From an uncultured Sulfolobales archaeon (GTDB lineage Archaea; Thermoproteota; Thermoprotei_A; Sulfolobales; Desulfurococcaceae), in the NCBI GenBank assembly GCA_938045475.1, contig CALIML010000001.1:1-64000 (forward strand): a stretch of 64,000 bases of DNA. The letters run 5' to 3'. A model generated the notes under the pieces. The model saw only the letters and a list, made by a program, of their open reading frames with translations, did not search any database and had not been told where the DNA came from. Below, in pieces: positions 1-64,000 of the stretch. The stretch's first letter is position 1. Each line of letters starts with the position of its first letter. The translations under genes were made by a program, and so were the position numbers.

Positions 1-972
1 CTCCATGTCGCTTCTCTTCACTCTCCTTACTGCAAGTATTCCTTTCTTAGCTAGGAAGTGCTGCGCTACTTCATCAATACCCTTCTGGCATATAACTACG
101 CTAGCGCCAACGCTGGCAATCCTGTCAACCATGTCCTTAAGCAGCTGTGCTTCTTCATCTAAAAACTTCTTAATTGCATCAGGTGAAGTAATGTTTATTT
201 TAGCAGATATCTCTGGTTTTTCTACTTCTAGTGGTGCGTCTAGTAGCGCTATTCTCGCTTTCTCAACTCTCCTAGGCATACCTGGATGAACCACTTCCTT
301 ATCAAGGACAATGCCGTAGACAAGCTGAGTGTCTAAGATGCTTCCCCCCTTCTTCTTCTCTATCTTAACGTCATCGAGTCTAACGTTGTACCTACCGCTC
401 GGATCTTTTTCAGCTATAGCTAGTACAGCATCTATAGCTATGTTTGCGAGCTTATCCTTCACTGCTCCACTGCCTATATACTTGCTAGCTATAGCTGTAT
501 CAACAACCTTCCTAAGGATGCTCCTATCCTCTGGATTGACTTGTTCAGCTATTTCACTCAAGGCTTCAAGGGCCTTTTGCATAGCCTTGGTGTAACCTTC
601 AATAATTAAAGTTGGGTGTATGTTTTGATCGAGGAGTTCCTCGGATTTAGCTAAGAGAGTTCCAGCAAGAACAACGGCACTAGTAGTTCCATCGCCTACT
701 TCAGCGTCCTGAGCTTTTGCAACCTCCACCAACAACTTGGCTGCTGGATGCTGAACCTCCATTTCCTTAACTATGGCTGCTCCATCGTTAGTTACAGTTA
801 TGTCGCCAAAACTATCAACGAGCATTTTATCTAAGCCCCTTGGCCCAAGGCTTGACTTAAGGACTTCGGCCAGCACTCTTGCAGCCATTATATTAGCCCT
901 TAATGCATCTCTACCAGTAGTTCTCTGAGTGCCTTCCTTCAACACTAGTACAGGTATTCCATAGAGAGCCAT
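1..972 (-). CDS. Thermosome subunit (group II chaperonin), 3' truncated by window edge
   Basis: This gene is absent from the ORF track because its stop lies outside the window. Translating the minus strand from the ATG at 972 gives [16 protein letters not shown] followed by about 320 residues of the equatorial and apical domains. The ATP-site motif GDGTTSAVV and the segments LKSSLGPRG and TVTNDG are typical of archaeal thermosomes, which form an ATP-driven cytosolic folding chamber. The C-terminal part, including the second half of the equatorial domain, is missing. A strong ribosome binding site (GGAGGG, 8 nt spacing) fixes the start, and a TATA-like element lies about 50 nt upstream. Archaea usually carry two or three paralogues, and I cannot say which one this is. 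Confidence 0.96.
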
Positions 973-1020
973 AATGTACTCCCTCCATAAAGTATTCCAA
1001 TAGTTAACATGAAGCCGGTT

Positions 1021-1035
1021 CTATATAAGTTTATA
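1021..1035 (-). promoter_or_regulatory. TATA-box region of the thermosome gene
   Basis: Read on the minus strand the sequence is ATAAACTTATATAG. It lies about 50-60 nt upstream of the thermosome ATG, which would leave a short leader that includes the GGAGGG ribosome binding site. The assignment rests on position and composition only. Confidence 0.5.
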
Positions 1036-1064
1036 TGTTAATCAATTACCAAGATCTTGAGAAA

Positions 1065-1415
1065 TTATATCCTTAGAAATACGTTGTGATTCCTAAGAAT
1101 ATCTCTAATCGTTCTCCTCAAGATCATTGCATCAAAATCCCTCTTCCCAAACCCGCCCATCTGCTCTAAAATGAGCTTCCCATCTAGGAATACCTTTAAA
1201 CACGGAATGGCCTTTACGTCTTCCAATAGCTCTGGGTGGTTTACTGCAGATACTCTCATAATTAATATCGATGAGTCCAGAGTTTTCTCCACTATTTTTA
1301 ATGCTTCAGTAAACTCAACGCTCTCCTTTAACTTAGGGTTGTAGTATTCAACCATAACTACTCTATAGGTTCTCAGAGCTCTCTCGACTTCATCAATGCT
1401 AGTTGCTTCGTACAT
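1065..1415 (-). CDS. Thioredoxin-fold protein lacking the CxxC active site
   Basis: The protein of about 116 residues has the layout of a thioredoxin domain. A beta strand VVMVEYYNP sits where WCGPC normally lies, an acidic helix follows, and AIPCLKVFLDGKLI matches the cis-proline strand with the glycine-bearing hairpin. The usual redox CxxC pair is absent; a single Cys precedes the strand that leads to the turn. A dithiol oxidoreductase role is therefore unlikely, and a chaperone-like or binding role is possible. The ORF track begins at 1436, but the ATG at 1415 is preceded by GAGGAG at suitable spacing, so I use that start. The gene runs in the same direction as, and just upstream of, the thermosome gene, which has its own promoter. 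Confidence 0.6.
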   Translation of the reverse strand: MYEATSIDEVERALRTYRVVMVEYYNPKLKESVEFTEALKIVEKTLDSSILIMRVSAVNHPELLEDVKAIPCLKVFLDGKLILEQMGGFGKRDFDAMILRRTIRDILRNHNVFLRI

Positions 1416-1452
1416 TATGCTTCGCTCCTCTTGCAAAACTCTACTTTTAAGT

Positions 1453-2235
1453 CTATATTTCTTGCTCTCTAGAACTTACCTCAGAAATTATAGAGGAGAT
1501 TTCCTTTCCAACTAGGTATATTGGATAGAAAGTTTTTAGGGAACTAACGGCTTTACTCCTCGGGCTGTGCACACCGCTTTCACTAACAATGACGAGGCCT
1601 GCGTCAAGTACTTCTCTAAGCTCAGCTGTGCTTGCTGCCCTTATATAGTCCTCAAACAAGGCACTGAATGATAGTTGCTCTCTTACGTAGTTCTCCGTGA
1701 CGCTATACCCACATATAATGCAGGAGTAGTCAGGCATTATAGATCTAAAGCCGCACTTTGGGCACTGAACTAAAGTAGGCCTACCGTACTTCTCCCAAAC
1801 ATACTTTAATGCATCTATCAACTCGCTTCTACTGCTTCTAATTAACTCCCTATATATTTCGCTAATGAAGGGAATTACTGCCTCCTCCCCATAGCTTATT
1901 ATGAAGTTCAGCTGCTCTACCGTAAGCTTGTTAACGCTTTCAAGGATTTTAGCTGAAATGAGTTTATTTATATTTCTTCTATTTGATTCAATTCTCTTCA
2001 ATAGTACGTCTATAGAAGGCTTAGACGTCGTTGAGTGAACTATTAGTTCTAGAACTTCTTTAACAAGCTCTCTCCGGAAGCCCTCGTCACTCACTAAATC
2101 CCTTAATCCAAGAACTTCACTTACTTCATCGAAGTACTGTGCCAGAAGCTCTCCAATAACATCTCTATTAACCCTTCTTACAGAGCTCCTCCCCTTAGAC
2201 CTACTTTTCCTGCTCGCCTCACTATTCTTAACCAT
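1453..2235 (-). CDS. Unknown protein with a central zinc ribbon
   Basis: I do not recognise this 260-residue protein. It begins with a basic, Ser/Arg-rich tail, followed by a long helical region. A zinc-ribbon-like knuckle pair (CPKCGF and CIICGY, near residues 157-175) follows, and then a mixed alpha/beta C-terminus. The helical part and the four-cysteine cluster suggest a nucleic-acid or protein binding role, but no catalytic motif is visible. It is transcribed with its neighbours, 38 nt upstream of the thioredoxin-like gene and 33 nt downstream of the gene at 2268. Confidence 0.6.
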   Translation of the reverse strand: MVKNSEASRKSRSKGRSSVRRVNRDVIGELLAQYFDEVSEVLGLRDLVSDEGFRRELVKEVLELIVHSTTSKPSIDVLLKRIESNRRNINKLISAKILESVNKLTVEQLNFIISYGEEAVIPFISEIYRELIRSSRSELIDALKYVWEKYGRPTLVQCPKCGFRSIMPDYSCIICGYSVTENYVREQLSFSALFEDYIRAASTAELREVLDAGLVIVSESGVHSPRSKAVSSLKTFYPIYLVGKEISSIISEVSSREQEI

Positions 2236-2267
2236 ACAAAGCCTTCCCTTAGCCCACTCAATGAAGA

Positions 2268-2660
2268 CTAAGTAGCTCTGTGAGCCCTCTCCCGCTTCCT
2301 GATGTACACGCTTACTAAGTAACTAATGACATTCATTAACATAGATTCATGCTTAGGGTGCTTATACTTGGCTAACAGCTCTTCATATTCTTCGGGGGAT
2401 GGCTTATGATCGAATAGTCCTCTAGCCATCTCCCTACTTATGAACTTTAAAAGTCTGCCATACTCTTCACTAAGCTCTATTTCTACAGAGTAATACCTCT
2501 CAACAACTTCTTCTATAAGCTCCCCTACATAGTCGTCAGTTATATCCATAAGTCTTTGAACTACGTTAGCTTCCCTCCTCACTTGACCACTCTCCACATC
2601 AATAGCTTTATTCACTAACACTGGTAAACATATAGAAGTATTTAAGTTAGTTGACGTCAA
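2268..2660 (-). CDS. Unknown small acidic helical protein
   Basis: This protein of up to 130 residues is mostly charged alpha helix and carries DYVGELIEEVVERYY and a basic C-terminal stretch ending RKRERAHRAT. I see no known motif. The N-terminus is doubtful. The longest frame starts at a TTG, but the DNA just after it (TTAAATACTTC on the minus strand) looks like a TATA element. The real start is then probably one of the GTG codons near 2597 or 2582, close to a purine-rich GTGAGGAGGG stretch. It lies directly upstream of the zinc-ribbon protein in the same direction. Confidence 0.5.
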   Translation of the reverse strand: MTSTNLNTSICLPVLVNKAIDVESGQVRREANVVQRLMDITDDYVGELIEEVVERYYSVEIELSEEYGRLLKFISREMARGLFDHKPSPEEYEELLAKYKHPKHESMLMNVISYLVSVYIRKRERAHRAT

Positions 2661-2804
2661 ACGCTTTCCTAGCCAATGACATCTGCAGATGCCTATATCA
2701 ATGTTTCCGTTTGCATAACTGGCCTTACTACGTTATCCAGCCGCCCTGCAGAAAGAATGCAAACTCTAATGAGTGTGAGGGAATTAATGGGCTCTTAAAG
2801 GAGG

Positions 2805-2829
2805 CTCCTCTTCTCCTAGCGAAGAGGAG
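2805..2829. terminator. Perfect 9-bp hairpin downstream of the phosphatase gene
   Basis: CTCCTCTTC and GAAGAGGAG form a perfect 9-bp inverted repeat with a 7-nt loop. It sits about 10 nt past the stop codon of the minus-strand phosphatase gene. The position suits a transcription end or an RNA-stabilising structure. No T-run follows, so intrinsic termination is not established. Confidence 0.35.
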
Positions 2830-2838
2830 GTCGGTGCG

Positions 2839-3780
2839 CTAGGTGAAGAAAACGCAGTCGCCTAACTTTTTGCATTCAAATCCCTTACTCAATTTTATAT
2901 ACGAAGCTTTACGTAAGCCGTATGTTTCTTTAGCTGAAAATATAGTCAGTACTTTACCTGCGTGGTTAACCCTATATCCATCCACTACTTCATGACTTCT
3001 AATCACAGCTCTTACTCCAGCTGCCTTAATGAATTTCTCAGTAAGTTCCTCTCCAAACATTATACCCGCCCCCCTTACTGAGTCAATGTAATTTGAGATC
3101 CCTTCTATTGGATCGCTCCACAGAATGTCTTCAACGGCTAAGTCATCTACTTGAGGGAGACCTAAGCCCAGCGCCTCAAATACGTTGTCTGCGTGGATAG
3201 CAGTTCTCGGGATTCCTCCATGCAGTAACGCTAGTTCTAGTGGAGAAATAGCTATTAATGGGAGCTTTTGAAAGGATCTTAGGAATAACTCATACACCTC
3301 CCCCCACTTTAAGCCAAATGACGACCTTAGTTCATAGGGGAAGTCGTGGGGATAGGGAGTTAAATAGAGGTGGAGCTCGTGGTTCCCCCTCAGTGTTACA
3401 ACATTGCTTGGATAGTGCACCTTTAGGTAGTAAGCTAGTGTTAGAGCCAGTAGCTGCCTCCTCCCGCGGTCAATGTAATCGCCTAGAAACACCACCATTA
3501 ATTCATCGTTCTTTAAACGCTCGATAACGCTTTCCCTTGCAAACACGGCATGCAGAGTACTTACGTCGCCGTGAATATCGCCTATCACTAATAGATCTCT
3601 GCTGCCTCTCTTAACTTCCACCACTTGGTGATGTATGCGCCTTAGGCAGTCGTAGTCTCTACTGTTCGCTAATTGAAAGTCCCTAACTAATTCCTCAAGA
3701 TCCTTCTTTTCCCCAGCTATGCTATTTACTTCACTTAGTAAGTTCTCTAAGCCCACCTCTACCCACCTTTCTCCACGCAT
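2839..3780 (-). CDS. PPP-family serine/threonine protein phosphatase
   Basis: The three signature motifs of metal-dependent PPP phosphatases are present in order: GDIHGD (about residue 67), GDYIDRGR (about 97) and RGNHE (about 130). Further His residues (LHGGIPR and RSHEVVDGY) complete the dinuclear metal site. The enzyme should remove phosphate from Ser/Thr residues of cytosolic proteins. Its length of 313 residues is normal for archaeal PP1-arch proteins. About 60 residues precede the catalytic core. The start overlaps the end of the upstream gene by 50 nt, so translation is probably coupled, or the true start is slightly downstream. Confidence 0.93.
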   Translation of the reverse strand: MRGERWVEVGLENLLSEVNSIAGEKKDLEELVRDFQLANSRDYDCLRRIHHQVVEVKRGSRDLLVIGDIHGDVSTLHAVFARESVIERLKNDELMVVFLGDYIDRGRRQLLALTLAYYLKVHYPSNVVTLRGNHELHLYLTPYPHDFPYELRSSFGLKWGEVYELFLRSFQKLPLIAISPLELALLHGGIPRTAIHADNVFEALGLGLPQVDDLAVEDILWSDPIEGISNYIDSVRGAGIMFGEELTEKFIKAAGVRAVIRSHEVVDGYRVNHAGKVLTIFSAKETYGLRKASYIKLSKGFECKKLGDCVFFT

Positions 3781-5026
3781 CCCTATACTTTATTACTTCT
3801 AGGCCAAGGCTCTTGAAGGAGGCTTCGAGTACTGCAATGTTCTTAGGCAGTATCGTTAGTGAAACAACGTTTGGCTTCTCAAGCCTTAGTGAAGCCCCCC
3901 CAGTGTTTCTAGCGGTATAAGCTACCGCTTTCTCGAACTTGAAGAAGGACGTTAGCGTTGTCTTTAAAGCTAAGTTACTTGGATTAAAGAGCGTCATTCC
4001 TAAGTAATCCTCACTTATAATGTAGTCTCCTATGAGAATCGACTTTGGGAACAATATGAATAGCTCCCCAAAGTCTATTATCTTAGAGCAATTCTTAAGT
4101 AAGGCTCCTTCAGAGGATAGCGAGAGCAGCGCATTATTTAATACGTCGAGAGCCTGCCCAATTGAATACGTTATAAAGTACCTGCCTGACGAAAGAGTCA
4201 TTCGTCCTTTATATAAGTGTATCCTCTTCATGTCAATATTCACTACACCTATTGATAAAGTATTCTTTAATACTAGGAGAGCGTTAGTTAAGTAGTGTTC
4301 CTCATCTAGATCTAGATGCGTTGAAGCAATGAAGTATGGAGTTAGAGCACTGATGATAGCGTTGAGCCATCTAGTGCTGAAGCTATAGTCGCTCACTAAA
4401 TCAAAGTACATAGCTGGGTGCGTAGTGGATAGCATAATCTTAGATCCATCGCTCATGTAGATCTTTAAGCTATCGTTAATAGCTGTAACTCTCTTCACTG
4501 ACGCCTCAATATCGCTAGTGAAGTCTACGCCTACGTTATAAATGGATAGCCCATTGTTAATTAATTTCAACTTAAATCCATTTACAACGATCTCGTCTTG
4601 TGCAATCTCCCTCTCCACGCATTTAGCTACAGTCTTTGCTGAAAAAGGCCTCAGCTTAACTATTCCATAGTCGAAGGGGACGATGGCTTCAACCGGAATG
4701 GGGTTCACTAAAACATCCCCTCCCCCCTCCTTCACTAAGCCAATGTTTACCAGGAGATCGCGGATTCTCCTGAAGTCTACGTAAGGCTTCCATGCAACCC
4801 CTACGTCTTGTGCTGATACAGCATGCCATGCACACTCCTCACAGCCTAGTTTAATGACGTACCCCGCCGGATCCCTTAAGGACATTGGCAAACCGCTATA
4901 CTCAAGTCTAACTCTAGATAGTGCAGCTATTTGCGGCAAAAGCGCTATCTTCTTAGCTAACTCCTGGTCTATGGAGATCCCGGCCTCCTTTCTGGGCAGT
5001 ATATTTAAGCTAAATGCGTAGCTCAT
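3731..5026 (-). CDS. Unknown protein, co-transcribed with the phosphatase
   Basis: I do not recognise this 431-residue protein. A CEEC pair occurs near residue 77 in the segment LGCEECAWHAVSAQD. The remainder is mixed alpha/beta without transmembrane segments or an NTP-binding loop. Its 3' end overlaps the phosphatase gene, and the upstream gene at 5043 ends only 16 nt before it, so the group from 6294 down to 2839 is likely one operon. Functional linkage to the phosphatase is inference from position only. Confidence 0.55.
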   Translation of the reverse strand: MSYAFSLNILPRKEAGISIDQELAKKIALLPQIAALSRVRLEYSGLPMSLRDPAGYVIKLGCEECAWHAVSAQDVGVAWKPYVDFRRIRDLLVNIGLVKEGGGDVLVNPIPVEAIVPFDYGIVKLRPFSAKTVAKCVEREIAQDEIVVNGFKLKLINNGLSIYNVGVDFTSDIEASVKRVTAINDSLKIYMSDGSKIMLSTTHPAMYFDLVSDYSFSTRWLNAIISALTPYFIASTHLDLDEEHYLTNALLVLKNTLSIGVVNIDMKRIHLYKGRMTLSSGRYFITYSIGQALDVLNNALLSLSSEGALLKNCSKIIDFGELFILFPKSILIGDYIISEDYLGMTLFNPSNLALKTTLTSFFKFEKAVAYTARNTGGASLRLEKPNVVSLTILPKNIAVLEASFKSLGLEVIKYRDAWRKVGRGGLRELTK

Positions 5027-5042
5027 GCTTCAATACCGTTGC

Positions 5043-5951
5043 TTACTTTATTTGCAGAACTGGGTATAGCCTTACTCCACTAATAGCCCTCCTATTGCCT
5101 ACCTTAATTAAAGAAGCTATGAGCTTATCCACGCTACTCGTCCAAGCTTCTAACACTGCTTCTACTGGATAATGAGATGTGAAGCACGCTTTCTTTACTA
5201 TCACTTCACGGGATGCTAAGTCCTTTACTAAGTCGTTGACTGAGTAGTCTCTATTAGTTATGAGTGCTTCAATAATTGCGTTAGTTTTAGCGCGTGGAAC
5301 TATGGCTTTCGCCCTAACGCGGCTCTTAATATGAGCCCAGTAATGGTAGTACGTAGTTGAAAGCGGCATGCTCTCCCTAAGAGCTATTGTTGAAAGACTT
5401 GACGCTCCTCTAATGAGGTGCGCTACTATAGCTAGATCATATTGATCGAGCTCTGATGGCTTTTCGACTCTTAATGGGCTTGGAATAAACGTGCTCCAAC
5501 TATTGAGGAACACTATGGGCTTAACGCAGTTGGTTAATTGTATGGCTTCTACCGCCATTCCATCACCGGCCACCTCCTCAAGTGATTCAACTAAGTGCTC
5601 TCCCCTCTTAGCAATAGTTATGTATGATAGAATGGAGTATGATTCATTGCATATAGATAGGTAGCTGTCTATAAGCCGCGTCATCGGGTAGTTGTCTAGC
5701 TTTAAGTACTTGTAAGCCTTGGCTTCAGCTATCACGTATATGGGTGAAACACCTATGGCATTTAGATCTATATCAACTACCTTCCCAAAGTACTTACTTA
5801 AGTTCCTGAGCCTTCTATAAAATGAAGTGCGTGAAATCCTTAGCTCCCCGAGGATCTCCGCAATGTTCTTTAATCCCATTGAGAGCTCGTTATATGAATC
5901 AATAATTTTACAGTCTTCATCGCTCAGCTCAAGCCACTCCAATTCAGCCAC
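5043..5951 (-). CDS. Helix-turn-helix protein, Lrp/winged-helix-like N-terminus
   Basis: The first 60 residues (SDEDCKIIDSYNELSMGLKN, then a helix containing RISRTSFYRRLRNLSKYF) look like a winged helix with an Lrp/ArsR-type recognition helix. The remaining roughly 240 residues include a second possible helix-turn-helix (AIVAHLIRGASSLSTIALRE). A DNA-binding regulator role is likely, but the target is unknown. The GTG start overlaps the stop of the upstream gene (5944) in GTGGCTGA, indicating translational coupling. Confidence 0.6.
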   Translation of the reverse strand: MAELEWLELSDEDCKIIDSYNELSMGLKNIAEILGELRISRTSFYRRLRNLSKYFGKVVDIDLNAIGVSPIYVIAEAKAYKYLKLDNYPMTRLIDSYLSICNESYSILSYITIAKRGEHLVESLEEVAGDGMAVEAIQLTNCVKPIVFLNSWSTFIPSPLRVEKPSELDQYDLAIVAHLIRGASSLSTIALRESMPLSTTYYHYWAHIKSRVRAKAIVPRAKTNAIIEALITNRDYSVNDLVKDLASREVIVKKACFTSHYPVEAVLEAWTSSVDKLIASLIKVGNRRAISGVRLYPVLQIK

Positions 5952-6294
5952 CTTTAAACTCTATGGAGCTAGCGGCGTCTCTTAAAGTTTTCACGACATT
6001 AGTTGTGTAAATAGCTCTAACTAAGCGATCTCCGCTTATTGTGGTTGAAAAACACGCGTTCTCCAACATACGGGCTACTTCATAGAGCACAGCCTTATCT
6101 CTCTTTATAGATAGGTATCCTGTAGCATTTGATTGATGGAGTTCAACCACTATCGCCGCACCGCCTCTATTAATGGAGTGCACTAGTAGATATTTTAATG
6201 CTTGAGTAAAACTTGCTTTCTTTACATCACTTCCTTTACAAGCAACATGTCGCTCAATTAGTAGCTTAGCTACAGCATCTAAGCAGTGCTTCAT
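5944..6294 (-). CDS. Unknown small protein, first gene after the structured leader
   Basis: This 116-residue protein begins MKHCLDAVAKLL and has an alternating helix/strand pattern with GGAAIVVELHQS in the middle. I recognise no family. It is the first open frame downstream of the GC-rich foldable block at 6.35-6.54 kb, so that block may be its untranslated leader. It overlaps the helix-turn-helix gene by 8 nt and is probably its operon partner. Confidence 0.5.
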   Translation of the reverse strand: MKHCLDAVAKLLIERHVACKGSDVKKASFTQALKYLLVHSINRGGAAIVVELHQSNATGYLSIKRDKAVLYEVARMLENACFSTTISGDRLVRAIYTTNVVKTLRDAASSIEFKGG

Positions 6295-6344
6295 GCGTAG
6301 TACCCCTTAATGAGAGTGCTCAGTCAAATGCCTTTCAATCACTG

Positions 6345-6540
6345 TTCAGGGTCGGGAGTAGTCTTCATTGCACGCGTTTCCCCGCTAACGGTAATTTCGT
6401 TAGCGGGGCTGGCCCTATCTGTGGAATCGCCTGCTTCATCCACGGGGCGTGGGCTAGCCGAGCCTAACGCCACCTGCTCCCATCTATAGATGCCTCACCG
6501 CAAAGCGGGTCATCAGTCCCAAACTCGATCTATAGACACT
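6345..6540 (-). ncRNA. Candidate structured RNA or long leader, family unassigned
   Basis: This block is much richer in G+C than its surroundings and has no credible reading frame. Read on the minus strand it holds several strong stems. There is a perfect 11-bp stem (CCCCGCTAACG with CGTTAGCGGGG), a nested hairpin GGCGT/ACGCC around GGCT/AGCC, GTGGA/TCCAC, and CCGC/GCGG with an AAA loop. A long-range GGGAG/CTCCC pairing could close the fold. A TATA-like element lies just upstream on the minus strand. The block could be an independent RNA or the 5' leader of the gene ending at 5944. I could not match it to RNase P RNA, SRP RNA or guide RNAs by eye. Confidence 0.45.
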
Positions 6541-6543
6541 TCA

Positions 6544-6566
6544 AATATTTATACTTATATAAGGCG
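6544..6566. promoter_or_regulatory. TATA-rich element between divergent units
   Basis: AATATTTATACTTATATAAGG contains TATA-like hexamers on both strands. On the minus strand it is placed to drive the structured RNA or leader. On the plus strand it is about 100 nt upstream of the gene at 6664. Confidence 0.5.
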
Positions 6567-6663
6567 CAACCTGTATCTACTTTCTTTAAGTCAGTGGCTG
6601 CAGAATATTGTCATTCAATTATAATTATCTTCTTTTAAAGAGTAGAGTAGAGTGGGGAGTGGA

Positions 6664-7392
6664 GTGAGTGAAATAGTTGTGTACTTGAAGAAGAAGGGTC
6701 TTTTTGAAAAAGTCTCCGAACTATCTAGGATAATTGAGGTTGGGGTAGATGAAGTTAGTGAAGTAGCTTTAGAACTAGGAGTCAACTCCTTGTACATACT
6801 TAACTCACCTAAGTATAGGGATAGAGTGGCTTCTATAGCTAAGGACTGGGGGGTATCGCTAAGTGAAGCTTCTAAGAGAATACTCAATAATGTGATTGCA
6901 ACTGGAGTAGGCCTCTATGGAAAGATCGATGAATTCCTAACTGAAGTGAGTGGAGCAGGCGTAGATTTAAGAATAGTTGGAGTGGAGTGGCTTAGCGACA
7001 TCAGTGAAATAGGAATAGTGGCGCTATTAGAGAAAAAGGATCGGTCTACAGCCTCCTTTAGAATAGACTTGAGGAGGGATGGCTCAATAAGGTTAGCCTG
7101 CTCAATTAATGTTGGCTCCGAACAAGAACTTGGGGAGAAGTACGTTGAAGTCAAAAGCGCTTTAGACGCTGTAATTGAAGATGTGAGTAGAAGCGAGGAG
7201 TACAACGCCATAGTGAATGAAGTTGAAGACTGTGGAGGAGTTATATCCATCGACTACTGTGAAGTAGTCGATGTATTGCAAATATATTCAGTGCTAGAAG
7301 TGCATAGCGCTAAGTGCGCTCCTAAGCTCAGCGACCTCTACGATCTCCTCATTAAAGCTAGAGGCATGGCGCTTAGAGCTGGGGCTTCATAA
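6664..7392 (+). CDS. Unknown protein of about 242 residues
   Basis: I do not recognise this protein. The N-terminal part (EVALELGVNSLYILNSPKY, then DWGVSLSEASKRILNNV) suggests helical, possibly helix-turn-helix, segments. A later stretch (IVALLEKKDRSTASFRIDLR, then GSIRLACSINVG) is strand-rich. The track starts at GTG 6652, but the GTG at 6664 is better placed behind GTGGGGAGTGGA. It precedes tldD by 62 nt in the same direction and might share its transcript. Confidence 0.5.
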   Translation: MSEIVVYLKKKGLFEKVSELSRIIEVGVDEVSEVALELGVNSLYILNSPKYRDRVASIAKDWGVSLSEASKRILNNVIATGVGLYGKIDEFLTEVSGAGVDLRIVGVEWLSDISEIGIVALLEKKDRSTASFRIDLRRDGSIRLACSINVGSEQELGEKYVEVKSALDAVIEDVSRSEEYNAIVNEVEDCGGVISIDYCEVVDVLQIYSVLEVHSAKCAPKLSDLYDLLIKARGMALRAGAS

Positions 7393-7454
7393 CTGCAATT
7401 TTAAACAACTACACTTGCAAATCTATTAATACTTCTGATTAGAGAAGTAACTTA

Positions 7455-8867
7455 GTGAGCGACATGGAGTTTAAGCATGAACTCGTGGAAAAGGCCTTGG
7501 ATAAAGCGCTTAGCTTGGGAGCGTTATTTGCTGTAGTTAGATTTCATGAAAATAAATATGAGCTCATAACTATAGATAGCGGCTTCTTACGGCAATACAG
7601 CTATACGGTAGCTAAAGGAATGGGGGTAGAAGTATATGTAAGCAGTGGGAGAGGCTATGCTTACACATCTGATCTAAGCTGGGAATCAATTGATAAAACC
7701 ATTGAGCGATCAGTATCTATAGCGCGAGCAACGAGCTCTAAGAAGCTTGAGGTAGTGTTTGAGGATACAGCTAATAAGAAAATAAGTTTCAAGACTCCTG
7801 TGAAAAAGGATCCGCTATCTATTGATCCAAATGAAAAGATCAAACTATTAATGGATTTAAATAAGCTGAGCTTGAGCCATGCTGGAATAGCGTCAGGCAT
7901 AACTAACATGGGCGTTGAAGTAGATCATAGGTTAATTGCTTCCAGTAACGGGGGGTTAGCTGAAAGCAACATTACTGGAGTAGGCATAGCTCACATGGCT
8001 GTTGGAAAAGTAGGCATATCAAGCGAGAGAGTATATGACTCTGAGTCATTTATAGGAGGCTATGAGTATGTAGAAAGATATGATTTGGAGGGCTTTATAA
8101 ATGAATTGAGTAGGTTAGCTGCAGAGGCTTCTAAGGCTAAAACCCCTTCGCCAGGATCACACGTCGCAATACTTGACAATGAGGTAATAGGCCTATTCAT
8201 ACATGAAGCATTCGGGCACGCTAGTGAAGGCGACTTAGTTCGCTCAGGCTCATCAGTTCTCTCCAGGAGGCTCGGCGAAAGAGTGGGCAGTGAACAAGTG
8301 ACTATAGTTGATGAAGGGTTAGTCGATGGAGGATACCCCGTTCCATTCGATGATGAGTGCACTCCCAAGGAGAGAACTGTAGTGGTGGAGAACGGAGTTT
8401 TAAAGAAGTATTTGACGAGCAGAATGATCGCGGCTTCTTTAAGCAGTGAGCCTACAGGTAATGCTAGAGCCATGAACTTCACTTACGATCCCATAGTTAG
8501 GCAGACGAACTTCTATATGGAGCCAGGGGATTTCAGCTTAGAGGAGCTATTCGAAGATGTAGACCACGGAATATATCTACGTGGGCGGGGAGCTATGGGG
8601 GGACAGGTAGATCCATCTGTAGGAACGTTCACATTCCACGTAGGTCCCTCATACATCTTAAGGAGGGGTGAATTAAGTGAATTAGTTAGAGGAGTAATAG
8701 TTAGCGGCAACATACTCGACGTATTAAAGAACGTGGACGCAGTTGCTAAAGACTTAAAGATAAGGACTAGCGTGTTTGGAGGCTGTGGAAAGGAAAATCA
8801 ATTAGTTAGAGTAGGGGATGGAGGCCCTCACGTTAGAGTACGCAAGATAATCGTTGGAGGAGAGTAG
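7455..8867 (+). CDS. tldD: TldD metalloprotease, catalytic subunit
   Basis: The protein is 470 residues, the usual TldD length. The zinc-binding HExxxH motif is seen as HEAFGH near residue 250. The conserved C-terminal segment FGGCGK supplies the cysteine that caps the metal. TldD with TldE forms a heterodimeric protease that, in characterised systems, degrades unfolded peptides by threading them into a closed active site. The start is a GTG, with an in-frame ATG three codons later. The partner gene follows after 3 nt, so the two are translationally linked. Confidence 0.95.
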   Translation: MSDMEFKHELVEKALDKALSLGALFAVVRFHENKYELITIDSGFLRQYSYTVAKGMGVEVYVSSGRGYAYTSDLSWESIDKTIERSVSIARATSSKKLEVVFEDTANKKISFKTPVKKDPLSIDPNEKIKLLMDLNKLSLSHAGIASGITNMGVEVDHRLIASSNGGLAESNITGVGIAHMAVGKVGISSERVYDSESFIGGYEYVERYDLEGFINELSRLAAEASKAKTPSPGSHVAILDNEVIGLFIHEAFGHASEGDLVRSGSSVLSRRLGERVGSEQVTIVDEGLVDGGYPVPFDDECTPKERTVVVENGVLKKYLTSRMIAASLSSEPTGNARAMNFTYDPIVRQTNFYMEPGDFSLEELFEDVDHGIYLRGRGAMGGQVDPSVGTFTFHVGPSYILRRGELSELVRGVIVSGNILDVLKNVDAVAKDLKIRTSVFGGCGKENQLVRVGDGGPHVRVRKIIVGGE

Positions 8868-8870
8868 GGA

Positions 8871-10220
8871 GTGCTGGAGTTAATTGAATTAGCTGAACGA
8901 GTTGTGAAAATGCTTAGCTCCAGTGGAGTAAGCGAAGCAGAAGCATACGTTGTTGAAACTTGTTCAACAGACTTAAAGTACGTTAAGGGGGAAGTGGATG
9001 TCGTTAGGAGTGGGAGAACTATTTTAGTAGGTTTAAGAATAGCTTTAGGAAAGAGAGTTGCGGTCGTTGGAGGCACGATAAGTTCTCTTAGCGATGTAAT
9101 GATGCTCGCTGAGTCAGGCACAAAGATCGCTAGGGCAAGCCCTGAGGACCCTAATTGGAGGAGCCTGCCTAAGAGTATAGGTATGACTCCCGTTGGAAAA
9201 ATATTTGATGATAGGATCGCTAACCCAGATATTGAATGGTCGAAGCAAGTCCTTGCCGAGTCAGCTAAAATACCGGGAGAGATTGATTCGAGAACTTCCT
9301 TAGTTAGCGCAGGTTTTAGATATGTTAAAGCGAAGCGTGTAATAGTGAATAGCTACGCTGACGCTATCTCAGATGATTCAACGAAGTTCCTATACTATGC
9401 TGAAGTAAAGGCATTTGAAGGCGGTAGTGAATCAGGGTTTACAGAGTTTCATGCTTCAACAACTCTAGAGGACTTCAGCTATGAATCCATAGTTGAGAAA
9501 GCTGCTGAAAGAGCTCTCGCCGGCTTGAGGTCTAAAGCTATTGAGACGGGAGCATATAGTGTTGTTTTAACTCCAAAAATGTTTGGCTCAATAGTTGCTT
9601 CAGCTCTCGCCCCAGCTCTTTATGCAGACAATGTTCAGAGGAACAGGAGTCCTCTAGCCGGTAAAGTTGGCGAAGAAGTCTTAAGCAGCGAGATAAACAT
9701 CGTTGACGATGGATGTATTAGTGGACTATACTCTACACAGGCATTCGATGATGAGGGAGTGCCGACAAAAAGGAAGAGCGTCTTTAGGAAAGGCGTTCTA
9801 GAGACATACTTGTACGACAACTATACTGCTCAGCTGGAGTCCAGAGAGTCCACAGGCAATGGAATTAGGAGAAATCCTTCATCAATTCCCAGACCTTCAA
9901 TAACTAACTTGCTAATAGAACCGGGCCGCTGTGACTTGGATAGCGTTGTAAGCGACTTAGGTAGAGCAATAGTGGTTTATGGGACTATAGGTGAGTGGCT
10001 GTCTAATCCTATTAGCGGACTGATTAATGCAACGATAACTAACGCTGATCTCGTTGAAAACGGAAGGGTATTGCATGGAGTAAAGGGAGCTGTACTGGCA
10101 GGCAATGTATATTCTTTACTTAAGGAACAATACTTACTTACCACTAAGGACGTAGAGAATTACTTCAACGTATACTCACCGGGAATAGCGCTTAGGGAAG
10201 TGTCTATAGCTGGCAAGTGA
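8871..10220 (+). CDS. pmbA: PmbA/TldE, non-catalytic partner of TldD
   Basis: This 449-residue protein belongs to the TldD/PmbA family: IGLRIA-like N-terminal strands, DDGC and STGNG segments, and a C-terminal AVLAGNVYSLL. It lacks the HExxxH zinc motif, as expected for the TldE subunit. Its start is a GTG three bases after the tldD stop. Pairing of the two genes fits the known heterodimer. The family is well known, but the native substrates in this organism cannot be told from sequence. Confidence 0.93.
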   Translation: MLELIELAERVVKMLSSSGVSEAEAYVVETCSTDLKYVKGEVDVVRSGRTILVGLRIALGKRVAVVGGTISSLSDVMMLAESGTKIARASPEDPNWRSLPKSIGMTPVGKIFDDRIANPDIEWSKQVLAESAKIPGEIDSRTSLVSAGFRYVKAKRVIVNSYADAISDDSTKFLYYAEVKAFEGGSESGFTEFHASTTLEDFSYESIVEKAAERALAGLRSKAIETGAYSVVLTPKMFGSIVASALAPALYADNVQRNRSPLAGKVGEEVLSSEINIVDDGCISGLYSTQAFDDEGVPTKRKSVFRKGVLETYLYDNYTAQLESRESTGNGIRRNPSSIPRPSITNLLIEPGRCDLDSVVSDLGRAIVVYGTIGEWLSNPISGLINATITNADLVENGRVLHGVKGAVLAGNVYSLLKEQYLLTTKDVENYFNVYSPGIALREVSIAGK

Positions 10221-10545
10221 GTAGAATTAGATCCAACAACTCTTCCTGAAGTAATGCATTCATAGTGAACTATACGTGGATATGCTGAAGAATATAAGTA
10301 TGCTCCTGCATTATTAGTTAAGGGATTAATAATTTAAGCTGTATAGCAACATGGGGTTTAACACGGATTTGTTGAAAACAAGGAATGCTCTACCCGGAGG
10401 AGAGCCCATATTAATATTTGATTCCCTTGGAGTGAAGCGGAAACAGACGGGTTTTCTATGCTGGCTCAATTGATGAAGCTAAAGTAACTAAGTTGAGGAA
10501 GGATGCTGGAGGCCTTGATACGGCAATCCACATGCTTTTAGCCTA
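10221..10545 (+). pseudogene. Decayed coding sequence, family unidentified
   Basis: Conceptual translation yields protein-like fragments broken by stops and a frameshift. They are LDPTTLPEVMHS, then two stop codons, then IRGYAEEYKYAPALLVKGL. After a gap comes a stretch from ATG 10353 containing GEPILIFDSLGVKRKQTG. Near 10450 the reading shifts frame and continues as FYAGSIDEAKVTKLRK and on to a stop at about 10545. Several consecutive sensible peptides in two frames argue for a recently inactivated gene rather than chance. I cannot name the original family. The remnant lies directly behind pmbA. Confidence 0.45.
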
Positions 10546-10599
10546 GTTTGTCAGCGGCTGTTGAATAGTCAACTTTTCATATTGTTTTCCTAGCGTATT

Positions 10600-10728
10600 T
10601 GTGTAGTGATGAGTGTTGTTTGAAGAGTGCTCGATGAGCGGCTTTAAGCCGGGTGAGCATGCAGCTGCCTTAGATCTCCCTATGCGCCATCCCCCACTGT
10701 TGGCAGCGGAGGCCACTCCGTGAAGCAT
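10600..10728. other. GC-rich foldable intergenic block, possible small RNA
   Basis: This stretch contains a hairpin TGCTC-GATGA-GCGGCTT/AAGCCGG-GTGA-GCA. Its internal loop has GA/TGA strands that could form a kink-turn, the L7Ae-binding motif of archaeal guide RNAs. A second pairing, GCTGCC with GGCAGC, follows. A TATA-like TTATAAAACG near 10752 could serve a minus-strand RNA or the ribH gene on the plus strand. No box C/D or ACA arrangement is complete, so the assignment stays open. The 61-codon minus-strand frame across it looks spurious. Confidence 0.25.
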
Positions 10729-10749
10729 TAAAGAGGTGGAACGAATAGT

Positions 10750-10762
10750 TATTATAAAACGT
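10750..10762 (+). promoter_or_regulatory. TATA-like element upstream of ribH
   Basis: TTATAAAACGT lies about 50 nt before the ribH start. This leaves a plausible transcription start about 25-30 nt downstream and a short leader. Confidence 0.45.
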
Positions 10763-10805
10763 TAACTACCCGACAACGGTATCTAAACGTAGGCCCAATA
10801 GTGGA

Positions 10806-11279
10806 GTGAGGCGAATCCACGTGGCTATCCGAATAGCAATAGTGGTAGCTGAATTCAATTATGACACAACGTACCTCGTGCTACAATGCGCAATAAACCA
10901 TGCAAAGCTTCTTGGAGCTGAAGTAACGTACATAGTTAAAGCGCTTGGAAGCTATGAAACACCCTTAGCAGTAAAGAGCGTTCTTAAAAGGAAGGGGGAA
11001 GTTGATGGAGTCGTCGCCCTAGGAGCCGTTATACAGGAGGAGACAAAGCACGATGAAGTTGTCGCACACAACGTTGGTAAAAAAACCATGGATCTTACGG
11101 TGGAGTATGGAAAGCACGTAGGTTTAGAAGTAATAGGTCCGGGGGCTTCAAGAGCTCGAGCTCTTAAGCGAATAGATGACTACGCTAGGAGAGCTGTTGA
11201 AGCAGTAGTTAAAATGGCTAAAGGGCTTTTAACGCTGGAGCAGTCAACTTGCTTTAGTGGAACTATAGCCATAGATTAG
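10806..11279 (+). CDS. ribH: 6,7-dimethyl-8-ribityllumazine synthase
   Basis: The enzyme condenses 5-amino-6-ribitylaminouracil with dihydroxybutanone phosphate to give the direct precursor of riboflavin. The motif GAVIQEETKHDEVV holds the catalytic His and substrate contacts, and AEFNYD near the N-terminus is the pyrimidine-binding segment. The length of about 155 residues is normal. Two GTG codons (10806 and 10821) could start translation; the family begins near the second. The next gene starts one base after the stop and encodes the GTP-consuming entry step of archaeal flavin/deazaflavin synthesis, so the pair forms a pathway operon. Confidence 0.95.
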   Translation: MRRIHVAIRIAIVVAEFNYDTTYLVLQCAINHAKLLGAEVTYIVKALGSYETPLAVKSVLKRKGEVDGVVALGAVIQEETKHDEVVAHNVGKKTMDLTVEYGKHVGLEVIGPGASRARALKRIDDYARRAVEAVVKMAKGLLTLEQSTCFSGTIAID

Positions 11280-11280
11280 A

Positions 11281-11988
11281 GTGGTTTATTTGCCTAGAGT
11301 AACTATAGTAGAGCTCTATAATTACAGGAAGTGGGCGGAATCTCTTGGAACAGATAGGGAATGGATAATCCAGTTTAAGCAGTCTGAAATACGCTCGCTT
11401 CTCCAAAGACTCATAGCTAAAAACGATGGATTCGTCTTGCCATTTAGATATGATTACTACATAATTCTATCAAACGCCATTAGCGAGAAGAGACATGAGG
11501 AAATATATACAGCCCTATATACAACTCTCGACGTGCCTGTAAGAATGGTCTCCTTGACTAGTAAGCACCCCTTTACGGCACAGCTGTGGGCAACAAGGAT
11601 CATGGCTCGTTCACACGACAAGTTCGTCTACATTCATGGAGAGGAGGATCCTAACGTAATTGTTCACATAGATATAAGCGACATAGTTGAGAAATCCTAT
11701 AGCACAAGCATATATGAGGCTTACGTAGCTGCAGTAGAGCTTTACCACTATATTGTTGAGACAGTTTCTAGATGTGGTGGATTGGCGGGTTACCTGGGTG
11801 GAGACAACATCCTCGCTGTACTGCCCCTAGACTCCTATGAAGACTTCCTCGATAAATTGCCTAGCTATGTAAAAGCCGGTGTAGGCATATCACTTATACC
11901 TAGAAAAGCTGTTAAACTTTCAATAGAAGCACTTGATGCTGTTAGAACTGGGGGGGAGTTAAAGAAGTTCGTTGTTTTAACAGAGTAA
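11281..11988 (+). CDS. gch3: GTP cyclohydrolase III (archaeal type IIa)
   Basis: This 235-residue protein matches the archaeal GTP cyclohydrolase III family, which hydrolyses GTP to a formylaminopyrimidine phosphate for riboflavin and F420 synthesis. The family resembles two nucleotide-cyclase-like ferredoxin folds. The GGDN motif in YLGGDNILAVLP is visible near residue 175. The GTG start sits one nucleotide behind the ribH stop, supporting a shared transcript. Confidence 0.9.
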   Translation: MVYLPRVTIVELYNYRKWAESLGTDREWIIQFKQSEIRSLLQRLIAKNDGFVLPFRYDYYIILSNAISEKRHEEIYTALYTTLDVPVRMVSLTSKHPFTAQLWATRIMARSHDKFVYIHGEEDPNVIVHIDISDIVEKSYSTSIYEAYVAAVELYHYIVETVSRCGGLAGYLGGDNILAVLPLDSYEDFLDKLPSYVKAGVGISLIPRKAVKLSIEALDAVRTGGELKKFVVLTE

Positions 11989-12236
11989 CCTCGCTGAACT
12001 AGCTTTCTCCTGCATTACTCCATAAATCGAATTCAATGTAGTGGCAGCTGGTTCAAGCAGTCTTGAAATACTTGGTTCCCGATCATGCCAGTGATGCGGA
12101 GTACTTCATAGACTATGAAGTTAAATGCTGAGGGCATTCAACTTAAGTACATCTATTTCATGGCAATTCAATAATGCCCCTTGTGTTTGTGTTTTTATAG
12201 AGACCAGTGTTCAACTAATACTCTGGGGTAAGAGTA
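11989..12236 (+). other. Non-coding gap, nothing firmly identified
   Basis: About 250 nt without a convincing gene. A short open stretch encoding LVPDHASDAEYFIDYEVKC (near 12070-12130) reads like protein but is closed on both sides by stops. It may be a gene scrap. TTTTTATAGAGAC near 12192 is a plausible TATA element for the downstream cluster. Confidence 0.3.
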
Positions 12237-13028
12237 GTGGTTGATGTAGAGATCTCTGGGATTCTTGAAGAGAGATTGAGGAGGCTCGTTGACTTAGGCA
12301 TATACTCAAGCCTTAGCGAAGCGGTCAGAGACGCTGTTAGGAGACTCCTAGATCAAATGGATTTAATGAACTTAGCTCTAAAGCTATATACGTCGAGTGA
12401 AGCCAGCTTCCAATACGTAGTTGAATTCGCTGACACCAGCTTTGATGACATGACTGAATACTTTATCACTAGGGGGTACATACCTTTAATAGGCTTAGAA
12501 GGACCTGATGACATAGAGTTTTTAACTCCCGGTAAGAGATATGTGCTTGACCCATTAACAATGCACATAGTTTTCAATAGCGATCTCTACAAATACTTGT
12601 CTAAGCTAGCTCAGAGAGGGTATGTGTTTCTAGCTCCAAGCAGCGTTAAGAACTGGAGCGAAGTACTTATTTCAAGAAGGCTATTACATTTGCTTGAATC
12701 AAGGAACTTAGTTGGATTTTTCAATAGTGAGGCGGTGAACTTAGGGTTAAACTTGGCTAAAGCTCAGTTAACTAAACATGAGCAATACGCCATAGCTTAT
12801 GCAAAGGATACTTATGGTGCTACGTTAATTACTGAGGACTTTAGAACTAGAGGATACGCGAGATCTATTGGTGTTAACGCTGTTAGCTCTCTATCAATAG
12901 TTTACACTCTAAGGGACAGCATAAGCGTGGGGGAATTGCGTGAACTAATTTATTACTTAAAGTCCATACCAATAATTATGCCAGTTGAATTAATTAAAAG
13001 CCTGTGGGGCATTGATTTTGGCGACTAA
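12237..13028 (+). CDS. Ribbon-helix-helix / PIN-like fusion protein
   Basis: The first 45 residues (VDVEISGILEERLRRLVDLG, then SSLSEAVRDAVRRLLDQ) have the strand-helix-helix pattern of a ribbon-helix-helix DNA-binding domain, as in MetJ/Arc antitoxins. The C-terminal part (YVLDPLTM, then EQYAIAYAKDTYGATLITED, then GYARSIGVNAV) resembles a PIN ribonuclease fold with spaced acidic residues. A region of about 80 residues without a known match lies between. An antitoxin-type DNA binder and a PIN-type nuclease are usually separate partner proteins, so the fusion is unusual. The downstream VWA gene overlaps its 3' end. Confidence 0.65.
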   Translation: MVDVEISGILEERLRRLVDLGIYSSLSEAVRDAVRRLLDQMDLMNLALKLYTSSEASFQYVVEFADTSFDDMTEYFITRGYIPLIGLEGPDDIEFLTPGKRYVLDPLTMHIVFNSDLYKYLSKLAQRGYVFLAPSSVKNWSEVLISRRLLHLLESRNLVGFFNSEAVNLGLNLAKAQLTKHEQYAIAYAKDTYGATLITEDFRTRGYARSIGVNAVSSLSIVYTLRDSISVGELRELIYYLKSIPIIMPVELIKSLWGIDFGD

Positions 13029-13566
13029 TGTTACTTATGTAGTCGATGCATCACTAAGCATGAAGAAAGCCTTTGGGGAACTCGCTTTAAGTAAGATAGA
13101 TGTTGTTAAAGAAACCCTCATTCAGGTAGTCCCTAAGGTAGTTGAAAAAAATAACTACTACGTAGGACTAGTGGTTTTCTATAAACATGCTTTCCCACTG
13201 CTGGCTCCTACAAAGGAGGTAAGAAGCATAGTGAACGTCTTCTCAAGGATACGCGTATTGGGAGAGGGCACGGCTCCAGGTAATGGATTGATTGAGGCAG
13301 TAAAAGTCATGAGATGGAATAAAGGGAGTAAGAGAGCTGTAATGATAACGGATGGAGGGTTTAATGAGGGAGTGCCGTTAGATATAGCTGCAATTTATGC
13401 AAGCAGCTCAGGAGTAAAGCTTCATATAATAATTATTGGAGGTAAATTAATTGATATGGATGCAGTCTACATAGGTCGCGCTATTGAGACATGTGGTGGA
13501 GAAAAATACGTAGTTAATGATAGAGCACAGCTTGTTCAAGCACTGTATAAAGCTACTTTAAGTTAA
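13018..13566 (+). CDS. VWA-domain protein with intact metal site
   Basis: This protein of about 182 residues is a stand-alone von Willebrand factor A fold. The MIDAS metal site is visible as DASLSM (DxSxS) at residue 10, a Thr in GEGTAPG and the Asp of ITDGG. Such proteins bind ligands or assemble complexes through a bound divalent cation. It has no signal peptide or membrane segment. Translation probably begins at TTG 13018, about 10 nt behind GTGGGG, and overlaps the end of the RHH-PIN gene, so the two are coupled. Confidence 0.75.
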   Translation: MATNVTYVVDASLSMKKAFGELALSKIDVVKETLIQVVPKVVEKNNYYVGLVVFYKHAFPLLAPTKEVRSIVNVFSRIRVLGEGTAPGNGLIEAVKVMRWNKGSKRAVMITDGGFNEGVPLDIAAIYASSSGVKLHIIIIGGKLIDMDAVYIGRAIETCGGEKYVVNDRAQLVQALYKATLS

Positions 13567-13679
13567 AGGCAGGCCACGTGGGTTGAGAAGGCCAATACCT
13601 TAAATACATTCAGCAGTAAGTTAATCTGTAGCTCATAGTCCTCGCCGAACGGCGGGGGAAGAGGCTTTAGGGAAGTAAC
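13567..13679 (+). other. Spacer with GC-rich hairpin between the VWA genes
   Basis: The 113-nt gap contains CCTCGCCGAACGGCGGGG, a short hairpin (GCCG/CGGC), about 30 nt before the next start codon, plus a weak TATA-like TTAAATACATT upstream. It may give the second VWA gene its own promoter or act on the transcript. Confidence 0.3.
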
Positions 13680-14186
13680 TTGAATGACATTGTTGTAGCG
13701 GCTGAGAAAAGCATCTATATAAAGATGGAGCCAGTGCTAAAGTTTCTTGACGAACTAGCGCATGCTTTATCTAAAGACGTCTTTTCAAGAGTTGGGCTAG
13801 TAATTTTCTCAAGCTATGCCTTCCCAATCCTCGACTTAACTTACAATTACTACAAATTATGCGAAGTTTATAAAGCCGTGAGGCCTTTAAAGGGGGTTCC
13901 TGAGCCAGCGCTGGGAATATATGAGGCAATAGATATGATTAAAAGCCTCGATGACGGTCTTGCCGATAAGAGGGCAGTAGCACTAATTGCATCTCTTTCC
14001 AAGAAGCCGGGGATTTCATTAGTGGATGCAGTAAATTATGCTAAAGCCCAGCAAGTGCGCTTGGCAATAGCCACTACCAATGCAGATGCTCCGTCATGGC
14101 TTCCCGAGGATATTGTTAAAGAGTTGGTTCGATTAAGATCAGACAACATTTATAAGATCATTAAATTGATCACTAACGGTAGTTGA
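13680..14186 (+). CDS. Degenerate VWA-like protein, paralogue of the preceding gene
   Basis: The 168-residue protein follows the same strand/helix pattern as the previous VWA protein. RVGLVIFSSYAFPIL corresponds to VGLVVFYKHAFPLL there, and VALIASLSKKPG sits at the place of MITDGG. The MIDAS residues are lost: no DxSxS is present and the later Asp is replaced. A metal-independent partner that pairs with the intact VWA protein is a reasonable reading. The start is a TTG preceded by GGGAAG. Confidence 0.55.
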   Translation: MNDIVVAAEKSIYIKMEPVLKFLDELAHALSKDVFSRVGLVIFSSYAFPILDLTYNYYKLCEVYKAVRPLKGVPEPALGIYEAIDMIKSLDDGLADKRAVALIASLSKKPGISLVDAVNYAKAQQVRLAIATTNADAPSWLPEDIVKELVRLRSDNIYKIIKLITNGS

Positions 14187-14295
14187 AGACTAAAGTAAGA
14201 GATCTAAGGAAGAGGCACTAATGGCTTAGATTTCTGAGCCGCGTGCAGAAGTATTTAAGAGCACTAAGAAAGTAGTTCCTAGCATTAGTAGATGT

Positions 14296-16284
14296 TTGCT
14301 TAAACGCAACTATTGCGGTGATTGCATGGCGTGGCCTGTGAGGACTAAGATATACTGGGATCTAGAGTATGATGTGCCGTTGCTCATGCAATCTCAAAGT
14401 GGCGGTTCCTCTACTTCATTTATGCTGAAGCTAACTGATCCAGGTGATGCTAGGCCTGCTACACAAACTGATCACGCTAGGCTTCGCGAGGCGTTAAATT
14501 ACGAGTTCGGTAGCGACAAGGTATACAGTAAGCTATTCGCGGATAAGTTCATATTGTTAAATAAGGTGCCCCACTGGGATTTAATGTGGGAGGTAGTCTC
14601 GTCGGGCAACGTTCTCGGCCAACTATACTACGATCCATTTAAATATAGGTGGAGATTTAGACTCAACTACACTGGAGCCGTTCTAGCACTTAGAGAAGGC
14701 TTAGTTGATCACATTACGGCATCAGGGCTCGTTGTCGAGAAGGGCGTTCTTAAAAGCTGTTATTCAAGTAGCTCGAGACAAGTAGTGATAGTTGGTAAAA
14801 ATGAAAGGCCTCGTGGAATAGCTGAAAATGACAATGGCAAGCTTGTTGTAACTAAGCTGTTTAGGGCATTCATTGAACCTGTAGAGACTAGTTGGAGAAG
14901 CTCCTCGCTCCATGATGTATTAAATCTCAACGACTACGCCCTATACTACTTTGAGTCCAGAGCTAAAGCATTCATATACTCAATGCACTCTAAAACTGGT
15001 AGAGAAGTAATCGTATCATATTCCGGTGGGAAGGATAGCTTAGTATCGCTGCATCTAGCCATGAGCGTTGTTGGGGAATTAAAAATACTGTTTAACGACA
15101 CTGGATTAGAACTCCCTGAAACAATAGCTAATGTAGAACACGTATCTGAAAAATATGGGCTCACTAAGGTATTAGCTAGCGCCGGCAATAGGTTTTGGAG
15201 GGATGTAGAACTGTTTGGCCCTCCTGGAAGGGACTATAGGTGGTGTTGCAAGGTGCTGAAGTTAATTCCATTAGCCAAAGTATCTAGGCAGGAGTGGCCT
15301 AGCGGAGCTCTAAACATAGTCGGCCAGAGAGCCTTTGAGTCCTTAGAGAGAGCTAGGAGCCACAGAGTCTGGAGGAATAAGTGGATACCGCATCTCCTAA
15401 GCATATCGCCCATCCAAGAGTGGAGCCAGCTCCACGTATGGCTTTACATACATAGATACAGGTTGCCCTACAACAAGCTTTATGATGAAGGCTTCGAGAG
15501 GCTTGGCTGCTACCTATGTCCAGCAAGTACTTTAGCTGAGTTTAAGGAAGTCGGGGCAGTATGCCCAGAGCTTTGGCTAAAGTGGGTTAACATCCTTGAA
15601 GTTTGGAGAAGAAAGCTTGGTCAACCAAAGGAGTGGGCCGACCTAGGCCTATGGAGATGGCTTACTCCGGCATTCGCCAAGCGAAGGCTTGAGCTAAAGA
15701 CGCCTAGTTACTCAAGCAATTGGAGAATGGAGCACGCTAATAGACTTACTGAAGGAGCAGCGAGGCTTTCCCCCATAAAGATCGATAGAGGAGATGATAG
15801 TCTAACGGCTTACTTCAATGATGAACTGTTAAATGATGAATGCCTGCTAACATTTACATCAAATGCTAAGATGCTTAAGGCCAGCGTCTATAGGGACATT
15901 GAAGGCTTAGTTGTTGAAACGAACAGAGCTAAAGTAGTAATTAGTGGAAGAGTTATTAAGGCATCGTTCAAAGAGCGTAGCGGTGTAGAGGACTTAGCTG
16001 ATGTATTAAAGAATATTTATAGAGTCAGAGGATGCGTAAAATGCGGTAGCTGCGTCATATGGTGTCCGGAAAAAGCAGTTAAGCTAACAAGCAATGGGCC
16101 TTTGCCTAGAGTTCCATGTTCAAGCTGCAGGATATGCATCGAGAATTGTCCTATAAGCGAAATGCTTGTTGAGAGAGTTGTAATGCCCCTCATACTTGAT
16201 GACATTACGGCTTGGAGAAGGAGGACCAGGTTTAAGAGAGAAGACTTGCTGAAGTCGTTTAGAGCTATGGGTTACATGCCTTAG
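14296..16284 (+). CDS. PAPS-reductase-like PP-loop protein fused to a ferredoxin domain
   Basis: The 662-residue protein has a PP-loop ATPase motif, SYSGGKDS (about residue 240), followed by a PAPS-reductase-like domain. Features are LFNDTGLE, a CCKVLK segment, and a CYLCPAS cysteine pair. The C-terminal 80 residues carry a two-cluster ferredoxin (CVKCGSCVIWCPEK and CSSCRICIENCP). Archaeal members of this family are common but their substrates are mostly unknown. A sulfur-transfer or nucleotide-modifying role is inferred. The N-terminus has CGDC, but in the following segment IYWDLEYDVPLL the usual zinc-ribbon cysteines of relatives appear replaced. The start is uncertain (TTG 14296 or ATG 14326). 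The 3' end overlaps the convergent helicase gene by 4 nt. Confidence 0.8.
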   Translation: MLKRNYCGDCMAWPVRTKIYWDLEYDVPLLMQSQSGGSSTSFMLKLTDPGDARPATQTDHARLREALNYEFGSDKVYSKLFADKFILLNKVPHWDLMWEVVSSGNVLGQLYYDPFKYRWRFRLNYTGAVLALREGLVDHITASGLVVEKGVLKSCYSSSSRQVVIVGKNERPRGIAENDNGKLVVTKLFRAFIEPVETSWRSSSLHDVLNLNDYALYYFESRAKAFIYSMHSKTGREVIVSYSGGKDSLVSLHLAMSVVGELKILFNDTGLELPETIANVEHVSEKYGLTKVLASAGNRFWRDVELFGPPGRDYRWCCKVLKLIPLAKVSRQEWPSGALNIVGQRAFESLERARSHRVWRNKWIPHLLSISPIQEWSQLHVWLYIHRYRLPYNKLYDEGFERLGCYLCPASTLAEFKEVGAVCPELWLKWVNILEVWRRKLGQPKEWADLGLWRWLTPAFAKRRLELKTPSYSSNWRMEHANRLTEGAARLSPIKIDRGDDSLTAYFNDELLNDECLLTFTSNAKMLKASVYRDIEGLVVETNRAKVVISGRVIKASFKERSGVEDLADVLKNIYRVRGCVKCGSCVIWCPEKAVKLTSNGPLPRVPCSSCRICIENCPISEMLVERVVMPLILDDITAWRRRTRFKREDLLKSFRAMGYMP

Positions 16285-19157
16285 CGTTTAATCGGCTTAG
16301 GCATGTACTTCATCATTTTAACGAACTTCCTCTCTACACTATACACCATTCTAACGACGTCTTCTTCACTCCTCGCCTCATTGAGGACCTTTATTGCTTC
16401 CCTATTCCCTACGCCTCTTCCAGCAATTATTAAGGACATTGTTGGACCGTAGCGCGATGTGAGCATTGCTCTAAGCATTAAGCCATCCATAGCTTTTTTC
16501 TCCATTTTACTGAGCTTACCCCTATTCCTTAATTTAATGAATATGCTTTGTTCGCGAGTTCCATCGCCTTTAATTACTGCTACTAAAGTAGCGCCGCATT
16601 TACTACAAACGATGTTCCTTGAATTAACGAGTTCTTCAACCCTCGCTCTCCAAACGTATCCGCAGTGCAAGCATAGTAGCGATACTCTTCTCTTCAGCAG
16701 CCTTGATTTATATGCCGAGAGATCTACTGAATAATATTTCACAGGCTTGCTGGGAAGCTTGTTCACAGCTTCCTTGAAGAGAGCGTACTCCCTTTCTGGG
16801 GCCCATATAATCGTCTTGACATTGATGGCGTGCCCGAGGCCCTTGAGTATCTTGACTGCATTGACTGCATCATAGTCTCTGAGGAGAGTTTCTTTGAGAG
16901 CTTCTCTGCCTATAATAGTTTTTGAAAGTCTTTGCAACATGCTTTTAGTTACTTCAACTCTTGACCCAGGATCTATTACTCCAAACCTTTGGGCAACAAA
17001 GAAAGTTCTCCATAAATAAGCGTTGCTATTCTCAACAACTCTCTTAACTAAGTCTTCGTAGTCACTGCTTTCAACAACTGAAGACAGTTCTTTAATTAAC
17101 TCATTTACTTGATTTATTGTTGGGTGAGCATCATCGAATTCAAGGATTATGTAGTATGGTGTAGCATACCCGCGTGAATTAGGAGTTATAGTTCTCCTAG
17201 CTATAGCTAAAGCTATCTCCTTTAGTAAGTTAGCTACCTTTGATCCAAAGAAGCCGTATAAAACCACTACCCCAGGATCTCTTTTTAACTCAACGACAAC
17301 TATGTCATCTGTTGGAATAACGTTACTCTCCCCCAGCTCTTTAAGCACTTCTTCAATATACTCTCTTGACTCAGAGCTTATGTGTATATTGCTTAGTCCA
17401 AGGCGTTTAAGCGCTTTGGCTAAGCCTTCTTTAATTGCCATTCTAACGAGTGCGCCGGCATGTCTGGCGACACCGTATTCTACAGGTATGCTTTCGCCTT
17501 CCCACCTAGGTATAAGAGCTTTAAAAGACTCTTCAACAGGCTCTACGTATAACTTCCCTCTCTCCCTATTGTATCCAATGAATTTCCATAGGCTTCCAGC
17601 AAGTACGAATGCAGCGTTTTCCTCCAGGCCTGTTACTATAAACTCCTCGTTAAGAGATCCTATTACTCTACCAGTGCTTAATTCAACTACATTAACTACC
17701 TTTACTTCAGGTATCATTGTTACCCTATAGAAGTATTGCTTAAGCCTTCTGCCCGGGCGTATTCCTCCATTAATTACTCTTATTACTTTAAGTTCCTCTA
17801 GAAACTTTAGGACTTCATTAAATGAATCGAGGTCTAATCCTTGAAAGACTCTCGATGAATGGAATTCTGCATAAAGATCTGCTTTTTGTATACCGGGGGA
17901 CATCATGACTCTTAGCGCTACTTGATGGGCTAAAACGTCTAGAGGTTTATCATAGATCTCCTCCTTCTCAAGGATCCCCCTAACGGTTCTTCCAGCCAAT
18001 ACTATTGATTCAAGAATGTCGTAGAAGTTCCTTATAGTAACTATGACTCCTCTAGAGACACCAGTTATTCTATGCACGCTTCTCCCAATTCTCTGCATAA
18101 GTCTTACAGCTTGTCTAGGGGACACGTATTGTATTACGTAATCTATATGGCCTACATCAATACCTAGTTCAAGGCTTGACGTCGCAACAACGGCCTTGAG
18201 CTTGCCTTCCCTAAAAGCTTTTTCAGTACTTACCCTGCTCTCTTTCGAAAGACTTCCGTGGTGTATGCTCACTCTTCCATAGAGCTCACATAAGTTAGAT
18301 AAGTGCCAGGCTATGTTTTCAGCAGTATCCCTAGTATTAGTGAATACTATTGCGTGGCCTTGGCTTTCAATTAGTTTGGCTAGCTTTCTAAGCCCTACTT
18401 CAAGCTCTTGCCCACTGCGTTCCGTCACGATCTTTCCTGGAGTTTCAACACTTATATGCATGCTTTTAGAAGCAGTTGATTCAATGACTTGTACGTATGT
18501 TGGCGAATCTACAAGCTCTATAGCCTTGAGGACGTTGGTTAAGGAGGCTGTAAGACATGCTTTAACTAGTCTTCTACCAATAACTCTCTCAACAATGTTT
18601 ATTGCCGAAAGGAGCTCCATCCCCCTCTTGCTCGTAACTATTTCCCTGAATTCATCTATTACAACGTAGTGTAAGTTGCTTAAATACTTCCTATAGGCTT
18701 CATCAGCAACTATGTATTGAAATGATTCAGGGGTGGTAAGCAGGATGTGCGGAGGGTTTTCCCTAATTTTCTTTCTCAAAGATACTGGTGTGTCACCATG
18801 CCTTACTGCAACCCTTAATCCAAAACACTTGCTTAATCCACCGATCCTTAGCTCAAGATCTCTGTTTAAAGCCCTCAGAGGAGTTACATATATTACTGAA
18901 ATAGGTTCTGCTTTCTTCTCTGAGATAATGTTCATTATTGGAATCAATGCTGCCTCAGTTTTACCGGAGCCTGTTGGAGCCACTATGATTGTAGTGTAGT
19001 TCAGCGTAATGTATTTAAATGCCTTGGTTTGAATAACTGATAGCTTTTCATACCCAAGTTCTTCAAGACAACTAGCAGTAGAGCTATCTACAATTACATC
19101 CCTAATAGGTATTGATGGAATTATATCGTTAACCGTTGAACCAGCCATTACTGCCAT
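16281..19157 (-). CDS. lhr: Lhr-type superfamily 2 helicase with C-terminal zinc ribbon
   Basis: The 958-residue protein has the two RecA-like helicase domains of the Lhr family. Visible are Walker A APTGSGKTEAAL, motif Ia TPLRALNRDL, motif II IDEFRE, motif III-like TASL, and motif VI QRIGRSVHR. A winged-helix and an Lhr core region follow. Near the C-terminus two cysteine pairs (CLHCGY and CSKCGA) form a zinc ribbon typical of one archaeal Lhr subgroup. Lhr proteins unwind DNA or RNA/DNA duplexes in repair. Motif II has Arg where His is usual (DExH). The ribosome binding site GGGGGTGAAC supports the ATG at 19157. Confidence 0.9.
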   Translation of the reverse strand: MAVMAGSTVNDIIPSIPIRDVIVDSSTASCLEELGYEKLSVIQTKAFKYITLNYTTIIVAPTGSGKTEAALIPIMNIISEKKAEPISVIYVTPLRALNRDLELRIGGLSKCFGLRVAVRHGDTPVSLRKKIRENPPHILLTTPESFQYIVADEAYRKYLSNLHYVVIDEFREIVTSKRGMELLSAINIVERVIGRRLVKACLTASLTNVLKAIELVDSPTYVQVIESTASKSMHISVETPGKIVTERSGQELEVGLRKLAKLIESQGHAIVFTNTRDTAENIAWHLSNLCELYGRVSIHHGSLSKESRVSTEKAFREGKLKAVVATSSLELGIDVGHIDYVIQYVSPRQAVRLMQRIGRSVHRITGVSRGVIVTIRNFYDILESIVLAGRTVRGILEKEEIYDKPLDVLAHQVALRVMMSPGIQKADLYAEFHSSRVFQGLDLDSFNEVLKFLEELKVIRVINGGIRPGRRLKQYFYRVTMIPEVKVVNVVELSTGRVIGSLNEEFIVTGLEENAAFVLAGSLWKFIGYNRERGKLYVEPVEESFKALIPRWEGESIPVEYGVARHAGALVRMAIKEGLAKALKRLGLSNIHISSESREYIEEVLKELGESNVIPTDDIVVVELKRDPGVVVLYGFFGSKVANLLKEIALAIARRTITPNSRGYATPYYIILEFDDAHPTINQVNELIKELSSVVESSDYEDLVKRVVENSNAYLWRTFFVAQRFGVIDPGSRVEVTKSMLQRLSKTIIGREALKETLLRDYDAVNAVKILKGLGHAINVKTIIWAPEREYALFKEAVNKLPSKPVKYYSVDLSAYKSRLLKRRVSLLCLHCGYVWRARVEELVNSRNIVCSKCGATLVAVIKGDGTREQSIFIKLRNRGKLSKMEKKAMDGLMLRAMLTSRYGPTMSLIIAGRGVGNREAIKVLNEARSEEDVVRMVYSVERKFVKMMKYMPKPIKR

Positions 19158-19449
19158 CGTTCACCCCCAGACATCTACTTTCATTCTTTCATTACTTGGT
19201 ATTTATTTACATAACAATATCTACACGGATTCTGCATTAACGCGCTCTATCAAAAGTCGTGGACTCAGCGACTCAAGCACTTTTGAAGCAGGTTATCCCC
19301 GTTTATCGTAGTGAGAAGCTACGGCTGTTCACGCGTTTTTCTCAACAGACCAGGATTTTCTTTAAAGGACTGATCATTTAGCTAAAAAGCGAATGGAGGG
19401 TTCTTTACATTAATGATTAAGAGTTATTAAGTGCTTTCCTAGTTCATAC
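19158..19449. other. Intergenic region between divergent lhr and candidate rpo13
   Basis: About 290 nt without a gene. A TATA-like TGTAAATAAATACC on the minus strand (near 19200) fits the lhr promoter. A hairpin-capable CAAAAGT/ACTTTTG repeat brackets two GACTC copies near 19250. I see no other structure. Confidence 0.35.
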
Positions 19450-19680
19450 ATGAGTTCCGGTGAGAGGATTTTGTCAGAAGAAGAAGTAGAGGAAGCTGAG
19501 GCTGCTGAGGAAAGTAGTGCTAGAACTTTCTCAATAGCTACTTTCTCGACATTCTTAGATAGAACTGAGAAATGGATAAAGTACGTTGAGGGAAGCATAC
19601 GTCTGGAGGAATTAATTAATTTCCTTAAGGGAGCAACTAGGGCTAAGAAAGTGGGGAAAAAGCCTGTGAAAAAGAAGTGA
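19450..19680 (+). CDS. rpo13: Candidate RNA polymerase subunit Rpo13
   Basis: The 76-residue protein has three parts: an acidic N-terminus (SEEEVEEAEAAEE), a short helical core (LDRTEKWIKYVEGSIRLEEL), and a lysine-rich tail (KKVGKKPVKKK). This matches the layout of crenarchaeal Rpo13. In the Sulfolobus protein a core with the pattern RNTEIW, then GKI, then EEA, is flanked by an acidic N-terminus and a basic tail that contacts DNA behind the polymerase. The similarity was judged from memory of that family, so the call is tentative. Rpo13 is restricted to part of the Crenarchaeota, which would agree with the rest of the window. Confidence 0.55.
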   Translation: MSSGERILSEEEVEEAEAAEESSARTFSIATFSTFLDRTEKWIKYVEGSIRLEELINFLKGATRAKKVGKKPVKKK

Positions 19681-19704
19681 ACTTAAGCCCCTTAAGGAAA
19701 CTAA

Positions 19705-20100
19705 TCACACTTCCTTTCTAAACAAGACGCTAACGTACCCGATGTCTTTTAAAATTGTGTGCAGAAAGTCTTCGCTCACTCTTTTATCTATAACTAATGT
19801 AACCATCCTTACATCATTTCTTACATAAAGCTTTAATTTCTGAACGACAACTAAGCCTTCAATAATTTCCTTATGATCCTTTGGCGGAGATATGAAGTCC
19901 TTAAACTTCCTCTTCATATACTCATAGAATTCATCAAAGTTTCTAATGTATCTAAGCGATTCAGTGATGTCAAGAGTGGCTCTCCTAACTGCAGTTATTC
20001 TTTCTAGGAATTCAACAGCCTTTTCTAAAGGCAAATCTATGTACTTGTATCTTCCTACGTCAACTCTCACTACTATTTCCACCAAGATATCTCCCTTCAT
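19705..20100 (-). CDS. Unknown small protein, conserved-looking alpha/beta
   Basis: The 131-residue protein starts MKGDILVEIVVRVDVGRYKY and has a strand-helix alternation with a basic middle (YEYMKRKFKDF). I do not recognise the family. It is convergent with the candidate rpo13 gene, with a 24-nt gap, and lies downstream of trm1 in the same direction. Confidence 0.5.
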   Translation of the reverse strand: MKGDILVEIVVRVDVGRYKYIDLPLEKAVEFLERITAVRRATLDITESLRYIRNFDEFYEYMKRKFKDFISPPKDHKEIIEGLVVVQKLKLYVRNDVRMVTLVIDKRVSEDFLHTILKDIGYVSVLFRKEV

Positions 20101-20199
20101 CGCCTACAGCGTTGTTCACGCATTCCATTCCTTTTTAGAACACATCGGCTGCTAATAAGGCTGGAGCTCTCATTTATTAGAAGCCGTTACTTAATGCGT

Positions 20200-20212
20200 G
20201 GGCGGGGCGCCC
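20200..20212. terminator. Short GC hairpin downstream of trm1
   Basis: GGGCG and CGCCC form a 5-bp stem around a GGG loop, six bases past the trm1 stop. This is an abrupt GC block in AT-rich DNA. It may mark the transcript end, but no T-run is visible. Confidence 0.25.
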
Positions 20213-20217
20213 GTAGA

Positions 20218-21402
20218 TCATTGATTACTAAGTTGAGACTTTTTCAACGTGCACAATATTTCATTAATGGGGGCATTAGTTCTGATCCCTCTTGGATCAA
20301 AGTGCGTGGCTGAAGCTTTGTAGCCCAGTTCTTCAAGAGCCTCTATTATTTTACTTCTTTGAGGCATATTTACTTCAGCTACTTTACACAATTTATCCAG
20401 CCTATAGTATGGAGTACTTATCTCGTATTCAATTAACAGCTTCTCTAGAAACTCTGCGATCCTGTTGTCTATAGGCAATCTGCGTTCACTCATAGATGCA
20501 ATGGCTCTCCCAATAATGTCTGCATCAATTAATGAGCCTATCCAAAGGGGGCCTATAACTAAGTGCTTATCACATTCCTCTATCTCTAAGCTAGCTAAGT
20601 ACTCACGGTTAAGCGTACTTTCGTCATACTTAATGTAACCTATGTTTTCAAGCAATTCATCAGCTCTTCCAGCACTTTTATCGGCTCTAAAAAATGCCCT
20701 GTAGTAGTAGTCTTTGTAATATGCTATCAAGGGCTTTAAAGCCACATCCTTGGCGGCAGAGGCTCTAATTATGCTTCCGACAAGTATCCTAAGCCCCATT
20801 TCCTTTGAGAAATCAACTCTCTTACACCACGCCCCATACCTTCTACGGCAGGCCTCTGGGTGATTGCAGTTAAGTGTGGCAGTATCTGTTGCAGTAACTG
20901 CAATTACTCCTCCTCTACCTATGGAGTGGGCTGCTTCCTCTATGAAGGGCATTGGAGATCCATATGGATCTAAATCGATGAAGTCTACTACGACGCCGCT
21001 ATTTCTAACGCTATTCATAAGTGAATTAGCGTCATAGTTATATGCCTCTATAACGTTACATAAGTCATTTAAAGCTATGTTTCTCACTATATAGCGGTAT
21101 GAAAGGGGCTCTAAGTCATTTGCTATACCCATTCCCCCAGCCTCAAGAGCTATTCTAATGCTTCTCACACCCGTTCCTGCAAGAGGCTCTATGAAGAAGA
21201 ACCCCCCTCCATTAAATAAGGCTGTAAGCAACAGTACTGTCACAGATCTATTGTGCTCCATGACTGGATTATAGAATACTGGAGCCCAAGCTGGTTCATA
21301 AACTCCATCGCTCCGTAGGAAGAACTCTTGTCTAGGAGCTATTGCTCTAGCCTTACCTTCAATAATTATTGTATCCCATTCGTACAGCTCAACGCCTTCC
21401 AT
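20218..21402 (-). CDS. trm1: tRNA (guanine-26-N2)-dimethyltransferase Trm1
   Basis: The enzyme dimethylates G26 of tRNAs using S-adenosylmethionine. The SAM-binding region EPLAGTGVRSIR and the catalytic DLDPYGSP motif (near residue 135) are present, followed by VTATDTATLNCNH and a Cys-containing segment typical of Trm1. The length of 394 residues is normal. The start overlaps the 3' end of the THEP1-type gene by 14 nt, so the two are probably co-translated. Confidence 0.96.
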   Translation of the reverse strand: MEGVELYEWDTIIIEGKARAIAPRQEFFLRSDGVYEPAWAPVFYNPVMEHNRSVTVLLLTALFNGGGFFFIEPLAGTGVRSIRIALEAGGMGIANDLEPLSYRYIVRNIALNDLCNVIEAYNYDANSLMNSVRNSGVVVDFIDLDPYGSPMPFIEEAAHSIGRGGVIAVTATDTATLNCNHPEACRRRYGAWCKRVDFSKEMGLRILVGSIIRASAAKDVALKPLIAYYKDYYYRAFFRADKSAGRADELLENIGYIKYDESTLNREYLASLEIEECDKHLVIGPLWIGSLIDADIIGRAIASMSERRLPIDNRIAEFLEKLLIEYEISTPYYRLDKLCKVAEVNMPQRSKIIEALEELGYKASATHFDPRGIRTNAPINEILCTLKKSQLSNQ

Positions 21403-21958
21403 AGTATTCCCTAACAGCTTTAACTACTTCTAGAGGCAAATCCCTGTTCAACCCACTCCTATTGAATTGATCTACAGTAATCAGTGCGGCAGTTCTTAGA
21501 GCTGTAAGTATGTCGGGATCCTTTAATCTATAGTGAACTACTATTATGAATGGCTTTCCCGATAAAACGACTTTTTCTAAAAGATCCCTTTTAAACCCAG
21601 GTATGGAGAGCTCCATGGGTCCGACTTCATCCACTCCAATAACGTCGGCTTTACTTATGGACTCAAGAGTTTTTCTCCACAACTTTAATGCTTCATCTAC
21701 TGCAACACCATACCTCCCCACCTTAATCTGTGAAGAAAGGCTTGCTTTAGCAAGCCATGCCTCACTACCACTATAAAGATCCACTATCTTGAAGCCTATC
21801 CTCACTCCACTACTTCTTACTTCAGGGCTGTGGATCCCTGCCACAGTGAATCCGTTAGCTAAAAGGCGATTAATGATGTTGTTGAATAGAGTTGACTTCC
21901 CCGATCCAGGTTTTCCAGTTATAACATACTGGGGAAGCCTAGCTCTAGAGTTTGACAT
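21389..21958 (-). CDS. THEP1-type nucleoside-triphosphatase
   Basis: The 189-residue P-loop protein shows Walker A GKPGSGKST at residue 16 and Walker B VIGVDEVGPMEL near residue 105, both typical of the archaeal THEP1 family of broad-specificity NTPases. The physiological role is unclear. The start is an ATG preceded by AGGGG. It overlaps trm1. Confidence 0.9.
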   Translation of the reverse strand: MSNSRARLPQYVITGKPGSGKSTLFNNIINRLLANGFTVAGIHSPEVRSSGVRIGFKIVDLYSGSEAWLAKASLSSQIKVGRYGVAVDEALKLWRKTLESISKADVIGVDEVGPMELSIPGFKRDLLEKVVLSGKPFIIVVHYRLKDPDILTALRTAALITVDQFNRSGLNRDLPLEVVKAVREYYGRR

Positions 21959-21995
21959 GGCTACAACCCCTATCTTCTAGAGCTCTTTACTACTT

Positions 21996-22880
21996 TTAAG
22001 GAGTAAAGCCTGCTACCTCTCCATTTTTAACTACGATTAGCTCAGTTCTAGCTATGCTAGCTATTTTCCTTGCTTCCTCAACTTTCTGATTAAAGTTCCC
22101 TGAGCTTGATGTATGCTTTACTACAAATGAAACTGTTTCATCATATCTACGGCCAACGATATCTACAGGTGTTCTCTTTAAGTGTATGACTCTAAAATTC
22201 ATTCTCCTTAAATCACTCATTATCTTCTCCTCAAGCTTTACGTCTGGAGGTGCTTCAATGCCTTCACTCATTACTGAAGGCTCTTTAAATATGTCTATTG
22301 GTTCAATTATTTCTTCTCCAAGAACTTCAATCAATTTTAGAGCAGTATCTATGGATACATGCATGTTGCCCCTCTCATATTCATATACAGCCTTTCTCGA
22401 AACACCAACTCTATCAGCTAATTCGCCAAGGCTTAATCCTAGCTCCTCCCTCAATGCCTTCATTTTCTCAGCATTGATTTTAATTATGTATGAGCCGCAG
22501 GTATTTAATATGAAAACTTCTTTTCCGCTTAGGACGCTTTTTAAAGTATAAGCTTTCACTAAGTATATCCCCCCTCTTTCATAAACTACATCGTCTTCGA
22601 TTTCTCTTCCACGGATTCTTGAGCTCACTACTAGAGGTGCCGAGCTGTAGGCAGCTGAAGACTTAATTAATTCACTTATATCATCCTTGTCTAAGTAATA
22701 GGCGTCTGCAGTTATTTTAATGAATATATTTCCTCTTTTAAGAGATGAAGCTATGTCTATGGCTTTCTTACCCCTTATAGAGTAATCTATTACCTCTACT
22801 CTCCTTGAGAATTCCTTGAGGGCCTCGTAAGTTTCCTCAAGCAATTCATCTACTTTGGAGCTCATCTTAACGCACTGCAT
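21996..22880 (-). CDS. XRE-type archaeal transcriptional regulator
   Basis: The 294-residue protein has a central Cro/C1-type helix-turn-helix (LRELGLS-like EELGLSLGELADRVGVSRKA at about residue 140). It is flanked by a domain common to the conserved archaeal putative regulator family, with a nuclease-like N-terminal fold. It probably binds DNA; targets are unknown. An upstream TTAATTAAACATT element is placed such that transcription would begin close to the ATG at 22880. Confidence 0.82.
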   Translation of the reverse strand: MQCVKMSSKVDELLEETYEALKEFSRRVEVIDYSIRGKKAIDIASSLKRGNIFIKITADAYYLDKDDISELIKSSAAYSSAPLVVSSRIRGREIEDDVVYERGGIYLVKAYTLKSVLSGKEVFILNTCGSYIIKINAEKMKALREELGLSLGELADRVGVSRKAVYEYERGNMHVSIDTALKLIEVLGEEIIEPIDIFKEPSVMSEGIEAPPDVKLEEKIMSDLRRMNFRVIHLKRTPVDIVGRRYDETVSFVVKHTSSSGNFNQKVEEARKIASIARTELIVVKNGEVAGFTP

Positions 22881-22920
22881 TCATCATAAGTGTTACGTAG
22901 AAATGTTTAATTAACTTATC

Positions 22921-23628
22921 TCACTTCCTCCTAAAGTACTTTGCATAAACCATCGCATGATCCTTGTCGTAGGGCTCCAGATGAACTACGTCAATTATTT
23001 CAAACCCTCTGCTCTTCAATGTCTCTATCTCCTTCCTATAGACTTCACTTGGTTCTTGAGTTACATCAATGCTTCTAGCCTTTATGGCTAGAAGCAGCCA
23101 GCCTCCATCCTTTAGGAAGTAGTCGGCGTTATCTGCTACAAGCGCTGCCTGCTCTGGCTGTGCTACATCTGCGTATATTCCATCTACGGCAGTAACTATA
23201 TGCCTATAGTCCTGAGGCTTCCTAGCATCAGCTAGAATTGGGAACATGTTCTTCCTTATTTCAACTACGAGTATGAACTCTCTCATAACTCTTGGAGCAA
23301 ACTCAACTCCGTAAACTCGGCCACTTAGCCCAACTATGTCTGATACATGGCTTGCAGTTGTACCGCTTGCAGCACCTAAGTATAGCACGAAGTCTCCTTC
23401 CCCTACTGGAAGCTCGTCTAAGCCATTCCATAGTGCAGCGCATAGCTTGCTTCTATAAGCATTCCACTCTCTATACTCAGCATCGCCATGTCTAAACAAT
23501 CTCTCTCCATAGACTCTATGGCCTGGCGCTAAGTTTTTAGTGGCATACCTTATGGTTCCATCATCTAGCTCAACTACGTATACACTTGGGTATTTCTTAT
23601 GGGGGGTAATTGAGGATACAGCTGACAA
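22921..23628 (-). CDS. flpA: Fibrillarin-like rRNA/tRNA 2'-O-methyltransferase
   Basis: This is the catalytic subunit of the archaeal box C/D ribonucleoprotein, which methylates ribose 2'-hydroxyls at guide-selected sites. The SAM-binding motif [15 protein letters not shown] (near residue 84) and downstream [13 protein letters not shown] and YADVAQPEQ are typical. The length is 235 residues. Start: a TTG at 23628, eight bases behind GAGGTG. It follows nop5 by 5 nt, the standard archaeal pair. Confidence 0.97.
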
Positions 23629-23633
23629 CAGTC

Positions 23634-24875
23634 CTACACCTCTTCTCTCTTACTGCTTTTCTTCTTAGGCTGCTTTCTAGGTCTACTCTCTCTAGTCTCT
23701 CTTAGAGCCGCCTCTTTCCTTGGAGGGGGCTTAGGATAAAGCTTTTTAATTTCATCTACTCTCTCCTCAAGCTCCTTCCTCAACTTCTCTCCAACATCTC
23801 TGCCAGTAAATCGATCTATTTTAGCGGCTATAGCGAGCTTCGCTGCTAAAGCTCTAGCTATCTTCCCCCTCTGCCACCTCGGGGCCTTATGTACTTCTGG
23901 GAACTGAAATATGATTCCATGCTTAGGGGGCTTTCCGCCAGTTCTTAAAGCTCTGAATAAGGCTTTTTCAGCTCCAAGAACTTGTATAGTGCTTGCAGGT
24001 AGTTTAGCTAATTCATTGAGCCCCCCCGCTAGGCTGAGCAATCTAGCTCCAAGAAGGGGGCCTACAAGTGCTGTAATGTTTGGAGCCACTTCCTTCATTA
24101 CTGCAGTTATGTAATCCGTGAGCCCTGCTCTAAGCTTATAGAGCTCCATTACTATGTTTGCTAGAGTCTGTATTTTCTCTACATCGAAGTCACTTAGTTC
24201 AGCTCCAATGCTTTTTTCAGCTGCTTCAGCTATTTTCTCAGCTTTAGACTTGCTGAAGCCTATTTCCACTAGGGGTTCAAGGACTATGTTACTTCTATAG
24301 CCCAGCTTAGCAACTATGTTAGCGTAATCAACGTGCTCCTTCACTAATTCATCGAGCTCTGGGAAGTGCAGGCTATACCACTCCCTTAGCCTAGCCACAT
24401 ATAGGTTTATCGTCTTATCTATGTCATCGATAGCCCTTATGGCCTGTACCGCAAGCTGATCTCTTTTACCAGCCTCCCTCCTAAGCTTCCTTCTAGTGGC
24501 TTCAAGAGTTGCTTCATGAACCATCCTCCAGTACTCTTCATGGCTTGAGGCAAAGCCTAGTGAAACGGCGTGCTTAGGTAATTGAGATCTAAAGGCTGTT
24601 GCAACTCTATTGCCGGCTTCAACGAATGCCTTAAGGCCGGCGGCATTAACTGCCTTAGCTAAAGCCTCTACTTCTACAACAACTTCACTCACACCAAGCT
24701 CCTTGAGTTTCTCAATGACTTCCCTATGTTGAGGTGTTTCTACACCGCTTTCTAAGGCTTCAATGAAGTCCGCTAATTCATCTAGACTTCGTGAAGCAAG
24801 GGAGTATGCAAGGACTTCTCCATCATCTCTGAGAGCCACTACTCCTATTAATGAGTCAACTAAGTATGCCTTCAC
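23634..24875 (-). CDS. nop5: Nop5 (Nop56/58 homologue), box C/D RNP scaffold
   Basis: Nop5 links L7Ae-bound guide RNA to fibrillarin. The protein of 413 residues shows an N-terminal fibrillarin-binding domain, a coiled-coil, and the Nop domain with [10 protein letters not shown] and [20 protein letters not shown], which recognises the RNA-protein interface. The C-terminus is lysine-rich. The gene lies directly upstream of fibrillarin, in the usual order. Confidence 0.97.
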
Positions 24876-24915
24876 ATGAATCCACCATCTACAGTGGTAT
24901 TCTTAGACAAAGAGA

Positions 24916-24927
24916 GATATATATAGG
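24916..24927 (+). promoter_or_regulatory. TATA box of rps30e
   Basis: GATATATATAGG lies about 50 nt before the rps30e ATG. It lies between the divergent nop5 and rps30e genes. Confidence 0.5.
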
Positions 24928-24974
24928 TGTACAGCTCTATTGGCTAGAGTAAGCGGAGTGCGTGGGTCGATACC

Positions 24975-25136
24975 ATGCCAACACATGGATCAATGACTAA
25001 GGCGGGTAAGGTTAGGAGCGCTACACCAAAGATCCCGCCGAAATCCAGGAGGAACATGTCTCCAAGGGCTCGGAATAGAAAGGAGTACTTAGTTAGAAAG
25101 CAAAAGGCCGAAGCCGAGAGAACAGTTCTACAATAA
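24975..25136 (+). CDS. rps30e: Small ribosomal subunit protein S30e
   Basis: This 53-residue gene is too short for the ORF track. The product begins MPTHGSMTKAGKVRSATPK and continues IPPKSRRNMSPRARNRKEYL, matching S30e of crenarchaea and eukaryotes (the PxHGSLTKAGKVR signature and the PR.RNR segment). S30e is a basic protein of the 30S subunit. A TATA element is present upstream, and the following gene gatD starts about 110 nt later. Confidence 0.93.
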   Translation: MPTHGSMTKAGKVRSATPKIPPKSRRNMSPRARNRKEYLVRKQKAEAERTVLQ

Positions 25137-25244
25137 ATGCTCTTTCACTAAGTCAACTATTTATTATGTCCGTAGAGAGCATTACAGTTAGTAGAAGACA
25201 ACCCCTCCCACTCATCAATATATGTAAAAAAGGCGGTGTAGGAC

Positions 25245-26594
25245 TTGGAGATGCATGAGCGCTGGGGCTATAGAGGCTTTCTAGCTGAACTACTGGAGAG
25301 ACTTGAGTTAAAGCCGGGGGATGTAGTTAGAGTACGTAAGGGGGGCCTAATTTTAGAAGGAATGCTCATGCCCCGCGAGCTATTGTATGGAGACAAGCCT
25401 ATTCTAGTAGTTAGATTAAGCAGTGGCTATAAAGTGGGCATAAAAATTGATGAAAGTACATGCATTGAGAAAATTGAGGCAAGAGCTTTTGGAAAACGCA
25501 GCATTGTTGAGAGAGAGCAGAGAGCGGAGTTGCCTAAGGTGGCGCTGCTGAGCACTGGAGGAACTATATTGTCAAAAATAGACTATGAGACTGGCGCAGT
25601 AAAGCCCTCTCTTAACGTAGGTGAATTACTTGAGTGGGCACCTGAACTAGCTGAAGTATCGTTTATAGAAGTGAGAGAGGTTTTAAGGATATTCAGCGAG
25701 GATATGACGCCAGCTCTATGGGCTAAGGTAGCTGAAGAAGTATATAGAGCGCTCTCATCAGGGTATAGGGGGGTTGTAATAGCTCACGGAACTGACACAA
25801 TGAGTTATACAGCTGCCGCACTAGCATTTGCTATAAGAAACAAGCCTTCTCCAATAGTTCTAACAGGCTCTCAGAGAAGTAGTGATAGACCGAGCACTGA
25901 CTCAGCTTTCAACCTCCACGCTGCATTCATAGTTGCTGTAAAGGCTCCATTCGCTGAATCAGTAATAGTAATGCACGGTGGAACAGGGGATACCTACGCC
26001 TTAGTGCACAGGGGAGTGAAAGCTAGGAAAATGCATACCAGCAGGCGCGACGCATTTCAATCAATAAACGATAAGCCTATAGCTATAGTGTATCCAGGTA
26101 AAAACGAGCTAAGGATAGTCGGCAGAATCTACGAGGAGAGAAGCGAGAGTAAGGAGCCCATTCTTGAAAACCGCTTCGACGATAAAGTAGCCCTTGTAAA
26201 AACATACCCCGGGTTCTCTAGTGAAACAATAGACTTCCTAGTGGATCGAGGATATCATGGAATAGTTGTAGAAGGAACGGGCCTCGGCCATGCACCAAAC
26301 GCTGCAATAGAGTCGTTTAAGAGAGCCGTAGAAGAGGGGGTGTGCGTCGTCATGACTAGCCAGTGTCTTTTCGGTAGAGTAAACATGCATGTCTACAGCA
26401 CTGGGAGGAAGCTCCTTGAAGCAGGCGTAATTTCAAGTAATGACATGCTTCCTGAAACAGCTTACGTCAAGCTATCCTGGATTCTAGGCAAGACGAGGAA
26501 TATGGATGAAGTGCGGAGGATCTTTAGGACGAATATTGCTGGAGAAATAAATTTGAGGCACACATTAGATCTTTATCCAAGGTGGGTTGTGTGA
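25245..26594 (+). CDS. gatD: Glutamyl-tRNA(Gln) amidotransferase subunit D
   Basis: GatD is the asparaginase-like subunit that frees ammonia from glutamine or asparagine for archaeal GatDE, which converts Glu-tRNA(Gln) into Gln-tRNA(Gln). The catalytic Thr/Asp/Lys segments are visible: LSTGGTI (about residue 103), HGTDTMS (about 185) and VKARKMHTS (about 260). The N-terminal RNA-side domain precedes them. The track start is TTG 25245; ATG 25251 is also possible. The partner gene gatE overlaps its stop. Confidence 0.95.
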   Translation: MEMHERWGYRGFLAELLERLELKPGDVVRVRKGGLILEGMLMPRELLYGDKPILVVRLSSGYKVGIKIDESTCIEKIEARAFGKRSIVEREQRAELPKVALLSTGGTILSKIDYETGAVKPSLNVGELLEWAPELAEVSFIEVREVLRIFSEDMTPALWAKVAEEVYRALSSGYRGVVIAHGTDTMSYTAAALAFAIRNKPSPIVLTGSQRSSDRPSTDSAFNLHAAFIVAVKAPFAESVIVMHGGTGDTYALVHRGVKARKMHTSRRDAFQSINDKPIAIVYPGKNELRIVGRIYEERSESKEPILENRFDDKVALVKTYPGFSSETIDFLVDRGYHGIVVEGTGLGHAPNAAIESFKRAVEEGVCVVMTSQCLFGRVNMHVYSTGRKLLEAGVISSNDMLPETAYVKLSWILGKTRNMDEVRRIFRTNIAGEINLRHTLDLYPRWVV

Positions 26595-28519
26595 GCAGCG
26601 ACTACAGATCGTGGGGCCTTAAAGTAGGGTTAGAGATACACGTTCAATTAAATACTTCTAGAAAGCTTTTCTGCAATTGCCCTACGAAGCTGGTTGAAAG
26701 CGGCGAAGACTTTACTTTTGATAGAATTCTTAGGCCTGCTAAAAGTGAGACGGGGGAAGTTGATGTAGCAGCCTTCTTAGAGTGGCATAGGGGCAAGGTA
26801 TACAGGTATAGTTCCCCCCATGAGTCCTCATGCCTTGTTGAAGCAGACGAAGAGCCTCCTCACGAAGTAAATAGAGAAGCTCTAGCTGTAGCTATAGCCA
26901 TAGCAATGGCCTTACGCTCAAACATAATTGATGAAATATATGTGCAGAGAAAAATAGTTATAGACGGCTCAAATACCTCGGGTTTTCAGCGCACTGCGAT
27001 AGTGGCTTTAGGAGGCTATATAGATGATGAAGATGGAAGAATCGGTATAGAAACAATAACTATTGAAGAAGACGCTGCTAGAAAAATTAGTGAAGCAGGT
27101 GAATTAATTGAATACAAGTTGGATAGACTTGGGATACCACTTATTGAAATAGCTACTTCACCTGACATACATAGCCCAATTCAAGCCGAGAGAGCGGCCT
27201 TTAAAATAGGCCAGTTAGTGAGGCTCACAGGCAAGGCTAAGAGAGGTCTTGGAACTATAAGACAAGACCTCAATGTATCTATATTAGGTGGCGCTAAGAC
27301 AGAGATCAAGGGAGTCCAACACCTGTACTTAATATCAAGAGTGGTTGAATACGAAGTCGTTAGGCAGATCAATCTTTTAAAAATAAAGGATCTATTAGTT
27401 AAAAGAAGTCTAAGGCCTGAGGATATAGGTGGAGAAATAGTGGATGTAACAGAAGTATTTAGGGAAACGAAGTCGAAGCTTATTAGAAGTGCTTTAGAGA
27501 AAGGCGAAGCCAGAGTCTATGCAGTAGTATTAAGGGGGTTTAAGGGCATACTGGGATTAGAAGTACAGCCTGGGAGGCGTTTTGGAGCAGAGCTATCGGA
27601 TTATGCAAGAGTGTGGAGCGGAGTAAAGGGAATAATTCATACAGATGAGTTACCAGGCTACGGCATAAGTATTGATGAAGTCGATGAACTCTACAAAAGT
27701 CTTTCAGCTAATAGGGACTTTGACTCCATAGTGCTCGTAGTTGATAGAGCGGAAAAAGCATTTAAAGCGCTGCAAGCAGTTATTGAAAGAGCCCGCATGG
27801 CCTTTAACGGCGTGCCGGAGGAAACTAGAGCTGCTAACCCTGATGGAACGACGAAATTCATGAGGCCTAGGCCTGGTGCAGCTAGAATGTACCCCGAGAC
27901 CGATATCCCCCCAGTGGAAGTTAGTAAGGAGATCTTAGATGAAGCGCTAAAGCTCATTCCAGAGCCCTACGACTTAAAGTACCGAAGGTTTGTCGAAACT
28001 TATGGCCTTAGTCCAGAGCTTGCTAAGGAGATTTTAAATAGCTTAAGGCTGGATTTATTTGAAGAACTCGTGTCATTGTATGGAAGCAGAGTTCAGCCGA
28101 CTGTAATAGCTTCAGCTGTAGAGAGCGTGTTAAAGAGCTTGAAAAGAGACGGAGTCCCCGTAGAGAATATAACTGATGAGCATATAGAACAAGCAATAGC
28201 TCTCTTAGCTGAAGGAGCTATCGCCAAGGAGGCTTTGTCAGATCTTTTCTCCAAACTAGCTAAAGAACCATTTAAAACGGCTAGAGAAGCAGCAGCTGAA
28301 ATAGGGCTGGGGGTCATAAGCATAAGTGAGCTTGAAGACATTGTGGAAAGAACTATTGAGGAGAACAAGTCTAAAGTCCTAGAGAGAGGAGATAGAGCAT
28401 TTAGCTTAATAATGGGTGAAGTAATGAAGATCGTTAGAGGGAAAATAGATGGCAAAATAGTTGCCGAAGTCGTTAAAAGAAAGTTGGGCGATACTTTAGC
28501 AAGTTTAAGCCTTGCTTAA
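26591..28519 (+). CDS. gatE: Glutamyl-tRNA(Gln) amidotransferase subunit E
   Basis: GatE activates Glu-tRNA(Gln) by phosphorylation and accepts ammonia from GatD. The GatB/GatE cradle motif GLEIHVQLNTSRKLFCNCP is at residues 12-30. Later come RPRPGAARMYPETDIPP, an AspRS-like insertion, and a helical YqeY-type tail (AIALLAEGAIAKEALSDLF). I prefer GTG 26591, which overlaps the gatD stop as GTGA and follows AGGTGGG, over the longer GTG 26582. The length of about 642 residues is typical. Confidence 0.96.
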   Translation: MSSDYRSWGLKVGLEIHVQLNTSRKLFCNCPTKLVESGEDFTFDRILRPAKSETGEVDVAAFLEWHRGKVYRYSSPHESSCLVEADEEPPHEVNREALAVAIAIAMALRSNIIDEIYVQRKIVIDGSNTSGFQRTAIVALGGYIDDEDGRIGIETITIEEDAARKISEAGELIEYKLDRLGIPLIEIATSPDIHSPIQAERAAFKIGQLVRLTGKAKRGLGTIRQDLNVSILGGAKTEIKGVQHLYLISRVVEYEVVRQINLLKIKDLLVKRSLRPEDIGGEIVDVTEVFRETKSKLIRSALEKGEARVYAVVLRGFKGILGLEVQPGRRFGAELSDYARVWSGVKGIIHTDELPGYGISIDEVDELYKSLSANRDFDSIVLVVDRAEKAFKALQAVIERARMAFNGVPEETRAANPDGTTKFMRPRPGAARMYPETDIPPVEVSKEILDEALKLIPEPYDLKYRRFVETYGLSPELAKEILNSLRLDLFEELVSLYGSRVQPTVIASAVESVLKSLKRDGVPVENITDEHIEQAIALLAEGAIAKEALSDLFSKLAKEPFKTAREAAAEIGLGVISISELEDIVERTIEENKSKVLERGDRAFSLIMGEVMKIVRGKIDGKIVAEVVKRKLGDTLASLSLA

Positions 28520-28593
28520 AACGTTATAATGCATGCTGCAAAAGCAACTCCAGTAATTAAACGTTGTTTCCCATGACTGTTCGAGGGCCGCTA

Positions 28594-29910
28594 CTAAGAC
28601 TGTTTTCTCGGAAATACTGAGAAGCCTGGATATAATGGGTCCTCTAGCTCGCTTTCAATCAACAGCAGCCTATTGTATTTAGCAGTTCTTTCCCCTCTAC
28701 ATGGAGCGCCAGTTTTTATTAACCCTGTCTCCAGGCCTACCGCTAAATCAGCTATAGTAGTGTCTTCAGATTCCCCACTTCTATGGCTGATTATAGCCCT
28801 ATAGTTGTTTTCAACCGCTATCCTAACTACATCCATTGCTTCGGATAGAGTTCCGACTTGATTAACCTTTACTAATACCGCGTTAGCTGCCCCCACCTCT
28901 ATTCCTTTCTTAACTCTCTCTGGGTTAGTCGTGAATAAGTCGTCGCCCACTACTAGGATTTTGTCGCCGAGTCTATTGGTCAATGCTTTAAATGTTTCGT
29001 AGTCCTCTTCGTGAAACGGATCTTCTATGCTCACTATGGGGTACTCATTTACCAACTCTTCGTAGAATTCAAGGAGTTTATCGCTAGATAGTTCATAGCC
29101 CTCGACTCTATAAACTCCTTTCTCAGCGTAGTAGAGCTGGCTTGACGCAGCGTCTAGAGCTAAGGCTATATCGCTGCCTGGAGAGTACCCGGCCGCCTTT
29201 ATTGCTTCAACTAGCTCTGAAAGAGCCTCCTTTACGCAGCTCATGGGGGGCGCGAATCCTCCCTCATCTCCTACATTTATTGCGGAAGGCCCATACTTCT
29301 CCTTAAGTAGCTTCTTTAGGGAGTAGTATATTTCAACTGCTGCCTTAATTGCTTCGCTAAACGAGTTGAACCCCCCTGGGACAATCATGAATTCCTGAAA
29401 GTCTAAGTTATTTCCAGCATGTACACCGCCATTAATTACGTTCATCAATGGCACGGGCATTTTACGCGCTCTCACCCCCCCTATGTAAGCGTATAAAGGC
29501 GCTCCACTAGTTGATGCAGCAGCTTTAGCGACAGCTAGGCTTGTGGCAACGATGGCGTTTCCGCCGAGTCGGGCTTTGTTGGGAGTTCCGTCAAGCGTTA
29601 TGAGCTTTAAGTCTATTTCCCTCTGCTTTCTAGAGTCCATGCCCTTTAACGCATGCGCTATTACGTTGTTAACGTTGTCTACAGCTCTCCTTACACTTTT
29701 CCCACCATAGTCCTTCCCGCCATCCCTGAGCTCAATTGCCTCGTGTTTACCTGTTGAAGCTCCTGAAGGCGATATAGCTACTCCAACTCCTCCTCCCTCA
29801 GTGTGAACTGCTACTTCTACCGTGGGATTTCCCCTTGAATCCAACACTTGTCTAGCTTTAACAAGCTTTATATTGAATGATTCATCTACTGCACTCACGC
29901 ATACATACAT
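28594..29910 (-). CDS. eno: Enolase
   Basis: Enolase interconverts 2-phosphoglycerate and phosphoenolpyruvate in glycolysis and gluconeogenesis. Landmarks are [15 protein letters not shown] near the start, the metal-binding DPFHEEDY and GDDLFTTNP segments, [11 protein letters not shown] with the catalytic Lys, and [16 protein letters not shown]. The track starts earlier, but ATG 29910 or GTG 29898 agree better with the family N-terminus. The divergent membrane-protein gene starts only 23-35 nt away. Confidence 0.96.
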
Positions 29911-29933
29911 TGCTAACACCGGGGTGCACTATA

Positions 29934-30263
29934 TTGAATGACAATATAAGCGTAGATGCACTGCTCGCCGCGTCAATCATTATGCTCATCATAGCGTATC
30001 CTATATACGTTGCCCATTTAGGTAGAAGAGTAAAGTCTTGGGCTTTGTACAATGCCTTTATAATTCCATTGATCGTGGCCACAACATACTTCACTACCGC
30101 TAATGTTCTTAAAGAATTGAGCAACGTTATTGCATTAGCAATTCTATCAATAGGTCTACTGCTCACCGCGCTACTCAAGGAAAGATGGGTTATTAACGTC
30201 ATCTATGTAGAGAGCTGTCTTTTAATAGCATTGCTTGCAGTTATGTCAGGAAACCCGCCATAG
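29934..30263 (+). CDS. Small unknown membrane protein with about four TM helices
   Basis: Starting at TTG 29934 (seven bases behind GGGGTG), the product of 109 residues has four hydrophobic segments. They are LLAASIIMLIIAYPIYVAHL, YNAFIIPLIVATTYF, VIALAILSIGLLLTALL and SCLLIALLAVM. The longer start in the ORF track would run into the antisense enolase gene and adds an unlikely leader. No family is recognised. Confidence 0.6.
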   Translation: MNDNISVDALLAASIIMLIIAYPIYVAHLGRRVKSWALYNAFIIPLIVATTYFTTANVLKELSNVIALAILSIGLLLTALLKERWVINVIYVESCLLIALLAVMSGNPP

Positions 30264-30325
30264 CTTCTAGAATCCTCTGGAAGCTGTTGCAGCAATTAAA
30301 CCTCACTAGCTCTGAGAAGTAATTA

Positions 30326-30910
30326 TTAGCTTTGGCGTTCTCCCGCAGCGTTCAGAAGCTCATTTATACCATCGTATGCTTCGTCTACGTCAATTAATTC
30401 AGCAGCATCATATTTGCCGTGTACTAGGACTCCTCCATCTTTTTCAATAGCACTGATGATACTTTCAATAATTATGAAAGCTAATAATGCGCTATCAAGT
30501 TCTTTGTGAAACACTTTTTGTAAGTCTATTGAACTGTTTAAAATCCACTTATTCTCTCCCACCCATGCACACCGCATGCTCACTCTAAGAGTCCTATCCC
30601 AAATCCCTATAATTAGGGGGTACATCTTACACACCAGTGGATGTTCTCCATGAATCAAGCACGCAGAGTCCTTACTAAATGGACACCTTCCATTAATAAG
30701 CCATTCATATAGTACAACCACCCGCTCTCGATCAGGTAATTCATATACCAGTCGTGGAACAAACTTTACTTCCCCCACTCTATAGTTAAGCGCTCTCATC
30801 TCCAGCAGCCTCTTCTCCCATGGAAATATTAGAGGGTAGTCGCTCTCACCTGTAAAGACGCAGCACTGAACACACCTTAAACACTTAAACTCCTTCACTG
30901 AAGAATGCAT
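30326..30910 (-). CDS. YkgJ-type cysteine-cluster protein
   Basis: The 194-residue protein shows the CxxCxxCC pattern CLRCVQCCVF near its start, plus CPFSKDSACLIHGEHPLVC further on. This arrangement is the YkgJ/zinc-iron chelating domain signature. A metal or Fe-S cluster is probably bound, and a role as a methyl- or metal-handling accessory protein is inferred only. It is encoded alone on the minus strand. Confidence 0.82.
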   Translation of the reverse strand: MHSSVKEFKCLRCVQCCVFTGESDYPLIFPWEKRLLEMRALNYRVGEVKFVPRLVYELPDRERVVVLYEWLINGRCPFSKDSACLIHGEHPLVCKMYPLIIGIWDRTLRVSMRCAWVGENKWILNSSIDLQKVFHKELDSALLAFIIIESIISAIEKDGGVLVHGKYDAAELIDVDEAYDGINELLNAAGERQS

Positions 30911-30983
30911 TACTAACGCGCCCCGAGTTACTTAATTCTATCCCTAAAATATCTATCTAGTGATGAAGCAAAAATAAACTCCA

Positions 30984-31976
30984 TTACTTTACGTAGTTTC
31001 TTAAAACTCCAACGAATTCTAACTCAACCTCTATTACATCGCCTGGCTGAAGACCTTCAGGAGGCCCCGCTGGAGGGCTGCCAAGGGATATTACGTCTCC
31101 AGGCTCAAGCGTCATTATTTCACTTAGAAATTCAACTATATCCCAAGCCTTATATATCATGTTCCTTGTATTTGACTTACCTTCAACTAAGCCGTTCCTT
31201 CTGCGAAGTATGTTTAAGTTATGTATATCTATGCTTCTTTGAGTGAATTCATCCATTGTAACTATCCATGGACCTATGGGTGAAAAAGTATTAAAAGCCT
31301 TAGACCTTTGTTGATACAATACGAATCCAGGCTGCATCATCTCAATATCGTGCGCAGTAATGTCGCTAAATATAGTCACTCCAAAAATGTGCCTCGGCGC
31401 CTCCTCCCTAGCGATGTCCTTAGCCACTCTCCCAATAACTATAGCCATTTCAAATTCGTGGAAAAGGCATTTCGATGAAGTCCCCGGCCACCGTCCACCG
31501 CGTGGAATAACTACGTAGTCCTCGTGTCCTAGCAATGTGTTATTAGGTTTAAAGAAGAATAATGGGACGTCGGGCTTAGGATATTTTAGCATCGCTCTAT
31601 ACTCCTCGTAGTTAAGCCCTATCCCTATAATCTTCGGTGGATTGGGTATTGCCGGCAAATACTTTATCTCCTTTAATTCAAAGGCTATTCCAGCATTAAT
31701 TAAATACTCTAAGTCGCTTCTTACATACTCCCTAGCTACTTCATCTATGAGATGAGACACTGCGGGTGAAAGCTCTATGAATCTCTGTGTATCGCTAGTT
31801 ACAAAGTGTGCTAATTCATAAGCTCTACGAAGGCTCACTTTATACTTACTTACAAGAAGATCTGCTATAGCTCCTCCAAGATCTAATATATGTTTCTCCA
31901 TCCATGGTATTCCAAGCCTTAAGCTCATGTCTCCTTTGGCTTCAGCGAAGGTCACTAATCTCAACGCTGTCACCAA
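30984..31976 (-). CDS. Fumarylacetoacetate-hydrolase-fold enzyme, sugar-acid catabolism likely
   Basis: The 330-residue enzyme has FAH-family features: KIIGIGLNYEEY, the acidic metal ligands in FHEFEMAIVIG, and DITAHDIE, then EVELEFVGVLRNY at the end. FAH-fold proteins include 2-keto-3-deoxyarabinonate/xylonate dehydratases and acylpyruvases. Here it follows a sugar ABC transporter (6 nt after the second ATPase stop), so a 2-keto-3-deoxy sugar acid dehydratase is the most sensible guess. The start is a GTG/TTG near 31976. Confidence 0.85.
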   Translation of the reverse strand: MVTALRLVTFAEAKGDMSLRLGIPWMEKHILDLGGAIADLLVSKYKVSLRRAYELAHFVTSDTQRFIELSPAVSHLIDEVAREYVRSDLEYLINAGIAFELKEIKYLPAIPNPPKIIGIGLNYEEYRAMLKYPKPDVPLFFFKPNNTLLGHEDYVVIPRGGRWPGTSSKCLFHEFEMAIVIGRVAKDIAREEAPRHIFGVTIFSDITAHDIEMMQPGFVLYQQRSKAFNTFSPIGPWIVTMDEFTQRSIDIHNLNILRRRNGLVEGKSNTRNMIYKAWDIVEFLSEIMTLEPGDVISLGSPPAGPPEGLQPGDVIEVELEFVGVLRNYVK

Positions 31977-31982
31977 ACACGT

Positions 31983-33065
31983 CTATAGATCTATTCTTTG
32001 CTTGCTCTGAGCATCGTATACCCGCATATTCCTTGGGTCAAGGACTACGTAGACGCTGTCTCCTTCACTTACCTGGACGGTCTTAGGTACGATCACTCTT
32101 ATGGTGATATAGTTAAGCTTTACGGTTGCTAAAGCATTGGCGCCTAGGTATTGTATTAGCTCAGTTTTCCCACTGAGAGTGCCTGGCTGATATGTTTTAA
32201 CTATGCTTACATCGCTAGGCCTTATCGTTGCCATGACTTCCCTCTCCTCGAACTGCAGCCCGCGGCCAACATCCTTTTCTATAGATATTTTATCTATGTT
32301 GATCACGAGTTTTCCTCCAAAAGCCTTAGCGGTCCCCTTGAATATGTTGAGGGCTGGTATGCTCACATAATCATCCACGTCTAAGTTTACCGGGTTATTG
32401 AGTACTGCGAGCGGCTCTCCTAACTGCATTACCTCTCCACTAAGCATTACTGCTACTCTGGTCCCTATAGTGAGGGCCTCTAAAGGATCGTGAGTTGAGT
32501 AAATAGCCGTTATGCCGATTTTTGATTGAAGTTGCTTAAGCCATACAGCCATGTACTCCCTAATTTTTGCATCTAAATTCCTTAAGGGTTCGTCGAGGAG
32601 AAGTACGGCTGGATTAGTCACTAATGCCCTGGCTAGAGCAACGCGCTGATACTCTCCTCCACTAAAAGTACTTGGCTTTCTGTTGAGCACATGCCTTATT
32701 CCAAGAAGATCAGCTATTTCATACACTTTTCTTCTAACTTCAGCCTCAGGCAGGTTTTTCAATTTTAGTGGAAAAGCTATGTTTTCATAGCCAGTTCTAT
32801 CAGGGTATACAGGAGGAGTTTCAAACACCATTGAGAAGCCTCTAATGTGCGGCGGGACGTCCGTTATATCAATTCCATTTAAATATATTCTCCCGCTTGT
32901 AGGGCTTATCAATCCAGCAACGATCTTTAGGAGAGTCGTTTTACCTGATCCTGGAGGACCAGCTATAGCTAAAACCTCCCCCCTGCTGACACTTAATGAA
33001 ATGTTCTTCAATGCTGTTTTTTCCCCAAACTTCTTTGATACATCTCTTATTTCAAGGAAGGGCAT
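31983..33065 (-). CDS. ABC transporter ATPase (CUT1-like), second of a pair
   Basis: The 360-residue NBD has Walker A GPPGSGKTTL, a canonical signature FSGGEYQR, Walker B LLLDEP, a D-loop NLDAK and the switch His in STHD. A C-terminal OB-type regulatory region follows, as in MalK-like subunits. The Q-loop position reads VFETPP instead of VFQ. It ends just upstream of the FAH-fold gene and is 1 nt from the first ATPase gene, so the two ATPases probably form a heterodimer on the membrane. Confidence 0.93.
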   Translation of the reverse strand: MPFLEIRDVSKKFGEKTALKNISLSVSRGEVLAIAGPPGSGKTTLLKIVAGLISPTSGRIYLNGIDITDVPPHIRGFSMVFETPPVYPDRTGYENIAFPLKLKNLPEAEVRRKVYEIADLLGIRHVLNRKPSTFSGGEYQRVALARALVTNPAVLLLDEPLRNLDAKIREYMAVWLKQLQSKIGITAIYSTHDPLEALTIGTRVAVMLSGEVMQLGEPLAVLNNPVNLDVDDYVSIPALNIFKGTAKAFGGKLVINIDKISIEKDVGRGLQFEEREVMATIRPSDVSIVKTYQPGTLSGKTELIQYLGANALATVKLNYITIRVIVPKTVQVSEGDSVYVVLDPRNMRVYDAQSKQRIDL

Positions 33066-33066
33066 T

Positions 33067-34179
33067 TCACTGCTTCACCCTACGCAGTGCTACTTTCTCC
33101 TCTGTGACTTTATCAAAAACATGCAATTTCTCTAAGTTGAATGAAAGCCTTACCTTCTCTCTCTCAGCTACTGCTTCATGAACGGGCACTAAGGCTTTTA
33201 ACACTAGCTCCTTGGATATCTTCACGTGTATAGCCAGTCTTTCACCAGATACTTCTATTACTTCAGCTACTCCTTCAATGGGGCCTTTTACATCTAAGTA
33301 TACATCCTCAGGCCTGATCCCTATAACTATATCCTTCCCTAAAAGGCTCTCCACATCATGATATGAGCTCATGAATTCGCTTACATCCACGACTACTTCA
33401 TCTCTTTTAATTAAGAACCTCCCCCGTTCCTCGACTAACGTACCTTCAATTGTATTAATAGTTGGGCTCCCTATGAAGCGAGCTACGAAGAGATTCTGCG
33501 GATTGTCGTATATTTCAATTGGGGAACCAACTTGTAGAAGCCTCCCCCTATTCATTACCGCTATTCTATCTGATAACATCATTGCTTCAAGTTGGTCATG
33601 AGTGACGTAAATCATTGTTGCACCGAGCTCTCTCTGAATCTTCTTTAACTCCCTCCTCATTTTTTCACGAACTTTAGCATCAGCGAAAGTCAATGGCTCA
33701 TCGAGAAGGAGGACTTCGGGCTCTACAGCCATACACCTAGCTAAAGCTATCCTCTGCTGCTCACTTATGCCTAGTTTACTGGCCTTAGTGTTAAGGCGGT
33801 CCGTTAATTCAAGGACTTCAGCTAATTCACGAACCCTCTTTGAGAGCTCTTCTTTAGGGACTTTCCTTACCTTTAATCCAAAGGCTATGTTATCATAGAC
33901 GCTCATATGTGGGAATACAGCGTATTCCTGGAAGACTAAGCAAACATTGCGTAATTGAGGCGGCAGCGCAGTTACATCACTATCCCCTATATATACTTTG
34001 CCTGAGTCAGGTTTTTCAAGACCGCTTATTACTCGAAGAGTAGTGGTTTTACCGCAGCCGCTTGGCCCAAGTAGAGTAAATATTTCGCCTTCATATACTT
34101 CAAACGACACATCGTTTACAGCTACAAGATCCCCGAATCTCTTAGTAATATTTACGACTCTTACCTTAGCTCTTTTCAT
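33067..34179 (-). CDS. ABC transporter ATPase (CUT1-like), first of a pair
   Basis: The 370-residue subunit has Walker A GPSGCGKTT, Q-loop VFQEYAVFPH, Walker B VLLLDEP, and switch His in VTHD. Its signature motif, normally LSGGQ, reads LGISEQQR, and its D-loop reads TFADAK. One of the two composite ATP sites of the heterodimer would thus be weakened. The C-terminal TOBE-like region is present (IVIGIRPEDVYL). The start overlaps the permease gene at 34176 by 4 nt. Confidence 0.93.
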   Translation of the reverse strand: MKRAKVRVVNITKRFGDLVAVNDVSFEVYEGEIFTLLGPSGCGKTTTLRVISGLEKPDSGKVYIGDSDVTALPPQLRNVCLVFQEYAVFPHMSVYDNIAFGLKVRKVPKEELSKRVRELAEVLELTDRLNTKASKLGISEQQRIALARCMAVEPEVLLLDEPLTFADAKVREKMRRELKKIQRELGATMIYVTHDQLEAMMLSDRIAVMNRGRLLQVGSPIEIYDNPQNLFVARFIGSPTINTIEGTLVEERGRFLIKRDEVVVDVSEFMSSYHDVESLLGKDIVIGIRPEDVYLDVKGPIEGVAEVIEVSGERLAIHVKISKELVLKALVPVHEAVAEREKVRLSFNLEKLHVFDKVTEEKVALRRVKQ

Positions 34180-35042
34180 CCTCTCACCATACCGAAAGTG
34201 AATCCAGTTACGAGGTGCTTCTGAATGGCGTAGCCTATTGCTATAGGTATAACTGAGCCTATTAATGCTAAAGCAGCCTGTGGACCGTATAGCTGGCCCA
34301 CTGCACCAACGTACTTACTTATATGCACAGGGAGAGTGACTGCATACACATTAGTTAACACGAGGGCGAACAAGAGCTCCGTCCAAGTGAGGAGAAATAT
34401 GAAGAGGCCTGCAACAACTAAGCCAGGCCTAGCTATCGGTAGTACTACTTTAAATAGCGTCTTTATTGGAGTAGCTCCCTCAAGCATTGCCGCCTCCTCC
34501 CACTCAATAGGTATAGCGTCTATGAAGCCTTTTAGAATCCATATTCCATACGTCACAGTAACGGCTGAATACAGCATTATTAAGCCGAAGTGCGTGTCAA
34601 GAAGCCTTAGGTTTGAGTAATAGACCATTATTGGAGTAACGAATGTTGCAGGCGGAAGCATACGGGTCAGCAGTGTAAAGAAGAGCCCGAATGGCCCGGG
34701 GGTGTTGTATCTGCTCGCTCCGTATGCAGTAAAGAACCCTATCATCACTGCAATTATAGTGGAGAAGCTTGTAACAGCAAGGCTATTTACTAAAGGCTTA
34801 GTGACAGGCTCAACTATTGCCGTAGCCCCCATAATTCCAACAAATGCCTCGGATTTAAAGAGGACTACGAAGTTATTCCACGTGAAGTTCTTCGGTATAA
34901 AGTACGATACTCTCCACTCGGCATAGGGTTTAAATGCTAACGATATAACCCATGCTACGGGTATGAGGACCCATAGTACGAAGACTCCTATAGCTATATA
35001 CTTAAGGGCACTCAATAAGATCCTGGTTCCATGTGACTTCAT
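34176..35042 (-). CDS. ABC transporter permease, MalG-like
   Basis: The 288-residue membrane protein has six predicted segments and the EAA loop EWEEAAMLEGATPIKTLFKV, which docks to the ATPase. It belongs to the carbohydrate CUT1 permease type. The gene is in the transporter operon between the other permease and the ATPases. Confidence 0.93.
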   Translation of the reverse strand: MKSHGTRILLSALKYIAIGVFVLWVLIPVAWVISLAFKPYAEWRVSYFIPKNFTWNNFVVLFKSEAFVGIMGATAIVEPVTKPLVNSLAVTSFSTIIAVMIGFFTAYGASRYNTPGPFGLFFTLLTRMLPPATFVTPIMVYYSNLRLLDTHFGLIMLYSAVTVTYGIWILKGFIDAIPIEWEEAAMLEGATPIKTLFKVVLPIARPGLVVAGLFIFLLTWTELLFALVLTNVYAVTLPVHISKYVGAVGQLYGPQAALALIGSVIPIAIGYAIQKHLVTGFTFGMVRG

Positions 35043-35044
35043 TC

Positions 35045-35950
35045 CTACCTCCCCTTCTCAAAGAAATACCATATGAATGCTCTCACTATCACTATTATCA
35101 TAGCTAATATCATTAGTGACATAGCTGCTGCATAAGATATATCTGTATACAATATGGCAGTCCTATAAATGTACATTGACACGGTCTCAGTAGTTATTCC
35201 AGGGCCTCCGCCAGTCATTATAAATGCGTAGTCGAACATTTTGAATGCTTCAAGGCCTCTTAACACTAGTGCAACTACTATTAATGGCTTTATCAAAGGC
35301 ATCCTCACCCTCCAGAATATGGTGAAGCTTCTTGCACCAAGTACTTCAGCAGCTTCAACGAGTCTCTTAGGTACTGCTGATAAAGCTGAGTACATTATTA
35401 GGAACATGAATGGAGTCCACTGCCATATATCGGCAATAAGTAGTGTAATAAAGGCTGTGTCGGGTTTTAGAAACCAGTATATTCTTAGAGCTTCCTCCCC
35501 CATAATTGCCCTTAAGAACAAGTTATTAACGGGACCGTAGCTCTGGAACATCAAGTAAAATATTGTTGCAACCACGACCGGCGGCAGCATGAGTGGATAT
35601 ATTGTGATAGCTATGGCTGCTTTTTTCCCAATGAAGTCTCCCAGCATTGTATAGGCTAGCGCTAGTCCAAGGAAGAACTCTATTGCGACAACGCCCACCG
35701 TGTATAGAGCTGTCCTACCGAGTGCTGCAATGAATCTAGCATCTCCTAAAGCTCTCGCGAAGTTGGTTAAGCCAATAATGGGGGCCTCCCACCAAGGCAT
35801 GCCCATTGCTGGAGACCACTTAAGGAAGGCCAGGTATATCATTATGGCGAATGGAATTATTAGCACAGCGTTAAGAAGTATGTTTACTGGAAGCGTTGCT
35901 AAGTATTTGACTTCCCTGGGAGGTTTTTCGGGCATATATATCCTCTCCAC
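35045..35950 (-). CDS. ABC transporter permease, MalF-like
   Basis: The 301-residue permease has about six hydrophobic segments and an EAA-type loop (RLVEAAEVLGARSFTIFWRV). It pairs with the following MalG-like permease as the translocation pore. Upstream lies the solute-binding protein gene, 77 nt away. Confidence 0.93.
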   Translation of the reverse strand: MERIYMPEKPPREVKYLATLPVNILLNAVLIIPFAIMIYLAFLKWSPAMGMPWWEAPIIGLTNFARALGDARFIAALGRTALYTVGVVAIEFFLGLALAYTMLGDFIGKKAAIAITIYPLMLPPVVVATIFYLMFQSYGPVNNLFLRAIMGEEALRIYWFLKPDTAFITLLIADIWQWTPFMFLIMYSALSAVPKRLVEAAEVLGARSFTIFWRVRMPLIKPLIVVALVLRGLEAFKMFDYAFIMTGGGPGITTETVSMYIYRTAILYTDISYAAAMSLMILAMIIVIVRAFIWYFFEKGR

Positions 35951-36027
35951 ATCAATTTACGATGTTTCAATCCTTATTAAGCGTTTTAACAAGTATAGTG
36001 ATTTAAAAAAAGTTTGATATTATTCCA

Positions 36028-37659
36028 TTACCTCATATAACCCTTTGCTCTCCAGACGTCTTTAATATCATCCGGGAATAGCTGGGCCAGCCCTCTCCAA
36101 GCCTCAAGTTGTTCGTCTACGCCATATTTTCTAGTTATTGAATCCCACTCAGCTGATACGTCACTTAATGCGACTTCAGGATCCTTTATTCCAGCCATAA
36201 CGCTGTTTACTTCAGTCGTCAGTTTCGACAGATACTCCGTCCCTCCTCTAATCAATATGTCTGGGAACGATATTTTAAGGCTCTCCATGTATACATCAAT
36301 GAATTCCTCTCCATAGCCTTCAGCTGACTTAGGCCTATACGCAGGGTCTTTAAACCAGCACTCTCTGAATAAATCAAGTATTACTCCAGCAAGTATCACT
36401 TCTAGACCTGTATCAGGGGCTGTAGCAAATTGTAGGAATAAGTAGCTTAACTCAGGATATTTGCTATAGTTAGATACTATGCCAATCCAGTTAACTGGAT
36501 TGGGGGCGGCTCTTACGAGCTTTCCATTAACTATTACTCCAGGCAGTAGAGCTGAACCAGCCACATCCTTTACTAATGATGTTGGCCTCATGGCTTCCTT
36601 AGTTAGTGAAGGCCATGCCGCTGTGAATACTGTTTCACCCTTTATGAATTTATCATATAGATCAGCCCAGCCAGCTGTAATAGCTTCTGGAGGCATGTAT
36701 GGTCTAAGCCTTAGCATTATGTCAAATGCGTATCGACCCTCAGGACTATCTACTTTTGGATCCATTGTTTCTAAGTCGAAAGGTATTCCTCCTGCCTCAA
36801 TGAATATGTTTAACCACGTGATGTAGGCTGCGAAAGCTGGTTCTGCATAGAAGTATGCACCATAAACTCTGCCTCCGCTGGGAGCCGTCAAACTCTTGTT
36901 GTAGAAGAACTCAGCCATGTCTATTAAGTCCTCCCAGGTATCCGGTACATTAAGATCCTTTCCGTATTGAGCTCTAAACTCACTCTTGTAAGCTGGGTCT
37001 TCTATTAGATCCTTCCTATACGATAGCGTAAATACATCTGAATCCAAGACTAAAGAGTGCCTCTTCCCTTTATATATCGTGACATATGATCCTAGGGGCT
37101 CTATGGGAGCGCAAGGCCCTGTGTACTCAGGGTCATACTTTGCATAGTATTCATCCAAGGGTTTCGCTAATCCAGCTTCAACGATGTCTCCAAACCATGT
37201 ACTGAATATCGTCGCTATATCAAATGTCCCAGCCTTAGTGACTGCTTCAGCCATAGCTTTCGTATATACATCAGGCTCTTGACCAAGAGTTATTAATTCA
37301 ACGTTTACTTCAGGCACATACTGCCTCCACAACTCGATGGCTTTCTCCAGCTGCGCGCGAGAACCTGCTACGTGCAGTATTTTAATTGTCGTGCCTGGCG
37401 TTATGACTCCTCTATTTAACAGATCTCTTACTCCCTCTAAAGCTCTAGTAGCAGCACCACTTAGCCCTACGGGGGGAGGCGTAACTCCGGGAGTGGCTGT
37501 AACTGTCTTTGTAACTGTAGAAGTAATTGTTTTCTCAACCATTTCAGCGGGTTTAGATAAGTAGCCAATTGCATAACCTATTCCGATTCCAACAACGGTA
37601 GTGCCAAGCGCTGTTAAAAACAGTCTACGCGATTTATTTACTTCACCCACAGTATCCAC
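36028..37659 (-). CDS. Extracellular solute-binding protein with Tat-type signal
   Basis: The 543-residue protein begins with a positively charged segment holding SRRLFLTALG, a twin-arginine signal motif, then a hydrophobic stretch (VVGIGIGYAIGYL). A Thr/Val-rich linker (ITSTVTKTVTATPGVTPPP) follows, then a family-1 solute-binding domain. The ligand is probably a sugar or sugar derivative. The GTG at 37659 is the track start; GTG 37650, behind GGTGGATAC, is an alternative. The tatA and tatC genes for this export route lie about 2.7 kb away. An upstream CTTTATAAGACAG element could be its TATA box. Confidence 0.9.
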   Translation of the reverse strand: MDTVGEVNKSRRLFLTALGTTVVGIGIGYAIGYLSKPAEMVEKTITSTVTKTVTATPGVTPPPVGLSGAATRALEGVRDLLNRGVITPGTTIKILHVAGSRAQLEKAIELWRQYVPEVNVELITLGQEPDVYTKAMAEAVTKAGTFDIATIFSTWFGDIVEAGLAKPLDEYYAKYDPEYTGPCAPIEPLGSYVTIYKGKRHSLVLDSDVFTLSYRKDLIEDPAYKSEFRAQYGKDLNVPDTWEDLIDMAEFFYNKSLTAPSGGRVYGAYFYAEPAFAAYITWLNIFIEAGGIPFDLETMDPKVDSPEGRYAFDIMLRLRPYMPPEAITAGWADLYDKFIKGETVFTAAWPSLTKEAMRPTSLVKDVAGSALLPGVIVNGKLVRAAPNPVNWIGIVSNYSKYPELSYLFLQFATAPDTGLEVILAGVILDLFRECWFKDPAYRPKSAEGYGEEFIDVYMESLKISFPDILIRGGTEYLSKLTTEVNSVMAGIKDPEVALSDVSAEWDSITRKYGVDEQLEAWRGLAQLFPDDIKDVWRAKGYMR

Positions 37660-37752
37660 CGGACAAGTACTTATGCATACTGTCTTATAAAGAGTGATGT
37701 AAACAGGTTTTAAGTAGTATAGAGCGTCCTTTACAGCGTTAGAGCGTCAAAG

Positions 37753-38526
37753 CTATAAGTGCTGTATGTTGAATACATACTTCGGGTTCTTGTACAGTAT
37801 GAGTTCCTTAACGTCATCCGTTAGTCTTAATCCATCTAACTTTGCAAACTCTACGGGCACGTTCTCTATGAGATCTGTTCCGAAGAGGACTTTATTGGGA
37901 ACTTCCTTTACAAATGCAGCTAGATCATAGGAATAAGTCCATGAAGTCTCAAGGTATATATTGTCATATTTCTTTGCAATCCATAGAGCAGAGCTCGAGT
38001 ACAGGCCGAAGCCTGCATGAGCCAGCACTACTCTTACATCACTAAACTCTTCAGCCCTAGGGATAACAGCCATTGGGTCTGAGAAAGGCCCGGGGCCTGT
38101 GTGAACCATTACTGGCACTTTATGTTTTGATGCATACTCAAATAGTATGGAAGCCTTAGGATTTATAGGTGATATAGCGTGACCTGCCGTATGAAGCTTT
38201 ACTGCAACGAAGTTCAGCGACTTAAGAGCCCTACTTAGCTCGCTGGAGACGAACTCCTTGTCTAAGTGAGGATTCACACTCGCCATCCCAAGCACTCTTC
38301 CTTTAGTTTTAAAAGAGAGCCTATGTATTGCATTATGCACTTCAACTACATCTGGAGCTCCTGGAAACGGCTGTACAACTACTGCTGAAACACCGTACCT
38401 ATCCATGTAGTTAAGGAGTTCTTCCTCAGTAATCCTTAATCCAAATATGGTGCATTCCCCTAAATGCATGTGGGAGTCTATTACCTTCACGTCCTCCACC
38501 TCAACTATAACTTGCTCCCCCACCAA
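37753..38526 (-). CDS. Amidohydrolase 2 family metal-dependent hydrolase
   Basis: The 257-residue TIM-barrel protein has DSHMHLGE at its start, VHTGPG in the middle, VLAHAGF and FGTDLIENVP near the end, which supply the metal ligands. The family covers decarboxylases and lactonases. In this sugar region a lactonase or sugar-acid hydrolase role is conceivable but unproven. It is divergent from the alcohol dehydrogenase gene and upstream of the transporter. Confidence 0.85.
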   Translation of the reverse strand: MVGEQVIVEVEDVKVIDSHMHLGECTIFGLRITEEELLNYMDRYGVSAVVVQPFPGAPDVVEVHNAIHRLSFKTKGRVLGMASVNPHLDKEFVSSELSRALKSLNFVAVKLHTAGHAISPINPKASILFEYASKHKVPVMVHTGPGPFSDPMAVIPRAEEFSDVRVVLAHAGFGLYSSSALWIAKKYDNIYLETSWTYSYDLAAFVKEVPNKVLFGTDLIENVPVEFAKLDGLRLTDDVKELILYKNPKYVFNIQHL

Positions 38527-38608
38527 TTAAAGTACTTCCTATAAACAGTACTATGCATAACTTATATTACTGCAACAACTACCACAATGTTGTAGAGGTG
38601 TGCGTTTC

Positions 38609-39637
38609 TTGCCTATAAAAGGAAGAGGGGCCTTATTTAGGGAAGTTGGAAAGCCTCTCTCAATAGAGGACGTTGAATTCCCAGATCCGAAGTTTGGCGA
38701 AGTCTTAATTAAAGTTAGAGCTGTTGGAGTTTGCCACACAGATCTTGCGACAATCGATGGAGAGTTCCCTCCACCACCGTTGATGCCAACGATACTCGGT
38801 CATGAAATAGCGGGTGAAGTCTACTTAATTGGGGAAGGAGTTAGAGATTTAAATCCTGGAGATAGAGTAGTGCTGTCATGGCTGTGGCATACGTGCGGCA
38901 AGTGCTATTACTGCATAAGGGGGAATGAACAGCTGTGCGAAAATCTCGTGGAGACCGGCAGGCACGTCTATGGAGGCTACGCAGAGTACGTCCTTGCGAA
39001 AGCCACTCACTTAATAAAGATCCCGCCTAACGTACTGTGGGAGCATGCTCCAGCAGCAACAGACGCTATAGCAACGCCATTTAAGGGGCTTAGAGTAGCT
39101 GGAGCAAAGGAAGGGGATGTAGTTGTCGTATGGGGGGTTGGAGCTCTCGGATTTAATGCAATTCAAGTAGCTAAATCAAAGGGATGCACAGTCATAGCGA
39201 TAGGCAGGTCAGAGCACAAGCTTAAGAAAGCTAAGGAAGTTGGCGCAGATGAAGTGATTAATTCAGTTAAAGAGGACCCCGTTGCCTCTGTTAAGAGGCT
39301 TACAGGAGGAGCTGATGTAATTCTACAATTAGTTCCTACAGACGTTAAGACATATGAGCAGGCATTCTACGCATTAAGGAAAGGCGGCACTCTTGTAATG
39401 CTTGGATATCCTCCCGGCAAGCTATGCTTACCAGTAATTGAGTGGGGATTAGATGAGAAGAAAGTAATAGCGTCCCTAGCCTTCACTAGATATGATATAA
39501 GTGAGAGCTTAAGGCTGCTTGCCCAAGGCAAGGTGAGGCCCGTTATAACTACCTATAAAGGCTTGGATAGCATTAATGAAGCCCTCGACGACTTAAGGCA
39601 TGGCAAGGTTATTGGAAGGCCCATCATATTAATGTAA
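38609..39637 (+). CDS. Zinc-dependent alcohol/polyol dehydrogenase
   Basis: This medium-chain dehydrogenase shows VCHTDLATIDG and GHEIAGEV (catalytic zinc ligands), the four-cysteine structural zinc lobe CGKCYYCIRGNEQLC, and a Rossmann dinucleotide motif VWGVGALGFNAIQ. It probably oxidises an alcohol, polyol or aldose with NAD(P). TTG 38609 lies eight bases behind GAGGTG and is preferred to GTG 38600. It is divergent from the amidohydrolase, with a TATA-like ACTTATATTACTG between them. Confidence 0.92.
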   Translation: MPIKGRGALFREVGKPLSIEDVEFPDPKFGEVLIKVRAVGVCHTDLATIDGEFPPPPLMPTILGHEIAGEVYLIGEGVRDLNPGDRVVLSWLWHTCGKCYYCIRGNEQLCENLVETGRHVYGGYAEYVLAKATHLIKIPPNVLWEHAPAATDAIATPFKGLRVAGAKEGDVVVVWGVGALGFNAIQVAKSKGCTVIAIGRSEHKLKKAKEVGADEVINSVKEDPVASVKRLTGGADVILQLVPTDVKTYEQAFYALRKGGTLVMLGYPPGKLCLPVIEWGLDEKKVIASLAFTRYDISESLRLLAQGKVRPVITTYKGLDSINEALDDLRHGKVIGRPIILM

Positions 39638-39650
39638 GTCGATAGCTAAA

Positions 39651-40403
39651 TTAAGCAAACTTTTTTCCCCTTAAAGCAAATACTTCTGCCACCACGCTTA
39701 GAGTGAGCGGAGGACCTATTATGAGTAACGCCGTTATAGGCGTTGGATCAGGAGTTAGCACTGCCATCGCAGCGTAGCCTAGTATAAATATGTAGCGCCA
39801 ATGCTTCCTCAAGCTGAGGTCTATGTTAAATACTCTATTAGCTATGAAGACGAACAGCGGTATGAGGAAGCCTATAGCTGTAGCTAAAGTAGAAATTATT
39901 ATGAAGTCATAGAAGTCTGCGACATTTATGAATGGCTCAACGCCTGCAATACCGCCGAAAGAAATCATTATTCTTATCGTTAGCGGCGCTATGACCAGGA
40001 AGCCGTAGGTTAAACCAGCGTAAAACAAACTTCCTGTTGCCAAAGTTATTTTTAAAGCAATCTTCCTCTCGTGCGGATAAAGAGCCGGCCTCAAATATCT
40101 GTAAAAAAGTATGAGCGATATTGGAGAGCTTATAAGCATGCCGAAGAGCAGTGCTGATGATAAGATCACTCTAATAGGTCCCGCAGGCTCGCCCATAATG
40201 AGCACTATGTTGCCTGGAACTTCTATGAATGGGTTCCTTATAGCTAACTTAACTAAGTAAAATGAAATGGGTTCTCCATAAGTTAGGTGTATGGGCATAA
40301 GTAATATGAATATGGTTACTAGAGTTACAACTACAGCTCTCCTTAAAAACTTAGCGAACTCAACTGCTTCCCTCCAGACCTCCTGGAGTTCGCTGGAGCT
40401 CAA
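39651..40403 (-). CDS. tatC: Twin-arginine translocase subunit TatC
   Basis: The 250-residue protein has six hydrophobic segments and the TatC signature region RYLRPALYPHERK, plus LTPDPTPITAL near the end. TatC recognises twin-arginine signals and forms the docking site for folded cargo. The start codon is TTG, without a clear ribosome binding site. The gene follows tatA, and the nearest recognised Tat client is the solute-binding protein at 36028. Confidence 0.92.
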   Translation of the reverse strand: MSSSELQEVWREAVEFAKFLRRAVVVTLVTIFILLMPIHLTYGEPISFYLVKLAIRNPFIEVPGNIVLIMGEPAGPIRVILSSALLFGMLISSPISLILFYRYLRPALYPHERKIALKITLATGSLFYAGLTYGFLVIAPLTIRIMISFGGIAGVEPFINVADFYDFIIISTLATAIGFLIPLFVFIANRVFNIDLSLRKHWRYIFILGYAAMAVLTPDPTPITALLIIGPPLTLSVVAEVFALRGKKFA

Positions 40404-40457
40404 TTCATTCAGCCATCCAGTAAGTAGCAGTGGAGATCTACAGTAAAAAACTATGGA

Positions 40458-40655
40458 TTATTTCTCTTCTTCCTTTAATGGCTCACTTAAGCTTTTCCCA
40501 ACTTCTTCAGCAGTTTTTCCTGTTTCCTTCATAGCTTCCCTAAATTCCCTAATGGCTTTCCCCAAGTCCCTCATTATTTGAGGAAGCCTTGACGGCACAA
40601 TCAATATGAGGACTATTAGTATTATTAGGAATGCTATTTCCCAAAAGCCTATCAT
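40458..40655 (-). CDS. tatA: Twin-arginine translocase subunit TatA
   Basis: This 65-residue protein has an N-terminal transmembrane helix (WEIAFLIILIVLILIVPSRLP) and an amphipathic helix (RDLGKAIREFREAMK), then an acidic tail, as in TatA/E. TatA oligomerises to form the export path. It is directly upstream of tatC. Confidence 0.93.
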   Translation of the reverse strand: MIGFWEIAFLIILIVLILIVPSRLPQIMRDLGKAIREFREAMKETGKTAEEVGKSLSEPLKEEEK

Positions 40656-40715
40656 TATATCCCCTCATTGCATAATGTGAGGTGACATACTTATATTCTT
40701 TCATGAAGTGAGCAT

Positions 40716-41684
40716 TTAGCGCAGTATTACTGCCTTTCTATGGGACTCAATGAATACCTCTAGCTCTCGCCACGATGGTTGAGCCTCTACGTCTCCACGA
40801 ACTGTGACTGCTAAAGCTCCAGCAGCATTTGCGTATAGAAGCGCTTGATCTATTGACATGCCTCTATAAATTGATGCTATAAATGCTGCATTAAATGCGT
40901 CTCCAGCACCTATGACGTCTTCAACTAACGGTACTTTGAATGCCTCCACCCTATAGGTGTTCAGCTTTGAGTCGTAAGCTACAGCGCCCTCTTCACCTAG
41001 CTTTACGACGACTAAAGTACTGCCCTTACCTATAATCTTTGAAGCCGCGCCGCTGACGCCGTCTCCTGGAAAGAGTATTCCAAGATCCTCTATGTTTGTA
41101 AACACTATCTTGGAGTTAAGGAACTTAACTAAAGACTCTCTAGCTCTAGATTCATCCCTCCAGAGCTTCATCCTAATGTTAGTATCAAAGATCAAGTCTA
41201 CGTCGTTTGCCCTAGCCACTTCATACACTTTATTCACAGCTTCACGGCATGAGTCGCTAAGGGCTGGAGTTATACCAGTGAGGACCACAGCCCTTGAATT
41301 AGCTATGTAATCGTCGTCAACGTCATTAGGCGACAGCCTGCTGGCGGCAGAGCCGTGCCTGTAGTAAAACACAGTTGACTTACCTGGAACAGGGTAATGG
41401 CGCTGAATGAAGTAAACGCTGGTGGGAGCTGTTTCATCTATCTTCACTCTTGAAACATCCACTCCCTCTCCTCTGAGAAAATTCAAAATAAGCTTTCCAA
41501 ATTCATCGTCGCCTACTCTAGTCACAATGCCTGTCCTATATCCCAACTTAGCTAACCCAATCATGGTGTTTGATTCAGAGCCAGCAACGTGTACCTCAAA
41601 GTACTTCACATACCTAAGGGGCCCTGGCGATAATGCGTTTAACTGAACCATTACTTCTCCAATGGATGTAAAATCTAACTTCAT
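40716..41684 (-). CDS. kdgK: 2-keto-3-deoxygluconate kinase (PfkB family)
   Basis: The 322-residue ribokinase-fold protein has the N-terminal GSESNTMIGLAKLG segment, RHGSAASRLSP, and the C-terminal anion-hole motif DVIGAGDAFNAA. These, with QRHYPVP and YYRHGSA, fit archaeal 2-keto-3-deoxygluconate kinases of the semiphosphorylative Entner-Doudoroff pathway. Upstream on the same strand lies a possible aldolase remnant. Confidence 0.85.
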   Translation of the reverse strand: MKLDFTSIGEVMVQLNALSPGPLRYVKYFEVHVAGSESNTMIGLAKLGYRTGIVTRVGDDEFGKLILNFLRGEGVDVSRVKIDETAPTSVYFIQRHYPVPGKSTVFYYRHGSAASRLSPNDVDDDYIANSRAVVLTGITPALSDSCREAVNKVYEVARANDVDLIFDTNIRMKLWRDESRARESLVKFLNSKIVFTNIEDLGILFPGDGVSGAASKIIGKGSTLVVVKLGEEGAVAYDSKLNTYRVEAFKVPLVEDVIGAGDAFNAAFIASIYRGMSIDQALLYANAAGALAVTVRGDVEAQPSWRELEVFIESHRKAVILR

Positions 41685-41690
41685 AGAGTC

Positions 41691-42060
41691 TTACACCGCG
41701 AGGCCTATACTTGCTGAGCTCAACTGATCCTCTACAGGCTTTAGCAGTTTTTTAAGTCTAGCGATTTCCTCGGCATATAAGCAATGCGTTGGTAGAGCAT
41801 AGAAGCCCATTCCACGCATCCTCAAGATCTCTTTAATTACTGCAGGGCTTCCTACACTAAAGCCCTTTGCATCATTCATTATGGGCAACATTGTGTTTGC
41901 ATTTAAACAGCTGGCTCTAAACCAATTCTTAACTACTCCATACATTCCGCTGCCTAATCCATGAAAGCAATTACATACGCCGAGCGCTAGCCATTGATTG
42001 TTAACTATAATATGTGAGCAGAGCTGCATTATTAACGATGCGTGTTGTTCTATTGATTTA
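41691..42060 (-). pseudogene. Possible remnant of a DHDPS/KDG-aldolase-type gene
   Basis: An open stretch upstream of kdgK encodes GFSVGSPAVIKEILRMRGMG and then EEIARLKKLLKPVEDQL. This resembles the C-terminal helices of the dihydrodipicolinate synthase/2-keto-3-deoxygluconate aldolase family, in which an IKEALRLLG-like helix is followed by an EEVEELRRIL-like helix. The catalytic Lys and most of the barrel are missing. The ORF-track extension beyond about 42100 is antisense to the epimerase gene and looks spurious. The family call is a visual resemblance only. Confidence 0.35.
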
Positions 42061-42138
42061 AGGCAGCGGCTACGCACTCGATCATGGGTGAAAGCATTAA
42101 AATAGCAGCCCATAATGTTAGTAAGCTCGGACATCAAT

Positions 42139-43131
42139 ATGTGCGGCAGCGCGTTCACGAAGGCTGTAGTAACAGGTGGGGCTGGATTCATAGGTAGCCA
42201 CATAGTTGATAAGATAGTTGAACTAGGGGCTGAGGAAATAGTTGTTGTAGACAACTTCTCCTCGGGGAGAATTAAGAACTTACTCCACCACTTGGGCAAG
42301 GGTATTGTAAGAGTTGTAGAAAAAGACCTTAGGCTTATGGATGGCGAGTTGATTAAGGCGTTTCAGGGGGCTGATGCAATATTCCACTATGCAGCTAACC
42401 CTGAAGTAAGGATTTCAAGCACTGAGCCGAGGCTACACTTTGAAAACAACGTCGTGGCAACATTTAATGTACTGGAGTGCGCTAGGCTGAATGACGTTGA
42501 GATCAACGTATTCGCCAGCTCATCTACAGTATATGGAGATGCTGGAATCATCCCAACTCCGGAGGACTACCATCCACTAGAGCCCATAAGTATTTATGGA
42601 GCCTCTAAGCTATCGTGCGAAGCACTTTATGCCGCTTACTCAAAGCTCTACGGATTTAAAGTCCTTGTGCTTAGATATGCCAACATCATTGGCCCAAGAA
42701 CATCGCATGGAGTTATAGTTGACTTCATACAAAAGCTTTCCAGAGATCCTATAAGGCTTGAAATACTTGGAGACGGCTCTCAGAGGAAGAGCTATCTATA
42801 CATTACTGAAGCAGTTGAAGCATCTATACACACTCTCAACTTCCTCTTGAGGAATGGACTGCAGTACGAAGTATTTAACGTAGGCAACGACGACTGGATT
42901 ACTGTGAGAGAGATCGCAGACATTGTTGTAGAAGCCATGGGCCTCGGCAGCGTTAAGTACGAATACAAGCCCATGACTCACGACGGCAGAGGGTGGCCTG
43001 GCGATGTAAAGTACATGCTTCTAGACATAACTAAGCTCAAGAACTCCGGGTGGAGGCCCCGCATTAGCAGTAGGAGGGCTGTAGAGCTGACTGTTAAAGA
43101 CTTGTTGAAGTCGAATTTATTGAAAAACTAG
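42139..43131 (+). CDS. NAD-dependent sugar-nucleotide epimerase/dehydratase
   Basis: This extended short-chain dehydrogenase (about 330 residues) has the NAD motif TGGAGFIGSHIVD, the substrate region ASSSTVYGDAG and the catalytic YGASK. It resembles UDP-glucose 4-epimerases, which invert the C4 hydroxyl of nucleotide sugars for glycan synthesis. The ORF track starts at 42115; ATG 42139 agrees better with the family N-terminus. Its 3' end overlaps the hydrogenase NuoH-like gene by 4 nt, tail to tail. Confidence 0.9.
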   Translation: MCGSAFTKAVVTGGAGFIGSHIVDKIVELGAEEIVVVDNFSSGRIKNLLHHLGKGIVRVVEKDLRLMDGELIKAFQGADAIFHYAANPEVRISSTEPRLHFENNVVATFNVLECARLNDVEINVFASSSTVYGDAGIIPTPEDYHPLEPISIYGASKLSCEALYAAYSKLYGFKVLVLRYANIIGPRTSHGVIVDFIQKLSRDPIRLEILGDGSQRKSYLYITEAVEASIHTLNFLLRNGLQYEVFNVGNDDWITVREIADIVVEAMGLGSVKYEYKPMTHDGRGWPGDVKYMLLDITKLKNSGWRPRISSRRAVELTVKDLLKSNLLKN

Positions 43132-44162
43132 ACATAGAGATTAAAGAGCGATGCCATTGCTACTGCAGCGATAGCAGGTATTAATGAGTACTTTATTAAA
43201 ATCCACACTCCTTGCTCTACTCTAAATCTCCCAAACAAAGCTCTCACTACTGCTACTAGCGTTAATATAGTTATGTACTTAGCCACTAATACGAGGACTC
43301 CTTGAATGGATAAGTGGCGGAATGGATAGGGGCCGCCTAGGAATACATAGATGATGAATAGTATTGAGGATGAAAGCTCAACGTTGTGTAATAAGTTGAA
43401 TATAGCTAGTAATGGGCCGCTGAACTCAGTTTTAATGCCGGCAATCAACTCTTGTTCAGCTTCAGGTATGTTGAATGGATTAAGCATGGCTTTAGCTTGT
43501 ACTGAGACTATTACAGCTGCAAGCGCGGTGATTAATGCAGCTGCGTAAACGAAGTTACTCCACGCACTGCCTATAGTAATTGAGGAGTAAAATATGGAGT
43601 ATGGGGGAGACCTGCAGTAGGCCTCTTCACAAAACACTGGTGTACTAGAGCTTATATGCGTAGCTATTGATATGGGAGTCAGCATTCCAGCGAAAAACGC
43701 TGGCTCAACTATTAGTATCATTGATAAAAGTCTGGATGCCCCGGCGCTCACGAACGGATTAGACATGCATAAACTCATGGCTACCATAGCTATTGGAACC
43801 ATTACGCCAAGTAAGTATACGTAAATTAGGAAGTCGTAGTCGGCCGCAATTCTAATTGGTGAAAGAGGAAGCAGTAGTAGTGAGGATACAATAGCGCTAA
43901 TTCCAAGAACTCCGAATAGCTCTGCAAGCCAAATGATTGAGTGTTTCTGCTTTACCTCCTCCTTAACTACTAGTAACTTTACGAAGTCCATGAATGGCTG
44001 CAGCAGTCCAATGGGGCCAACATATGTTGGTCCCATTCTACTCTGCATGTGGGCAACGCTCTTCCTTAAATACCACTCAGTGAAAAATGAGAGGGCTGAA
44101 ATGAATAGCACTCCTGGAAAGACTAGGGCTGAAACTATTAGCTCAAGGATCACTTGCATCAC
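43128..44162 (-). CDS. mbhM: Hydrogenase membrane anchor, NuoH/MbhM-like
   Basis: The 344-residue integral membrane protein has about eight hydrophobic segments and the NuoH features GPTYVGPIGLLQPFMDFVKL, RAL and NIPEAEQELIAGIKTEFSG. It forms the quinone-like cavity region and joins the hydrophilic arm to the membrane arm in group 4 hydrogenases and complex I. It is the last gene of the operon. Confidence 0.93.
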   Translation of the reverse strand: MMQVILELIVSALVFPGVLFISALSFFTEWYLRKSVAHMQSRMGPTYVGPIGLLQPFMDFVKLLVVKEEVKQKHSIIWLAELFGVLGISAIVSSLLLLPLSPIRIAADYDFLIYVYLLGVMVPIAMVAMSLCMSNPFVSAGASRLLSMILIVEPAFFAGMLTPISIATHISSSTPVFCEEAYCRSPPYSIFYSSITIGSAWSNFVYAAALITALAAVIVSVQAKAMLNPFNIPEAEQELIAGIKTEFSGPLLAIFNLLHNVELSSSILFIIYVFLGGPYPFRHLSIQGVLVLVAKYITILTLVAVVRALFGRFRVEQGVWILIKYSLIPAIAAVAMASLFNLYV

Positions 44163-44522
44163 CTAGATTAAACTACTTACCCCCAACGCAATTATAGCTA
44201 ATAGTAGCAGTATCAATAGCCAAGCAGTCATGTAGTACGCCCAATCAATTGCTATTCCAGTATGCACTTTTTCCACAAGTCCGCGGTAAACCCTCTTAAA
44301 GTCCCTGAATACTATGGCCCAGTAAAGCCCCGACTGCAGTACATGGGGTTTAGAGAGTATGTTAGGGTGTTCTCCACCCAGATACATTTCCCTGGATTCA
44401 TCGCCGCTTCCACTATGCTTAGGCTTCAGCGCCTTCACTACTAGGTAGAGTAGTAGCGTTAGGCAGAGCATCATTAAGGAGATGAATATGGATGCAGATA
44501 CAGGATCACTTACTATTAGCAC
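44163..44522 (-). CDS. Hydrogenase membrane subunit, MbhI/NuoA-like
   Basis: The 119-residue protein has two hydrophobic segments flanking a soluble loop with EMYLGGEHPN, a position resembling the conserved loop of NuoA/MbhI-type subunits. It likely bridges the antiporter module to the NuoH subunit. Placement between the MrpD-like subunit and MbhM matches MbhI in Pyrococcus operons. Confidence 0.65.
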   Translation of the reverse strand: MLIVSDPVSASIFISLMMLCLTLLLYLVVKALKPKHSGSGDESREMYLGGEHPNILSKPHVLQSGLYWAIVFRDFKRVYRGLVEKVHTGIAIDWAYYMTAWLLILLLLAIIALGVSSLI

Positions 44523-44524
44523 AG

Positions 44525-46141
44525 CTAGCCACCCCCAGTATATCCTCTCAATACTTCTGCAAAAGATCCATAGTACATTTCAACTCCTTTAGGCATTAGC
44601 GAGTTTTCAACCACTGCCTCAATAAACTTTAATAGTGCAGGTGAGAATATGCCAAGCAATAAAACCGCTATCGCTAATGCTGAAATTATGGGCATCAACA
44701 CTCCTTCACTCTCCTTCACATAGCTCCTCAGTAGTGGTGGAAATATGAGAGCGTAAAATATCTTAAGGTAGCCTAAGCTACTTATAGCTGAAACAACTAT
44801 TAGCGCTACAGCCAATATGAGTTGACCGCTTGAAATAAATGCTTGATACATCAGTAACTTACTGTAGAAGCCCCCGAACGGAATTAAGCCTATTAATTGA
44901 AAGACCGCCATAGTGATCCCTATAGACGCTATTGGATAGAGTCTGCTTAAGCCGCTCAACTTATCTAAGTCTCTTTCTCCAGCTGATGCAGAAACAAGGC
45001 CTATTGAGGATATCATTAGAACTTTGCCTAAACCAAAGTTAACTATGTGGTATATGAGTGCTGTAAGAGCAGTCTTTAAAACATCGCTTGGAACATAGCT
45101 CATTCCCAGTGATAGAACCATGTATAGGAGGCCTATGTGACTTATAGTGCTATAGCCAAGCAATCTATAGGCGTTTTTCTGCATAATCATCATCAGTGAT
45201 CCAACTAAGCCTGATGCTACTCCAAGCACTAATAGCATTAAGAGTATTGAGTCTCTATAACCATTTAATGCTAGTACGCTCCCCGCTCCAAACAACGTGT
45301 ACATGAACCTAGCTACTACGTAGACACCAGTTACCTCTACTGCGCCCGAAAATGCTGCAATTACTGGAACTGGGGCAGCGGAATATACGTCAGGCACCCA
45401 GAAGTGGTTCGGGAATAAAGCTGACTTAAAAGTAAATACCCATAGTGTAAAGGCTATAGCGGCTAGAGATGCCGAAGCTATATCTCCAAATAACCATCCA
45501 CTAAACCCGTTGCTGGAGGCTAGAGTTGACTTGCCCAGCAAGTCAGCCATGTTGAGCGTCCCATATGCGCTGTACAAAATTACTGTAGCTATGAAGTAGA
45601 GCGTAGTTATTACAGCTCCAATAAATGCATACTTAAATGCTGCCTCTAGGGCAGCGGGCCTCCTAGTGAAGAATGCTGCAAGTCCATAGGCTGATATCGA
45701 TAGCACTTCAAGCATTACAAATAAGTTGAATACATCGCCTGTATATATGCAGCCAATAACACCGGTCTCCAGCCCCAGCAATAGAGTGTAGTACCAAATT
45801 ACATCATCTATAAACTTTGAGTACCATGTGCTAAATAGGAATGCTATAAACATCACTAGTGATGCGTAGAGGCCTAGGAAGCCGTTGAGCGCATCTACTT
45901 CATAGACTATTCCTACTGGAGGAGGCCATCCCCCGAACCTATATATTATAGGCTTATAGCCTCCTTCAACTAAGCTCACGAAAGTCCATGAAGCCATGGC
46001 TAAAGCTATGGCTGATACAGCCAGTGCGTAAGCATTGTAGAACTTCTTGCTCCTTATAAATAGGCTTAGCAATGGAACGCTGAACGATGCAGTTGCAAGC
46101 AAAGGAGTTATTGCTCCAACAATGCTTGAAGCATGGTTCAT
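44525..46141 (-). CDS. mbhH: Antiporter subunit MrpD/MbhH-like, first copy
   Basis: The 538-residue protein has about 14 hydrophobic segments of the MrpD/NuoN type. The conserved glutamate (TGDVFNLFVMLEVLSISAYG) and lysine (FKSALFPNHFW) residues used in ion translocation are present. The usual D-A-H-x-x-A-P segment reads PDVYSAAPVPV, so its His is missing. A close paralogue is at 51309. A 59-nt stretch is identical between the two. Confidence 0.93.
   Translation of the reverse strand: MNHASSIVGAITPLLATASFSVPLLSLFIRSKKFYNAYALAVSAIALAMASWTFVSLVEGGYKPIIYRFGGWPPPVGIVYEVDALNGFLGLYASLVMFIAFLFSTWYSKFIDDVIWYYTLLLGLETGVIGCIYTGDVFNLFVMLEVLSISAYGLAAFFTRRPAALEAAFKYAFIGAVITTLYFIATVILYSAYGTLNMADLLGKSTLASSNGFSGWLFGDIASASLAAIAFTLWVFTFKSALFPNHFWVPDVYSAAPVPVIAAFSGAVEVTGVYVVARFMYTLFGAGSVLALNGYRDSILLMLLVLGVASGLVGSLMMIMQKNAYRLLGYSTISHIGLLYMVLSLGMSYVPSDVLKTALTALIYHIVNFGLGKVLMISSIGLVSASAGERDLDKLSGLSRLYPIASIGITMAVFQLIGLIPFGGFYSKLLMYQAFISSGQLILAVALIVVSAISSLGYLKIFYALIFPPLLRSYVKESEGVLMPIISALAIAVLLLGIFSPALLKFIEAVVENSLMPKGVEMYYGSFAEVLRGYTGGG
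45684..45742. repeat. 59-nt exact repeat in first MrpD-like gene
   Basis: Identical to 52408-52466 in the second MrpD-like gene. It covers the codons for the conserved TGDVFNLFVMLEVLSISAYG segment. A second shorter match of about 26 nt occurs at the FKSALFPNHFW region. Confidence 0.88.
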
Positions 46142-46150
46142 GCAGATCCC

Positions 46151-46657
46151 TCAATCAAAGATCTTTCTTGCGTATTTTTCAAAGGTCTCAGATATATGCT
46201 TCTTAGCGCCGGCAGGAGTTAAGTCTCTGATATAAATCCAGTGGACGTAGTAAGTCCTTCTACTTGGATCTAAGTCCACTACTACTGTACCAGGAGTATT
46301 AGTTATTGAATTCGCCACTGTCGTCATAGCGTAATCAGTTTCAACGCTGTACGGCACGCGGACTATCCCAGGGTTAATGGGCATCTTTGGATGAAGTATT
46401 CTATGCATGACGTCTAAGTGAGCCTTTACTTCAGCTATAAAGAAGTAGTAGATGCTGTATGCTATCAGCCACGCAAGCCTCCAAACTTGGAGTAGTTTGC
46501 TAGGTTTACTTACAACGATGTTTGCTACAAGTAATCCAACCACTAATGCTACAATAACACCGCTCACTAAATCGTATGCGGAAACCGATCCGCTAAACGT
46601 TATGTAAATTATGAAGCTCAACACCATCGGTCCAAACGCCTTAGCAAGCCTCTTCAT
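46151..46657 (-). CDS. mbhA: Antiporter subunit MrpE/MbhA-like
   Basis: The 168-residue protein has an N-terminal pair of membrane segments and a soluble domain with SITNTPGTVVVDLD, the MrpE signature. It belongs to the Mrp-type sodium/proton antiporter module of the hydrogenase. Confidence 0.88.
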   Translation of the reverse strand: MKRLAKAFGPMVLSFIIYITFSGSVSAYDLVSGVIVALVVGLLVANIVVSKPSKLLQVWRLAWLIAYSIYYFFIAEVKAHLDVMHRILHPKMPINPGIVRVPYSVETDYAMTTVANSITNTPGTVVVDLDPSRRTYYVHWIYIRDLTPAGAKKHISETFEKYARKIFD

Positions 46658-46662
46658 TTAGA

Positions 46663-47067
46663 TCACCCCCTTAATTTAGCTATCCGTCTCACATCAGTTG
46701 TTCCGTAGAATCTATACATTTGTAGGGTTAGGAAGACGAGGAAAAGTGTCACAGCCAGCCCTATGACTATGGCTGTCAGCACTAGCGCCTGCGGCAATGG
46801 ATCTACGGCTACTTTAGCAAACGTCTCTATGTCTTCCAACGTAGGACTAGGGTTCAGTAGTACTGGTGGAGCTATTTCCCCCGGGTTTCGCCACCTCACG
46901 TAGCCTATTATAATTGCTGTAATGTTGGCTGAATCACTGAATATGGTTAATGAAATGATCTTCTTAATTAAGCTCGGCCTATATAGAACTCCGTAAAGCG
47001 ATATACCTAGGTTCACTATTATTGAAAGCATGCATGTTGTGAATAGGAATGTAAATGCGTCAATCAA
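46663..47067 (-). CDS. mbhG: Antiporter subunit MrpC/MbhG-like (NuoK homologue)
   Basis: The 134-residue protein has three hydrophobic segments and the DPLPQALVLTAIVIG motif that is diagnostic of MrpC. The gene start overlaps the previous gene's stop by 4 nt. Confidence 0.92.
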   Translation of the reverse strand: MIDAFTFLFTTCMLSIIVNLGISLYGVLYRPSLIKKIISLTIFSDSANITAIIIGYVRWRNPGEIAPPVLLNPSPTLEDIETFAKVAVDPLPQALVLTAIVIGLAVTLFLVFLTLQMYRFYGTTDVRRIAKLRG

Positions 47068-47879
47068 TGTTCTCCAACCTCCTCCCTCAACTGTTTTAAT
47101 ACCTCTCCTTCAGGTATTCCCAAAAGCAGAAATATCACTGTAAATCCAGCTGCAACTGCAAACATTTCAAAGAAGTTGAAGAACCATAGAGTGCCGCTTA
47201 TCAAGCTATCGCCTATGTGGACGGGCAGTCCTACCGGCGCATCGGGCTTAGGCTGGTTTTGAAATACGTATGCCGGGCTACCAGCCGCTAGGCCTATTAT
47301 GAGCGCTGAGAAAGCGGTCACCCCAATTCCCAGTAACCCTATGCTCCTTAATGCAAGCAACACGTTTTTCCTCAACCCCAGGTTCTCGAGGAAGTACTTG
47401 GAGAACACTATGAGTATGAGTAGTGGAGCAACAGCTGCTGTTGCTCCGCCTTGGAATCCTCCTCCTGGAGTTAAGTGTCCGTGGAGAGCTATTGAGGCAG
47501 CTACAGTTATTATGATTCCGGCAGTTAACTTAGTCACAGTCTTCACTATTGGTGAAAGGCCGAGGGATATTACTTCAGCTCTCTTCCCCGACTCTATGCC
47601 TCTGTAAAGTGAGAGAGCACCTATTATTGCTAAGTAAAACACTAGTGTTTCAAACAGCGTATCTAGGCCGCGAAAGTCCCAGACTATTGACGTCACTGCT
47701 TCAGGAGACTTTACAGTAAAAGTAGTGTTAAATGGATTGTAAGCGTAGACTAGGAATTGCCTAGCTAACTCCCTCACTCTTGATGGAGGCACCTCGTAGC
47801 CAAAGCCTCCGCTAGCTATTACTAGAGCGAAGAGCGTTATAAACAACACTATTACTAGTAACCCAAGCAACCTCCTCAA
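47064..47879 (-). CDS. Fused MbhE-MrpB/MbhF-type subunit
   Basis: The 271-residue membrane protein combines an N-terminal MbhE-like part (SIVWDFRGLDTLFETLVFYL) with a C-terminal MrpB-like part (HGHLTPGGGFQGG). In Pyrococcus these are separate genes mbhE and mbhF. It is part of the ion-translocating antiporter module. Confidence 0.82.
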   Translation of the reverse strand: MRRLLGLLVIVLFITLFALVIASGGFGYEVPPSRVRELARQFLVYAYNPFNTTFTVKSPEAVTSIVWDFRGLDTLFETLVFYLAIIGALSLYRGIESGKRAEVISLGLSPIVKTVTKLTAGIIITVAASIALHGHLTPGGGFQGGATAAVAPLLILIVFSKYFLENLGLRKNVLLALRSIGLLGIGVTAFSALIIGLAAGSPAYVFQNQPKPDAPVGLPVHIGDSLISGTLWFFNFFEMFAVAAGFTVIFLLLGIPEGEVLKQLREEVGEH

Positions 47880-48155
47880 CTAACTCTCCTCCTTCTCAGT
47901 CTTCTTTATCAACATTAGTACTATGGCTGGATATAAGCCTACTGAAACAGGTACGTAGACTAAGACTATGTCGGGAGCCATTAGTAAGTAGTAAATGAGT
48001 GCATAGAGAGTGCTCTGTATAGCTGAGTATAGCACTGCCTTAACTAAGTTCCTCTCAGTGATGGCTAGGTAAGTAGCTATAGTTGAGGAAAGCGCGAATA
48101 ACGCCATTACGCCAAGCACTATTAATGACGCTTCAACCACTCTTGCCCACCTCAT
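47880..48155 (-). CDS. mbhD: MbhD-like subunit (DUF4040 type)
   Basis: The 91-residue membrane protein has three hydrophobic segments and APDIVLVYVPVSVGLYPAI, similar to the C-terminal part of MrpA, as in MbhD. It overlaps the MrpG-like gene by 23 nt. Confidence 0.75.
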   Translation of the reverse strand: MRWARVVEASLIVLGVMALFALSSTIATYLAITERNLVKAVLYSAIQSTLYALIYYLLMAPDIVLVYVPVSVGLYPAIVLMLIKKTEKEES

Positions 48156-48540
48156 CTTCCTCTAGATAATTCACAACCTTTGGTTCAACTACAGCTGCGC
48201 GAGACCTATGCGCTGCTCTAGCTAGTGCATGTGAACCTGCCGGAGCCAGCATTAAGACCATGATCGCCGTTACTAGAGCTCCCCCAGCTATAAACCACCT
48301 ATAGGCTCCTAAGTAAGTGCTTCCAGCAGCGAGTAGTGCAGCGCCTATTAGTGGAACGAATGCTCCTCCAATAGTTCCCACAGTAGCTGCGTGGAGCCTT
48401 AAGTAGAAGTTCGGGAACCTCAGCAAGCCTATTGATGCAACTAAATCACAGAGCACTCCTATAGCTATAAGAGCTTGACCTAAGTACACAGCAATTACCT
48501 CAAGCATATCCTCATCACTCCCCCATCTCTTTTGCTTCAA
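48133..48540 (-). CDS. mbhC: Antiporter subunit MrpG/MbhC-like
   Basis: The 135-residue protein carries ASIGLLRFPNFYLRLHAATV, the MrpG signature of a three-segment membrane protein. It overlaps the MrpF-like gene by 26 nt at its 5' end. Confidence 0.9.
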   Translation of the reverse strand: MKQKRWGSDEDMLEVIAVYLGQALIAIGVLCDLVASIGLLRFPNFYLRLHAATVGTIGGAFVPLIGAALLAAGSTYLGAYRWFIAGGALVTAIMVLMLAPAGSHALARAAHRSRAAVVEPKVVNYLEEDEVGKSG

Positions 48541-48793
48541 GATATTTAGCTACATAGATGTCCAGGGAGTAAATCCATAGAGCTAAAACAATGGCTGTAG
48601 CTATGAGTATTGGCGATTCAAAGAATATTGCTAAGATCACTAGGAATGCCGCTAGATCAAAAGTCATGGCGTCTATGGCTAACACTGTGTCAGGCACTGT
48701 AGGCCCCCTCAGCGCTCTAACCATGTAGAGAATGAACGAGGTTATATATATGGGCAGCACTGCAATTATGAACATCGATATTAGCTCCTTCAC
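48515..48793 (-). CDS. mbhB: Antiporter subunit MrpF/MbhB-like
   Basis: The 92-residue protein has RALRGPTVPDTVLAIDAMTF, the MrpF motif, and three hydrophobic segments. It overlaps the preceding ferredoxin-type gene by 4 nt. Confidence 0.9.
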   Translation of the reverse strand: MKELISMFIIAVLPIYITSFILYMVRALRGPTVPDTVLAIDAMTFDLAAFLVILAIFFESPILIATAIVLALWIYSLDIYVAKYLEAKEMGE

Positions 48794-49185
48794 TGCGCAC
48801 CGCCTCCAACACTTTGCAGGCTGTAGTCTCTTGAATATAACCTTGCCGGCCCCGTTATTTTGTAATCATTGGTAGTTATATAAGCATCGAATGGACAGAC
48901 CGTTACACACCTATAGCAGTAAACGCATTTACCGTAGCTTATAACTGGGTATATCCTCCTAGGGTTCTTAGGTACAGAGACTTCCTCTGGAAGCTTCTCC
49001 ATAGTGATGGCGTCAGCCGGGCATTCTATAGCGCATAGGCTGCAGCCAGTGCACTTATTTAAGTCAGCAAAATGCCTGCCCCGGAATCTATTTTCGATAG
49101 GCGTCTCTTCATACGGGTATTGTATTGTAACAGGCCTTCCAATAAACCACTTAAGGACTTCCTTGAGTAGAGACGGCTTACCCAT
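48790..49185 (-). CDS. mbhN: Hydrogenase ferredoxin-type subunit, NuoI/MbhN-like
   Basis: The 131-residue protein has two [4Fe-4S] motifs, CTGCSLCAIECP and CVYCYRCVTVCP, which pass electrons from reduced ferredoxin toward the small subunit. In classical MBH this gene ends the operon; here it lies between the large subunit and the antiporter genes. Confidence 0.94.
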   Translation of the reverse strand: MGKPSLLKEVLKWFIGRPVTIQYPYEETPIENRFRGRHFADLNKCTGCSLCAIECPADAITMEKLPEEVSVPKNPRRIYPVISYGKCVYCYRCVTVCPFDAYITTNDYKITGPARLYSRDYSLQSVGGGAQ

Positions 49186-49187
49186 AT

Positions 49188-50378
49188 CTACTTCAACCCT
49201 CTGTTCAAGTCCTTAAACCTTACGTACTTCTTCTCGCCGCGCCTTAAGTCAGTGACTATGGCTCTCTCCATGCATGATATACATGGATCATAGCTAGTCA
49301 GTATAACGGGGACATCAGCTATAGTGTAGCCTATGTACGAAAAGCCTGAGTTAATAATGTTGTTAAATGATGGAGTCCTTATCTTAACTCTCCAAGGGTT
49401 TTGCCTTCCATCACTCATTACGTAGTAAGTAAGCTCCCCTCTAGGTGCTTCAACTCTAGTAAATGCTTCTCCAACGGGGAACTTCCTGGGAAGCTTAGTT
49501 TCATCAGGTACTGCTGGACCATCACTAGGAAGGTTTTCCAGTACGTACTTACACATATTTATTGACTCTATAGTTTCATGCCATCTAACCATCATTCTAC
49601 TCCAAGAATCCATATCGCTTCTAACAATAATGTTAAACGGCACTTCGCCGTATGCATCATAGCCCTCCCTTCTAGCATCAATGTTTACTCCGGAGCCCCT
49701 GGCCGTAGGACCCACTAATCCATGTAGAGTGACGTCTTTAGGCTTTACAACCCCCACCCCCCTCAGCCTCTTCCCTATAGTCTCATCTTCTTCAAATACT
49801 CTGATGTACTTCCGTACTTCAGGTTCTAGCTTAATTAATACATCCTTGATTCTCTCTCTATCCACTTCACTTAGATCTCTTCTCACTCCTCCAACCATTA
49901 GGTAATCTCCTAAGACTCTGTTTCCAGTGAGTATTTCCTTAGCCTTCATTACTTTTTCACGATCTCTCATAATGTACATGAATAAAGTGTCGTAGCCCAG
50001 TACTTCAGCCATTATGGCGTTTATAATCATGTGACTATGGATCCTCTCAAGCTCCATAGCTAGCACTCTTAGGTACTTCGCCCTCCCCGGAGGCTCTATG
50101 CCCATAACTTGCTCTACAGCCCTCACATATGCATTGGAGTGAACTATGTTGCATATGCCGCATACTCTTGATACAATGAATATGTTTCTATAAAACGAGT
50201 TCTTCTCAACGAGTTTTTCTATCCCCCTATGGTTATACCCAGTGTTTACTTCTACTTTAACTACTTCCTCGCCTTCAGCATATACCTTCAACATCACTGG
50301 CTCGTGCAGTGCAGGGTGTTGAGGACCTATGGGTACTTCAAGTGATACAGGTATTTCAATGACTTTATCTACAGCCAA
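49188..50378 (-). CDS. mbhL: Group 4 [NiFe] hydrogenase large subunit, MbhL-like
   Basis: The 396-residue subunit is related to NuoD but keeps both nickel-binding cysteine pairs: RVCGICNIVHS (about residue 70) and DPCISCMER (about residue 370). Complex I and the MBS sulfane reductase lack some of these, so the protein should hold a [NiFe] centre and produce or oxidise H2. About 24 residues follow the second pair and may be removed by a maturation protease. Adjacent genes supply the small subunit and the Hyp factors. Confidence 0.93.
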   Translation of the reverse strand: MAVDKVIEIPVSLEVPIGPQHPALHEPVMLKVYAEGEEVVKVEVNTGYNHRGIEKLVEKNSFYRNIFIVSRVCGICNIVHSNAYVRAVEQVMGIEPPGRAKYLRVLAMELERIHSHMIINAIMAEVLGYDTLFMYIMRDREKVMKAKEILTGNRVLGDYLMVGGVRRDLSEVDRERIKDVLIKLEPEVRKYIRVFEEDETIGKRLRGVGVVKPKDVTLHGLVGPTARGSGVNIDARREGYDAYGEVPFNIIVRSDMDSWSRMMVRWHETIESINMCKYVLENLPSDGPAVPDETKLPRKFPVGEAFTRVEAPRGELTYYVMSDGRQNPWRVKIRTPSFNNIINSGFSYIGYTIADVPVILTSYDPCISCMERAIVTDLRRGEKKYVRFKDLNRGLK

Positions 50379-50380
50379 CT

Positions 50381-50824
50381 CTATACACCACTATCCTTTC
50401 TAAGCGGAAACACTTCTTTCGACGCCACATCAGTTGGCACAAAGAACTCTCTCCTTATGAATAAATTCCCCTCAAACACTACTCCAAGAAGATCGTACGT
50501 TTCACACTCGCCTGAGAGAGCTCCTGGAAATAGATCTAGTATGGAGTCTACTTTAGGATCTTCTCTGGGAAGCCACGTCCTCAATACATATACGTTGTCG
50601 TCGGGGTGGGTCACTAAGTAGTAATCTAGCCTCACCTGCTTTTTATCGGGAAAATCCGTTCCAACAATTGTAGATACATAGATCCCCGTATCGCCACACC
50701 CCTCCTTAATTGCCTTTAAGACTTCCTTCACTCTATCCCTAGGTATTTCTATCACCAACCTATTTGGCTTCATAGAGTATGTAGTTAAAGCATATTTCTT
50801 TACTAATTCACTTAGAGCCTCCAC
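50381..50824 (-). CDS. mbhK: Hydrogenase subunit NuoC/MbhK-like
   Basis: The 147-residue protein shows the NuoC signature region ECETYDLLGVVFEGN and RREFF. It is a structural subunit of the hydrophilic arm between the small and large subunits. Confidence 0.87.
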   Translation of the reverse strand: MEALSELVKKYALTTYSMKPNRLVIEIPRDRVKEVLKAIKEGCGDTGIYVSTIVGTDFPDKKQVRLDYYLVTHPDDNVYVLRTWLPREDPKVDSILDLFPGALSGECETYDLLGVVFEGNLFIRREFFVPTDVASKEVFPLRKDSGV

Positions 50825-51256
50825 TTACACCACCGCGCTCCTCAGCTTTTGGACGAGCTGTACAACTCCATCTAGAATAGCTTCGGGTCGAGGGGGGCAT
50901 CCTGGGACGTATATATCTACTGGAACTACTCTATCAGCTCCAGCGACTACGCTATAGGACTTAGAGAATACTCCTCCATCTATAGCGCAAGCGCCTACGG
51001 CTATCACATACTTAGGCCTAGGCATTTGCTCATAGAGCCTCTTGAGTCTTTCAGCAGCTTTCTTAGTTACAGCACCAGTCACTATTAGTATGTCAGCGTG
51101 CCTTATTGAGGGAGACAACTTTACTCCAAATCTCTCAGGGTCGTAGAGCGGGGTGAGTGCAGCTAAGACCTCTATATCGCATCCATTGCATGCACCTGTA
51201 TTGAAGTGGGCTATCCAGGGTGAATAACTAATTACTTTAGCCCTGCTCATAAGCAC
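50825..51256 (-). CDS. mbhJ: Hydrogenase small subunit, NuoB/MbhJ-like
   Basis: The 143-residue protein has the four ligands of the proximal [4Fe-4S] cluster in CNGCD, GACAIDG and PGCPPRPE. It passes electrons to the nickel-iron centre of the large subunit. It directly precedes the NuoC-like gene by a single junction. Confidence 0.94.
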   Translation of the reverse strand: MLMSRAKVISYSPWIAHFNTGACNGCDIEVLAALTPLYDPERFGVKLSPSIRHADILIVTGAVTKKAAERLKRLYEQMPRPKYVIAVGACAIDGGVFSKSYSVVAGADRVVPVDIYVPGCPPRPEAILDGVVQLVQKLRSAVV

Positions 51257-51308
51257 ATCCCTACTACTTAAACTAGCGGGGACTCATTTAAATACAGTAG
51301 CGTGGTTT

Positions 51309-52862
51309 TCAAGGAGTAGCTATGTTAAGGAAGCTTCCAGCTTCTGCAGGAAGTATTTTACCAATCTCTGGATACCACACTCCGAGAATAAAGCAAAGTA
51401 CTGACATAGCTAAGACCAGTGCTTGGACTGGTAGCCCAACATTTGACGCGGCGCTCTTCGTCGGTGCTTTAAGCATCAATGTGTAAAAGAGCTTTATGTA
51501 TCCAAGTAAACTTATGGCTGATGCAACTACTATAAAGAGGGCAAGGGGAATTATTCCAACAGTAATGTATGCTGAGAATAAGTATATCTTGCTGAAGAAT
51601 CCTCCCAAGGGAGCTATGCCAGCTAAGTGGAGAACACCTATTAAAATAGCTACAGAAGTCAGTGGAAAGCGCCTACCTAAGCCAGCCAGATCCTCTATAT
51701 TCCTCGATCCAGCGGCCGCTATTAAAATTCCTGTTGCAAGAAATAAGAGTGCTTTTCCAATACCGTGGTTGAATATGTGATATACTGAGCCTTCAATACC
51801 TATGACTGTAGCCTCACTACTCCCACTTAAGCCTGAAGCAATGCCTAAGTATATGAGGCCTATATGGGATATAGTGCTGTACGCTAGGAACTTCTTTACA
51901 TCGCTTTGAACCAGCATAAGTAGTGCACCAATGACTGCCGATAGGGACGCCATTACTGCAATTGATGCAAGAACAGCTGTCCTAAACCAATAGATGTCAA
52001 CAATGCTCCCCTGCCCAAATATCGAGTACATGAATCTTAGAGTAGCATAAGCACCTACATTGACTACTAAGCCTGATAAAGCTGCTGAAACAGGTGTGGG
52101 GGCCTCTGGATGAGCATCAGGTAGCCAGAAGTGGTTTGGGAATAAAGCTGACTTAAAAGTAAAAGCCCATATAGCTAGCGATATTGCTGCAGCTGATGCA
52201 AGGTGTGTTTCTCCATAGGATCCATCTAGTAAGATCCCTCCCCCACCCCTAGCCTTGATAGATAGATCAACCATGTTCAGCGTTCCATAACAACTGTATA
52301 TCACTACAGTTGATATGAAGTACAGAGTGGTTGCAACAGCCCCTATGAATGCATACTTCATTGCAGCTTCAACAGCATCTGGCCTAGATCTATAGTAGGC
52401 CACGAGCCCATAGGCTGATATCGATAGCACTTCAAGCATTACAAATAAGTTGAATACATCGCCTGTTAACAAACAGCCGAGAAGTCCTGCCTCCATTCCC
52501 ATCAATAGAGTGTAATACCAGACAACGTCATCTATGTACTTGCTGTACCAAACGCTATAGAGGGCTATAAACCACATAACTATTGATGTAAATAGCGCAA
52601 GCGATCCATTGGCTACGTCAACTCTATAGGTTATTCCATGTGGTGGAGGCCAGCCGCCGAAAGTATATGTAAGTACACCACAGCTACTTACTTTAATGAA
52701 TCCCCAGGCTGTCGCCGCTAAAGCTAGCGTTGCGAATGCCATTGAATAGGAGTGGTAGAAAACCCTACTCTTAATGCGTAAGCCAAATAGTGGAAGTATG
52801 AAAGCAGCAGATGCAAGCATAGGTGTTAGTGCTCCAAGCAGCGATGCTGAGCAGGGGCTCAT
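51309..52862 (-). CDS. Antiporter subunit MrpD-like, second copy (MbhH')
   Basis: The first gene of the operon encodes a 517-residue MrpD/NuoN-type membrane protein. It is a paralogue of the subunit at 44525 and keeps the full PDAHPEAPTPVSA segment, TGDVFNLFVMLE glutamate and FKSALFPNHFW lysine. Two MrpD-like subunits (H and H') are characteristic of MBS rather than MBH. The ATG is 52862 and a TATA-like CTATATTTAAGG lies about 40 nt upstream. Confidence 0.93.
   Translation of the reverse strand: MSPCSASLLGALTPMLASAAFILPLFGLRIKSRVFYHSYSMAFATLALAATAWGFIKVSSCGVLTYTFGGWPPPHGITYRVDVANGSLALFTSIVMWFIALYSVWYSKYIDDVVWYYTLLMGMEAGLLGCLLTGDVFNLFVMLEVLSISAYGLVAYYRSRPDAVEAAMKYAFIGAVATTLYFISTVVIYSCYGTLNMVDLSIKARGGGGILLDGSYGETHLASAAAISLAIWAFTFKSALFPNHFWLPDAHPEAPTPVSAALSGLVVNVGAYATLRFMYSIFGQGSIVDIYWFRTAVLASIAVMASLSAVIGALLMLVQSDVKKFLAYSTISHIGLIYLGIASGLSGSSEATVIGIEGSVYHIFNHGIGKALLFLATGILIAAAGSRNIEDLAGLGRRFPLTSVAILIGVLHLAGIAPLGGFFSKIYLFSAYITVGIIPLALFIVVASAISLLGYIKLFYTLMLKAPTKSAASNVGLPVQALVLAMSVLCFILGVWYPEIGKILPAEAGSFLNIATP
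52408..52466. repeat. 59-nt exact repeat in second MrpD-like gene
   Basis: Partner of 45684-45742. The two copies lie 6.7 kb apart in the same orientation within one operon. Confidence 0.88.
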
Positions 52863-52893
52863 AAGCTCAACCTTCTTTTAACCTATCTCATTT

Positions 52894-52910
52894 GCCTTAA
52901 ATATAGTAAG
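52894..52910 (-). promoter_or_regulatory. Candidate promoter of the hydrogenase operon
   Basis: On the minus strand ACTATATTTAAGG lies between hypF and the first antiporter gene, about 40 nt before its ATG. The hydrogenase operon may therefore be transcribed separately from the hyp genes. Confidence 0.5.
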
Positions 52911-52921
52911 CAGTTGCATAG

Positions 52922-55249
52922 CTATAAACTATAGGGTTTTAAATCCAGATCGGCTGCAATTACTTGGCCGAGGGCTACCCCCCCGTCATTTGGAGGAACT
53001 CTCTTCGGCAAAAGGATGTCCACGCCGCTCTCTGCAAGTACATCCCTAATGCCTTTAACTATTATTTCATTGACGGCTGCACCACCGCTTACTACTACAA
53101 AGTTCGATAATCTCTTGCCCTTAAGTGAGGCTAGTGCAGCCTCCCCTAATCCTCTGCCAAGAATGTACTGCACTGTGTATGCCAAGTCCTCTATAGAGCG
53201 CTCTTTAAAGCTATCCACTAAGTTTAAGTAAATATCTGCAGTCTTTATTATAAGGCCCCTCATAGACTCAACTATCTTTAGATCATTAATTTCCTCTACT
53301 ACCCTCCCCCCTCTTGCCGCGGACTCGAGGAGTATTGCTGGCTCCCCCTCATAGCTCCTCTGAGTAGATATCCTTAGGAAAGCCGACGCTCCATCGAGTA
53401 ATCTACCCATGCTTGAAGTCGGCGAGTACTTCTTCATTTCTATTGCCTTAAGTAAAGCCTTGACTTCCGCTAATCCGCCGGGCACCAGCTCGCATAATCC
53501 ATACTTCACTGAAGTCTTTAGTGCTTCATCGGATCCGAGTTCCCTAGCTAGAACTGATATGAAGAACCTTATTGGATAGTACACTGTTCTATCGCTATCC
53601 AGGGGTTGATACTCTAAATGTCCAGCCCTCCTATAGATCTTCTTACTTAAATACACTTCCAATACTTCTCCACCCCATACAGCTCCATCATCTCCATATC
53701 CAGCTCCATCAATTGCTATGCCAATGAAGTCTTCGAACAATCCTTGCTCAGAGGCTGCTGCAAGCACGTGCGCTAAGTGGTGTTGCACTTCAACTATGCT
53801 ACAGCCGTAGGCCTCCTCATAGCTTACTGCAAGTAGGTGTGAGGCATAGAGTGGGTGTTTATCCACAACTATTTCTGCTTCACTAAGGTTTACTCCATAG
53901 CTTTTAGTCAGAAAGCCTAGGTACTTGTCTAAGTCTACGAGTGTGTCTAAGTCATCTACATCCCCTATGTATTGTGTAAGAACTACCTTATTGCTAAAGC
54001 CCACTGCTCCAGCCGTCTGGAGATCCGCTCCTAAAGCTACGTAGTTCTTCCTCAGGTTAAACGGCACTTTTATCCACAGAGGCGCATACCCACGCCCCCT
54101 CCTAAGCATAACGGGCCTTCCATCAGTGAACCTGATTACAGAGTCATCAACTCTATTAACTATCTCCCTATCGTGCACTAGGAAGTAATCAGCTATTCCA
54201 CCAAGATCCCTGTAGGCGCACTCCTCATCAATGCACATGGGCTTCCCATACGCATTCCCACTAGTCATTATTAAAAACTTGTCCTTAGTCTCAAGGAGTA
54301 TTAAGTAGTGGAGCCCGGTGTATGGAAGAAACACTCCTTCAAAGCAAAGCCCGGGCGACACATACTTAGAGGCAGGTGTATCCGGCTTCTTTGGAAGTAA
54401 GACTATGGGTTTAGCTGGAGATTCCAGCACCCTCAATGAGTCCTCATTTAAGTAAACTAATTTGTCTAAAACAGCTCTATCAAGAGCCATGATTGCAAAT
54501 GGCTTCCTAGGCCTGCTCTTCCTGCTCCTAAGCTTTAATACAACTTCATCACTGCTCGCTAATGCAGCTAAATGGTATCCGCCTAGACCCTTTATAGCCA
54601 CTATATGCCCTTCATCAATGATCTTTGCTGCCTCTAACACTGGGTCATTAGTCTCCACCTTACTGCCCCTCCTATCAGTGAGCCACAGCCTAGGGCCGTC
54701 CTCAGGGCAGCTTATTCCCTGAGCATGATGCCTCCTCACGTCACTTATATCGCTGTATTCCTTAGCGCACTCACTGCACAGCTTGTACTTAGCCATCGAT
54801 GTATTCTCTCTGTCGTAAGGCGCTTTATAGATCATTGAGAACCTGGGGCCGCACCAAGCACATGAATTGAATGGATGCCTATACCTTCTATTGCCTGGAT
54901 CAAGTATTTCACTCAAACACTCGCTGCATATACTGAAGTCCGGAGGTATCATTGAGTGCTTCTCCTTTATAGTAGCGCTCTTCAATATGTAGAATTCGTT
55001 GAAGCCCTGTGGTTCCTGCGGATATAATTCTACTTCCTCCAGTATCGCTGGAGGAGGCTTCTGTAAGTATAGCTCCTTAATGAACTTAGATAAGTCCTCA
55101 CGCTCCCCCTCAATCCATACCTCTACTTCAGATCCCCCTGAGTTCTTCACATAGCCCTTTAAGTTATGTCTAACGGCAATTCTATGTATGAATGGCCTAA
55201 AGCCCACTCCCTGGACTATACCTGTGATCACGAGTTTTAGAGCCTTCAT
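52922..55249 (-). CDS. hypF: Hydrogenase maturation carbamoyltransferase HypF
   Basis: HypF makes carbamoyl-adenylate for synthesis of the cyanide ligands of the [NiFe] site. Domains in order are an acylphosphatase-like part (GIVQGVGFRPFIHR), a zinc-finger region (CSECLSE, then CAWCGPRFS, then CSEC), a YrdC-like part and a Kae1-like C-terminus (GGVALGQ). The length of 775 residues is normal. The last zinc pair, normally CPxCGP, reads CPEDGP, so one cysteine is lost. Confidence 0.96.
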   Translation of the reverse strand: MKALKLVITGIVQGVGFRPFIHRIAVRHNLKGYVKNSGGSEVEVWIEGEREDLSKFIKELYLQKPPPAILEEVELYPQEPQGFNEFYILKSATIKEKHSMIPPDFSICSECLSEILDPGNRRYRHPFNSCAWCGPRFSMIYKAPYDRENTSMAKYKLCSECAKEYSDISDVRRHHAQGISCPEDGPRLWLTDRRGSKVETNDPVLEAAKIIDEGHIVAIKGLGGYHLAALASSDEVVLKLRSRKSRPRKPFAIMALDRAVLDKLVYLNEDSLRVLESPAKPIVLLPKKPDTPASKYVSPGLCFEGVFLPYTGLHYLILLETKDKFLIMTSGNAYGKPMCIDEECAYRDLGGIADYFLVHDREIVNRVDDSVIRFTDGRPVMLRRGRGYAPLWIKVPFNLRKNYVALGADLQTAGAVGFSNKVVLTQYIGDVDDLDTLVDLDKYLGFLTKSYGVNLSEAEIVVDKHPLYASHLLAVSYEEAYGCSIVEVQHHLAHVLAAASEQGLFEDFIGIAIDGAGYGDDGAVWGGEVLEVYLSKKIYRRAGHLEYQPLDSDRTVYYPIRFFISVLARELGSDEALKTSVKYGLCELVPGGLAEVKALLKAIEMKKYSPTSSMGRLLDGASAFLRISTQRSYEGEPAILLESAARGGRVVEEINDLKIVESMRGLIIKTADIYLNLVDSFKERSIEDLAYTVQYILGRGLGEAALASLKGKRLSNFVVVSGGAAVNEIIVKGIRDVLAESGVDILLPKRVPPNDGGVALGQVIAADLDLKPYSL

Positions 55250-55257
55250 GAAGGCAC

Positions 55258-55497
55258 CTAAGAGGCTTCAATTACTTTCTCTACTTCCTCCCAGATCTTG
55301 AATATAGCCTCCACTTCATCTTCATCTATTTTTGATATAGCCATTCCAGCGTGTACAATGACGTAGTCTCCTGGAGCTATAGGCTCACTGGAGGCATTGA
55401 TAACTTCTTTAACTATTCCTCCAATGGATACTTTAGCAATGCTTAAGCCACTCCTACTCTCTACGTCTAATACCCTTGCAGGAACTCCTAGACACAT
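55258..55497 (-). CDS. hypC: Hydrogenase maturation chaperone HypC
   Basis: HypC carries the Fe(CN)2CO unit to the hydrogenase large subunit and needs its N-terminal cysteine after Met removal. The track start gives MIRMCLGV; the family start MCLGVPARV corresponds to ATG 55497. At 79 residues the length is normal. Between hypE and hypF, in one operon. Confidence 0.95.
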   Translation of the reverse strand: MCLGVPARVLDVESRSGLSIAKVSIGGIVKEVINASSEPIAPGDYVIVHAGMAISKIDEDEVEAIFKIWEEVEKVIEAS

Positions 55498-55509
55498 GCG
55501 TATCACTAC

Positions 55510-56541
55510 TCAACATATTCTAGGTAGATTTATCGACTTAGCTTCAACTATAGTCTTCCCCCCTACTTCAGTTAAAGCCACTACTCTCCCCCTAACTATT
55601 GGGTTGCTTGGCTTAACTACTTCGCCGATCATTGCGGCATGCGTTTCCCCAGCCTTCCTTAGATAGTTTAAGGCTTCCTCCGCCATAGATCTTTTAATAG
55701 CTAATACAGCCACTCCCTCTGATGCAACATTCAATGGATCTATACCCATGGCGTCTAGGAAGTCCCTCACATCGCTTCTCACTGGAACCCTAGATCTATC
55801 TATGAGTATGGTTAACCCAGTTGACTCAGCCCACTCATTGAGTGTAGCTGCTAGCCCGCCTCTAGTCGGATCTCTTGCTGCATGAACTCCATCCGCGTAT
55901 CTCTCGATTACTGGTAAAACAGTCTTTGTAAGAGGCCTTAGATCGCTTTTTAAAGCCTTGATCTCTTCACTTAACCCAAGTTGGTGAGCGAGTATTACTG
56001 CACCGTGTTCTGCAATAGGTGCTGTTACAATAATTACGTCGCCCGGCTCTATGTTTACATCAATTATCGGTTTCTTAGCTAACCCCATTCCTACTCCAGT
56101 AATAGTAATTCTATCTATGCTCCCCCTAGGCATTACTTTAAAGTCTCCTCCCACTAAAGGCACTTCCTCCTCCTTTAATAAATTAGTTACTGATTCAATT
56201 ATTTTTTCGAGGAGGGGGATTTCAAAACCTTCTTCAACTACTATGGTGTCCATGAATGCTACGGGCCTTGCACCCATCATTACTACGTCGTTGAGTGTTC
56301 CAGATACAGCCAGCTTCCCTATGTCTCCCCCCTCAAAGAATATTGGGTTGACAGTGTATGTATCAACTGTTAAAACTACGTAGTGTTCGCCGACTCTTAC
56401 CACAGCTCCATCATCTAGCACGTCTATTCCATAACCACCAGGGGTCTTCATCAGATCCCTTGGTACTTTAGAAACCACTAGCTTATTTAAAAGCTCCCAC
56501 ATCTCTCTTGAACCAGCTCCATGATGTAGCTCTATGCGCAT
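55510..56541 (-). CDS. hypE: Hydrogenase maturation enzyme HypE
   Basis: HypE dehydrates the thiocarbamate formed by HypF to the thiocyanate group, using ATP. The PurM-like core shows DDGAVV and TRGGLAATLNEWA, and the essential C-terminal cysteine is present in PRIC. ATG 56541, nine bases behind GGGG, is preferred to TTG 56556. HypA, HypB and HypD are not in this window. Confidence 0.96.
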   Translation of the reverse strand: MRIELHHGAGSREMWELLNKLVVSKVPRDLMKTPGGYGIDVLDDGAVVRVGEHYVVLTVDTYTVNPIFFEGGDIGKLAVSGTLNDVVMMGARPVAFMDTIVVEEGFEIPLLEKIIESVTNLLKEEEVPLVGGDFKVMPRGSIDRITITGVGMGLAKKPIIDVNIEPGDVIIVTAPIAEHGAVILAHQLGLSEEIKALKSDLRPLTKTVLPVIERYADGVHAARDPTRGGLAATLNEWAESTGLTILIDRSRVPVRSDVRDFLDAMGIDPLNVASEGVAVLAIKRSMAEEALNYLRKAGETHAAMIGEVVKPSNPIVRGRVVALTEVGGKTIVEAKSINLPRIC

Positions 56542-56577
56542 TCCGCAGGACCCCAATGCTAGGAGTTAGCGTACTCA

Positions 56578-56612
56578 ACGGTTTTAAGTACATTGATTAA
56601 AGAGCCTTAAAT
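56578..56612. promoter_or_regulatory. Divergent promoter region, hypE / deoC
   Basis: The 100-nt intergenic spacer contains TTAAAACCG on the minus strand, suited to hypE, and CCTTAAATACTTG on the plus strand, suited to deoC, at about -25 from plausible start sites. Confidence 0.4.
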
Positions 56613-56644
56613 ACTTGAATGCAGTGTAAAACGAGGGGTGGAGA

Positions 56645-57382
56645 GTGGGGCTCTCTCCATATACAGATCTTTTGAATAAGATTTCTTTAAGGGAGTTTGC
56701 TTCAATGATAGATCACACTCTTTTAAAGCCTCAAGCATCGCTCAAGGAGCTCGAGAAGTACATTAGTGACGCAAGGCAGTATGGATTTGCATGCATAGTG
56801 GTTCCGCCATCCCTAGTGGAGAAAGCGCGGGAAATAGCTGGAGGAACAGTGAGAATAGCTTCAGTAGTGGGGTTCCCCCTTGGAAATACGACTACAAGGA
56901 TCAAAGTATTGGAAGCCAGAGAACTGGCTTCCAGTGGAGTAAGTGAAATAGACATGGTGATGAACATTAACTTCCTTAAGTCAGGCCTCCTAGACTACGT
57001 AGTTAAGGATGTGGAGAGCGTTGTAAAGGAGTCAAAGAAGCTTAGAGTATCTGTAGTTAAAGTCATTATAGAAACAGGGCTCTTAAACGATGAAGAAAAG
57101 TCTATGGCAACAGAGCTAGTAGCTAAAGCTGGAGCCGACTATGTGAAGACAAGCACTGGCTTCTTAGGAACGGGTGCAACAGTGCATGACGTAGCCTTAA
57201 TCTACAAGGCGTCTAGGGGGAGAGTGAAGGTAAAGGCATCGGGGGGAATAAGGCACGCTCTAGACGCACTAGCACTAATAGCAGCGGGAGCATCAAGAAT
57301 AGGTACTAGCGCCGGAGATGCAATATATAGAGAGTTCGTGAAGTTGAAGGAGTCAAGTAATCCGGGGCCTAGCACTTATTGA
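56645..57382 (+). CDS. deoC: Deoxyribose-phosphate aldolase
   Basis: The 245-residue aldolase splits deoxyribose 5-phosphate to glyceraldehyde 3-phosphate and acetaldehyde. Motifs: IDHTLLKP, VVGFPLGN, KVIIETGLL with the catalytic Lys nearby and DYVKTSTGF holding the Schiff-base Lys, then VKASGGIR. The GTG start follows GGGGTGGAGA. The 3' end overlaps the convergent unknown gene by 30 nt. Confidence 0.96.
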   Translation: MGLSPYTDLLNKISLREFASMIDHTLLKPQASLKELEKYISDARQYGFACIVVPPSLVEKAREIAGGTVRIASVVGFPLGNTTTRIKVLEARELASSGVSEIDMVMNINFLKSGLLDYVVKDVESVVKESKKLRVSVVKVIIETGLLNDEEKSMATELVAKAGADYVKTSTGFLGTGATVHDVALIYKASRGRVKVKASGGIRHALDALALIAAGASRIGTSAGDAIYREFVKLKESSNPGPSTY

Positions 57383-58165
57383 GCAAATCCCTTCGCGGAA
57401 CACGCCCTTAGCTTCCACTTCACATAGGTGGCTTACTATGACTGAGTAGAAGAAGCATAGCTTTTCATCAGTATTCCTCTCCCTTAAATCAATTACTGTA
57501 GCTCCACTGGCTTCACTACGTATGGAAACGTGGTCTGCAAAGCCTAGCGCTCTTAACAACTCCCCGGCTACGTTAAGCGAGATCTTGTCTATGCGCATTA
57601 ATTTAAGCAAACTGCCCGCAAGCAATGCCCCAAACTCCACTAGCTCTAAAGTGTCCTTCTGCTTTAAGTATGCAGCAATAGATGCTGTAGGCATTACTGC
57701 CAGCTTTCTCCCAAATAGCTTTAGAGGAAAGAACAATTGATTGACGTACACCTCACTGCTATCACTTAGCTTCGCTAACTCCACGATGCTAACTCCACTG
57801 ATTCTAGAGATCTTTTTGAGAAGGCTCCATACACGGGCCTCTCCAGTGGATGAAACCATTAGAGCTATAAGTGCTTTATTATCTGATGTAGTTAATGCAT
57901 GTGACTCAACTATTTGTAATTCTTCAGAAAGCTCTTTCGCTGCATAATGAATTACTTGGTTAGCGTGCCTCCAGTCAACTAAGATCTTTAATCCGTAAAG
58001 CCTTTTGCCTTCCGTAGAGAGCCTTACTGGAGAGAGCTCTATATGCTCTGGAACGCTCTCCTCGAGTAGAGGCACTAGGCGATCCTCGTATCTCAGCGCA
58101 TACGCAAAGTATCTCACTATGTCGTGGATCTTTGACTTTATCTCGTTATCGCTCATAGATACCAC
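57353..58165 (-). CDS. Unknown protein of 270 residues
   Basis: I do not recognise this protein. It has a mixed alpha/beta N-terminus (LYGLKILVDWRHANQVI), a helical middle and a cysteine-bearing C-terminus (CFFYSVIVSHLCEVEAKG). It overlaps deoC at the 3' end. The start may be GTG 58165 or ATG 58156. Confidence 0.5.
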   Translation of the reverse strand: MVSMSDNEIKSKIHDIVRYFAYALRYEDRLVPLLEESVPEHIELSPVRLSTEGKRLYGLKILVDWRHANQVIHYAAKELSEELQIVESHALTTSDNKALIALMVSSTGEARVWSLLKKISRISGVSIVELAKLSDSSEVYVNQLFFPLKLFGRKLAVMPTASIAAYLKQKDTLELVEFGALLAGSLLKLMRIDKISLNVAGELLRALGFADHVSIRSEASGATVIDLRERNTDEKLCFFYSVIVSHLCEVEAKGVFREGICSISARPRIT

Positions 58166-58299
58166 TTACGCCGACTATAGTACAACTGTTAAGGATCCTT
58201 AATTAAAGTTAATGGCTGTGAATGTATGAACGTTGAAGCAACTGCGGCTTCAAAGCTTAATTGCTGCTTCTCTCCTACATTTAAGGAGAGTGTTGAGTT

Positions 58300-59136
58300 A
58301 TGCATACACGCGTAACTACTGAAGACCTGCTCAATATTGATTACAGTGAAGTAGTCAGTGAAATATCCCTATTCCTAAAGGGGTTCGTGGATGCAAGTAG
58401 TTCCAGGGGGTATGTAATTGGGTTAAGCGGTGGACTTGACTCCGCTACTTTACTTAAGTTAGCTGTTGAAGCAGTTGGTTCAGAGAGAGTTCATGCAATA
58501 ATAATGCCTGAGGATGGAGTGACTCCTGTAGAGGATGTTGAGGACGCTGTAGACATAGCGTCTAAGTTAAGCGTAAGTCACTCTATGCTCTTCATAAATG
58601 ATGTAATTGAGGCTTACTCTAAGGCAGCTCCATTCATTGACTTAAGCGATAAACTGCCTGCAGGCAACTTAAAGGCGAGAGTCAGAATGAGCATCCTATA
58701 CTACTACGCTAATAAAAACAACTACTTAGTTTTAGGCACAAGCGATAGGACGGAGCTTTTCCTAGGGTACTTCACTAAGTATGGCGACGGAGCTGCAGAC
58801 CTCCTACCCCTCGGATGCCTCTATAAGACTCAGGTAAGAAGACTTGCTAAACATCTCAACTTACCGCAGAGAATAGTTGAGAAGAAGAGTGCTCCACACT
58901 TGTGGAAAAACCACTATGCTGAAGAAGAACTAGGGCTCAGCTATAGCGATATAGATCTAATACTCTATGCATTAATGGATCTAGGGCTTAGCGTTGAGGA
59001 AGCAAGCACAGCTACAGGTAGACCCCTAGACATGGTTTTAAGAGTTCTAAAAATGCATAGGAGGAGCAGGCATAAGAGAGCTCTCCCCCCGATTCCAAGG
59101 CTCTCAATAGTTGGAGAAGCTTTAAGAGAGCTCTAA
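58300..59136 (+). CDS. nadE: NAD(+) synthetase, ammonia-dependent
   Basis: NadE adenylates and amidates nicotinate adenine dinucleotide to NAD. The PP-loop motif GLSGGLDSATLL and the downstream TSDRTELFLGYFTKYGDG are typical. The 278-residue length fits the ammonia-dependent form, without a glutaminase domain. The ATG follows GGAGAG. Confidence 0.96.
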   Translation: MHTRVTTEDLLNIDYSEVVSEISLFLKGFVDASSSRGYVIGLSGGLDSATLLKLAVEAVGSERVHAIIMPEDGVTPVEDVEDAVDIASKLSVSHSMLFINDVIEAYSKAAPFIDLSDKLPAGNLKARVRMSILYYYANKNNYLVLGTSDRTELFLGYFTKYGDGAADLLPLGCLYKTQVRRLAKHLNLPQRIVEKKSAPHLWKNHYAEEELGLSYSDIDLILYALMDLGLSVEEASTATGRPLDMVLRVLKMHRRSRHKRALPPIPRLSIVGEALREL

Positions 59137-59151
59137 GCCCCTAACTCCTCA

Positions 59152-60279
59152 CTACGGAATATAGTTGTGTTTAAACAGCTCCCTTAAGACTACTGACGCA
59201 TACATGCCTTTAGTTAAGCGGAACTCTACAACAAGCTTGCCGTTCTCTACGTAAGCTTTTGGCTCAAGCAACTTCATTCTCACTTTCCTCAGCCAGCCCC
59301 TTACACCTAGGCTGCCCAAGTTCTTAGCTAACTCATGTATGTTCAGAGACTCTGCAGCCGCTATATCTTCATAATACTCTGCTCCACTAGTGCATGAAGC
59401 CCCCGTTACGCAGATCTCTCCATCGTCAACCCATCCATGCACACTTATGTACTTATTTAAGGCATTGTTGTATAGGAAGGCTAAGTATGCCTCAATAAAC
59501 AACCTCTTCACGCGGCGCTCTAGCAACTTAGTTACTTTACTCAAGTCCCTTTTCTTAATGAGCCTCATTAACTTAGCTTCATACACAAGCCTTGACTTCA
59601 AGCTGAATTCCCTCCTCACTCTAGAGCTTATGCCCTCAAGGGACTCCCTTGGATAGATACTGAAGGCCAGTTCGTTTACAAATGAACTTAAGTCTCCTTT
59701 AACTAAGTATTTTCCAAGTAAGTGAGTGTTGTACCTTATTGTACCAAACCTTTGATAACCATAGTAGGCGGGTAGGCCTCTGCTAACTAATTCACTTAAA
59801 AGCTGCCTCACTTCATTAAGCGAGCCTGCATCATCTATTAAAACCTTGAACTTATTCCCTATGAGTAGTTCTTGAGTAGGCTTAGAATCTGTGCAGCCAA
59901 TTGCCTTAACTCTATACCTACTTGATTCAGCAACGACTTCCCCCATCCTTAAATCAATGCCAGCTATGTCGCCAATGAAGAAGAACTGGATTGAGTGAGA
60001 ATCCCTATCCTTAAAGCCGAGGAACTTTATGCTTCCAACACTTATATTGAGTTTCTCAGCTAGTTCTCTAGCTACATACAGCGTATCAACGCCCTTCTTA
60101 TCGACTAAGAGCACTAAGTACCTTGCCCTCCCGCTCCTCAACTGAAGCGAGTTGCGATCCACTTCTTCTTCAACAATGAAGTTCTCTGGAGATGGCTTAA
60201 ATTGGTAGTCGAGATACTTATTAGTTAAACAGTACTTGAGGCCGCACACTCTATCCAGTGGATGACAGTACTCCATCAA
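59152..60279 (-). CDS. truD: tRNA pseudouridine synthase TruD
   Basis: TruD makes pseudouridine in tRNA. The catalytic-domain segment [15 protein letters not shown] (with the active Asp) and YYGYQRFG are present, followed by an insertion domain. The length of 375 residues is normal for archaea. It overlaps pth2 by 4 nt, a common archaeal pairing. Confidence 0.95.
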
Positions 60280-60629
60280 TATAGCTTCAGCCCGCCTGTG
60301 GCTTTATCGATTAGGCTCGAGGGCCCCGGTCCTATTCCAACTGCTGTTAAAGTTCCCGGAGGAAGCTCTGTTAAGCCGGCGTCTCTAATTATGCCTATCG
60401 GCAGTCCCAGCAGTGAGGCTTTTTCAACTAGTTCAACTAAGCTCTTTTCTCCATCAATTCTTAGGACTACTTTCTTCTGCCCACTGCTCCACCATTCATT
60501 AAACCACTCCGTCTTACTCTTAAATGCTTCAAAGGCTGCTGTAACAGCTGCATGAGCTACCTGTACAGCGGCTTTACCTCTACTCATCTCTAAGTCTGTT
60601 CTTACGACTACTACTTGCTTATACTCCAC
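60276..60629 (-). CDS. pth2: Peptidyl-tRNA hydrolase, Pth2 type
   Basis: Pth2 releases peptides from stalled peptidyl-tRNA. [38 protein letters not shown] and AVGIGP are family hallmarks. The track start at 60659 would place the start next to the TATA element; GTG 60629 gives the usual 117 residues and leaves the expected distance to a TATA box at 60664-60671. Confidence 0.95.
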
Positions 60630-60663
60630 AGCTCCCACTGAGTATTCGCTAGAAACCAAATAG

Positions 60664-60671
60664 TTTATAAA
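60664..60671. promoter_or_regulatory. Palindromic TATA box, possibly bidirectional
   Basis: TTTATAAA is self-complementary. On the plus strand it is 36 nt before the zinc-ribbon gene ATG, and on the minus strand 35 nt before the preferred pth2 start. It could thus serve both divergent genes. Confidence 0.5.
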
Positions 60672-60706
60672 GAGTAAGCATCTTTTTATGAAGAGTAGCT
60701 AGTGGA

Positions 60707-60928
60707 ATGGTGTTTAAAGTGTCTTTAAAGCCTTCGCTAAAACTCTCAATAGCTGAGCCAGCTACTCCACCCATGTGCAGCAGCTGCCATAAGTTAATGG
60801 ATCCAGAGGAGCCCGGTGCTGCATTTCCATGTCCTAACTGTGGTTCAATAATGATCTATAGGTGCGCGAAGTGCCGCAAGCTCTCTGTGCCGTATAAATG
60901 CCCTGTATGCGGCTTCGAGGGCCCTTGA
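60707..60928 (+). CDS. Small zinc-ribbon protein (HVO_2753-like)
   Basis: The 73-residue protein has four CxxC pairs (CSSCHK, CPNCGS, CAKCRK and CPVCGF), the double zinc-ribbon pattern of an archaeal RNA-binding protein family associated with translation. It precedes the aEF-1beta gene by 10 nt, which matches a recurrent archaeal gene pair. Zinc binding is inferred from the motifs. Confidence 0.85.
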
Positions 60929-60938
60929 GGGAGGAGCC

Positions 60939-61214
60939 GTGGCTAAAGTACTCGTAGTAGTTAAAGTATATCCTGAGAGCATTGAGTTAGAGCCTAGTGT
61001 AGTTGTGGAGAGGATAAGGAGTAATTTGCCTCAAGGAGTTGAGCTACTGAGCTATGATGTAGAGCCAGTTGCATTTGGGTTAAATGCCCTAAGGCTATAC
61101 CTAGCCATGCCTGAGGAAACTGAGGGAGGAACTGAGCCCATTGAAGAAGCCATTTCGTCAACTGAAGGAGTTAGCAATGTAGACGTTGAACTAGTTCACA
61201 GAGTGAGCCTTTAG
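60939..61214 (+). CDS. ef1b: Elongation factor 1-beta (aEF-1B)
   Basis: The 91-residue protein exchanges nucleotide on aEF-1alpha. It starts AKVLVVVKVYPESIELEP and has the YDVEPVAFGLNALRLYLAMP segment and a C-terminal VSNVDVELVHR, matching the archaeal family length. GTG start. Confidence 0.93.
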   Translation: MAKVLVVVKVYPESIELEPSVVVERIRSNLPQGVELLSYDVEPVAFGLNALRLYLAMPEETEGGTEPIEEAISSTEGVSNVDVELVHRVSL

Positions 61215-61302
61215 GCAACTAAGGCACTTACTTAAAGAAGAGGGATTTTAGTAAAATAAGGGGGCTGGAACTTATTACTAAGCAGTGGTGTATGGATTGG
61301 CT

Positions 61303-63489
61303 ATGCATATAAAACAGAGGCTAATACTTAGAGTAATCGATGTACAGCCGCAGGACTCCGGCAAGGGCATTGCTAGACTCGATCCACTGGCAATGAGCGA
61401 TCTTGAGGTAGTTAGCGGCGATGTAATTGAAGTTGAAGGACGTAGGAAGACCGTAGTAAGAGCTATAGAGGGATCAGCTGAAGACAGGGGGCTGGGGATA
61501 ATAAGGCTTGATAAGACCGCTAGGAGGAATGCAGGCGTAGATATTGGTGGAAGAGTATCTGTAGCTAGGGCTTCAGCCACAGTTGCCTCAATAGTGAAGA
61601 TAGCTCCATCGAGGTTTCAGGCAACTGTGGACAGGAACTTCGTTAGATTCGTTAAGGCAAGGCTTCTTGAAAGGCCTTTAATTGAGGGAGATATGGTTAC
61701 CATATATACTCTTGGACAAGAGCTTCCATTTAAAGTAGTGTACACTAAGCCTAAGGGACCCGTCGTAGTAAAGGACTCAACCAACCTAGTGATATTGGAA
61801 AAGCCTACTGAAGAATATGGAATACCTAGAGTGACTTACGAGGACATAGGAGATCTTGAGGATGCTAAGCAGAAGATAAGGGAAATAGTTGAACTCCCAC
61901 TAAAGTTCCCCGAACTATTTAAGAAGCTTGGTATTGAGCCTCCTAAGGGCATCCTACTATACGGCCCTCCCGGCTGCGGTAAGACGCTTCTAGCTAAAGC
62001 AGTCGCTAATGAAACCAATGCGTTCTTCATAGCAGTCAATGGCCCAGAGATCATGAGTAAGTACTATGGTGAAAGCGAGCAAAAGCTTAGGGAAATATTT
62101 GAGCAAGCGAAAAAGAATGCCCCGGCAATAATCTTCATAGATGAAGTTGATAGCATAGCTCCGAAGAGGGATGAAGTGATAGGGGAGGTTGAGAGAAGAG
62201 TTGTTGCACAACTCCTAGCCTTAATGGATGGACTTGAGAGTAGAGGTGAAGTAATAGTGATAGCGGCTACAAACAGGCCTGGCGCCGTCGACCCAGCTTT
62301 AAGGAGGCCCGGTAGATTCGATAGAGAGATAGAAGTCCCGCTGCCAGATAAGCAGGGTAGGCTTGAAATACTTCAAATACATGTTAGAGGAGTTCCTCTT
62401 GCAAGCGACGTAGACTTAGTTAAACTAGCTGAAATAACTCGCGGCTACACTGGAGCTGATTTAGCTGCACTAGTTAGGGAAGCCGCACTGCACGCTCTTA
62501 GGAGGTACCTGCCGCAAATAGATCTAGATTCATCAACTATAAGCCCAGAGCTCTTGGAGAAAATGGAGGTTAGAATGGAGGACTTTATGGCTGCCTTTAG
62601 AGAAATCATTCCAAGCGGCCTCAGAGAGATATACGTAGAGATCCCTGAAGTGCGTTGGAGTGATGTAGGTGGTTTAAGTGATTTAAAGCAACAGCTTATG
62701 CTGGCAGTTGAATGGCCCTTAAAGTACCCTGAGGCTTTTAAGAAGCTTGGTATTGAGCCTCCTAAGGGCATCCTACTATACGGCCCTCCCGGCTGCGGTA
62801 AGACGCTTCTAGCTAAAGCAGTTGCTACTGAGAGCGGAGCTAACTTCATAGCTGTTAGAGGGCCGGAGGTACTGAGTAAATGGGTTGGGGAAAGCGAAAA
62901 AGCAGTAAGAGAAATATTCAAGAAGGCTAGGACTTATGCTCCAGCAGTAGTGTTCTTCGATGAAATAGACAGCATAGCTCCAGTAAGGGGATTAGTCTAT
63001 GACTCAGGAGTTACTGAGAGAGTAGTGGCGCAACTAATAACTGAAATGGATGGCTTAGTTGAATTAGATAACGTCATAGTTATAGGTGCTTCAAATAGAC
63101 CTGATTTAATTGACCCAGCTCTACTGAGGCCCGGAAGACTCGACTTAATCCTCTACGTGCCTCCCCCGGATAGGAGTTCTAGGCTTGAAATACTGAAGGT
63201 ACACACTAGGAAGATGCCCTTAGCTGAAGACGTTGACTTAGACGAGCTAGCTGATAAAACTGAGGGATTCAGCGGAGCTGACTTAGCATCTCTAGTTAAG
63301 CAAGCTGCTCTAGAAGCACTACTTGAAGACGTTAACGCTAGAGTAGTCTGCAGGAGGCACTTCATTAAAGCACTTGAAAGCGTTAAACCGAGCATAACGC
63401 CTGAGCTAGAGAGGATCTACAAAGCGTGGGCCGAGAAGTTTAGGCAGAGCCTCCCGAAGTCTTACTTAAGGCCAACAATATATACTTAG
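61303..63489 (+). CDS. cdc48: Cdc48/VAT-type AAA+ ATPase
   Basis: The protein unfolds and extracts substrates, often for the proteasome. It has an N-terminal double-psi barrel domain ([13 protein letters not shown]) and two AAA modules. Each module has Walker [11 protein letters not shown], Walker B ([13 protein letters not shown] and [13 protein letters not shown]) and arginine fingers. The track start is GTG 61285; ATG 61303 gives a more usual N-terminus. An 86-nt stretch is identical in the two modules (see the repeat entry). Confidence 0.95.
61918..62003 (+). repeat. 86-nt exact repeat, D1 copy of cdc48
   Basis: These 86 nt are identical to 62737-62822 in the second AAA module, base by base. 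They span the Walker A region of D1. Codon third positions agree completely, while flanking sequences diverge at once, so recent gene conversion between the modules is the likely cause. Confidence 0.9.
62737..62822 (+). repeat. 86-nt exact repeat, D2 copy of cdc48
   Basis: Partner of the D1 copy at 61918-62003. The match covers the Walker A segment and upstream strand of D2, and ends at GCAGT, after which the copies read CGCTAAT and TGCTACT. Confidence 0.9.
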
Positions 63490-63753
63490 GTGATCGTTGT
63501 GAAAAACGTTCTATATCCATGGAGGGCGAGACCTCTTGAAAACATAGTTATTGAGGAGTTAGCTAAACGCGGGGAGAGCATGACTAGCAGTGAGCTAATG
63601 GATGCACTAAAGGATCTCGGCGTCGACGCTACTGTAAGCGAAGTACTATCAGTATTAATGAAGCTAGAGATGCGTGGAGTAATAGTTGTAAGTAAAGTCA
63701 GGAATGAGTACTTAATATCGTTCAACGAGAAGTACTTGCGTGAATTCACCTAG
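63490..63753 (+). CDS. Small winged-helix-like protein
   Basis: The 87-residue protein (LENIVIEELAKRGESMTSSE, then ATVSEVLSVLMKLEMRG) has the helix pattern of a small winged helix. Start GTG 63490 or 63499. It directly follows the cdc48 stop and may be co-transcribed. Function unknown. Confidence 0.6.
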   Translation: MIVVKNVLYPWRARPLENIVIEELAKRGESMTSSELMDALKDLGVDATVSEVLSVLMKLEMRGVIVVSKVRNEYLISFNEKYLREFT

Positions 63754-64000
63754 GGCTTTGCCCACGGCTTCTAAAGGCATTGAATTTCAGTAATTCACTT
63801 AAAACAGTCTTTAAAACTCCAGCCATTTCACTTACCGTAATTACTTTGGCTAACTGCATCGCTATTACTGATAGTGGTGTAAGTATTGCCGCTGACAATA
63901 TTTCGTTCACCGGGATTACGTAGCTTAGCGAAATGAATGCTGCATGTATACACCATATAGCCATCAACCACTTCCCCGACTCCTTAATAATGATTAATGC
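63746..64000 (-). CDS. Partial membrane protein, cut by window end
   Basis: The minus-strand frame stays open from 63746 to the window end, so the 5' part is missing. The visible part has two or three hydrophobic stretches (AIWCIHAAFISLSYVIPV and ILSAAILTPLSVIAMQL). Family unknown. Overlaps the plus-strand gene by 8 nt. Confidence 0.4.
   Translation of the reverse strand, partial: ALIIIKESGKWLMAIWCIHAAFISLSYVIPVNEILSAAILTPLSVIAMQLAKVITVSEMAGVLKTVLSELLKFNAFRSRGQSPR

Follow-up and report, generated by a model that had tools for sequence, protein, structure and literature searches.

The window, a stretch of 64,000 nucleotides from an uncultured archaeon of the Sulfolobales, contains a module of three protein-coding genes on the forward strand. 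These genes encode RP, a fusion of a ribbon-helix-helix (RHH) domain with a PIN-like domain, and two VWA proteins, V1 and V2, of which only the first has a metal site. The start of V1 overlaps the stop of RP. The features of the locus are collected in Table 1. The inverted repeat in front of RP is possibly an operator or leader element, a putative assignment of low confidence, and V2 may be driven by its own promoter in the V1-V2 gap, where a TATA-like box is found. A GC-rich hairpin-like stretch, cctcgccgaacggcggggga, lies in the same gap (window positions 13630-13670), and an RNA element of a known family was ruled out there as Rfam gave no match.

Table 1. Genes, domains and upstream elements of the RP-V1-V2 module in the window.
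Feature	Position	Strand	Basis
TATA-like element TTTTTATA 5' of the RP gene (putative)	12192..12199	+	in upstream block conserved with nearest relative
Inverted repeat, 6-bp arms TACTCT-N6-AGAGTA, abutting the RP start codon	12219..12236	+	same arms in relative L026
RP, RHH-PIN fusion, 263 aa, GTG start	12237..13028	+	ORF, domain searches
RHH domain of RP, residues 1-45	12237..12371	+	ParD-family match in 27/27 relatives; PDB ParD/CopG antitoxins
PIN-like domain of RP, residues ~100-245	12534..12971	+	PF20698 in 16/27; invariant columns; Foldseek PIN matches
V1, VWA protein, 184 aa, TTG start	13012..13566	+	MIDAS complete: D12, S14, S16, T87, D114
TATA-like box CTTAAATA in the V1-V2 gap (putative)	13599..13606	+	
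V2, VWA-fold paralogue without metal site, 168 aa, TTG start	13680..14186	+	ORF, family alignment, model

The RHH domain is weak when the window protein is searched alone (Pfam RHH_1, E 0.0083; NCBIfam ParD antidote, E 3.9e-5) and becomes clear at the family level, where the ParD antidote model matches all 27 members and the PDB profile matches include ParD/CopG antitoxins. A weak similarity to the RHH domain of CdrS-type regulators is also detected in 25 of the 27 members. In the ribbon, position 5 is an almost invariant glutamate (E5), an acidic residue that would be unusual for DNA contact and counts against DNA binding by RP. The C-terminal part of the window protein has no Pfam match of its own, and at the family level its best Pfam match is PF20698 (PIN domain, TPR-GreAB-C-PIN system), detected in 16 of the 27 members with a best E of 6.1e-13. 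RP differs from that system in carrying an RHH fusion instead, and a TPR/GreAB-C partner is not among the conserved neighbours of the loci examined. The family profile also matches the PDB PIN proteins 1o4w and 2mdt, and several PIN proteins are among the best Foldseek matches of the AlphaFold model (mean pLDDT 88), none of them reaching E 0.001. The catalytic acidic residues known from the PIN domains of VapBC/FitAB toxins are largely present, D105, E182 and D201 being invariant in 27/27 members and D/E200 being found in 25/27, while E142, the canonical second acidic residue, is kept in only 12/27. With these residues, the PIN domain of RP is a likely metal-dependent nuclease, the activity itself being predicted. 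The initial annotation had placed RHH and PIN domains in one chain and assigned the C-terminal part to PIN, and both points are borne out by the single open reading frame across the family and by the family-level matches. RP is very divergent at locus L053.

V1 matches the Pfam VWA_2 family (E 4.7e-7) and was correctly recognized at the outset as an intact VWA protein, since the MIDAS pattern DxSxS...T...D, with the ligands D-S-S-T/S-D, is kept in 26 of 27 members. MIDAS residues are absent from V1 in one genome (L053:7009-7677), yet the S-layer gene and the promoter dyad described below still adjoin the module there. In V2, the DxSxS site reads E-K, and the V2 family as a whole lacks the T and D ligands. 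Its model nevertheless folds as a VWA domain (pLDDT 93), with TM-scores of about 0.75 to the VWA domains of TFIIH, Ku and BatB-type proteins. In comparison with the nearest relative (NG86 method), dN/dS values are about 0.06/0.49 for RP, 0.07/0.32 for V1 and 0.11/0.46 for V2, for which the YN00 estimate is closer to 0.13/0.28. All three genes are under purifying selection in four species pairs, which rules out V2 as a pseudogene. The description of V2 as degenerate therefore holds for the metal site, whose ligands are lost, but not for the gene, which is selectively maintained and predicted to keep the VWA fold. The V1 profile resembles the adaptor VWA domains of Rpn10 and TFIIH p44; together with the likeness of the V2 model to TFIIH and BatB, this would be consistent with an adaptor role for both proteins.

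The conservation of the module was examined in 229 genomes of the class, with a threshold of over 100 bits for V1. RP was found in 57 genomes, with one match per genome, and V1 in 56. Both are present in 55, and in every one of these V1 immediately follows RP in the downstream direction on the same strand, so the adjacency proposed initially extends well beyond the window and the module holds together as a conserved unit. RP without V1 occurs in two fragmentary genomes (65-75% complete) and V1 without RP in one that is 87% complete, so the true co-occurrence of RP and V1 may be complete. Among 398 genomes sampled from the phylum, the matches outside the class extend over one part alone, either RHH or PIN. 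V2 accompanies clade A of the RP tree (26 rows) and is absent from clade B, though some clade B members have a second VWA protein close to V1. At L084-L086, a second VWA gene is found close to V1, upstream of it in L084 and in convergent orientation in the other two. The L084 copy has an intact MIDAS, so V2 may descend from a metal-binding duplicate. V2 is itself convergent in L030, L036, L095, L097 and L098 and upstream in L044, which argues that proximity matters beyond co-transcription.

Clustering of the neighbouring genes revealed that a large secreted protein adjoins the module. This protein combines a signal peptide and beta-rich domains with a coiled coil and a TM helix, both C-terminal, the same layout that has been described for SlaB and tetrabrachion (PMC5744192), and on this architecture we regard it as a putative S-layer-type protein. 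Nearly all of the linked large proteins are homologous to one another outside the coiled coil; a PDB sequence search with the S-layer protein returned coiled-coil matches only. In several loci, a STABLE-like subtilase of ~1310-1345 aa is encoded between the S-layer-type gene and RP. In Staphylothermus marinus, the subtilisin-family protease STABLE is attached to tetrabrachion (PMC5744192), and the linked large protein and subtilase have the same architecture as the tetrabrachion-STABLE and SlaB systems. An RHH-PIN or VWA component was not found described for these systems in the open-access literature searched.

The S-layer-type gene is adjacent to the module in 29 of 45 loci and in 16 of 24 genera. 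It is upstream and co-directional in 22 of the linked loci, divergent in five and downstream in two; of the others, 14 are unlinked and two end at a contig edge. By our estimate, chance would bring a given gene to within about 6 kb of an unrelated single gene in <1% of genomes 1.5 Mb in size. Over the RP tree, there are seven changes of synteny state and five of the linked/unlinked state. The window's own genome belongs to the unlinked cases: its module is intact, its S-layer homologue is on contig C9 and its subtilase on contig C8. The link was overlooked by the initial annotation because the S-layer gene of this genome is on another contig. Members of genus g29 that lack RP (G087, G093, G163 and G164) have no detectable homologue of the RP-linked S-layer protein of that genus, which suggests a joint gain or loss of the two. 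In deep-branching genomes, secreted proteases are found as divergent neighbours of the module, a subtilase at L084:3-2678 and a pro-kumamolisin type protease at L087:3953-7012.

A regulator acting locally on the S-layer gene would be expected to have a conserved cis element at its target promoter, and such an element is present in most of the RP-bearing genomes tested. The S-layer promoters of these genomes share a 26-bp dyad (inverted repeat), usually 19-32 bp upstream of the TATA box. In L046 it is perfectly palindromic, CTTGGAATCCCCCGGGGGATTCCAAG, and related variants occur in the aligned divergent intergenic regions of L049, L051, L092 and L053. De novo expectation-maximization (EM) on S-layer upstream regions from both clades recovered a 26-bp dyad with a score of 130.5, as compared to 39-49 (at most 49.2) for dinucleotide shuffles and 36-48 (at most 47.8) for the upstream regions of other genes, which rules out shared noise; with one promoter per genus, the score was 107.0 against at most 45.1. 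Upon leave-one-out scoring, 10 of 12 promoters fell in the top 5% of background, several of the top background matches being the same dyads read from a divergent neighbour gene. In three held-out genomes, which included held-out genera, the dyad was the best match in the 9-11 kb locus and lay 100-117 bp before the S-layer start. Most clade A promoters have 28-31 bp between dyad and TATA-like box. The spacing is 32 bp in the window's genome and shortens to 23 bp in L046, L051 and L092; a gap of 19 bp also occurs.

The dyad is associated with RP. In G178, whose RP and S-layer genes lie on separate contigs, the dyad is present (L181, 17.7 bits, -113). Scored at 10 bits, in a tally that mixes leave-one-out, held-out and unlinked cases, it occurs in 13 of 17 RP-bearing genomes versus 0 of 10 RP-lacking genomes with an S-layer-type gene (Fisher p 1.5e-4, indicative only as the species are non-independent), a comparison confounded by phylogeny because the genomes without RP mostly have S-layer proteins that are not orthologous. 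The match in the S-layer promoter of the window's genome is marginal (11.1 bits, top 3.6% of background), the unlinked genome G037 scores 8.5, and the S-layer promoter of L039 has no clear dyad. Three other treatments were rejected: the promoter of RP itself as the home of the dyad, since the element occurs there chiefly in divergent loci, in which RP and the S-layer gene have a common intergenic region; one palindrome pattern for the whole order, too specific to the clade with divergent loci; and a mixed alignment of S-layer N-termini, too divergent for use as a profile.

We consider the chances about even that the three genes form a chromosomal, S-layer-linked regulatory module of many Thermoproteia with RP as the candidate dyad-binding regulator, where binding by RP, PIN activity and the roles of the VWA proteins are predicted. 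RP is a natural candidate because its RHH domain is of the DNA-binding type and because the dyad goes with RP even where RP and the S-layer gene are unlinked. In archaeal promoters, a site upstream of BRE/TATA is at an activator-type position, and the location of the dyad suggests such a site. RP would dimerize through its RHH domain and bind the 26-bp dyad 5' of the S-layer TATA box. The PIN domain, using D105, E182, D201 and usually D/E200, might trim the S-layer mRNA or the mRNA of RP itself, which would provide feedback on a very abundant transcript, while V1 in its metal-binding and V2 in its metal-free form might serve as adaptor subunits that report the envelope or growth state to RP. 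The complete scheme is more tentative: that this is the first dedicated S-layer regulator of Thermoproteota, in which RP binds a helically phased dyad and cuts the S-layer transcript while gated by a metal-binding/metal-free VWA pair reporting the envelope state, we propose as a speculative model with perhaps one chance in a few of holding as a whole.

An unlikely alternative is post-transcriptional, with RP and the VWA proteins forming a cytosolic complex for quality control or assembly in the production of the S-layer or of secreted proteases, while a different transcription factor binds the dyad. The S-layer linkage, the resemblance of V1 to the adaptor VWA domains of Rpn10 and TFIIH p44 and the acidic ribbon residue E5 speak for it; however, the dyad is seen in RP-bearing genomes, including one that is unlinked, and in none of the ten that lack RP. 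Also unlikely, and slightly more so, is that RP is a domesticated derivative of a VapBC-like toxin-antitoxin system, a self-regulated stress ribonuclease under the control of V1 and V2, with the S-layer adjacency an old gene order devoid of function. RP does resemble the VapBC/FitAB type II systems in combining a ParD/VapB-type RHH domain of the antitoxin kind with a VapC-type PIN domain of the toxin kind. Those systems, however, consist of separate adjacent toxin and antitoxin genes and are mobile, patchy and often multi-copy, whereas RP is one fused reading frame across the family, without a separate toxin or antitoxin gene, is single copy and has no match in viral contigs, phage or plasmid collections or PHROGs; it is also coupled to VWA proteins beside S-layer genes, and the S-layer linkage, which takes three arrangements across a diverse tree, goes along with a shared promoter element of the S-layer gene. 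The antiviral or stress defence role suggested by the initial annotation is very improbable, for despite the nuclease domain and weak PADLOC PDC-S70 matches to the PIN part, the module occurs once per genome in mainly conserved synteny with S-layer, protease, MoeA, aminotransferase and metabolic genes and gives no match in the mobile-element collections. Regulation of the coat gene, not defence, is thus the probable function of the module, whose proteins do look cytosolic, as was first proposed.

Regulation of a cell-surface structure by a cytosolic VWA protein, as presumed for this module, has a parallel within the Thermoproteota in ArnA and ArnB of Sulfolobus, the FHA and VWA repressors of archaellum genes (PMC4858521, PMC6509490). 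Unlike that pair, the three window proteins have no FHA domain in domain searches, and the conserved partners of V1 are RP and V2; ArnA and ArnB are not encoded in archaellum loci, whereas the RP module is encoded beside its presumed target. Archaeal RHH regulators of the CdrS type control cell division (ftsZ2 in haloarchaea; PMC7439475); PIN or VWA partners are not noted for CdrS, whose RHH domain is the weakly similar one mentioned above.

The S-layer is often the only wall of these archaea, and its proteins are typically very abundant. A dedicated S-layer regulator for this group was not found described in the open literature searched. RP and its two VWA partners would provide a concrete candidate, and the cis element defined in predicted promoters makes control of the S-layer gene testable. 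The module also suggests a route by which domains of the toxin-antitoxin type could fuse and become domesticated as a housekeeping regulator.

On the 3' side of the module, the window carries a PAPS-reductase-like gene (14296-16284) followed by a large Lhr-type helicase gene (16281-19157). The same pair follows the module in L046, L049, L051, L053, L092 and L102, which marks the order of these genes as old. In three of these loci, V1 and the PAPS-reductase-like gene are separated by a gene for a hexapeptide-repeat acyltransferase-like protein (L046:6698-7396, L049:6687-7391 and L053:6383-7087).
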